In this document: piece after piece, positions 1-35,387 of the stretch
Numbering within the stretch: the first letter of the stretch is position 1
Layout of the letters: each line of letters begins with the position of its first letter
Source of the DNA: Kiritimatiellia bacterium
GTDB taxonomy: Bacteria > Verrucomicrobiota > Kiritimatiellia > RFP12 > UBA1067
Reading direction: 5' to 3'
Length of the DNA stretch: 35,387 nucleotides
Assembly: GCA_017628025.1 (NCBI GenBank)
Contig: JAGBZX010000026.1
Location: 1-35,387 of the forward strand
Program-made: the position numbers and the translations under genes
The notes under the pieces: model-generated
Told to the model about the DNA's origin: nothing
The model's database searches: none
Seen by the model: the letters and a program-made list of their open reading frames with translations, nothing else

Positions 1-1023
1 CCTGAGAATGGTTTCTTCGGTGTTGCTCCTGGCACATCGATGGATTCTAACCCCAACGCACTTCTCTCTTGCAAGAAAGGCACGATCTTCACGAACGTCG
101 TTCTTACACCTGACGGTGATATTTGGTGGGAAGACATGGGTATCAAGGCCCCAGCAGAAGGTATTGACTGGAAGGGCAATCCTTGCTATGTTTGCGCAGA
201 CGATCCTTACCGTATGGGTCCAAAGCCTGGCATGACCAAGAAGGAAATTAAAGAATCTGGTTATGTAGCTGCTCACAAGAACTCTCGCTTTACAGCACCT
301 GCTGAGAATTGCCCAGTTCTTGACAAGGATGGCTTCAAGGGTATGTATGAAGGCAAGCCCACAGGTGTGCCGATTGACGCTATCCTCTTTGGTGGTCGTC
401 GTCCTTCTACGATTCCTCTCGTAAATGAGGCTAAGAGCTGGACTCACGGCGTATTTATGGGTTCTGCTGCTGGTTCTGAAGTTACAGCTGCTGTTATTTC
501 CGATCAGATTGGTCAAGTTCGTCGTGACCCAATGGCGATGCTTCCTTTCTTCGGTTACAACGTTGCAGACTACTTCCAGCATTGGCTTGAAATGGAGCGC
601 ACAAGCGCTGATGCAACCAAGCTTCCGAAAATTTACTTCGTCAACTGGTTCCGTAAGGGCGATGACGGTCGCTTCATGTGGCCTGGCTTTGGTGACAACA
701 GCCGCGTTCTTAAGTGGATTTGCGATCGTCTCGATGGTAAGGTCAAGGCTACGAAGACGGCTATTGGTAACCTCCCGCTTGCTAAGGATATTGACCTTTC
801 CAACAATACAGGCAAGTTCAAAGTCGTTCCTGCTGACCTCAAGGCTATCCTCAAGGTTGACAAGGAAGGCTGGGTGAAGGAAATCGAAACTATCGGCAAG
901 AGCTACGACGAATATGATGCTAAGGCTTCTAAGGGTTCCAAGGAGATCTCTAAGACAGCTAAGCGCGTTCCTAATGCACTTCGTCAGGTTCTCGCTGATG
1001 TAACTGCAGAACTCAAGAAGTGA
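1..1023 (+). CDS. pckG: Phosphoenolpyruvate carboxykinase (GTP), 3' part only
   Basis: Partial gene: the frame is open from base 1 and 340 C-terminal residues are present out of the roughly 600 usual for GTP-type PEPCK. The enzyme interconverts oxaloacetate and PEP with GTP/GDP in the cytoplasm; in anaerobes it often runs as the CO2-fixing, GTP-forming step toward succinate. Family blocks seen in order are ENGFFGVAPGTS near the window start, FGGRRPSTIPLV, HGVFMGSAAGSEVTAA, PFFGYNVADYFQHWL, and a VNWFRKGDDGRFMWPGF block with the WPGFGDN nucleotide-site region. The P-loop (kinase-1) part lies upstream of the window. Codons are strongly biased toward ggt, aag, ctt and cgt, as in a highly expressed gene and unlike the next gene. 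The TGA stop overlaps the GTG start of hydE (GTGA), so the two may be translationally coupled. Confidence 0.97.
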   Translation, partial: PENGFFGVAPGTSMDSNPNALLSCKKGTIFTNVVLTPDGDIWWEDMGIKAPAEGIDWKGNPCYVCADDPYRMGPKPGMTKKEIKESGYVAAHKNSRFTAPAENCPVLDKDGFKGMYEGKPTGVPIDAILFGGRRPSTIPLVNEAKSWTHGVFMGSAAGSEVTAAVISDQIGQVRRDPMAMLPFFGYNVADYFQHWLEMERTSADATKLPKIYFVNWFRKGDDGRFMWPGFGDNSRVLKWICDRLDGKVKATKTAIGNLPLAKDIDLSNNTGKFKVVPADLKAILKVDKEGWVKEIETIGKSYDEYDAKASKGSKEISKTAKRVPNALRQVLADVTAELKK

Positions 1024-1988
1024 GTATAAGCTTCAAGCGTACACTTGAGTGCGCGCTTGAAGCGCCTCGAAATATCCCGGCGAGAGACCTCGCCGGGATG
1101 CTTTCTTGTAATGATAAGTCGGTAGTAGCTGATTTATTTGCAGCTGCTAACGAAGTATCGAAAAAATGTTCAAAGGTGCTTTTAAAGAGAGCGCTTATTG
1201 AATTTTCTAATATTTGTTCTCGTGATTGTTATTATTGCGGCATTCGAAAATCGTCTCCTTTAATAAATAGATATCACATGACGATAGAGGAGCTTCTTAA
1301 GGTATCAGAAGAGGCAAAGGAAGAGGGCTTTACGGCAATCGCTCTTCAAGGCGGAGAAATTGAATCAGAGGCTAATACAGCTTTTGTTGAAGAATTTTTG
1401 TCAAGAGTTGATATCCCAGAGATTACGCTCTCGTTAGGTGAGCAGACTACAGATGTTTATAAGAGATGGAAGGATGCTGCAAAGGGTAAGCTTTTAAGGT
1501 ATTTGCTTCGAATTGAGACGTCAAGTACTGAATTGTTTTCTAAGATTCATCCCCCAGAGGCATCATTTAACAAGCGTTTAGGTGCGATTAGAAAACTAAA
1601 AAGTCTTGACTATATTACAGGGTCTGGTGTTATGATTGGGCTACCTGGTCAGGCGATAGATGATTTAGCAAATGATATAGTTTTCTTTGGTGACGAAAAA
1701 CTCGACATGGTAGGAATGGGGCCTTATATTCCTTGCGATTCTACGCCATTACAAGCGCCTACTTTTTCTTCCCAAGAGCGTTTAGAGTTATCACTAAAGA
1801 TGATAGCGTTAACAAGGCTTTATCTTTGGGATGTGAATATAGTTTCTTCCACGGCATTAGAAGTTCTATCTAGCGGAGCAAGGGATATTGCATTGCGAGT
1901 AGGAGCTAATGTTATTATGCCTAATTTTACTCCGAACAAGTATCGTTTAGAATACCAACTATACCCTGGTAAACAACAAATAAAATAA
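1020..1988 (+). CDS. hydE: [FeFe]-hydrogenase maturation radical SAM protein HydE
   Basis: HydE is one of three maturases (HydE, HydF, HydG) that build the H-cluster of [FeFe]-hydrogenase. It is a radical-SAM TIM-barrel enzyme acting in the cytoplasm. The 322 residues carry the SAM [4Fe-4S] motif CSRDCYYC (C66, C70, C73) directly after IEFSN, as in characterised HydE, followed by the LQGGE and IGLPGQ blocks and MGPYIPCDSTPL. The C-terminus stops at YQLYPGK plus four residues, without the CxnCxxC of the accessory cluster found in some HydE proteins such as that of Thermotoga; that cluster is known to be dispensable. The GTG start at 1020 overlaps the pckG stop, and the next ATG (1098) would cut into the conserved N-terminal helix. 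hydF, hydG and the hydrogenase genes are not in the window. BioB-like enzymes are the alternative but fit the motifs less well. Confidence 0.93.
   Translation: MSISFKRTLECALEAPRNIPARDLAGMLSCNDKSVVADLFAAANEVSKKCSKVLLKRALIEFSNICSRDCYYCGIRKSSPLINRYHMTIEELLKVSEEAKEEGFTAIALQGGEIESEANTAFVEEFLSRVDIPEITLSLGEQTTDVYKRWKDAAKGKLLRYLLRIETSSTELFSKIHPPEASFNKRLGAIRKLKSLDYITGSGVMIGLPGQAIDDLANDIVFFGDEKLDMVGMGPYIPCDSTPLQAPTFSSQERLELSLKMIALTRLYLWDVNIVSSTALEVLSSGARDIALRVGANVIMPNFTPNKYRLEYQLYPGKQQIK
1030..1063 (+). other. Perfect 10-bp inverted repeat at pckG/hydE junction (hairpin 1)
   Basis: The arms are gcttcaagcg (1030-1039) and cgcttgaagc (1054-1063), with a 14-base loop. The element starts 7 bases after the pckG stop and lies inside the first codons of hydE. 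No U-tract follows it, so it is not a standard intrinsic terminator. It could protect the 3' end of the abundant pckG message or attenuate hydE translation. Confidence 0.6.
1074..1099 (+). other. Perfect 11-bp GC-rich hairpin in hydE 5' coding region (hairpin 2)
   Basis: The arms atcccggcgag (1074-1084) and ctcgccgggat (1089-1099) flank a 4-base loop, agac. It stands out as very GC-rich in AT-rich surroundings, and it follows hairpin 1 after only 10 bases. Downstream is gctttcttg, which is too T-poor for a classical terminator. The stem must be unfolded for hydE translation, so it may lower hydE expression relative to pckG. Confidence 0.6.
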
Positions 1989-1989
1989 T

Positions 1990-2937
1990 ATGAAAAAAAT
2001 TATATTAACTGTTGGCATTTTTCTTGCTGCTGTTTTTTGCTTGAAGGCAGATTTAAACCCTATTTCAAGTGTAACAAATGATGTTACATGCCGCGCATTG
2101 TTCTTAAAGGAGATGGCTCGCAAGAGTGAAGAGCTTAAACTTGAAACGGCATATTTTGAAAACGCAAGTGGGCTTACGCCAAATTCTAGAATTACCGTTT
2201 CTGATTTAACAAAGATTGCTCTTGCTGCGCTCAAAGAGCCAGATTTAGCAAGGATTTGGGCAGAGACAGATTGCGAGATTCAGATTACAGGACCAAATCC
2301 TCGAAAAGAGGTTCTTGTTCATGCGTATAAGAAATATATGAAGACATGGGGAGATTTTGTAAAGCAATATAAGTTTCTTGGCGGCAAGGGCGGCAGCTTG
2401 TTCTATAGAAAACCGCCGCTTTCAACAAGGAGCCATGTCTTAGTTACTGAGGTTGAAGGTCAAAAAATTCTAATTACATTTGCAGGCGCTCTTTTTCATG
2501 ATGATGCTTTTTTGTATGATATTGAAATAATTAATCTAGCAAAGGCAATGATGCGCGGCGAGGAAGTAGTTCTTCAAGGGTTACTTAAGGATTTTGAAGC
2601 TAAAGGCGGTGCATTTGAGTTTGTTACATTAACAGGCAAGAAACTTTCATATAGTAGTAAGTATGTTAATATGCCACATGTGCCTGCTTCAACTACGAAA
2701 ATCGTAGCAACGCTGTGCTTGCTAGATCATGTTAAAGATCTTTCAACAAAGCTTACTGTAAGAGAAAGTGATATTGTAGGTGGTAGTGGGTTTAAGTGTT
2801 ATGCTGGTGATCAGATGACATATGAAGATGCGATTCGCGCACTAATGCTCCCATCTTCAAATACGATAGCAAACTCAGTAGCGTCAAATGTTGGCGCGAT
2901 GATTTTAGAGAAACGCATTAAGGATATAGAGAGATAA
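1990..2937 (+). CDS. D-Ala-D-Ala carboxypeptidase-like protein with circularly permuted motif order
   Basis: 315 residues with an N-terminal signal peptide (1 to about 20, LKA before D), so likely periplasmic. The sequence is clearly of the DacA/S11 penicillin-binding type, but the halves are swapped. Residues 31-90 match what normally follows the SxN motif (helix FLKEMARKSEELKL, then YFENASGLTPNS and the SDLTKIALAAL helix). Residues 128-190 match the normal C-terminus with a KTG-like KGGS (133-136) and the strands TEVEGQKILITFAGA. Residues 205-240 match the normal N-terminus (LTGKKLSYSSK, then the nucleophile motif S234-T-T-K237). The chain ends just after SSN (289-291) and NSVASNVGAMIL. Order seen: KGG, SxxK, SxN; normal order: SxxK, SxN, KTG. 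The frame is uninterrupted. It starts 2 bases after hydE. Family assignment is firm; activity is unknown because the third motif lacks its Thr/Ser. Confidence 0.85.
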   Translation: MKKIILTVGIFLAAVFCLKADLNPISSVTNDVTCRALFLKEMARKSEELKLETAYFENASGLTPNSRITVSDLTKIALAALKEPDLARIWAETDCEIQITGPNPRKEVLVHAYKKYMKTWGDFVKQYKFLGGKGGSLFYRKPPLSTRSHVLVTEVEGQKILITFAGALFHDDAFLYDIEIINLAKAMMRGEEVVLQGLLKDFEAKGGAFEFVTLTGKKLSYSSKYVNMPHVPASTTKIVATLCLLDHVKDLSTKLTVRESDIVGGSGFKCYAGDQMTYEDAIRALMLPSSNTIANSVASNVGAMILEKRIKDIER

Positions 2938-3004
2938 ATATCTGTATACCCAATTATTTAAGTTTGATACATCGGAATTTAGTGTAATAGATAGATAAAT
3001 TTTC

Positions 3005-4519
3005 ATGAAGAATATAGCAACTTCAGAAATTTCTGTTTTGCGCGAAATTGCCTCGGCTGTTATGCGCGAGAGAAATGTTCGCGAAATCCTTGAGCATGTT
3101 TTAAAGATTCTTGAGCGTGATATGAGGATGATGCGCGGCACATTTACTCTTCTTGAGGGTGATGAGCTGCGCATTGAGGCAACAACAAGTAACTTAAATG
3201 CAGAAGAGCTTGCGATAGGGCGATATCGTCTTGGCGAAGGGATAACAGGGTTAGTAGCTAAAACTGGTAAGGCAGAAGTCGTATTTGATATCCGTTCAGA
3301 CAGGCGTTTTTTGAATAGAACAAAAGCAAGAGGTATTGACGAGCCATTGTCCTTTATCTGTGTCCCTCTTATTCACTCAGGTCATGTTATAGGTACTCTC
3401 TCTGTGGATCGAGAGATGACAGGCGATACTTCAACGCTTGCACGGGATGTGATGTTACTAGAGATTATCGCCAATCTATGTGCAGAGGCGGCTTTTGTTT
3501 GTCGCGAGCAGTGTGCAGAGCGAGAGGCTCTTGCAAATGAAAACCGCGAGCTTAGAGGACGTCTTTCTGCTTCGCCCGGTGAGATGCTAGGCACGTGTCC
3601 TGAAATGTGCGCTGTTTATGAGCAAATACGACAGGTAGCCCCTAGTGATGCGACAGTTTTGATTAGAGGTGCTAGTGGTACTGGTAAGGAGCTTGTGGCT
3701 CGTGCAATACAATCACTTTCTTCACGGGCAGATGGTCCTTTCGTGGTTATAAATTGCGCAGCTCTCCCAGAATCGTTAGTTGAGTCAGAACTTTTTGGTC
3801 ATGAAAAAGGTGCATTTACTGACGCGCATACTCGTAGGATCGGAAGGGCGGAAGCTGCGCAGGGCGGCACGCTTTTTCTTGATGAAATTGGTGATCTTAC
3901 AATGACCATGCAAGTTAAGTTATTGCGGTTTCTCCAAGAACGAACATTTTCACGAATAGGCTCTAATGTTGAGATTACTAGCAATGTAAGGTTTATAGCT
4001 GCAACTAGTCTAGATTTAGAAGATTTAATGGCACGAAAGCTTTTCCGTGAAGATTTGTATTATAGACTTTCTGTATTTCCAATAACTTTGCCTCCGCTTT
4101 CCGCTAGGGGTGATGATGTGCTTGTATTAGCTCAACATTTCCTTTCGAAGATTTCATCTAAATATTCAAAGTCTGGGATGAGTCTTTCGGTTGCAGCGCA
4201 AAATATGTTAAAAAATTATTCATGGCCTGGAAATGTCCGCGAACTTGAAAATTGCATTGAGAGAGCAGTTTTAACTAGTCGAGACGGGTGTATACAAGGA
4301 TATGATTTGCCTGCCGCCATAAGGAAGGATAATTTCGCAGATGAAGATATCTCAGTTCCAGATGACATGACGTTAGATGGTCAGCTGGCTGCATTTGAAA
4401 AGAAGATACTCTCCTCTGCCATGCGTCGCCATGGAGGTAATAGAGCGGCAGCAGGTCGTCAATTAGGTGTGTCGCCTCGAATGATGAACTATAGGCTTAA
4501 AAAAGCAGGCCTTCAGTAA
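3005..4519 (+). CDS. Sigma-54-dependent transcriptional activator, GAF + AAA+ + Fis HTH (NifA-like)
   Basis: 504 residues in the classic bacterial enhancer-binding layout. A GAF sensor domain spans about residues 10-165, and a short linker coiled segment about 165-190. The AAA+ domain has Walker A GASGTGKE (222-229), the sigma-54-contact loop GAFTDA (269-274), Walker B GGTLFLDEI (about 288-295), YYRL and WPGNVREL (407-414). The Fis-type helix-turn-helix is at about 470-504 (GNRAAAGRQLGVSPRMMNYRL). The GAF domain makes it resemble NifA and FhlA, which sense redox or small molecules. The gene ends 5 bases from the convergent folC. Its position after hydE makes control of hydrogenase or fermentation genes plausible but unproven. 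No clear -24/-12 sigma-54 promoter was spotted in the window. The loop ends DA rather than the consensus GA. Confidence 0.95.
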   Translation: MKNIATSEISVLREIASAVMRERNVREILEHVLKILERDMRMMRGTFTLLEGDELRIEATTSNLNAEELAIGRYRLGEGITGLVAKTGKAEVVFDIRSDRRFLNRTKARGIDEPLSFICVPLIHSGHVIGTLSVDREMTGDTSTLARDVMLLEIIANLCAEAAFVCREQCAEREALANENRELRGRLSASPGEMLGTCPEMCAVYEQIRQVAPSDATVLIRGASGTGKELVARAIQSLSSRADGPFVVINCAALPESLVESELFGHEKGAFTDAHTRRIGRAEAAQGGTLFLDEIGDLTMTMQVKLLRFLQERTFSRIGSNVEITSNVRFIAATSLDLEDLMARKLFREDLYYRLSVFPITLPPLSARGDDVLVLAQHFLSKISSKYSKSGMSLSVAAQNMLKNYSWPGNVRELENCIERAVLTSRDGCIQGYDLPAAIRKDNFADEDISVPDDMTLDGQLAAFEKKILSSAMRRHGGNRAAAGRQLGVSPRMMNYRLKKAGLQ

Positions 4520-4524
4520 TGCGA

Positions 4525-5748
4525 TTAATTGGTGGCTTTAAGTAGTTCGCCAGGAGCTATAACGCCATTTTTCCATGGGTAGGCGCCGAGTTTTACTAGT
4601 GCTTCGCCAGCAAGATAAAGAGAACCGGTTATTAAGATTTTGCCACCTAGAGACTTTGCTTTTGCTAGTGCCTCATCTAGGCTTTTGCAAGCTTGAGATT
4701 TAATTCCTGACTCTTGCATATATCGCATAGTTTCTGAAGATGTTAAGGATCTTTCGCTAGAAGTTTTAACCGCAAAACCTTCTTTTGTGATTGGGCTAAG
4801 AATTTTTAATACTTCTTTTACATCCTTATCGCTACAAAAGCCTGCTACTAAAACGACCTTCTCTGAATTTAAAAATTCATTAGCCAGTGCCTTTGCAGCA
4901 GGTGGGTTGTGTGCGCCATCAACTATGATATCTCCAATTTGCTGAAACCTGCCTGGCCATATAACATTAGAAAGAGACTCTTTAGCTTTTATAATGTCAA
5001 AACCAATGACTTTAGCAACTGCTAGCGCAGTAATAGCATTTTCTCGATTAAAAGCGCCAGGAGGCATGATTTTTGACGGCAAATCTGATTTTTTTATTAA
5101 GTCTGGCGCGTAGTAGAAGGGCGCAGAGAGACGCTCGGCTACCTCTTTTATAGTATTAATAGCGTCAATGTCATTTTCACCCATAACGATAGGCACACCA
5201 GGCTTTATTATACCAGCTTTTTCTATAGCAATTTCTTTTATAGTGTTGCCAAGATAGTCGCAGTGATCTAATCCAAGACGAGTAATTACTGAGATTCGAG
5301 GATTCAAAATGTTAGTTGCATCAAGCCTACCACCTAGGCCGCATTCAAAAATCTTATAAGCAGATTTTTTCTTGGAAGCGATAAGAACGGCTGTAGCAGT
5401 AAGAGCTTCAAAAAAAGTCACGTCGCTAGTAATCTTTTCTGCGGCATTTACTACGATTGACGCGGCACTTTCAAGTGTTTCGTTGTCAATTGGAGCGCCA
5501 TTTAAAAAGAATCGCTCATTTAAATTAAGTAGGTGCGGAGAGGTGTATCTAAAGACGCTTGAGTTTGCGCAGTTAAAGATACTATCAAGCATCGCTGCAA
5601 CTGCTCCCTTGCCATTGGTGCCTGCAATATGAATAATCTCTAAGTCATTGTATGGAGTGTTCGTTAACTCCAAAAGAGAGCGCATTGTTTCTAGGCCCAT
5701 CTTCATGCCGAATCTTCGGCGAGAAAAAAGCTTTTCTAAAGATTTCAT
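4525..5748 (-). CDS. folC: Folylpolyglutamate synthase / dihydrofolate synthase
   Basis: 407 residues. FolC adds glutamate to dihydropteroate and/or folates, an ATP-dependent ligase of the Mur superfamily in the cytoplasm. Near the N-terminus the conserved RFGMKMGLETM is followed by the P-loop IAGTNGKGAVAAM. Further blocks are ECGLGGRLDATN, TRLGLDHCDYLG, IAIEKAGIIKPG, and DGAHNPPA in the C-terminal domain. I chose the ATG at 5748 because it forms an ATGA overlap with the stop of the upstream prenyltransferase gene; a longer frame to 5811 exists but its extra 21 residues (Cys- and Trp-rich) do not look like FolC. It is the last gene of a five-gene minus-strand run and meets the activator gene tail to tail with 5 bases between them. 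No terminator hairpin is visible there. Confidence 0.95.
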   Translation of the reverse strand: MKSLEKLFSRRRFGMKMGLETMRSLLELTNTPYNDLEIIHIAGTNGKGAVAAMLDSIFNCANSSVFRYTSPHLLNLNERFFLNGAPIDNETLESAASIVVNAAEKITSDVTFFEALTATAVLIASKKKSAYKIFECGLGGRLDATNILNPRISVITRLGLDHCDYLGNTIKEIAIEKAGIIKPGVPIVMGENDIDAINTIKEVAERLSAPFYYAPDLIKKSDLPSKIMPPGAFNRENAITALAVAKVIGFDIIKAKESLSNVIWPGRFQQIGDIIVDGAHNPPAAKALANEFLNSEKVVLVAGFCSDKDVKEVLKILSPITKEGFAVKTSSERSLTSSETMRYMQESGIKSQACKSLDEALAKAKSLGGKILITGSLYLAGEALVKLGAYPWKNGVIAPGELLKATN

Positions 5749-6659
5749 AGGCCAGAGGCAACTGCAATTAACGCCATGGCGGCATAACCAAATATCGCAA
5801 TCCAAAGCCACTTGTCGCTAAGGAGCAAGCGCTCTGGACGCTCCGCCGATTTATCGCCCCTTAGCGCGATAGAAGCATAACGGGCAATGCCGAGAAAAAC
5901 AAAAATAGCCGTTGAAGGTAGAAGCGCAAAACGAACCCCCATTTTAGAAGTAATAGTGTATGTTAAATATTCTCCTACAGCAGCGAGTCCCGATGCTATA
6001 ATGGAAATCTTTAGCGCAGTAGGGTGGTAGAGTTTTAAAACTTCTCTTGATGCTGGAGAATTTTCCATTTCACATCTTCTTTTGCAAAGCGCTAGGAAAA
6101 GCGAAAGTGTAAAAGTACAAATTAAAAGCCATGGTGAAATGTAGGCTGTTATGATGGCTGCTCCTGCTATAGCTCTTAAAACAAAGCCAGCAGCAAGCGT
6201 TATAACATCAACATAAGGTATGTGCTTTAAGAAAGCAGTATAAAGACATTGCATAACGACATAAGCAATAATTGTTGCATAGGCTTGGGCTCTACAAGGC
6301 GATAGCATAACCACCATGGCTGGATAGAATGAGCCAAGCGCAAAGCATACTAGCGAAACTCTAACGGCATTAAAACGATGTATTTTGCCAGCTGCGATAG
6401 GTCGAAATTTTTTTACAGGGTGGAGCTTGTCTGACTCAAAATCGGCAACGTCATTTAATAAGTAAAAAGCAGAAGAAACAAGTGAAAAGGAGCCAGCCAT
6501 CGCAAGTGCCATTAAAAAGGACTCCCATCCGCGGACGATGTCTCGTTGTGATGAGTCTGCAACAGAAAAAAACCATGCAAGCATAACTACGCCGTTTTTT
6601 GTCCATTGATCAACGCGTAATGCTCTTAGCCAATTTAATATTAAAGGAAGATGTTTCAT
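5745..6659 (-). CDS. UbiA-family prenyltransferase, decaprenyl-phosphate phosphoribosyltransferase-like
   Basis: 304 residues and about eight or nine membrane segments. The N-terminus LRVDQWTKNGVV and the metal/diphosphate motif NDVADFESD (69-77) followed by KLHPVKKFRPIAAG are typical of the DPPR-synthase subgroup of UbiA enzymes. In actinobacteria this enzyme (Rv3806c type) attaches phosphoribose from PRPP to polyprenyl phosphate for cell-envelope arabinose donors; outside that group the product is less certain. A second cation-binding block (CKRRCEMEN region) follows further along. Its start overlaps the stop of the WP-repeat gene (ATGA), and its stop overlaps the folC start in the same way. 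No partner epimerase genes (DprE1/DprE2 type) are in the window. Ubiquinone- or menaquinone-type UbiA is less likely because of the KxFRPIA signature. Confidence 0.85.
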   Translation of the reverse strand: MKHLPLILNWLRALRVDQWTKNGVVMLAWFFSVADSSQRDIVRGWESFLMALAMAGSFSLVSSAFYLLNDVADFESDKLHPVKKFRPIAAGKIHRFNAVRVSLVCFALGSFYPAMVVMLSPCRAQAYATIIAYVVMQCLYTAFLKHIPYVDVITLAAGFVLRAIAGAAIITAYISPWLLICTFTLSLFLALCKRRCEMENSPASREVLKLYHPTALKISIIASGLAAVGEYLTYTITSKMGVRFALLPSTAIFVFLGIARYASIALRGDKSAERPERLLLSDKWLWIAIFGYAAMALIAVASGL

Positions 6660-7774
6660 TTAACGTTACTCCACCTAATAAGCCCCCAGAAAAGACTGTG
6701 ATGGGAGCAAACTGGATTTTCAATACATTCATAGAAAGTCCAAAACTTTGACCAATTGCGGTTTATTTGTGGCGAGTGTCGAATAGGATTAAGGGAGAGA
6801 AAGCGCGTATATTTTACTTGTTGTGAATTGTCGGTTTGTATTTCGCAAAACGGCCAAAGTCTGAAGTATGATTTGTCTTTACGAGTCACTAGGAATGGAA
6901 ATACTCTAGTTTCATCATCGTAGAGCTCAATGAGCTTCCATCCAAAGCGCTTTGTGGAAGAGTTTAGTTCGACATTCCCAAAGGTATAGTTTTTTATTGA
7001 TTCATAGATCGGCCATATTGAAAGCCTATTTCTTTTTGCCATTTCTTCGTACTCTATAAATGGCCATGGGCATCTTATACGGAAGTAAGGTTTTGAATTT
7101 AGAGTATTCTTTTTGGGCAAAATTTCTGTAAAAGAGAAAAATGGCGGTAAAATTAGAGTTTGGTTTTCTCGTTCACGCTCTATTGAACCGCATAAAGGCC
7201 AAACCATCCATGAATTACCTGCTCCTGATGTGTCGCGGTCCTCTTTGTAGTTTGCCCATGTAATAACGGGCCATAGCGCATATTGATGAATCGATTCGCG
7301 GCGGTTTTTTATGCCATAAAAAGGCCATACTCCCCAAGATTGATCATCAGAGAAACTTATAAAAGGAAATAAAATGGACTGTGTCGTAACTTTGTCTTCT
7401 AATGCGCCTCTACGGGGCATTGAATATTTATGCCAAATAGGCCATAGGCAAAACTTAAGATCATTCATCAACATGATATGAGGATGTTCGCCATAGAAGG
7501 GGAATAGACCAGCATAAGTTTCGCCATTGCGAGTTTTGCCGTTAAACCAAAATGGTAAAATCGAAAACTGGTAAGAAGATTCAGCTGGGTTTTCTTGATA
7601 ATGAATAAAAAGTAACGCCCGCCACCAGTTTTCGTGTGAAGTGAAAAGCGGCCACATGATATCTGTAACGCTCTCTTCCTTGGCGTAAAAAGGGCGCACG
7701 GCGAGATAGTCATCGCGCTTTTCGAAGAATGGGCCTATTTGAAGTGCTGCTAAAAGAAATATCTTAGCGAACAT
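6656..7774 (-). CDS. Uncharacterised WP/FP-repeat protein
   Basis: 372 residues; no family recognised with confidence. The protein is built from about 15 short units, each with a core of hydrophobic residue plus WP or FP plus hydrophobic residue. Examples are MWPL (40), LFPF (90), LWPI (110), LFPF (135), VWPF (149), LWPV (167), VWPL (191), PWPF (236), IWPI (253), VFPF (291), LWPF (306) and the variant FWTF (344). Spacing is roughly 15-40 residues, often followed by a Tyr/Phe and a charged stretch. This suggests alternating beta-strands, such as a beta-propeller, beta-solenoid or barrel. The first 15 residues are hydrophobic and may be a signal or anchor. It overlaps the upstream TPR gene by 11 bases and the downstream prenyltransferase by 4, so it is co-translated with envelope-type genes. 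A surface or envelope role is inference. Confidence 0.85.
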   Translation of the reverse strand: MFAKIFLLAALQIGPFFEKRDDYLAVRPFYAKEESVTDIMWPLFTSHENWWRALLFIHYQENPAESSYQFSILPFWFNGKTRNGETYAGLFPFYGEHPHIMLMNDLKFCLWPIWHKYSMPRRGALEDKVTTQSILFPFISFSDDQSWGVWPFYGIKNRRESIHQYALWPVITWANYKEDRDTSGAGNSWMVWPLCGSIERERENQTLILPPFFSFTEILPKKNTLNSKPYFRIRCPWPFIEYEEMAKRNRLSIWPIYESIKNYTFGNVELNSSTKRFGWKLIELYDDETRVFPFLVTRKDKSYFRLWPFCEIQTDNSQQVKYTRFLSLNPIRHSPQINRNWSKFWTFYECIENPVCSHHSLFWGLIRWSNVK

Positions 7775-10700
7775 GCTTTCTTAACTCTTCGTATTCTTTC
7801 TTTTCAAATTCAGAAAGCTCGTCGATTCTGGCACGAACCTTGCCAAGAGTTGCCTTTGCTCTGATAATATCGCCTTTTTTAATTAGAACTCTGGCAAGAG
7901 TAATAAGAACTCGTACATCTTCTTTTTCAACGCCGTTTTTCTTGGCTACTTCAAGAGCCTTGCGAGCATATTTCTCAATTTCATCTATATCGTGATGACC
8001 TGAATCAAGAAGAATAGAGGCTAGCGTTTCCCATGTAACATAGAGCTCTGGAGCGCTCTTAACTGCAGCATATGCGTATTGAGAAGCTTCCTTAAAGCGA
8101 CGCTGGCGGCGAAGCACTTCTGCAAGGTCGTTCTGGGCTAGCGGAACAGGGCGCGTTGCGTTTGCGCTGCGTCTTAGAAATGCTTCTGCAGAAGAATAAT
8201 CGCCTTTTTGTAGTGCAAGAGACCCCATTACATAGTTGGCAAGGGGGGCTTTGCGGTTGCGCTTTAGTATGCGCCTGGCATGTTTTTCTGCATCTTCAGT
8301 GTCGTTAAGAGATATGTCAAGTTGAAGAACGATGTCTTGAACGGCAGCAACATCAGGATGGGCGCTGGCGGCCTGTGCAAAAGCGTCTCTTGCTTCGCGG
8401 CGCTTATTTTCGCCGCGGCGCAATAAAAGAAACGACTTTGTCATCTGAACGTGATAATTAAATTGGTTATCCGCATTTTTATCCATCTGAGGAATGATTG
8501 AATTCTCAATTTCTTTTTCTATGCGTTTCTTTTCTTTGGGGTCTTTAGCGGCGTCTGCTTGTTGCATCATAACTGAGGATAAGAGCGACCATGCTTGAAT
8601 ATTTTTGGGGTTAGCATCAACTATATTCTTCAGTATTCTCTTGGCATCTTCATATTGGTTTTTAATAATGTGTACCAATGCCACTTCCATGTTGGCTCTT
8701 TCGCCGCGTCCTGTTTTAACCGCGCGTTCGAGGTACTGTAGCGCTTTTTCACTGTTGCCATCAAGTAGTTCAACGCGCATTAAGCCGATGAGCGCATCGT
8801 GGTCGGCAGCGTTTTTAGTTAACACTTCTTCATAGATATCGCGTGATTTTACTGTGTCAGAGCTAGAAGCATAGAGTGCGGCCATCATGTTAAGAAGGGA
8901 GGCGCGTTTGTCGGTTGGTACAAAGTCAATTGCGCGACGAATATGCGCTAGGGCATCGCCAGGTCTGCCAGAGTTGGCCCACGCGCAGCCAAGGCGAACA
9001 AAAATTTCTGGATTACGAATATAGCCGTAATAGTTTGCTAATTGCCAGAGGATATATCTACGGTCTTTTTCGTCTGTTATAGCTTTAAACGATTTTTCAA
9101 TATCATTTTTGCGTTTTAGAGCTGGTTGATAACCAGCACGCGCCATTTCAAACTCGTTGAAGAGAGCGCAAATGTTGTCCTTGTCAATTTCATTACGGAC
9201 TAATTCGTACATTTTCCAAGCTTCGTCATTTTGCTTGTTGTCTTGTAAGTATACGCCTCTATTGTTTGCCATAAGCCCCATGTGTCTACGAAGCGATAAA
9301 CGCATAAATTCAACAGGGTTTTTGTTTTGGTGTATTTTGTAGCTACCCCATCCTTTAGGCGCGAAGAGAAGTTTGTCTATCTCTGCCCATTCTGACCAAT
9401 CTGGAACTCGTTTTTCGTCGGCTCCAAAGAAGAATAATTCAGGAATTGGTTTTACATGTGCTGAATGCCAAAGTTCTGGCGCGCCAAAGATAGCTACAGA
9501 TTGGCCAATTGTTGGGTCTGCGGCTATCCAGTCTTGGATAAATGTTAATACGCCTAATGAAAGAGAAAGCAGAAGTTCTTCGTTTTTAGGCCCGCAGACA
9601 TTAGCTTCTTTAACGATTTTGCGAAGTTTTTCAACATAGCGTTCGTCGTTATCACGCTGCAAGCAAATTAAGTTAAGTTTTTTATTATTGCGCTGTGCAG
9701 AAAGGCGAAGGTGATTATCGAGAGTGCCGTCAGTTACGAACCATTGGCGATTTTCTAACTTGGCAATAATTTTATCTGCCATTTTGTCGGCGAAACTGCC
9801 TTTGTTGCCATCAAATGTAAATATATTAATAAGAGCTGAAATTACGATAATTAGAGACAGCAGTGGTATCGTTATTAGAGATATCGTCTTAGATGTTTTA
9901 TCTTCGGAGAAGAATTGTTTTACCCAATATGCGAGCGTATAGCCAGCTACTGCCGCGGCAAAAAGACTCGTCATTACAGGCAAGTAGGCAGCCTGGCTCA
10001 TAGTGTCAGAAGGCGAAAGCGGCGAGGCAATAGCTAAAATACTAACAAATGTTAGTGCGATATGAAACACCCAAGAAGAGAAAGTGCTCTTCTTCTTAAA
10101 GGAGAACGCAACAAAGTATGCCAAAATAGCAGGAGCTATAGCAATCGTCCAAGTGGCTAAAGATCCACTGCGTGTAGCATTAAGCTTAAGTGCTTCGGCG
10201 CCTTGTTTAAGCGAGTCTGACATATTGCCAGTTAAGGGACTTATCATTATGAAGTAAGTGGCAAGTATGAAGAAGACAGAAAGGAACGCAACTAGGCCTG
10301 GGTTAGAGCCACGTCGAGAAGCAGCTGCGACAGTAAGGGCAATTATTAGTAACGCGATGGGCAGGGTTTCTAATCCGTTAATCAAAAGAAGGCCCGTCAT
10401 AATGCCGATAATGCAAACAATAAGGCTTGCTATGCGCAAGGTGGTATTAGTATAAAAAAGTACTAAAAGAAGTATTATTAAGGCTAAGGCTGTATTGAAC
10501 ACCTGAACAGAAAGATGTGTAGAAGCTTCAATTATCGCTGGCGTAAAGGCAAAAGTAAAAGCAGTTGCGCCACCAAAAACACGATAGGCAATTTCTTCTC
10601 TTGCTTCTGTATGAGCGCCTTGGTCGCGCATTTTCATAAACATAACGGGAAGAGCGTATGCTAGAATAGTCGCGATTATGCCGCAAATGGCAGACAATGT

Positions 10701-10892
10701 GTCAGGGTCAACAATTTTTGCAAAAAATGCCGTAATTGGGTATGGGATTGTGTTTGATACGTCTAGCCCAGACCAAAGAACGATTAGCTTTGCGCTTTCG
10801 CCAGGGAAGGTATAGTCGGCAAGATTAAAGAAATAAAATACTGCTGCTACTGCTGCGATTGCACCAGCGATTATCCAGTCAATTTTCTTCAT
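7764..10892 (-). CDS. Large membrane protein with C-terminal TPR repeats
   Basis: 1042 residues. The first about 360 residues hold roughly ten hydrophobic segments, with an N-terminal pattern (FPGESAKLIVLWSGLD) reminiscent of the DUF2723/O-mannosyltransferase-like membrane proteins of Bacteroidota and PVC bacteria. The middle part (about 370-520) is soluble, with a possible ligand or sugar region. From about 520 to the end come TPR-like helical pairs, for example GRPGDALAHIRRAIDFVP, SRDIYEEVLTKNAADHDALIG, EKALQYLERAV and YSSAEAFLRRSANATRPVP. TPRs mediate protein contacts; the topology would place them on one membrane face. The gene starts 14 bases after the end of metY with an SD-like gagga. 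It overlaps the WP-repeat gene, hinting that the two act together. A precise function cannot be given. Confidence 0.88.
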   Translation of the reverse strand: MKKIDWIIAGAIAAVAAVFYFFNLADYTFPGESAKLIVLWSGLDVSNTIPYPITAFFAKIVDPDTLSAICGIIATILAYALPVMFMKMRDQGAHTEAREEIAYRVFGGATAFTFAFTPAIIEASTHLSVQVFNTALALIILLLVLFYTNTTLRIASLIVCIIGIMTGLLLINGLETLPIALLIIALTVAAASRRGSNPGLVAFLSVFFILATYFIMISPLTGNMSDSLKQGAEALKLNATRSGSLATWTIAIAPAILAYFVAFSFKKKSTFSSWVFHIALTFVSILAIASPLSPSDTMSQAAYLPVMTSLFAAAVAGYTLAYWVKQFFSEDKTSKTISLITIPLLSLIIVISALINIFTFDGNKGSFADKMADKIIAKLENRQWFVTDGTLDNHLRLSAQRNNKKLNLICLQRDNDERYVEKLRKIVKEANVCGPKNEELLLSLSLGVLTFIQDWIAADPTIGQSVAIFGAPELWHSAHVKPIPELFFFGADEKRVPDWSEWAEIDKLLFAPKGWGSYKIHQNKNPVEFMRLSLRRHMGLMANNRGVYLQDNKQNDEAWKMYELVRNEIDKDNICALFNEFEMARAGYQPALKRKNDIEKSFKAITDEKDRRYILWQLANYYGYIRNPEIFVRLGCAWANSGRPGDALAHIRRAIDFVPTDKRASLLNMMAALYASSSDTVKSRDIYEEVLTKNAADHDALIGLMRVELLDGNSEKALQYLERAVKTGRGERANMEVALVHIIKNQYEDAKRILKNIVDANPKNIQAWSLLSSVMMQQADAAKDPKEKKRIEKEIENSIIPQMDKNADNQFNYHVQMTKSFLLLRRGENKRREARDAFAQAASAHPDVAAVQDIVLQLDISLNDTEDAEKHARRILKRNRKAPLANYVMGSLALQKGDYSSAEAFLRRSANATRPVPLAQNDLAEVLRRQRRFKEASQYAYAAVKSAPELYVTWETLASILLDSGHHDIDEIEKYARKALEVAKKNGVEKEDVRVLITLARVLIKKGDIIRAKATLGKVRARIDELSEFEKKEYEELRKHVR

Positions 10893-10906
10893 ATTTTGTC
10901 CTCGTA

Positions 10907-12181
10907 TTATACTTTTGCAAGAGCTTGTTTGATATCTGCAATGAGATCTTCAGGATCTTCAAGACCAATAGAAAGGCGTATTAAGTCTGGCGGAATGCCA
11001 GCTGCCTTAAGTTGAGCGTCAGTTAGCTGGCGGTGAGTGTGGCTAGCAGGATGAAGTACACAGCTCCAAGCGTCAGCAACATGAGTAACTATTCCGATAA
11101 GTTTTAGAGAGTCCATAAATTTGATAGAGGCCTTGCGTCCGCCTTTGATACCAAAAGTCATAACACCACAAGGTGATGGACCATCAAATTGTTTCTTTAC
11201 GAGTTTGCGGTATTTTGAGCCAGGAAGCCCAGCAAAATTTACCCAGGCGACTTTTTTCTGTGTCTTAAGCCACTTTGCGATTTTCAATGCAGATTCTGCG
11301 TGACGGCGAATGCGTATATGAAGTGATTCTAGCCCAACATTAACTAGGAACGCGTTGAAGGGTGAAGGGATAGAGCCAAAGTCACGCATCAAATGAGTTG
11401 TGCATTTTACAATGTAAGCTTGTTTGCCGAATTTCTCAACGTATGAAATGCCGTGATAAGATTCATCTGGCTCAACAAGACCAGGGAATTTATCTGCGTG
11501 TGCTGCCCAATCAAAGTTGCCAGAGTCTACGATGCATCCGCCAACCTGAGTAGAGTGACCGTCGATATATTTCGTCGTGGCGTGAGTAACGATATCGCAA
11601 CCGAATTGGAATGGGCGACAAAGAACAGGCGTAGGGAAAGTGTTGTCCATAATAAGAGGGACGCCGTTTAGGTGAGCGATATTTGCAAATTTTTCAATAT
11701 CTAGTATCACGCCTGAAGGGTTGGCAACAGTTTCTCCGAAAAGACATTTTGTGTTAGGGCGAAACGCAGCTTGAATTTCTTTCTCAGAAGCATCTGGGCT
11801 TACAAATGTAAAATCGATGCCGAGCTTTCTAAGAGAAACATTAAATAGATTGAATGTCCCGCCGTAGATTTGAGCGGAGCATACAACATGATCGCCGCTA
11901 TTGCAGAGGTTAGCGATAGCAAAAAAGTTCGCTGCTTGGCCAGAGCTGGTTAAGATGGCGGCAACACCTCCTTCAAGGGTTGCGATTTTCTTTGCAGTCA
12001 AATCGTTTGTTGGATTAGATAGGCGCGTATAAAAGTAGCCAGACTCTTTTAAATCAAAGAGATCGGCCATATGCTCTGTTGTGTCGTATTTGAAAGTTGT
12101 TGTCTGATAAATTGGAACTTGGCGCGGTTCCCCGCATTTAGGTGAATATCCGCCCTGTACGCACAATGTGTCGATTTTCAT
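10907..12181 (-). CDS. metY: O-acetylhomoserine aminocarboxypropyltransferase (O-acetylhomoserine sulfhydrylase)
   Basis: 424 residues, of the length usual for MetY in the Cys/Met-metabolism PLP family. It makes homocysteine (or methionine from methanethiol) from O-acetylhomoserine and sulfide in the cytoplasm. Blocks seen are the N-terminal VPIYQTTTF, YTRLSNPT, LTSSGQAA, NPSGVILDIE, IMDNTFPTP and the PLP-lysine site THATTKYIDGH (K204). The large insertion after about 215 with the DFGSIPSPFNAFLVNVGLESL segment separates MetY from the shorter MetB/MetC enzymes. The ATG at 12181 is preceded by ctctcct on the plus strand (an aggagag SD on the minus strand). It is the first gene of the minus-strand run that ends in folC, which pairs methionine and folate steps in one transcript. 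Upstream leader space is too short for a SAM riboswitch if the -10 box at 12214-12219 is used. Confidence 0.95.
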   Translation of the reverse strand: MKIDTLCVQGGYSPKCGEPRQVPIYQTTTFKYDTTEHMADLFDLKESGYFYTRLSNPTNDLTAKKIATLEGGVAAILTSSGQAANFFAIANLCNSGDHVVCSAQIYGGTFNLFNVSLRKLGIDFTFVSPDASEKEIQAAFRPNTKCLFGETVANPSGVILDIEKFANIAHLNGVPLIMDNTFPTPVLCRPFQFGCDIVTHATTKYIDGHSTQVGGCIVDSGNFDWAAHADKFPGLVEPDESYHGISYVEKFGKQAYIVKCTTHLMRDFGSIPSPFNAFLVNVGLESLHIRIRRHAESALKIAKWLKTQKKVAWVNFAGLPGSKYRKLVKKQFDGPSPCGVMTFGIKGGRKASIKFMDSLKLIGIVTHVADAWSCVLHPASHTHRQLTDAQLKAAGIPPDLIRLSIGLEDPEDLIADIKQALAKV

Positions 12182-12213
12182 CTTTGTATGCTCTCCTATG
12201 TATTATTTTCGTT

Positions 12214-12219
12214 ATTATA
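12214..12219 (-). promoter_or_regulatory. Probable -10 box (TATAAT) for metY run
   Basis: On the minus strand a perfect TATAAT preceded by TGA (extended -10, atgaTATAAT) lies 32 bases upstream of the metY ATG, leaving a leader of about 26 bases that contains the aggagag SD. No good -35 hexamer is present, only a T-run at the right distance. Confidence 0.6.
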
Positions 12220-12340
12220 TCATATAATGCTAACATAAAAAAGTAATTTTAAAAGAATTTTAGTAAGATTGAAGATTGTTTTGTTTTATCATAAACAGAA
12301 AGTAGTGTGCGCTACAATTTTTAACTATGTAAAAAAGTAG

Positions 12341-12369
12341 TTGCATTCGAAAAATCTATATGATAAAAT
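12341..12369 (+). promoter_or_regulatory. Probable sigma-70 promoter for rpoD
   Basis: TTGCAT (12341-12346) and TAAAAT (12364-12369) are separated by 17 bases. The region between metY and rpoD (12182-12418) is very AT-rich and holds no gene. A second candidate, TTGACA at 12378-12383 with TTATAT at 12401-12406 (17 bases), would start almost at the SD and is less likely. Confidence 0.5.
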
Positions 12370-12409
12370 ATACGAACTTGACAAATTGCTGTTGGGTGGA
12401 TTATATACT

Positions 12410-12415
12410 GGAGGG
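12410..12415 (+). promoter_or_regulatory. Ribosome binding site setting the rpoD start
   Basis: GGAGGG sits just before ATG 12419. It favours this start over the in-frame ATG at 12341, which overlaps the -35 hexamer and would add 26 non-conserved residues. Confidence 0.7.
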
Positions 12416-12418
12416 TTA

Positions 12419-14437
12419 ATGGCTAAAATTACTAAATCGTCTTCTAAGACGGTTAAAAAGGCAACCAAAAAAATTGGTCAAAAGAAAGCAACCAAAAAAA
12501 CGGATATAATTGAAAGCGCCGTTGATATGGATTCTTCTCCGGTAACACGGAAGAGCAAGCGTGTTAAAAAAACTATCGAGGTGGATAGTGATGACTTCCC
12601 TCCAATAGACGATGATACTGAAGTGCCCATTATAGACGACGAACGGTTAGTTCAAGAAGTAGCAAGGGCAGAAGAGAATGCTGGCGAGGTTGATGCAGAT
12701 GCTGATGTTCAGCTTGATGAACCTATGCCTTCATTTAATGCCGAACAAGGCGACACTAGTGATGCTGATGTAGTACTGCCTTCTATGGAAGGCTTGAGTA
12801 TTTTGCGTGAAACTGAAATTAATGATGTTATTAACGAGATTAAAAGACGCTGTGAGGCAAATGGCGGCTATGTAACGTTCGAAGAGCTTAACCAAGTTCT
12901 TCCTGCCACTACCGTTGATGCTATTCAAACAGAGCGTTATTTAACTCTTTTAGAGCAGCTCGGCTGTGCAGTTATCCGTGAAGATGACGTAAAGAAATAT
13001 CTTGACTCGCGTAATGCCAAGCCTGGCGAAGGCAAGACTCGCTCTGATATTATCGAAGATCCAATTCGAATGTATCTTCATCAGATGGGGCAAGTAGAAC
13101 TTCTTAATCGTGATGAAGAAATTGAAATTTGCCAAACGATAGAATTGGCTGAGGCTAAGACGTGCGATATTTTCAATCGATATCTTTTTGCCCCATCAAT
13201 GTATACTAGACTGCTAGACAAACTAGAAGGTCAGTACGAACGCTTTGACCGAATAGTCACAGATCGATTCGAGGATAATCGCGACTCCTACATGATGCAG
13301 ATACCGAAGTTCCGTAAGGATATCGAAGAAATCAAGAAGAAAATGCAAGTCGCGAGCCAAAAATATCTCGAAGAGGTTAATCGTCGCCATGTAGACAAAC
13401 GTAAGCTTTCTCAGGCGACGCGTTCTCTAGAGTCGGTTCGAAAGCAATTGCGTGATTGCTTTGACCAAATGAGCTTTAAGCAGAAAATTCTTGAAACGCT
13501 TTGTGCAGAAGCAGATGAACACATCTATCTTCCATACAAAGAATTAGTAAAAAAACAAGCTGAGCTAATGACTCAAAAAAGCTCGAATAAGCGCGAACGC
13601 GAACTTAAATTAATTCGCGAGAAGATGTCTAGTCTTGAAGCGCATTTCGGGATGACGCCGCAAGAATTCGTGACATCTTTTAAAGAGATGCGCGACATCC
13701 TCAAGCAAGGTCAGAAAGCTCGTACAAAGATGGTTGAGGCTAACCTTAGGCTCGTTATCTCAATCGTTAAAAAATACATGAATCGTGGTCTTAGCTTCCT
13801 TGATCTTATTCAAGAGGGTAACACCGGTCTCATGAAAGCGGTTGAGAAGTTTGAGTATAAGAGAGGATATAAGTTTTCAACCTATGCTACCTGGTGGATA
13901 CGCCAGGCAGCAACTCGCGCTATAGCCGACCAGGCTAGAACAATTCGCATTCCTGTGCATATGATTGAGACGATAAATAAGCTCATGCGAGTTCAAAAAC
14001 GTCTTATTCAAAAGCTTGGACGCGAGCCAACCGAAGTAGAGCTAAGTGAAGAGCTTGGTATAACGGTTGATTTAGTGCGCTCTGTTCGTAAGATGGCGCA
14101 GCACCCGATTTCGCTCCAATCGAAAGTTGGCGACAATGAAGATGCACACTATGGAGACTTCATTGCTGACACTACGAGCGAAAATCCCTTCGAAGTAACG
14201 GAAGGGCATTTGTTGAAGGAACGTCTTATGGCAATTCTCGGCACTCTCTCTGAACGAGAGAGACAGGTTGTAGATTACCGTTTCGGATTGAAGGACGGTT
14301 TTAGCCGCACTCTTGAAGAAGTAGGGCGTATCTTTAATGTAACTAGAGAAAGAATCCGCCAAATCGAAGCCAAAGCGTTAAGAAAGCTTAGGCATCCAAG
14401 TCGCATGAAATCACTCGGCGACTATAGGAACTGTTAA
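12419..14437 (+). CDS. rpoD: Primary RNA polymerase sigma factor (sigma-70)
   Basis: 672 residues. This is the housekeeping sigma factor. Region 1.1 ([12 protein letters not shown]-like and FEELNQVLP) precedes region 1.2 [17 protein letters not shown] non-conserved region of about 200 residues follows, with coiled-coil character. Then come region 2 ([36 protein letters not shown]), region 3 ([13 protein letters not shown]) and region 4 with [15 protein letters not shown] and the -35-binding helix [20 protein letters not shown]. The N-terminus has an extra tail: residues 1 to about 50 are Lys/Ser/Thr-rich (KKATKK, QKKATKK; histone-H1-like) and about 55-115 are strongly acidic. It is the first gene of the plus-strand block and lies divergent to metY. 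The start is ATG 12419 with a GGAGGG SD. Confidence 0.97.
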
Positions 14438-14476
14438 GACGGCGGGAAATAAGTCGAAAAAGAAAGAAGGTAAATA

Positions 14477-14977
14477 ATGAAATGCATCATAGAAGGGGTA
14501 TTAAACCTTTTCGAAGGCCAAAACGCGGCCTGTCCTCAGTCTGCGGCAATTGCCATCGCCGCCGCCGGTTTTCTTGCCGGTGTAGTTATAACGATTATAA
14601 TCTCGGCATGTATTTGCCGTTGCCGTTGCAAAAAACAAGCATCGGGGTCAAAGTCGCACCAATCGCGTCGTCGTGAACAACCTAAGTTTGAAAAGACTCA
14701 TCCAGCGCCAGCTGATGGTTCTATTGAAATTTACGTTGGTAACCTTAGCTATGACCTTACAGAAGAAATCCTTCGCAAGGAATTTGAGGCGTATGGCAAG
14801 GTAAATTCTGCACGAATTATAACCAATCGCTTCAATGGTAAGAGCAAAGGATTTGGCTTTATTCATATGCCAAATCGTGCAGAAGCTGATGCGGCAATTG
14901 CAGCATTGTCGGATAAAGATATTCTTGGTCGTCGCCTTCGTTGTAATGAGGCGAAAAACGTAGAAGAGCGCAAATAA
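14477..14977 (+). CDS. Membrane-anchored RRM-domain RNA-binding protein
   Basis: 166 residues. A single hydrophobic segment (about 22-47, rich in Ala, Gly, Ile and Val) is followed by a Cys/Arg cluster ACICRCRCKK (44-53). A basic linker comes next (SHQSRRREQ), then one RRM domain at about 83-157. The RRM has RNP2 IYVGNL (85-90) and RNP1 KGFGFIHM (124-131), so the aromatic RNA-contacting positions are kept. Soluble short RRM proteins are common in cyanobacteria and PVC bacteria; the N-terminal membrane anchor is the odd part. The positive cluster after the membrane segment predicts that the RRM faces the cytoplasm. The gene follows rpoD by 39 bases with an aagaagg SD, and precedes the DJ-1 gene. 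It could localise mRNA or ribosomes to the membrane; that is inference. Confidence 0.88.
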   Translation: MKCIIEGVLNLFEGQNAACPQSAAIAIAAAGFLAGVVITIIISACICRCRCKKQASGSKSHQSRRREQPKFEKTHPAPADGSIEIYVGNLSYDLTEEILRKEFEAYGKVNSARIITNRFNGKSKGFGFIHMPNRAEADAAIAALSDKDILGRRLRCNEAKNVEERK

Positions 14978-15020
14978 AAAACAACGGCTCGATTTCGACA
15001 AAGTCTAAGAGGAGGAGAAT

Positions 15021-15575
15021 ATGTCAAAAGTAGTAATTCCACTTGCTCAGGGCTTTGAAGAAATCGAGGCCGTATCTGCAATAGATGTTTTAAGGCGCGG
15101 CGGCGTAGAGGTTATAGTAGCGTCCATAGAAGAGGATGTTGTTGTAAGCGGCGCGCATGGTATAAAGTTAACAGCTGATGCCTTTTTGAAAGATATTTCT
15201 AGCTCGCCTTACGATGCGATATTATTACCTGGTGGTGGTGAGGGGACAGAGCGTTTAGGCTCGTCTTTATTGGTTGCAGAAGAATTAAGACGCGCAAAAG
15301 AGAATGATCTTTTAATTTGTGCAATATGCGCAGCTCCCACTGTTCTTGTTAAAACAGGAGTTTTAAGTCAACACCAGCACATCACATGTTATCCTTCATG
15401 TATTGGAGAACTTGATAGGCCTAGCGCGAATGTGCCAGCAGTTGCCGATGGTAATGTTATAACTGGTCAGGGACCATCAGCAGGCATACTTTTTGCACTA
15501 ATAATTCTTAGCCGTTTAGAAGGAGATACCGTAGCTCGTAAGGTTGCTAGGGGTATGCTCTTTGATGGTTTTTAA
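15021..15575 (+). CDS. DJ-1/PfpI family protein (YajL-like)
   Basis: 184 residues, the full length for a DJ-1-type protein. These cytoplasmic proteins act in oxidative or carbonyl stress defence; some are reported as deglycases or chaperones, though the reaction is disputed. The N-terminal AQGFEEIEAV supplies the conserved glutamate, ILLPGGGEG follows, and the nucleophile elbow ICAAPTVL gives the reactive Cys103. The GQGPSAG block closes the site. A strong SD (aggagga within 15008-15017) precedes ATG 15021. Its stop shares one base with the start of the next glycosyltransferase gene (TAATG). Confidence 0.94.
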   Translation: MSKVVIPLAQGFEEIEAVSAIDVLRRGGVEVIVASIEEDVVVSGAHGIKLTADAFLKDISSSPYDAILLPGGGEGTERLGSSLLVAEELRRAKENDLLICAICAAPTVLVKTGVLSQHQHITCYPSCIGELDRPSANVPAVADGNVITGQGPSAGILFALIILSRLEGDTVARKVARGMLFDGF

Positions 15576-16759
15576 TGAAAATTTGGATAGAAAATCCATT
15601 TGATAATTTGCCGTCTGAAGGGTATCGACCACAGCGGTATTATTTGATGGCAGAGGCATTTGTTGCAGCTGGTCATCAAGTTGTCTACTGGACAGCAGAT
15701 TTTTCTCATTCTCGCAAAAAATATCGCGAAATTCAGGGTGAACTTTTTTCTAATAATATAGAGATAAAGCTTATTCCTACGCGGCAATATAAGAAAAATG
15801 TTTCAATAGAACGAGTTCTAAGCCATCGTGAATATGCACGAAAATGGGAGAAGATGGCTTTAGAGTATGCATCAGAAAATTCTTCGCCTGACATAATCAT
15901 AGCTTCAATGCCGACGCTTTCTGCTAGTTGTGCAGCTCTGAGGCTAAAAAAGGAATTAAATGCTTTTTTTGTAGCAGATATAATGGATGCTTGGCCAGCA
16001 ACCTTTAGAAGGCTTTTGCCAAATGGTTGTAAGTGGCTTTACAAAGTTTTGTTCGCGCCACTTCGCAAGGAGTTTTGTGAAATTTGTAAAGGTGCAGATT
16101 TTGTTACTGGCGTCTCTAGTCAATACGAACCAGAAGTAATGAGAGCCGGTGCGAAATCTTTTCTTAAGACGTATCATGCAATACGATTGTCATTAGATTC
16201 GCATCTTAAGTTGCCTGATGAGACTATACGCCTAGTTTATGCTGGAGGGGTAGGACGCACATATGATTTAGAAACAATTGTAATGGCGTTACCAAAGCTT
16301 CCTCGATGCACTTTTACAATAGCTGGTAGTGGTCCCGAAATTAAGAGGCTTCGTAGTTTATCTGAGAAGATTAACGTGTCAGATAGATTTTTCACTCCTG
16401 GGTATTTAAGGCAAAGAGAATTGGAAGAACTTCTTATCTCTTCTCATATTGGTGTTTTACCGATGGAGAAAGATAGTTTTGTCGGTATGCCATACAAATT
16501 GGCTGATTATGTAAGTGCGGCTATGCCAGTTGTAAGTTCACTTGAGGGAGAAAGCCTAGATCTTATAAATAAATATTCAGCAGGACTACAGTATGCGGCA
16601 AAAGATACTCTATCGTTTGTAGGTGCCGTTAATGCTATTTCTGAGGATATTATTTCTTATTCCGCGGCTGCTAAACGAATGGCTGAGGCGGAGTTTGATG
16701 CTACTAGATTATACGCTAGATATGTTAATTCTGTAATAAGTGCAAAAATGCGCTCATAA
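15575..16759 (+). CDS. GT4-type glycosyltransferase
   Basis: 394 residues with two Rossmann-like halves of the GT-B fold. The N-terminal half carries MKIWIENPFDNLPSEGYRP, AEAFVAAGHQVVYWTADF and a VADIMDAWP segment. The C-terminal half shows LVYAGGVGRTYDLETIV, FTIAGSGPEIKRL, the FFTPGYLRQRELEELL block and the donor-binding region VGMPYKLADYVSAAMPVV, corresponding to the E(x7)E region of GT4 enzymes although the first Glu is replaced. Such enzymes transfer a sugar from a nucleotide-sugar to surface polysaccharide or lipid-linked glycan at the inner face of the membrane. No other polysaccharide genes are adjacent. The donor and acceptor cannot be told from the sequence. Confidence 0.85.
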   Translation: MKIWIENPFDNLPSEGYRPQRYYLMAEAFVAAGHQVVYWTADFSHSRKKYREIQGELFSNNIEIKLIPTRQYKKNVSIERVLSHREYARKWEKMALEYASENSSPDIIIASMPTLSASCAALRLKKELNAFFVADIMDAWPATFRRLLPNGCKWLYKVLFAPLRKEFCEICKGADFVTGVSSQYEPEVMRAGAKSFLKTYHAIRLSLDSHLKLPDETIRLVYAGGVGRTYDLETIVMALPKLPRCTFTIAGSGPEIKRLRSLSEKINVSDRFFTPGYLRQRELEELLISSHIGVLPMEKDSFVGMPYKLADYVSAAMPVVSSLEGESLDLINKYSAGLQYAAKDTLSFVGAVNAISEDIISYSAAAKRMAEAEFDATRLYARYVNSVISAKMRS

Positions 16760-16769
16760 GACGTGTTAA

Positions 16770-16780
16770 TTTGATATACT
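16770..16780 (+). promoter_or_regulatory. Possible extended -10 element before the ceramidase-like gene
   Basis: tttgaTATACT places TATACT at 16775-16780 with an upstream TGA, in the 41-base gap between the glycosyltransferase and the ceramidase-like gene. The SD gggag (16789-16793) and ATG 16801 follow. No -35 box is clear. Confidence 0.35.
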
Positions 16781-16800
16781 TATCAAAAGGGAGAAATACT

Positions 16801-18321
16801 ATGTTTAAATTATTAAAAGCAGCTTTTTTTGCGTTAGCAGCTTCGTCTGTATCTACTAGTTTTGCCTCTACGATTGAAATTGGTTGGGCAGAAGCTGATT
16901 TGACCCCGCCATTTACGAAGAAAGTCCCGCTTGATGGTCAATATTATCAGCGAATCGCTACTGGTGTTCATACGCCAGTTTGTTTTGTGGCGGTTGCTTT
17001 TCGTAACGGGGAAGAGTATTTTCTTACTGGTTCAATAGATAATGTAAGTGTTCGTGATGTTTGGGTAGAGCAGGTACGCGCAGAGCTTGCCAAGCGCTTG
17101 CCAGAGATTAATCCTGCACGTGTAAGCATAAACTGTGTGCATACGCATTGTGCGCCAATGATTGGCTCTGTCGGTAGCCTTCTGCCAGAAGCTTCTCGCA
17201 AGAGGGACACGAAAGATGCTCTTTGGGATATTGAAGCGTATAGTGAATTTGTAACTCCTCGCGTAGTAGAAGCTTTAGTAAAGGCCTGGCGTGATTTAAA
17301 GCCTGGTGCTGTTGCTCGCGCAAAGGGAGTTGCAGATATTGGACATTGTCGTATTGCGATGTATCGCGATGGTCATGGCGAAATGTATGGTGATACAACT
17401 CGCGCTGATTTCGCTGGTATGTCTGATGGCGAAGATCCAAATGTTGAAATGATTTTTACCTATGACAAGAAGGGGCGTCAAACAGGTGCTATTTTCAATG
17501 TTGCTTGCCCTGCTCAAGTTATGGAAGCAACGTATCTTATTTCAGGCGATATAGCAGGCGTCTTAAGAGAGAAAATGCGTAAAATCCATGGTGATGATTT
17601 TTATGTTATTTATCAACCAGCAGCGGCAGGCTGTCAAAGTCCACGTGATTTGGTCCGCGGGTATAAAGATGCGCTTACTGATGGTTGGCATGCTGATACT
17701 TGCGATTTGCTTGCCTCGCGTCTCGTTACTTGTGCTAAAGATGCTAAAGTTTATTCAAAGGAAACAAATCCCCTCGTTAAGCACATGACATTTAAGGTCA
17801 CAGCTCCTCGTCGCAAGGTAACCATAGCAGAGGTAGAGGCTGCGAAGAAAGAACTCGCAGAGATTCGTTCTAAGAGAACTGACGAACAACTTTTCGCCGA
17901 TTTCCTTGCATATACAAGAGCGAATGAAGCAAAGGGCGGGCCTGGTCCATATGACTCAAAGTATTTGCCATTCGTTTTTGCAGATGTCGCAAAGGCTGTA
18001 ATAGCAAGGTCAGAAGACCAAGCTAAGAAGCCAAATTTGGAATTTGAAGTTAATGCTATGCGCTTAGGCGATGTCGCCTTTGTTACTTGCCCATTTGAGC
18101 TATATCTTATTTATGGCCAAATAATTAAAGCTCGCAGTGCTGCTAAGCAAACATTTGTAATGGAGCTTTGCAACGGTGATTATGGCTACATCCCATCAGA
18201 GGCAGTTATTAAGAGCCGTTCGTATGGAAGCGGAGTTAATAACGGAGAATTAGGTCCTGAGGGTGGTTATGTGTATTGCGATAAGGCAGTAGAAGCAATC
18301 AAGAAACTTTTTGATAAATGA
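16801..18321 (+). CDS. Neutral/alkaline ceramidase-family secreted hydrolase
   Basis: 506 residues. A signal peptide covers about 1-23 (MFKLLKAAFFALAASS, then SFAS), so it is exported. The mature start IEIGWAEADLTPP and the block VHTHCAPM, which supplies candidate zinc-binding histidines, match the N-terminal domain of the neutral/alkaline non-lysosomal ceramidase family. Further blocks are a central ACPAQVMEA and a late ELCNGDYGYIPS. PVC bacteria carry many distant members whose substrates are unknown and need not be ceramide. I use ATG 16801 because the gggag SD and the signal peptide begin there; an in-frame ATG at 16771 would overlap the -10-like element. The stop overlaps the symporter start (ATGA), suggesting that the product it releases is imported by that transporter. 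Confidence 0.85.
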   Translation: MFKLLKAAFFALAASSVSTSFASTIEIGWAEADLTPPFTKKVPLDGQYYQRIATGVHTPVCFVAVAFRNGEEYFLTGSIDNVSVRDVWVEQVRAELAKRLPEINPARVSINCVHTHCAPMIGSVGSLLPEASRKRDTKDALWDIEAYSEFVTPRVVEALVKAWRDLKPGAVARAKGVADIGHCRIAMYRDGHGEMYGDTTRADFAGMSDGEDPNVEMIFTYDKKGRQTGAIFNVACPAQVMEATYLISGDIAGVLREKMRKIHGDDFYVIYQPAAAGCQSPRDLVRGYKDALTDGWHADTCDLLASRLVTCAKDAKVYSKETNPLVKHMTFKVTAPRRKVTIAEVEAAKKELAEIRSKRTDEQLFADFLAYTRANEAKGGPGPYDSKYLPFVFADVAKAVIARSEDQAKKPNLEFEVNAMRLGDVAFVTCPFELYLIYGQIIKARSAAKQTFVMELCNGDYGYIPSEAVIKSRSYGSGVNNGELGPEGGYVYCDKAVEAIKKLFDK

Positions 18322-19532
18322 GATTCTCCCTCGGAGCGCGGATACTTTTAGGTATTGTTGTCGGTGTGCTGACTGGGTTGATATTCCCAGCAGCAACATC
18401 GTTTATATCGCCTCTTGGCGATATATTTTTAAGACTACTTAAAATGCTAATGGTTCCGCTTGTTTTTTTTAGCGTCACTGATGGCATATGCAAAATGGGG
18501 GACACAAAGCAGCTTAGCTCCGTAGGGTTACGCTTTATAGTATATGTTTTAATAACTTCGGCGGCATGTGCGCTTTTTGGAGCGTTGGCGGCACTACAAT
18601 TAAATTTAGGGGAAGGCGCTACTGGGTTTACGGCAGGCGCGTCTAATACAGTAGCGGTGCAGGGCTCAAATTATAGCTTTGCTAAAACAGTTGTTAACTT
18701 TTTCCCAGATAATGTTTTAGGGGCGATGGCCTCTGGCGAGTTGGTGCAGGTTATAGTCTTTTCTCTTTTTCTTGGAGTGGCGCTTCTTTCGCTTGGTAGC
18801 AAAGTCTCAAAGGTTACATCAGCTATAGAGCAATGTGCTCATGTGATGATTAAAATCACTGGTTATGTAATGGAATTTTCTCCTTTTGGCATAGCCGCTT
18901 TAATGGCTGATATGTTAGTTACTGTTAATGGGGCTGCGATGAAAGAACTTTTGTCTTTTGTCCTTTCTGTTAATGTACTATGTTTTTTAGTCTTGGTTCT
19001 TATGTATCCACTGCTAGTAAAGTCTTTAGCGCATGTGAAAGGCTTTGTTTTTCTTAAGAAAATCCACGAACCACTTCTTGTGGCGCTTTCTACAACATCG
19101 AGCGCAGCAACATTACCAGTTTCACTTGAGACGGCTCGCAAGAAGTTAGGTGTTCCAGAAAATATATTTTCGTTTACTTTGCCTCTAGGTAACACCTGTG
19201 GCATGAATGGCTTTGCGCTCGTTGTTGGGCTTTTTTCTGTTTTTGCTTTTAATCTTTGTGGCCGAGAGGTGACATTTCTTTCAGTTGTTCAATTTACATT
19301 CCTTGGTGTAATTCTTTCTGTTGGCGCTGCTGGCGTAAAAGGTGCAGGCATTATAATGACAACAATGCTTCTTGAAATCATGGGGCTAGATCTTGCGCTA
19401 GTGCCAATAGTAGCGGCGATTTGGCCACTGATAGACCCAGCAATGACAGTAGTTAATAATGCTAGTGATTTAGCGGGCACTGTGATAGTTGCAGAAGGCA
19501 TGAAAAATCTTAATAAAGAGGTGTATAAATGA
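18318..19532 (+). CDS. Dicarboxylate/amino acid:cation symporter family (SLC1/DAACS) with altered binding motifs
   Basis: 404 residues and about eight membrane segments plus two hairpins. The N-terminus ILLGIVVGVLTGL, the FLRLLKMLMVPLVFFSV helix and the HP1 loop TTSSAATLPVS place it in the GltPh-like family, which imports amino acids or C4-dicarboxylates with Na+ or H+. Two key sites deviate. The cation motif NMDGT after PLG(A/N)T reads GMNGF here (PLGNTCGMNGFAL), replacing an Asn, the metal-binding Asp and a Thr. In TM8, DxxRTxxNxxxD reads DPAMTVVNNASD, so the Arg that binds a side-chain carboxylate is Met. A neutral rather than acidic substrate, and altered ion coupling, are therefore likely. 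It is coupled by 4-base overlaps to the ceramidase-like gene upstream and the aminotransferase downstream. Confidence 0.88.
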   Translation: MRFSLGARILLGIVVGVLTGLIFPAATSFISPLGDIFLRLLKMLMVPLVFFSVTDGICKMGDTKQLSSVGLRFIVYVLITSAACALFGALAALQLNLGEGATGFTAGASNTVAVQGSNYSFAKTVVNFFPDNVLGAMASGELVQVIVFSLFLGVALLSLGSKVSKVTSAIEQCAHVMIKITGYVMEFSPFGIAALMADMLVTVNGAAMKELLSFVLSVNVLCFLVLVLMYPLLVKSLAHVKGFVFLKKIHEPLLVALSTTSSAATLPVSLETARKKLGVPENIFSFTLPLGNTCGMNGFALVVGLFSVFAFNLCGREVTFLSVVQFTFLGVILSVGAAGVKGAGIIMTTMLLEIMGLDLALVPIVAAIWPLIDPAMTVVNNASDLAGTVIVAEGMKNLNKEVYK

Positions 19533-20695
19533 ACTTATATAATGATGAAATTTTTTCTCTTGCTCCTTCTAGATCTATGGAGTTTATAGCAAAGGCTAAA
19601 TTGATGCAAAAATCAGACCCTAGTGTTATTTCGCTTGCTGGTGGTGAGCCTGATTTTGCTACGCCTTCTCCTATTTGTGAAGAAGCCGTAAAATGGCTAC
19701 GTGCTGGCTATACGCATTACACGATCTGTCCAGGTCTCCCAGAGCTTCGCGTAGGGATAGCTGAAAAACTTAAACGTGACAATAACTGTAATTATGATCC
19801 AGATGGAATTATAGTTGCCCCGGGTGGAAAGTTTGCTATTTATTTAGCAATTCGCTCTCTTGTTAATAAAGGTGACGAGGTGATGTATCTTGAGCCTGGT
19901 TGGGTTTCATATCCTGCTATTATTCAGGCCTCGGGCGCGACACCAGTTCCTGTCAGGCTTTCACAAGTTGATTCGTTTAAGCTTACTCGTGAAAAGCTTG
20001 AAAGTGCAGTTACGCCTAATACAAAGATTCTGATAGTAAATTATCCAAACAATCCAACGGGCAAATGCTTATCTCAAGGTGAACTTGATGATTTAGTAGC
20101 TTTTCTTGAGGCTCACCCGCAAGTGCTTTTGATGTCTGATGAAATTTACGAGCGTATTGTATTTACAGGCTCTAGTAATTTAAGTCCCGCTTCAATTCCA
20201 CAAATTGCTTCGCGAGTTATAACAATTAATGGCTTTTCTAAGGCAACAGCGATGACTGGCTGGAGATGTGGTTATCTTGCGACAACGCCAGAAATAGCAA
20301 AGGTTATTTATAGGCTTTATCAGCATACGATATCTTGCGTTTCAGGTTTTATACAAAAAGCGGCTGTTGTCGCTTTAGGATGCACAGAAGAAATTGAACA
20401 GATGCGTAAGCGATTTGAAGCCCGCCGCGATTTGTTTATTAATGGTATGAATTCCATACCAGGCGTTAGTGCCGAAATGCCAGAAGGGGCGTTTTATGCG
20501 TGGGTTAAGTTCGATTGGAATTCGATGAATAGCGAAGAAGTTTGTAACCTTATTCTTGAAAAGGCTCGAGTAGTAGGAGTGCCAGGTATCGCTTATGGCA
20601 CAGATGAGCCTTATGTAAGATTTTCATTTGCAGAATCTGATGAAATTCTAGCGGAAACAGTTCGCCGTATAAAGGAAGTTTCACCAGTAAAATAA
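19529..20695 (+). CDS. PLP-dependent class I/II aminotransferase (aspartate-aminotransferase type)
   Basis: 388 residues, fold type I. It moves an amino group between an amino acid and a 2-oxo acid. Visible blocks are SLAGGEPDFATP, GYTHYTICPGLPELR, the cofactor site APGGKFAIYLAI, VNYPNNPTGK, LMSDEIYERIVF and the Schiff-base lysine in NGFSKATAMTGWRCGY (K238), with the C-terminal VRFSFA Arg that binds the substrate carboxylate. It resembles the broad AspC/YfdZ-like subgroup; the specific substrate is open. The start overlaps the symporter stop (ATGA) and the RraA-like gene follows by 11 bases, so it probably acts on the amino acid brought in by the symporter. Confidence 0.92.
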   Translation: MNLYNDEIFSLAPSRSMEFIAKAKLMQKSDPSVISLAGGEPDFATPSPICEEAVKWLRAGYTHYTICPGLPELRVGIAEKLKRDNNCNYDPDGIIVAPGGKFAIYLAIRSLVNKGDEVMYLEPGWVSYPAIIQASGATPVPVRLSQVDSFKLTREKLESAVTPNTKILIVNYPNNPTGKCLSQGELDDLVAFLEAHPQVLLMSDEIYERIVFTGSSNLSPASIPQIASRVITINGFSKATAMTGWRCGYLATTPEIAKVIYRLYQHTISCVSGFIQKAAVVALGCTEEIEQMRKRFEARRDLFINGMNSIPGVSAEMPEGAFYAWVKFDWNSMNSEEVCNLILEKARVVGVPGIAYGTDEPYVRFSFAESDEILAETVRRIKEVSPVK

Positions 20696-20706
20696 GGAGT
20701 GTTAAA

Positions 20707-21381
20707 ATGGTTCTTGGATGCAGAATTTACGATGATTTTAAGCGCCCAGACAAGGAGCTTGTAGAGAAATTTGCTTCGTTTCCAGTCGCAAATATAGACG
20801 ACTGCTATGACAGATATTTTGCAATGCGCTATCCGCTTAGACTTATGAGTAATACGAAGCGTCTTGTTGGTGTTGCTTACACTGTAAAAGTTCCTCAGGG
20901 TGACAATCTAATGCTTAACAAAGCGATGGATTTAGCAAAACCAGGCGATGTTTTAATTGTTGATGCAGGGGGCTTTGATACGCGAGCAATATTTGGCGAG
21001 ATAATTGTCTCTTATTGTAAGAAACGCGGCATAAAAGGTATTGTAGTTGATGGTGCGATTCGTGACAGCGACGCTATTAACGAGATGACTGATTTTTCAG
21101 TTTATGCAAAAGGTGTCGCACCAGATGGGCCTTACCATAATGGTCCAGGAATGATAGGCACTGCTGTTTGTTGCGCAGGTCAAGTTGTTTTTCCTGGTGA
21201 TATTATTGTTGGCGACGCAGATGGAGTTATAGCTATACGCCCAGATGATGCACTAGAGGTGATAGCCAAGGCTGAGGCGATTGGTGAAAAAGAACGCGCC
21301 CTACTTAAGGGAATTGATGAGGAAGGTGTTTATCCAAGACCTTGGGTTGATAAACGTCTTACTGAACTAGGTTGCATATAA
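20707..21381 (+). CDS. RraA-like / 4-hydroxy-4-methyl-2-oxoglutarate aldolase family protein
   Basis: 224 residues. The family includes class II pyruvate aldolases (HMG/CHA aldolase) and the RNase E inhibitor RraA. The active-site pattern of the aldolases is present: VDAGGFDTRAIFGE (GGxxxxAxxGE, about 88-98) and DGAIRD (115-120) with the Arg and Asp used for substrate and metal binding. These support an enzyme rather than RraA proper. It follows the aminotransferase with an aaggag SD. Together they could transaminate a hydroxylated amino acid and cleave the resulting 2-oxo acid to pyruvate plus another acid or aldehyde. This pathway is inference. Confidence 0.85.
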   Translation: MVLGCRIYDDFKRPDKELVEKFASFPVANIDDCYDRYFAMRYPLRLMSNTKRLVGVAYTVKVPQGDNLMLNKAMDLAKPGDVLIVDAGGFDTRAIFGEIIVSYCKKRGIKGIVVDGAIRDSDAINEMTDFSVYAKGVAPDGPYHNGPGMIGTAVCCAGQVVFPGDIIVGDADGVIAIRPDDALEVIAKAEAIGEKERALLKGIDEEGVYPRPWVDKRLTELGCI

Positions 21382-21392
21382 CGAGGTTTTAA

Positions 21393-21875
21393 GTGATTGC
21401 AAAACTATCTAAATTCCTTACATTAGCACTTGCCACAGGCTTTGGAATAGGGCTTTATGCGCCGTTTGCTCCAGGGACATTTGGTTCGTTGCCAGGTCTT
21501 GTGCTAGTCTTTTTAATGTCATATCTGTCTGTACCTTTGCAGATTGGTTTTTGTGTGTTACTTGCTCTTTTTGCAGTATTTGTTTGTGGGAAGGCAGAAA
21601 AGTATCTTGGCATTAAAGATGATGGGCGAATAGCTGCTGACGAGTGGATGCTTTTGCCAATCGCATTCATCGCAATTCCGCTATTTGAGCTACCGCTTTA
21701 TAAGATTATTCTTATGTTTGGCGTCGTTCGCTTGATAGACATATTAAAGCCTTGGCCTTGTAAATCGTTGCAATCTATAAAAGGAGGGCTAGGTATCGTA
21801 ATAGACGATTTCGTAGCAAATATTTATTCACTCGTTGTTAATATATTTATATGGAAGACCACATTATTAGGGTAA
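21393..21875 (+). CDS. pgpA: Phosphatidylglycerophosphatase A
   Basis: 160 residues, an integral membrane enzyme that dephosphorylates phosphatidylglycerol phosphate in phospholipid synthesis. APFAPGTFGSLPG near the N-terminus, DDGRIAADEW (76-85) with the acidic metal-binding residues, and VRLIDILKPWPCKSLQ followed by GGLGIVIDDFVAN are the three family signatures. I use GTG 21393, 11 bases after the RraA-like stop and preceded by cgagg, because it gives the standard N-terminus. It overlaps trmB by 25 bases. Confidence 0.94.
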   Translation: MIAKLSKFLTLALATGFGIGLYAPFAPGTFGSLPGLVLVFLMSYLSVPLQIGFCVLLALFAVFVCGKAEKYLGIKDDGRIAADEWMLLPIAFIAIPLFELPLYKIILMFGVVRLIDILKPWPCKSLQSIKGGLGIVIDDFVANIYSLVVNIFIWKTTLLG

Positions 21876-22501
21876 AAGACCCGTGTAAACCACTAGAGTT
21901 TGATCTTTCACGCCCGCTAGAGGTAGAGGTAGGCTGTGGAAAGGGACGGTTTCTTACTTCACGCGCGAAGCTTAATCCAGATTGTGATTTTCTCGGTATC
22001 GAGCGTATGCTTGAGCGCGTTAGGCTGTTTGATGGAAAATGTCGTCGTGAATCTATTGATAATGCAAAGGTTCTTAGGCTAGAGGCGCTTTATACGTTCC
22101 ATTATTTGCTTCCACTTCATCATATCCGTACTGTCTACGTATTTTTCCCTGATCCTTGGCCAAAGAAAAAGCATCACTCGCATCGACTTTTTGGGCCATT
22201 ATTCCGTACTGCGCTTTGGAAGCGGCTAGAAAAAGGCGGAAAGATTGAATTTGCCACGGATCATCGTGAGTATTTCGAAGAGGTTGTTGAAGGTTTTGCT
22301 AGCGATACGCGATTTGAAGCTATAGAGCCAATGCCGCGCCCAAAAGAAGTTTGGACAGAATTTGAGACAATGTTCCGCGAGCAGGGTCTGCCTATTTATT
22401 CTGCAGCGTGGCGAGCGTTGGATGTAGAAGAATACGAATTGGAACCCCTTAGAATACCGCCGGAGGCTGAACCTCGGGAAGGCATTGTAAGAAGGACATG
22501 A
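21851..22501 (+). CDS. trmB: tRNA (guanine-46-N7)-methyltransferase
   Basis: 216 residues. TrmB methylates G46 in the variable loop of tRNAs using SAM. It has the SAM-binding motif EVEVGCGKGRFL (24-35), the FLGIERM acidic motif II, the signature FFPDPWPKKKHHSHR and a late TEFETMFREQG block. The start lies inside pgpA. The last about 25 residues (ELEPLRIPPEAEPRE) are a loose acidic/Pro tail beyond the usual end. An 82-base gap with a good promoter separates it from ileS. Confidence 0.93.
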   Translation: MEDHIIRVKDPCKPLEFDLSRPLEVEVGCGKGRFLTSRAKLNPDCDFLGIERMLERVRLFDGKCRRESIDNAKVLRLEALYTFHYLLPLHHIRTVYVFFPDPWPKKKHHSHRLFGPLFRTALWKRLEKGGKIEFATDHREYFEEVVEGFASDTRFEAIEPMPRPKEVWTEFETMFREQGLPIYSAAWRALDVEEYELEPLRIPPEAEPREGIVRRT

Positions 22502-22517
22502 AGGAATTTATATTTTG

Positions 22518-22546
22518 CGCACAATCAGCACTAATTATGATATAAT
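22518..22546 (+). promoter_or_regulatory. Probable promoter for ileS run
   Basis: CGCACA (22518-22523), 17 bases, then TATAAT (22541-22546) with an upstream TG (atgaTATAATac). The predicted start lies about 30 bases before the ileS ATG. The same 14-base block (22535-22548) and the same hexamer and spacing recur before the last gene of the window. Confidence 0.65.
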
Positions 22547-22583
22547 ACTCAAAATATCAATTTTCCTTAAAGAAATATAAAAA

Positions 22584-25500
22584 ATGTTTAAGCCAGTATC
22601 TAATAAAGTTGCGTTCCCCAAGATGGAAGAGGGGATTCTTAAGAATTGGAAAGAAAATCAGACTTTCGAAAAATCGCTTAAGAAAAACGAAGGCAAAGAG
22701 CAGTATAAATTTTATGATGGGCCTCCATTTGCTACGGGGCTTCCTCATTATGGTCATCTTTTGGCTGGCATTATAAAAGATATTGTTCCTCGCTACCAGA
22801 CAATGCGAGGAAAATATGTTGAGCGTCGTTTTGGTTGGGATACTCATGGTCTTCCGATTGAAGCTTTAGCTCAAGACGCTTTAGGTGTTGCTGGCGCTCC
22901 AGAGATTAAGGCCTTAGGCGTTGATAAGTTTAATGAGCAATGTCGTTCAATGGTCTTAAAGTACGTCAACGAGTGGGAGAAGACCGTCACACGTATGGGT
23001 CGTTGGGTTGATTTTAAAAACGACTACAAGACGATGAACCCAGAGTTTATGGAGACTATTTGGTGGGTCTTTAAACAACTTTGGAACCAAGGCCGCGTTT
23101 ATAAATCACATCGTATAATGCCATATAGTTGGAAGCTTTCCACGCCTCTTTCAAACTTTGAGGCGGGTAACAATTATAAAGATGTTCAAGACCCAACTGT
23201 CACAGTTAGAACTAAGGCTATAGCGGCAACGAGCGAGACGATTAAATCGCTTCTTAGCGCAGAAAAAACAGTATACCTTCTTGTTTGGACGACTACACCT
23301 TGGACATTGCCAGAAAACCTTATGATATGCGCTGGAGCGTCAATAGATTACGTTGCAGTGCGCGATCTTTCTGATGACTTGAAGCCGCTTTACATAATGG
23401 CAAAAGCGCGCCTTGAGCATATTTTCAAGAAAGAAGGGACTTACGAAATCGTTGCCGAGTTTAAGGGCGATCAATTAAAGGGTGTTGAATACGAGCCAAT
23501 ATTCCCATATTTTGCTGATAAAAAGTCTGAGGGTGCTTTCCGCGTAACAAATGACGATTATGTTACGACAGACGACGGCGTCGGCCTAGTCCACATAGCA
23601 CCTGCTTATGGTGAAGACGATTTTCGTGTTTGCAAAGAGGCCGGGATGACAGCGTTTGTTGATCCTCTTGATGATGCTTGTGCGTTTACTGATGCTATTC
23701 CAGAGCTTAAGGGGCGCTTCTGCAAGGATTGTGATAAAGATCTCATTAAGACGCTTAAATCGCAGGGTAAGCTCGTTCATCAGGCTACGATCGTACACTC
23801 GTATCCTTTCTGCGACCGTACTGATACGCCGCTTATTTACCGTGCAATTGACGCGTGGTATGTTCGCGTAGAAGATTTACATGAGCGTTTGGTAAAGAAT
23901 AATGCCCCAGTGCATTGGACGCCAGAGTATGTCGGAGAAAAGCGTTTCGGCAATTGGTTGCAAGAGGCACGCGATTGGAATATTTCTCGTAACCGTTTCT
24001 GGGGTAGTTGTATCCCTGTATGGATAAACGATGATGATCCATCTGATATGATTTGTGTAGGTTCGATTAAGGAACTAGAAGAGCTTTCTGGCGAAAAGGT
24101 CACAGACTTACACAAGCATTATGTAGATAAAATCGTCATTAAGAAAGACGGTAAGACTTACCATCGCACGCCTGAGGTTTTGGACTGTTGGTTTGAATCA
24201 GGCTCTATGCCTTATGCTCAGCAACATTATATGGGTGAAGATTCCACGGATGGTACGCAGCGTAAGATAGATGATTTCTTCCCTGCAGATTTCATTGCGG
24301 AAGGTCTTGATCAAACCAGAGGTTGGTTCTATACATTAATGGTTTTGGGAACTTGTTTATTTGATAAGTCACCATATAAAAATGTTATAGTCAACGGGCT
24401 AATCCTTGCAGAAGATGGCAAGAAGATGTCTAAGCGGCTAAAGAATTATCCTGATCCTAACTTAATGTTAGATACGTATGGAGCAGATGCGATTAGACTC
24501 TATATGATATATTCGCCTGTTGTTAAGGCAGAGTCGCTTAAATTTTCTGAAAACGGTGTTAAGCAGTTAATGCGTGACTTGCTCATTCCTTGGTGGAATG
24601 CATATTCATTCTTTGTAACATACGCAAATGTTGACGGCTTCCATGATAAAGAAGTTGCAATGCCCAACTCGGAGAATGTTCTTGATAAATGGATTGTTTC
24701 TTCCATGGAGACGCTTATCGCTGATGTAACTGCAGCGATGGACGCCTATGACTTGCAGAAATCGGTAAGGCCATTTGTTAAGTTTATTGAGGATCTAACG
24801 AATTGGTACATTCGCCGTAGCCGCCGTCGTTTCTGGAAGTCAACAAATGACGGGGATAAACTTTCGGCCTATAGAACTCTTCGCTATGTCCTTGTTCAGC
24901 TCTCGAAGGTTGCAGCTCCCTTTACGCCGTTTATTGCAGAAGAAATTTACACAAATCTCAAAGGTGAAAGCGACCCAGAGTCTGTCCATCTTTGCGATTT
25001 CCCCACGGCAAATGCTGATGCTCGTGATTTACCGTTAGAGCGTCGCATGGCGGACGTAATGTCTGTAGTTGAGCTTGGTCGCCGGCTTCGTGCGGATAAC
25101 GACCTTAAAGTGCGTCAACCGCTTTCAGCATTGAAGTTGGCAGGTGGTGATGTAAAGGGTTTAGAAGAGTTAATAGAAGATGAACTTAATGTAAAGAAGG
25201 TTGATTTTATATCTGACGAGACAGAACTCTGCAATGTCAGCTTCAAAGCCAATTTCAAGACTCTTGGCAAGAAGTGTGGTGCGAAGATGAAAGTAGTTGC
25301 CGCTAAAATTGCCTCTCTTGGCCCAAGTGAAAATGTTTGGCCCAAAGAGATTGAGGGTATTGATGTGACATCTGAAGATGTGCTGGTTACGCGCTCGCCT
25401 AAAGAAGGACTAGTCGTGGCCTCTGAAGGCGTTGTTGTAGTTGGCCTTGAAACGTCTCTTACTGCAGAGCTTGTGGCTGAAGGGCTCGCTCGCGAGTTTG

Positions 25501-25730
25501 TTAGCCGCGTCCAGGCGATGCGTAAGGAAGCAGATTTTGAAGTAGTTCAGCGTATTAATATTTATGTTGACGCGGACGATGAGATGAAGTCTGCTCTTAC
25601 TGCCCATATTGAATATCTTAAAAATGAAACGCTTGCCATTGATGTTATCTTCGCGTCACTTTCAGAAGCAGAAGTTGATCTTAATGGGCATCAAACAAAA
25701 ATAAAGGTTGAAAAATATGAAAATTCTTAA
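22584..25730 (+). CDS. ileS: Isoleucyl-tRNA synthetase, type 2 (eukaryote/archaeal-like)
   Basis: 1048 residues. It is a class I synthetase that charges tRNA-Ile. The HIGH motif reads HYGH (55-58, in GLPHYGHLLAG), WTTTPWTLPENL marks the editing domain entrance, and KMSKR is at 614-618 in DGKKMSKRLKNYPDP. The N-terminal FYDGPPFATGLPHYGH, the RFGWDTHGLPIE block and the long C-terminal region without the bacterial zinc-finger motif are those of the IleRS2 class, known for natural mupirocin tolerance. Here it appears to be the housekeeping copy, but whether a second ileS exists elsewhere cannot be seen. The leader has no strong SD. The 3' end overlaps the following gene by 14 bases. Confidence 0.97.
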   Translation: MFKPVSNKVAFPKMEEGILKNWKENQTFEKSLKKNEGKEQYKFYDGPPFATGLPHYGHLLAGIIKDIVPRYQTMRGKYVERRFGWDTHGLPIEALAQDALGVAGAPEIKALGVDKFNEQCRSMVLKYVNEWEKTVTRMGRWVDFKNDYKTMNPEFMETIWWVFKQLWNQGRVYKSHRIMPYSWKLSTPLSNFEAGNNYKDVQDPTVTVRTKAIAATSETIKSLLSAEKTVYLLVWTTTPWTLPENLMICAGASIDYVAVRDLSDDLKPLYIMAKARLEHIFKKEGTYEIVAEFKGDQLKGVEYEPIFPYFADKKSEGAFRVTNDDYVTTDDGVGLVHIAPAYGEDDFRVCKEAGMTAFVDPLDDACAFTDAIPELKGRFCKDCDKDLIKTLKSQGKLVHQATIVHSYPFCDRTDTPLIYRAIDAWYVRVEDLHERLVKNNAPVHWTPEYVGEKRFGNWLQEARDWNISRNRFWGSCIPVWINDDDPSDMICVGSIKELEELSGEKVTDLHKHYVDKIVIKKDGKTYHRTPEVLDCWFESGSMPYAQQHYMGEDSTDGTQRKIDDFFPADFIAEGLDQTRGWFYTLMVLGTCLFDKSPYKNVIVNGLILAEDGKKMSKRLKNYPDPNLMLDTYGADAIRLYMIYSPVVKAESLKFSENGVKQLMRDLLIPWWNAYSFFVTYANVDGFHDKEVAMPNSENVLDKWIVSSMETLIADVTAAMDAYDLQKSVRPFVKFIEDLTNWYIRRSRRRFWKSTNDGDKLSAYRTLRYVLVQLSKVAAPFTPFIAEEIYTNLKGESDPESVHLCDFPTANADARDLPLERRMADVMSVVELGRRLRADNDLKVRQPLSALKLAGGDVKGLEELIEDELNVKKVDFISDETELCNVSFKANFKTLGKKCGAKMKVVAAKIASLGPSENVWPKEIEGIDVTSEDVLVTRSPKEGLVVASEGVVVVGLETSLTAELVAEGLAREFVSRVQAMRKEADFEVVQRINIYVDADDEMKSALTAHIEYLKNETLAIDVIFASLSEAEVDLNGHQTKIKVEKYENS

Positions 25731-26628
25731 AAAAGCTATAGTTGTTATGTGCGCAATTGCTACCTCATGGAGCGTAGCTGAGGCTAATGGTGAGATAAAA
25801 ACTACGCCAGCAAAAAAATCATTAAAGATTCTTATGATTGGCAATAGCTTTTCTATATGCAATACTAGGAATATGCCTCAAATTTGCCAGTCCATGGGGT
25901 TGGATTTGGAACTTGGCTCTCTTTATATCGGTGGGTGCTCATTAGCTCGTCACTGGGAGAATGTAAAGAAGGAAGGCAAAGACTTTGCTCCATATTCCTA
26001 TAGGTTTTTCAAGGCTGGCAAGCAAGTAAAAAATGCTCCCAAAAAGTGGAATGTTCCAGAAGCGTTAAGAAGCAAGGCTTGGGATATTGTTACAATACAG
26101 CAGGCCTCACACTTCTCTATTGATATTAAAACGTATTCTCCGTACGGTGAAAATCTTATTGCCAAGATTAAAGAACTTTGTCCAAGTGCAGAGATCGTTC
26201 TTCAAGAAACCTGGAGTTACACTCCGTTTGATAATAGGCTTAAAAAGTGGGGCATTGATCAGAATGAAATGTATGCTCGACTCAATAAGGCGTATTACGA
26301 CTTTGCAAAAGCAAACTCTTTACGCGTAATTCCTGTTGGTCAAGCAGTACAAATGTGGCGCAAAATGTTGCCAGTTAAGTATACAGAAAATTCACTTGGC
26401 GGCGATGTTGTCGGTGATTTGAAATTCACTAAGAAAGAAAACGGTTCTTATGAAGCCGATGGCGATCCCTTTCATTTCAACGAAAAGGGCAATTATCTTC
26501 AGTCGATGGTCTGGACGGCAATGCTTTTTGACGTAGATGTAACAAAATGCAAGTTTATTCGTGACAAAACCATTGGTGCAGAGAATTGCCGTTTGATGCA
26601 AAAGATTGCAAATGAGGTTGTGAAATGA
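25717..26628 (+). CDS. Secreted SGNH-hydrolase-like protein (DUF4886 type)
   Basis: 303 residues. The signal peptide is about 1-25 (MKILKKAIVVMCAIATSWSVAEA). The mature part starts with KILMIGNSFS, the SGNH block I nucleophile Ser. Block II-like GGCSLARHWEN, TIQQASHFS, and the late DPFHFNEKGNYLQ (catalytic Asp-x-x-His region) follow. The domain resembles DUF4886, often found among carbohydrate-esterase or sulfatase genes in Bacteroidota and PVC bacteria; it may remove acyl groups from glycans. I use ATG 25717 over the TTG at 25708. It is an odd fit between ileS and lysA. It overlaps both neighbours (14 bases with ileS, ATGA with lysA), so it is probably co-expressed. Confidence 0.8.
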   Translation: MKILKKAIVVMCAIATSWSVAEANGEIKTTPAKKSLKILMIGNSFSICNTRNMPQICQSMGLDLELGSLYIGGCSLARHWENVKKEGKDFAPYSYRFFKAGKQVKNAPKKWNVPEALRSKAWDIVTIQQASHFSIDIKTYSPYGENLIAKIKELCPSAEIVLQETWSYTPFDNRLKKWGIDQNEMYARLNKAYYDFAKANSLRVIPVGQAVQMWRKMLPVKYTENSLGGDVVGDLKFTKKENGSYEADGDPFHFNEKGNYLQSMVWTAMLFDVDVTKCKFIRDKTIGAENCRLMQKIANEVVK

Positions 26629-27872
26629 GGTCGTTACCTTTTACTAAAAACGACTTAGAGGCGATGGCTGCTAAATGGCCAACGCCTTTTCATATATATG
26701 ATGCAGCGGCAATTTCTCGCAATGCGGAGGCATTGAAGGCTGCTTTTAAGTGGAATAAAGGCTTTCGCGAATATTTTGCGGTAAAGGCTACTCCAAATCC
26801 TCATATTTTAAAGCTCCTCTCTAAGCATGGTTTTGGGTGTGATTGCTCCTCGCTAGCAGAGCTAGTTCTCTCTGAAAAGTCTGGTATCACTGGTCAGAAT
26901 ATTATGTTTACTTCCAATGATACTCCTGGCGAAGAGTTTTTAAAAGCTTACGAGCTTGGGGCAGTTATAAATCTAGACGACATTACGCATTGGCCATTTC
27001 TTTTAGAGACCATTAAAGAAGTCCCTGAGCTTATGTGTTGTAGGTATAACCCTGGTCCTACTCGAGATGGAAATGATATCATTGGTCGTCCCGAAGAAGC
27101 AAAATATGGCTTGACTTATGAACAAATCTTTCAATGCTATGAAATGATGCGCGATGCTGGCGTGAAAAGATTTGGTATTCATACGATGATAGCTTCTAAT
27201 GAGTTAGATAGGCGTTATATCGTAGAAACAGCTGATATGCTCTTTAAGTTAGCAGTTGAATTGAATGAAAAGTTAGGCATAAAAATAGAATTCGTAAATA
27301 TTGGCGGCGGTATTGGTATACCATACAAGCCTGAGCAGGAGGCTATTAATTTAGATATCCTTGGCCAAGAGATACACGATGCTTACAAAAAAATAATTGA
27401 GCCTAGTCCATTATCAGAAGTTGCTCTTTATATGGAGTGTGGGCGTTCAATAACTGGACCTTATGGGTATTTAGTTAGTAGAGTTTTGCACTTTAAAGAT
27501 ACATATCGTCATTATGCTGGTTTAGATGCGTGTATGTCAAACTTAATGCGTCCTGCTCTTTATGGCGCGTATCATGAGATAGTCGTTCCAGGTAAAGAAA
27601 ATTCTCCTGATCAATTAGTTTATGATGTGACAGGTTCTTTGTGTGAGAATAACGACAAATTTGCAATTGGTAGAAAATTACCACGCCTAGAGAGAGGTGA
27701 TTTTGTAGTGATTTGCGATACTGGTGCTCATGGCCACGCGATGGGCTTTCAGTATAATGGTAAACTTAGGAGCGCAGAGCTTCTTCTTGAAGAAGATGGC
27801 AATGTGCGCCAAATTCGTCGCGCAGAGACTCTTGACGATTATTTCGCGACACTTTCATTCGATGAGTTGTGA
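26625..27872 (+). CDS. lysA: Diaminopimelate decarboxylase
   Basis: 415 residues, fold type III PLP enzyme. It decarboxylates meso-diaminopimelate to lysine, the last step of the pathway. The PLP lysine lies in YFAVKATPNP (K54), the glycine-rich phosphate-binding loop in NIGGGIG, MECGRSITGPYG binds the cofactor phosphate region, and the other subunit's active-site Cys and Asp are in CENNDKFA. The variants HTMIASN (for the usual HIGSQ) and CENND (for CESGD) fit a subgroup I associate from memory with anaerobic gut bacteria. Carboxynorspermidine or ornithine decarboxylase is less likely. The start overlaps the SGNH gene stop (ATGA) and the 3' end overlaps the U32 gene by 11 bases. Confidence 0.88.
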   Translation: MRSLPFTKNDLEAMAAKWPTPFHIYDAAAISRNAEALKAAFKWNKGFREYFAVKATPNPHILKLLSKHGFGCDCSSLAELVLSEKSGITGQNIMFTSNDTPGEEFLKAYELGAVINLDDITHWPFLLETIKEVPELMCCRYNPGPTRDGNDIIGRPEEAKYGLTYEQIFQCYEMMRDAGVKRFGIHTMIASNELDRRYIVETADMLFKLAVELNEKLGIKIEFVNIGGGIGIPYKPEQEAINLDILGQEIHDAYKKIIEPSPLSEVALYMECGRSITGPYGYLVSRVLHFKDTYRHYAGLDACMSNLMRPALYGAYHEIVVPGKENSPDQLVYDVTGSLCENNDKFAIGRKLPRLERGDFVVICDTGAHGHAMGFQYNGKLRSAELLLEEDGNVRQIRRAETLDDYFATLSFDEL

Positions 27873-30081
27873 ACTTCTAGCACCAGCTGGTGATTTTGAT
27901 ACTGCTCTTGCCGCATACGAGGCAGGGGCAGACGCTGTGTATGCAGGTTTGCGCGAATTTTCCGCGCGTGCATACGCGGGTAATTTAAGTTTAGAAGAGA
28001 CAGAAAAGTTAGTGCGGCTATCAAGAGAACGAGGTCGCAAACTATATATAACTTTTAATACTCTTATTAATCAAGACGAGATGCCTCGCGCAATAGAGAC
28101 TTTAGGCGCGCTAGAGGATATCGGAGTTGATGCAGTTATTCTTCAAGATATCGGGGTGGCGTCACTTTGTCGAAAAAATTTCCCTTCATTACAGATGCAT
28201 GCTTCAACGCAAATGGCAGTACACAATCTTGAAGGCCTTTCTCAACTTTCCGAGTTAGGTTTTAAAAGGACTGTTCTTGCTAGAGAGCTTTCGTTAGAGG
28301 AAATTCAGTTTTTAGCTAAGCGCCGCGGGGCAATGGAGTTAGAGACTTTTATACATGGTGCGCTTTGTTACTCAATTTCTGGCCTTTGTCTTTATTCGGC
28401 TATGGAAAAAGGGCGAAGCGGTAATCGCGGTAAATGTGCATATTGCTGTAGAATGCCTCATGCAGATAATACAGGAGTTGCAAAGTTACCATTTTCGATG
28501 CGCGATTTAAGATTAGGAGAAGATGTCCTTAAGTTGGCCGCAGCAGGGGTAGAATCTTTAAAAATTGAAGGGCGCATGAAGTCTCAGCTTTATGTTTCTA
28601 CCGTAGTTACTCATTATCGTGATATCCTTGATGGCGCCAAGGAGAGGGTGTCAAAAGAGGATTTGGAAACTGTTTTTTCTCGTAAGACAACGAATTTGTA
28701 TTTTTCAGGTTCAAATGACGAAGTAACAGACCCTAATTCGCCGCTCGGGCATCTTGGTACGGCTATAGGAGTAGTAAAGCGCGTTGCTACAGACCGCTAT
28801 GGGGCTAAGTGGTTGAGGTTTCATACATCGCGAGCTTTAGAAAAGCATGATGGATTACAATTTGAAATAAAGCGTAGACCTCCTGCTAATGAGAAGGCAG
28901 CTAAGTGGGCCTTTGCTGGGACAGCGGTAGAAAAGGTCGGCTTTGGTATCTCAGAGATGCGCTCATCTATATCTCGTAGCAATGTTTATCAGGTTCCTGC
29001 AGATAGTGATGTTGAAGTGCTTCTACCGCCAGATTTTCCTGTTCAGGCTGGACAGATCGTTTATTGTTCCATGTCTAACGAACTAAAGCGTAGGTTTCCA
29101 TTGCCGTCATATAGGGAAAGTCAATATCCTGGTCTTATAAGTTTTGATGTAAAGGTCACTCTTGCTAAAGATGGTATATCTGCTAACGACATCAAAATAG
29201 ATGCTAAACTTGAAGTGGCAAACGACACGACAAAGACTTATGAAGCCGTAAAGAAAGCGTTTTCAAAGACTGGCGGCACGCGTTTTAAGTTAGGTAACTT
29301 GGTCCTTGAAGATCCCTATGGCTTATATGCTCCAATGAGCATATTAAATGATTTAAGAAGAAAATTTTTAGATAAACTCCAACAGTCTTATTCGGAAAAA
29401 CTTGATTCTAAGATTGCTGCTCTCTCAAACGGTGTTTTGGCAACAGAAGATGTCGCATCGAAAGATGTAGAACCTGTTAAAAGAATTAAGCATAGAGCAG
29501 ATCAGAAACTTCCTAAAGGTGACTGGGCAGAGATTATTATTGCTATTAATTTAGAAACAAAAGTTGAGGATTTGCCGCCGCCTAAGTCAAATATAAGACT
29601 TTCTGTACCTCTGTGGAATCCAGAGCCCTCATTTAGTAAGCTTCGCACATTGGTTAAGCGTTTGATTCGTGCAGGCTATACTTCTTGGGAGTGTACAGAT
29701 TTAGCAACAATGCGCATGCTTCGTTTATTAGAGATAGAAGATATTACAGCTGATTGGTCGTTGTATGTTTTTAATAATGAGGCGGCATCGCTATTGTCTT
29801 CTTTTGGTGTTAAACGCTTTACTTGTAGCCCAGAGAATGATTCTCCTGAGGCTTTGATATTTACGCCAGGGTGCAGGGGTGAATTTATAGTCCAGCAATC
29901 TACACCGTTATTTATATCTCTTTCTAAGCCTGGCTGTGAAATACAAAGCGATACCTTGAGGGTATATAAACGCGATGATTTGTATGTGACGGTAAAGCGT
30001 GTGCCTAAGATTATGAAGGCTCCTAATGGCGCCGATACTAGAGTGGATTTATCGTGGGATCCTCCAGAGGAGGAAGAATAA
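27862..30081 (+). CDS. Peptidase U32 family protein
   Basis: 739 residues. The N-terminus CELLAPAGDFDTALAAYEAGADAVYAGL and the U32 signature ELETFIHGALCYSISGLCLYS with GRSGNRGKCAYCCR are diagnostic. Several members (TrhP, RlhA, UbiU/V) are now known to be Fe-S or cofactor proteins that hydroxylate tRNA, rRNA or quinones rather than peptidases. The Cys-rich CAYCC block would suit a cluster. The long C-terminal part (about 420-739) resembles the extended RlhA/YdcP architecture. I use ATG 27862 because the conserved domain begins there; a longer frame back to 27724 lies inside lysA and is not conserved. The 3' end carries the SD (30068-30073) for lnt. Confidence 0.88.
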   Translation: MSCELLAPAGDFDTALAAYEAGADAVYAGLREFSARAYAGNLSLEETEKLVRLSRERGRKLYITFNTLINQDEMPRAIETLGALEDIGVDAVILQDIGVASLCRKNFPSLQMHASTQMAVHNLEGLSQLSELGFKRTVLARELSLEEIQFLAKRRGAMELETFIHGALCYSISGLCLYSAMEKGRSGNRGKCAYCCRMPHADNTGVAKLPFSMRDLRLGEDVLKLAAAGVESLKIEGRMKSQLYVSTVVTHYRDILDGAKERVSKEDLETVFSRKTTNLYFSGSNDEVTDPNSPLGHLGTAIGVVKRVATDRYGAKWLRFHTSRALEKHDGLQFEIKRRPPANEKAAKWAFAGTAVEKVGFGISEMRSSISRSNVYQVPADSDVEVLLPPDFPVQAGQIVYCSMSNELKRRFPLPSYRESQYPGLISFDVKVTLAKDGISANDIKIDAKLEVANDTTKTYEAVKKAFSKTGGTRFKLGNLVLEDPYGLYAPMSILNDLRRKFLDKLQQSYSEKLDSKIAALSNGVLATEDVASKDVEPVKRIKHRADQKLPKGDWAEIIIAINLETKVEDLPPPKSNIRLSVPLWNPEPSFSKLRTLVKRLIRAGYTSWECTDLATMRMLRLLEIEDITADWSLYVFNNEAASLLSSFGVKRFTCSPENDSPEALIFTPGCRGEFIVQQSTPLFISLSKPGCEIQSDTLRVYKRDDLYVTVKRVPKIMKAPNGADTRVDLSWDPPEEEE
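30068..30073 (+). promoter_or_regulatory. Ribosome binding site setting the lnt start (GTG 30083)
   Basis: A perfect AGGAGG within the last codons of the U32 gene lies 9 bases before GTG 30083. It outweighs the in-frame ATG at 30026, which would extend the protein back into the U32 gene. Confidence 0.75.
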
Positions 30082-30082
30082 G

Positions 30083-31708
30083 GTGCTTTTTCATTTCGTT
30101 AAAAAAATCAAAGAGATAGCATGGTTGATTCCTGGCTTTTTGCTATGGGCTGCTTTCCCGCCGATGGCTGAAAGAATGGATGTTGTTTTTGCTATAGCTC
30201 CTCTTTTGTGGTTATCGCGTCAAGGTGAAATTCGCCAAAGTTTAAAGCGCTGGTTTTTCAATGGTCTTCTTTTTTGGGTTGCGACACTTTCGTGGATGCC
30301 TGCCATTATTAAAAATGGTGGGCCGTGGCCACTGGTCGCTTTAGGGTGGTTTGCGCTTGGTGCGTATTGTGCTTTGTATTTCGCAGCCTTTGGTGTGTCA
30401 GCAGCGATTTATTGGCGCTGGGCGGCTCCACGTGCGTATGTATGGAGGCTTTTGGGATTGATTATAGTTGAGCCTATCCTTTGGGCAGGTTTTGAGTTGA
30501 TGCGCTCTGAACTTTTTGGAGGTTTCTCTTGGAATCATCTTGGTGTGCCTTTAGTCAATGCTGGGTTTGGTGCACCAGCACAAATCGGTGGCGTATATCT
30601 TTGTTCAGCGATAGTTGTTCTTTTAAATGGCACATGGGCGTCAATATTCGAGAGAATGTTCAAGCGTTTTGCAATTTCAACTAAAGCACAATCTATGCCT
30701 GCTTATCTAAGAGTTGTAGAAACGTTTCTTCCCCTTGCTCTAGTATATTTGCTTTTCTCTTTATCAAATGTTCCAGCAACTGAAGAAGAGGCAGAAGAAA
30801 AGCCAAATAATGCGATTTCCGTTGCGCTTGTCCAACGTAATTTTCCTTGCGTTTTTTCGAGAGACCAAAATGAAGAAAATCCATACGAGGCATATACTAA
30901 ACTTTTAAGCAATGTATCTCTATTAAGGCCGTCTCTAGTCGTACTGCCAGAAAGCGCGTTTTGTGAGATAGGTCGCCTTGATAAGCGGGCCGCAAAGGAA
31001 TTCGCTGCATTCATAACTGAAACATCCGGTGCAAAAGCCGTTCTTGCAGGTGGGTCCAGGAACGAGCATGCAAGAGAGTATAATTCATCTGCTTTATATT
31101 TATTTGAAGGTAAAAGCTTACAATCCGTTCAAACGTACGATAAAGTTCATTTAGTGCCATTTGGCGAATATATACCAGGCGATAAATTTATTCCCTATCT
31201 CCAGAAGTTTGCTCCTGTTGGTAGCTGCACGCCAGGTGAATTAAAGACATTGTATTTTAATGATGATGTTAAAATCGGTGTCGCGATTTGCTTTGAAGAT
31301 ACCGATTCAGCGCAAATAAGACGACTTGCGGCGATGGGTGCAGAAATGCTTGTGTTTATAACCAATGACAGCTGGTTTTCCGACTCAATAGAGCCGCTTC
31401 AGCATTATTGGCAGGCGCAATCCAGAGCTATAGAAACAGGTTTAAGCGTGGTGCGAGTTGGCAATTCCGGCGTCACAGCTGTTATTCGTCCAGACGGGAA
31501 ATCATCAATTCTATCTGATTCTACTGGAAAGCCTCTTATAGATGAACGCGGCGCAATGTATGAATGGGTTTTACCTTCAACATCAAAGACGATTTATGTT
31601 CGTTATGGAGATTTGCCTTTAATTATACTTTTTTCTCTTCTCATTTTAATGGTAATTTTGATACAATACGGAGAATATTATGAAAAACGAAGAACTTTGT
31701 CCATGTAA
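30083..31708 (+). CDS. lnt: Apolipoprotein N-acyltransferase
   Basis: 541 residues. Lnt adds the third acyl chain to lipoproteins in the inner membrane. There are about six membrane segments at the N-terminus, one at the C-terminus, and a nitrilase-like periplasmic domain at about 255-505. The catalytic triad positions are all seen: Glu in VLPESAFC, Lys in [15 protein letters not shown] and Cys in [18 protein letters not shown] and the RAIETG block also match. The start is GTG 30083, chosen on the AGGAGG SD; the upstream U32 stop is 1 base away. It overlaps the next gene by 29 bases. Its presence implies a lipoprotein pathway and supports a Gram-negative envelope. Confidence 0.94.
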
Positions 31709-32156
31709 ATCCAGTAAGACCTTCGGCGAGTGCTGTGGGCCAATAATTGCTGGCGAAAAAAAACCTAGTTCACCAGAAGAGGTGATGCGTGCTAGATATT
31801 CTGCTTACGTTACTGAGTCAGTGGATTATCTTAAGTCTAGCTCTACAAAGGCTGTCCTCAAAGAGTTTGATGAAGAAGCTTCTCGTGCTTGGTGTAGAGT
31901 TGCTAGATGGCACGGCCTAGAGATAATTAAAGCCGAAGGCGAAATTGTTGAATTCAGGGCCACATACACAGCCAATGGTGAATTTTGCAACCATCATGAA
32001 GTTGCAAAATTTGAAATAGAAGATGGCGTGTGGAAATTTGCAGACGGCGAACTTGTTGGTGAAACGCCGATAGTTCGAGAAGAACCCAAGACAGGCAGAA
32101 ATGACCCTTGTCCTTGTGGAAGCGGCAAAAAATTCAAGAAGTGCTGCGGCAAATAA
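31680..32156 (+). CDS. YchJ-like protein with SEC-C zinc motifs at both ends
   Basis: 158 residues, the usual length of the UPF0225/YchJ family. The N-terminal metal motif [15 protein letters not shown] and the C-terminal SEC-C motif [17 protein letters not shown] flank an NTF2-like middle (MRARYSAYV, then [18 protein letters not shown]). SEC-C binds zinc and occurs at the tail of SecA, where it contacts SecB and ribosomes; the role of YchJ is unknown. The start ATG 31680 lies inside lnt with the SD cggag. tgaTACAAT at 31659-31667 resembles an extended -10 but would start transcription past the SD, so I do not count it as a promoter. Confidence 0.92.
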
Positions 32157-32160
32157 TTTA

Positions 32161-32820
32161 ATGAAACCAGCGGCTTTTCTTTTTGATCTTGACGGCACTC
32201 TAATTGATACAGAGATGCTATGGACGAAGTCATTACTTGACTTTATGGCATCTCGTGGAGTGCAGTTGACTCTTGAGGAATTGCTAGAGCATGTTATAGG
32301 TCGAAATTCGCTTGATATAAACTCTTATTTGCATAAAACGTATCCTCAAATTGGAGATACAACACCGGAGCAAGATGCAAAAGAGTTAAGACTGTTTTTT
32401 GATAAGCATATGAGTGACGCGCCCGATACAATTATTCACGAAAGCGTAAAGTTTTTTAAAGAAGCTGCTGCCGTGGCGCCTTGTGCGATTGTATCTGGCT
32501 CGCCACACGATGATATTGTAGCGTCTATAACTAAGTGCGGGTTGCTTCAATTGACAACATTCGTGCTTGGTTCTGGTGAATATGAACATGGCAAGCCTAG
32601 TCCAGATGGTTACCTTAAAGCCGCCCAACTTCTAGGGGTTTTGCCATCGCAGTGTGTGGTTATTGAAGATTCTACTGTTGGTGTTGCTTCTGGAGTTGCA
32701 GCAGGGATGAATGTAATTGGGTTAGATCGTGGTGTAGAAGGTCCAAAGCAATCGTATGAAGGTTGTAGATGGAAGGTTTCAACACTTGCAGAGCTTAAAG
32801 CTAAGGAGATAGAACTGTGA
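32161..32820 (+). CDS. HAD-superfamily hydrolase (beta-phosphoglucomutase-like)
   Basis: 219 residues. Motif I FDLDGTLIDTE (nucleophile Asp9, Asp11), motif II IVSGSPHD, motif III Lys in GKPSPDGYLKAA and motif IV VIEDSTVGVASG are complete, so an active Mg-dependent phosphatase or phosphomutase is expected. The helical cap sits between motifs I and II (about 15-95), as in subfamily IA enzymes. The substrate cannot be told; sugar phosphates are common. ATG 32161 begins the conserved core; earlier in-frame starts lie within the YchJ-like gene. Its stop overlaps the next start (GTGA). Confidence 0.92.
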   Translation: MKPAAFLFDLDGTLIDTEMLWTKSLLDFMASRGVQLTLEELLEHVIGRNSLDINSYLHKTYPQIGDTTPEQDAKELRLFFDKHMSDAPDTIIHESVKFFKEAAAVAPCAIVSGSPHDDIVASITKCGLLQLTTFVLGSGEYEHGKPSPDGYLKAAQLLGVLPSQCVVIEDSTVGVASGVAAGMNVIGLDRGVEGPKQSYEGCRWKVSTLAELKAKEIEL

Positions 32821-33347
32821 GTGCTGATGTAGAATTTGATTATTGGTATGCGGTGAAAAAAACGCGAGTTTTACTTTCTCCACGCAAGCACTTAGAGACA
32901 TTTGGCAATACTCTTGTTCAGTATCATTTAATTTCTGAATTAGATGATTATCCTGGCAAGGTGCGTGTCCGAGAGGGTAAACTTGAAGCATGTAAGCCAT
33001 TGGTAATAACGCCTAATTTTTCTGAAATCGAAACAGAAGGCTTTGGTGAAGAAGCTAAGGCATATTTAGAACACCTTAAGCAGCATGAACCAAAATTGAA
33101 GATTTTGCGATATGGTTATCGGCTTAAAAGTGACAACTTTACAGAAAGCATAGTGACTGATTCCTTGCTTAATGTAACAGAACGAGTCCTAGCGCAAGTT
33201 AAAGAATCTAACGATCCTTTTTCGGCAGTATTGCAAGGAGTTGACGAGCCGTGGGATATCGCTTTGGTTGAGCTTTGGCGTCGAGAAGTAGAAACGAGCG
33301 CACAATCTAATATTGAAGATTTGCAGCGTGGAGGCAAATTGTTTTAA
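32817..33347 (+). CDS. Conserved hypothetical protein
   Basis: 176 residues, no known domain recognised. The sequence is polar and soluble, with blocks FDYWYAVKKTRVL, LETFGNTLVQYHLISEL, KVRVREGKLEACKPLVITP and, near the end, VDEPWDIALVELWRREVE. From memory (not searched) I associate this layout with a conserved uncharacterised family in Verrucomicrobiota, which supports the taxonomic guess. The start is GTG 32817, overlapping the HAD gene stop, with an aaggag SD at 32802-32807. It is followed by parA after 16 bases, so it could be a partner of ParA or simply co-transcribed. Confidence 0.8.
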   Translation: MSADVEFDYWYAVKKTRVLLSPRKHLETFGNTLVQYHLISELDDYPGKVRVREGKLEACKPLVITPNFSEIETEGFGEEAKAYLEHLKQHEPKLKILRYGYRLKSDNFTESIVTDSLLNVTERVLAQVKESNDPFSAVLQGVDEPWDIALVELWRREVETSAQSNIEDLQRGGKLF

Positions 33348-33363
33348 ATAATGGGGGCAAAAG

Positions 33364-34242
33364 ATGAAGCAGACTAAAATAATTGCGATAGCAAATCAAA
33401 AGGGTGGTGTAGGTAAGACCACGACAGTTGTTAATCTTGCAGCTGCTTTATCAGCGCGTAAGCGTTCTGTTCTTGTTGTAGATTTAGATCCTCAAGCTCA
33501 TGCAACATTAGCCTTAGGGCTTGAAAAACAAGAAGGCGAGTCTATATATCCAGTTTTCTTTGGGATTAAAGAAATTGGAGATGTAATACAGCCAACGAAG
33601 TGGGCAAACCTTAATGTAATTCCTTCCGAGATTGATTTAGCAGGAGCTGAAGTAGAACTTTCAACGCGTTCAGATTGGCAATTTGCAGTTAAGAATGCCC
33701 TAGGCCCTGTCAAAGAGTCAGGTGCATTTGATTACATTATTCTTGATTGTCCGCCGTCCTTAGGTATCGTAATGACAGCAGCATTAGTAGCGACTGATTC
33801 TGTCCTTATACCGATTCAGGCAGAATTTCTTGCCATGGATGGTTTAGCGCTAATAGATAGATCGATAGAAAATGTTCGTAAAACTCTTAATCCTTTGCTT
33901 GAACTAGGAGGAATTGTCTTTACGATGGTCAATTCACAGGCCAGACTTACTCAGGATGTGATGAATGAGGTTCGTACGCATTTTGGAGATAAGGTTTACG
34001 AGACTACTATTCCAAGAAATATTCGTGTTTCAGAGGCTCCATCAATGGGCGTACCAGTTGTCTTTTTTGATCCGCGTTCAAAGGGCGCAGAAAGTTATAA
34101 AGCGTTCGCTTGGGAGTTTATGGCTAGAAATCCAACGCGTATAACTCATGAAGTACAGCGTGATAATACCGTGCCACCCGCGCAATCTGCCGACGCTCAA
34201 CAAGGCGCTAGCGTCGTTGAAGGAAGCGGCGAAGGGGCTTGA
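33364..34242 (+). CDS. parA: ParA/Soj-family ATPase with an extended out-of-frame tail
   Basis: 292 residues. ParA ATPases drive chromosome or plasmid partition, or position other cargo. The deviant Walker A KGGVGKTT (13-20), VVDLDPQAHAT and IILDCPPSLG are all present, as are the VNSQARLTQDV and RNIRVSEAPSMGVP blocks of the chromosomal Soj type. The usual domain ends near residue 260 (YKAFAWEFMAR). The last about 30 residues (QSADAQQGASVV and onward, Gly/Ala/Ser-rich) come from reading the start of the next gene in another frame, so the original stop seems to have been lost. parB, which normally follows chromosomal parA, is not there. No parS-like 16-mer was seen. Confidence 0.92.
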   Translation: MKQTKIIAIANQKGGVGKTTTVVNLAAALSARKRSVLVVDLDPQAHATLALGLEKQEGESIYPVFFGIKEIGDVIQPTKWANLNVIPSEIDLAGAEVELSTRSDWQFAVKNALGPVKESGAFDYIILDCPPSLGIVMTAALVATDSVLIPIQAEFLAMDGLALIDRSIENVRKTLNPLLELGGIVFTMVNSQARLTQDVMNEVRTHFGDKVYETTIPRNIRVSEAPSMGVPVVFFDPRSKGAESYKAFAWEFMARNPTRITHEVQRDNTVPPAQSADAQQGASVVEGSGEGA

Positions 34243-35050
34243 CGAAGGCGAGTTTATAATCGTTCACGATAACGATACGCGCGGCTTATCATGGGCGCGC
34301 AATCGTGGGTTAGATCGTGCAAAGGGCGATTATTTGTTTTTTGTTGACGCCGACGATGTAGTAGAAGATAATTTTCTTTCTTTGTTATTATCTGTTGTAG
34401 AGTCAACAGGGGCTGATTTTGTTATTTCGTCGCTAAGTGTAAGTCCACTTAAACGAGAGTATAATTTAGAAGGAGATGAGATTAAAAGGGTGATGCTGCC
34501 TGCCTTTTTTGGATATTCCTATGAAGATGTTCTGCGTTGGTATCGAGGTGGTAGTGTAGATGCTAATAGAGAGTTTGGTAGTGTTTGTAGATGTGTTTTT
34601 AAGCGTGATTTTATAGAGAAATACGCTATAAGATTCGATGAGAATCTCCATCTTTATGAAGATGCTCCTTTTATGGCTGAATGTTCGTTATATGCTTCTA
34701 AAATATCTTCTATAAATAAGATTCTGTATAACTACGAGCCAAATGATTTAGGATTAATGAGAACGTCATTGAAGAGTGAAAAATATTACAAGTACAAGGG
34801 GGAGGCTCTCTTAAATAGACTCGCATTAGCTTCTAAGTATGGACGTGATGGAATTCTTGATCACTTTAGAGCAAGTGCTGTATTTTCTTTTTTGGAACTT
34901 TTTAGGGGAAGTTCTTACTGGCGGGAATATTTGAAAAATGATTTTGTTAGAGAGTCGATTCTAAATTTTCCTCTTTCAATCCGCAGACCCTTTATTGCGA
35001 TGGCTGTATTTTTTGCTAAGGTATTAATTAAGTTGTACATAAAAAGGTAA
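34148..35050 (+). CDS. GT2-family glycosyltransferase with shortened nucleotide-binding region
   Basis: 300 residues. The N-terminus KYSVIIPCHPRNLPTLNKALASL is the first strand and helix of GT-A enzymes of family 2, so ATG 34148 is a real start despite lying 95 bases inside parA. EFIIVHDNDTRGLSWARNRG follows almost at once, whereas typical members have about 25-35 more residues between EIIIVDDGS and GLSxARNxG. The DxD motif is VDADD (66-70), and FDENLHLYEDAPFMAEC is the acceptor-side ED motif. The tail has a hydrophobic basic segment (FIAMAVFFAKVLIKLYIKR). The first about 160 bases look GC-richer than the rest. It may be a damaged or recombined gene; activity is uncertain. Confidence 0.8.
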   Translation: MKYSVIIPCHPRNLPTLNKALASLKEAAKGLDEGEFIIVHDNDTRGLSWARNRGLDRAKGDYLFFVDADDVVEDNFLSLLLSVVESTGADFVISSLSVSPLKREYNLEGDEIKRVMLPAFFGYSYEDVLRWYRGGSVDANREFGSVCRCVFKRDFIEKYAIRFDENLHLYEDAPFMAECSLYASKISSINKILYNYEPNDLGLMRTSLKSEKYYKYKGEALLNRLALASKYGRDGILDHFRASAVFSFLELFRGSSYWREYLKNDFVRESILNFPLSIRRPFIAMAVFFAKVLIKLYIKR

Positions 35051-35068
35051 GTATTCAACTACCCTCAA

Positions 35069-35145
35069 GATCAAGGCAGACAAAATCAACGCAGACTAAA
35101 CAACGCAGACAAGATCAAGGCAGCCTAAATCAAGACAGCCTAAAT
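35069..35145 (+). repeat. Degenerate short tandem repeat, about 16-base unit
   Basis: About five imperfect copies of a unit like atcaaggcagactaaa occur: gatcaaggcagacaaa, atcaacgcagactaaa, caacgcagacaa (short), gatcaaggcagcctaa and atcaagacagcctaaa. It lies in the gene-free stretch 35051-35286, starting 18 bases after the glycosyltransferase stop. The rest of that stretch is AT-rich with no hairpin terminator seen. Confidence 0.65.
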
Positions 35146-35247
35146 ATCCACTTTAGATAGCTAAAAGAACATAGATAACTATACAATCTATACAAAAACC
35201 CTTCCTAAATATATATTAGTAATCTGTTATTCCTCTCAAGATTTTCC

Positions 35248-35276
35248 CGCACATAATTCTCATTTTATGATATAAT
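35248..35276 (+). promoter_or_regulatory. Probable promoter before the last gene
   Basis: CGCACA (35248-35253), 17 bases, TATAAT (35271-35276), with the 14-base block 35265-35278 identical to the one before ileS. The predicted transcript starts only a few bases before ATG 35287, so the message may be nearly leaderless. Confidence 0.6.
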
Positions 35277-35286
35277 ACGTCTTGAG

Positions 35287-35387
35287 ATGGCAAGAAAGAA
35301 GTATACTCATTCTCCTTATTGGAGGGCTAAGAAGTCCACACTTAAGCGTTCGTACGTTACGGATGCTTTAAAGTATTTTGGGCTTTA
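35287..35387 (+). CDS. 5' end of an unidentified gene
   Basis: ATG 35287 opens a frame that runs off the window after 33 codons. The start, MARKKYTHSPYWRAKKST, is basic and shows no family signature I recognise. A strong promoter block and a -10 box 10 bases upstream support a real start. No good SD precedes the ATG. A membrane-associated or nucleic-acid-binding protein would fit the basic N-terminus, but nothing more can be said. Confidence 0.55.
   Translation, partial: MARKKYTHSPYWRAKKSTLKRSYVTDALKYFGL

Follow-up and report, generated by a model that had tools for sequence, protein, structure and literature searches.

A secreted S11-type protein of a Kiritimatiellia bacterium that is very likely a natural circular permutant of phage-tail lineage

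The gene at positions 1990 to 2937 (forward strand) of the window, by which we mean the whole 35,387-nucleotide stretch of Kiritimatiellia bacterium DNA that was analysed, very likely codes for a natural circular permutant: a secreted domain of the serine DD-peptidase type (family S11, PBP/beta-lactamase fold), inferred to have been permuted once, in or near a phage-tail lineage. The segment order, the retained motifs, the independent relatives and purifying selection in those relatives are shown; the fold is predicted by a model, and both activity and origin are inferred. Few folds in biology have been studied as much as the PBP/beta-lactamase fold, and the only permutants of it known to us are engineered ones (e.g. 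PMC3334891). The original prediction, made from sequence alone, knew of no described natural permutant in this peptidase family. None of the PBP/beta-lactamase fold was found in the open-licence literature searched, which is no proof of absence, and permutation goes unmentioned in a 2025 survey of the catalytic cores across the superfamily (PMC12073871).

Gene layout and segment order

S11 enzymes carry their motifs in the order SxxK, SxN, KTG. The 315 aa ORF, which has an ATG start, instead runs from the signal peptide through FLKEMARKSEELKLETAYFENASGLT, KGGS, a linker and STTK to SSN. Reading of the sequence predicts a signal peptide at residues 1-20 (MKKIILTVGIFLAAVFCLKA; 1990-2049, forward strand as are all features below). 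Residues 35-188 (2092-2553) correspond to the C-terminal segment of normal S11 enzymes and include the third motif K133-G-G-S136 (2386-2397), the equivalent of the KTG box. The putative linker between the ancestral C- and N-termini comprises approximately residues 189-207 (2554-2610), since in the AlphaFold model a helix extends up to 188 and the following strand starts from 208. Residues 208-315 (2611-2934) correspond to the N-terminal segment, with the catalytic SxxK motif S234-T-T-K237 (2689-2700) and the SxN motif S289-S-N291 (2854-2862). The chain ends 24 residues past SSN (TIANSVASNVGAMILEKRIKDIER). What would come next in a normal-order enzyme (FLKEMARKSEELKL...YFENASGL) starts instead at residue 38, directly behind the signal peptide. 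Residues C34, C243 and C270 (2089-2091, 2716-2718 and 2797-2799) are invariant across the Kiritimatiellae permuted members; one of the three lies at the new N-terminal boundary, where a disulfide could possibly pin the new terminus.

Profile searches support the reversed order. The Pfam S11 profile (PF00768) matches with 32 bits, against a cut-off of 27.6, in two stretches, the best of which aligns residues 38-86 with profile positions 122-170. Beta-lactamase2 positions 20-108, the N-terminal half of the normal fold, match residues 229-311. A custom profile, for which 16 normal-order S11 proteins were used, matches the protein twice and in reversed order: its positions 135-212 fall on residues 36-114 (E 2e-13) and its positions 47-132 on residues 223-303 (E 8e-14). 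As a control, 29 normal-order S11 open frames of the same class each gave one collinear match to this profile, and a further locus with two adjoining partial frames (L039) also has the normal order. Within this set the order is reversed only in the window protein and in the G007 protein described below. The reversal is far above chance. The protein thus passes the S11 profile cut-off and has STTK and SSN, with a third box KGG that lacks the threonine; since the motif order is K-x-G, SxxK, SxN, we classify it as a permuted variant rather than an ordinary S11 member. As circular permutation demands, both segments are homologous to a normal-order relative, they are swapped and they form a single domain, the last point being a prediction.

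The original prediction therefore held in its main parts: the motif order and the positions of KGGS, STTK and SSN, the break just after SxN with the following segment behind the signal peptide (both by the ORF translation), a linker at about 190-207, and the circular permutation of a DD-peptidase fold (by the reversed profile matches, two AlphaFold models, structural matches and relatives). The S11 model search that it proposed gave two matches in reversed order rather than one collinear match. Two parts required correction. The protein is not unique but belongs to a larger family of permuted proteins. Among normal-order proteins, its closest relatives are the S11 domains of phage virions and not the host DacA.

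The window is one contig (C11) out of the 45 that make up a metagenome-assembled genome of 1.45 Mb, whose completeness is 71%. One base upstream of the permuted gene lies a HydE-like radical SAM gene (1020-1988, forward strand), whose HydE match of 249 bits is slightly under the curated cut-off of 254.6. The end of a PEPCK-like gene was recognised by eye at 1-1023. Since these three genes overlap or nearly touch, they may form one transcript. The permuted gene stands alone, without fusion. No S11 gene, of normal order or otherwise, was found beside HydE in the loci of 29 relatives, but neither were the other window genes, hence an empty site cannot be defined.

Predicted structure

AlphaFold2 modelling with 12 rows, being six permuted sequences (one partial) plus the separate halves of three normal-order ones, predicted one compact domain (pLDDT 93.3, pTM 0.91). 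A model from the six permuted sequences alone (pLDDT 90.4, pTM 0.90) has the same elements, so the fold was not created by the normal-order halves. Residue n of the first model is protein residue n+20. In the predicted fold, Lys133, Ser234, Lys237, Ser289 and Asn291 would be grouped the way they are in ordinary DD-peptidases; this is a prediction without measured distances.

Structural matching was performed by VIA-align on Foldseek candidates and was repeated once; the DD-peptidase match rests on it. Model residues 10-186 (protein 30-206) align with DD-peptidase residues ~120-300, with 6muq (Z 9.9, rmsd 3.3, 159 aligned), 6azi (Z 9.8) and PBP5 1nj4 (Z 9.1); over the DD-peptidases matched Z ranged from 8.6 to 9.9 for ~140-160 residues, in keeping with the PBP/beta-lactamase fold. 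Model residues 177-292 align with residues 32-153 of PC1 beta-lactamase (1ome_B, Z 5.4). For 1ALQ, an engineered beta-lactamase permutant, the alignment covers model residues 137-292, starting at chain residue 256 and continuing round to residue 153 (Z 6.3). A match across the new join was also obtained with RG13, in which TEM-1 is permuted (Z 7.2). These beta-lactamase Z values are modest by themselves and are cited for the segment order. The comparison with PBP5-type enzymes suggested in the original prediction thus yields one predicted domain with its segments matched in permuted order. Plain Foldseek against PDB gave no match with E below 0.001, which is expected because the aligner is sequential and the chain permuted.

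Compared with S11 DD-carboxypeptidases and endopeptidases (PBP5/DacA, PBP7; PF00768), the protein is alike in fold, SxxK, SxN and K-x-G, and the family profile recognises both of its halves. It differs from PBP5-type enzymes in its permuted order, in the KGG of the Kiritimatiellae forms and in the absence of the PBP5 C-terminal beta domain. The engineered permuted class A beta-lactamases (1ALQ from PC1, TEM-1 in RG13) have the same fold and are permuted as well, but ours is natural; PC1 CP254 was opened near residue 254 whereas the window protein is cut just after SxN. The permuted NlpC/P60 proteins (LRAT, YaeF/YiiX; PMC3142127) are likewise natural permutants, in a superfamily that includes cell-wall peptidases, but they are papain-like cysteine enzymes with a fold unrelated to S11.

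Permuted relatives and phylogeny

Among rumen Kiritimatiellae/Verrucomicrobia assemblies, the same permuted order was found at the C-terminus of a GH2-domain protein of 1109 aa (G007, JAEEHL010000094) and in a 730 aa protein that combines a glucuronoyl-esterase-like domain with the permuted domain (G216, JAFYDR010000048). A third (G215) contains the start of the same esterase fusion cut by the contig end, and its permuted order is seen in part. Plasmids of Staphylococcus saprophyticus, S. haemolyticus and S. simulans encode a 257-259 aa 'serine hydrolase' that is the permuted domain alone, with KTGT, SITK and SSN and without signal peptide. These plasmid genes (L050:4995-5768, L051:4995-5768, L052:4995-5774) begin exactly at the domain boundary. 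Given this start and the missing signal peptide we infer that the staphylococcal product probably stays in the cytoplasm. A convergent Mur ligase family gene adjoins the permuted gene in S. saprophyticus and S. haemolyticus. Staphylococcus phages ZCSS1 and UHP46 (Twortvirinae) encode a 439-aa tail-type protein with the permuted domain at its C-terminus; the paper on UHP46 makes no mention of a serine hydrolase (PMC11861072). Finally, two IMG/VR contigs encode BppU-collagen tail proteins (743 and 742 aa) that end in the permuted domain, near cell-wall-lysis genes; for these prophage-like contigs a staphylococcus-like host is inferred.

All permuted members have a common cut point and invariant P-A-S-x-x-K, S-S-N and G-G-K-x-G, so that S and K of SxxK, the complete SSN, and K133 and G135 of the window protein are conserved throughout. 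The third box is KGG in the Kiritimatiellae members and KTGT in the staphylococcal and phage members. A dN/dS of 0.06-0.14 between relatives shows purifying selection on the permuted domain; distant pairs are saturated at synonymous sites. The G+C content of the domain, from 25% (staphylococcal plasmid) to 67% (G007), is within ~6 points of the surroundings in each host, which argues against very recent exchange.

The permuted form was found in only 4 of 346 genomes of the class, whereas the query rejoined to the normal order matches 209 of those 346; normal S11 genes are therefore common and the permuted form rare. A phylum-wide search of 388 evenly drawn genomes gave no match outside the window's own genome. 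Homologues of the esterase part number well over 100 in the family, and since many of their frames, at ~400 aa, are too short for an extra domain, the permuted module looks like an addition. Glucuronoyl-esterase-like proteins are greatly expanded in the family, with up to five copies per genome and some frames above 1000 aa.

In a tree built from rejoined sequences the seven permuted forms included fall on one side of a branch (support 92/75, below the strict threshold; present in 90% of bootstrap trees). Their sister is a normal-order tail-like protein from a Pseudosulfitobacter plasmid (100/98), and the wider group around them consists of S11 domains from phage virions (100/99). Cellular DacA, including the host genome's own normal-order DacA, is placed elsewhere. 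In 500 label shuffles, the number of order changes needed was always higher than the observed one. By parsimony we infer that the normal order is ancestral and that permutation occurred once, in a phage-type lineage. The window protein belongs to the phage-virion S11 lineage by this grouping; it does not qualify as a phage tail protein itself, having only a signal peptide before the domain and ordinary chromosomal neighbours. The nearest normal-order relatives, vB_EliS_R6L gp77, the Mwe-JY26 protein and the Pseudosulfitobacter plasmid protein, have, to varying degree, the signatures GGSG, ITGxNAR and GGK[ST]G in common with the permuted forms.

The virion proteins of Erythrobacter phage vB_EliS_R6L (L059:1317-3584) and Microcystis phage Mwe-JY26 (L060:1896-3470) have their normal-order S11 domain followed by an apparent lectin-type (LamG) domain, and these two S11 domains form their own branch. 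Three candidate relatives were rejected: Pseudomonas phage PA1C matches by tail repeat sequence only and has no S11 domain, MT837822 encodes an ordinary normal-order DacA, and an Aliarcobacter plasmid 'serine hydrolase' has the normal order, as judged solely from the match position near the gene start.

Proposed mechanism, alternatives and significance

In the explanation we favour, the chain would have been opened in the loop between the helix after SxN and the next helix, with the old C- and N-termini tied by a short linker. Ser234 would be the nucleophile and Lys237 the base, acting outside the cytoplasm on D-Ala-containing peptidoglycan stem peptides. The change from KTG to KGG may alter substrate recognition, and possibly weakens normal DD-carboxypeptidase activity in the Kiritimatiellae members, for which biochemical data are lacking. 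The permutation would have arisen once, in or near the phage tail-protein lineage of S11 domains. Later, Kiritimatiellae may have taken up the domain, either as a separate protein with a signal peptide or as an extension of secreted carbohydrate-active enzymes, and staphylococcal plasmids would also have acquired it later. Two main models exist of how proteins become permuted, one of them by way of duplication (PMC3320104); no tandem-duplication intermediate or remnant was detected with the S11 profile in the six frames of the window.

A bolder reading, which we consider somewhat less likely than not, is that the module arose in phage tail tips, became portable and was taken over by bacteria. 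With its termini relocated, it could be attached by its N-terminus to a tail shaft, to a signal peptide or to a secreted enzyme that degrades polysaccharides, and bacteria would carry it at the end of their own enzymes, where it would act on the cell wall.

An unlikely alternative is a folded domain without enzymatic activity that binds peptidoglycan and so anchors secreted carbohydrate-active enzymes, or phage tails, to it. Its C-terminal attachment to a GH2 enzyme, glucuronoyl-esterase-like enzymes and phage tail proteins, and the KGG of the Kiritimatiellae forms, are in favour. Against it, SxxK, SxN and the lysine and second glycine of the third box are invariant in all permuted members and under purifying selection, and the staphylococcal and phage members keep KTGT. 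It is similarly improbable that the permutation arose more than once, with this surface loop as the fold's easiest opening point. The hosts are distant, the group support is limited and 10% of bootstrap trees lack a single permuted group; however, the cut point is identical in all members, the normal-order sister has a continuous loop there, and the label shuffles oppose several origins.

An assembly or binning artefact, the misjoin that the original prediction had warned of, is all but excluded, a judgement with no reads behind it: the window does come from an incomplete metagenome-assembled genome, but divergent sequences of the same order occur in separate rumen assemblies, complete plasmids and complete phage genomes, the reading frame is open and intact, and the window elsewhere has no S11 remnant. 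Recent origin from the host DacA is ruled out: its gene is intact and has the normal order, and the tree places it at a distance.

A plain 'serine hydrolase' annotation hides such permuted proteins. The family connects an enzyme of phage tails with plasmid genes of staphylococci and with carbohydrate-active enzymes from the rumen. Being natural and having normal-order sisters, it would permit tests of the way in which permutation comes about and of whether an active site of the PBP type can tolerate it.
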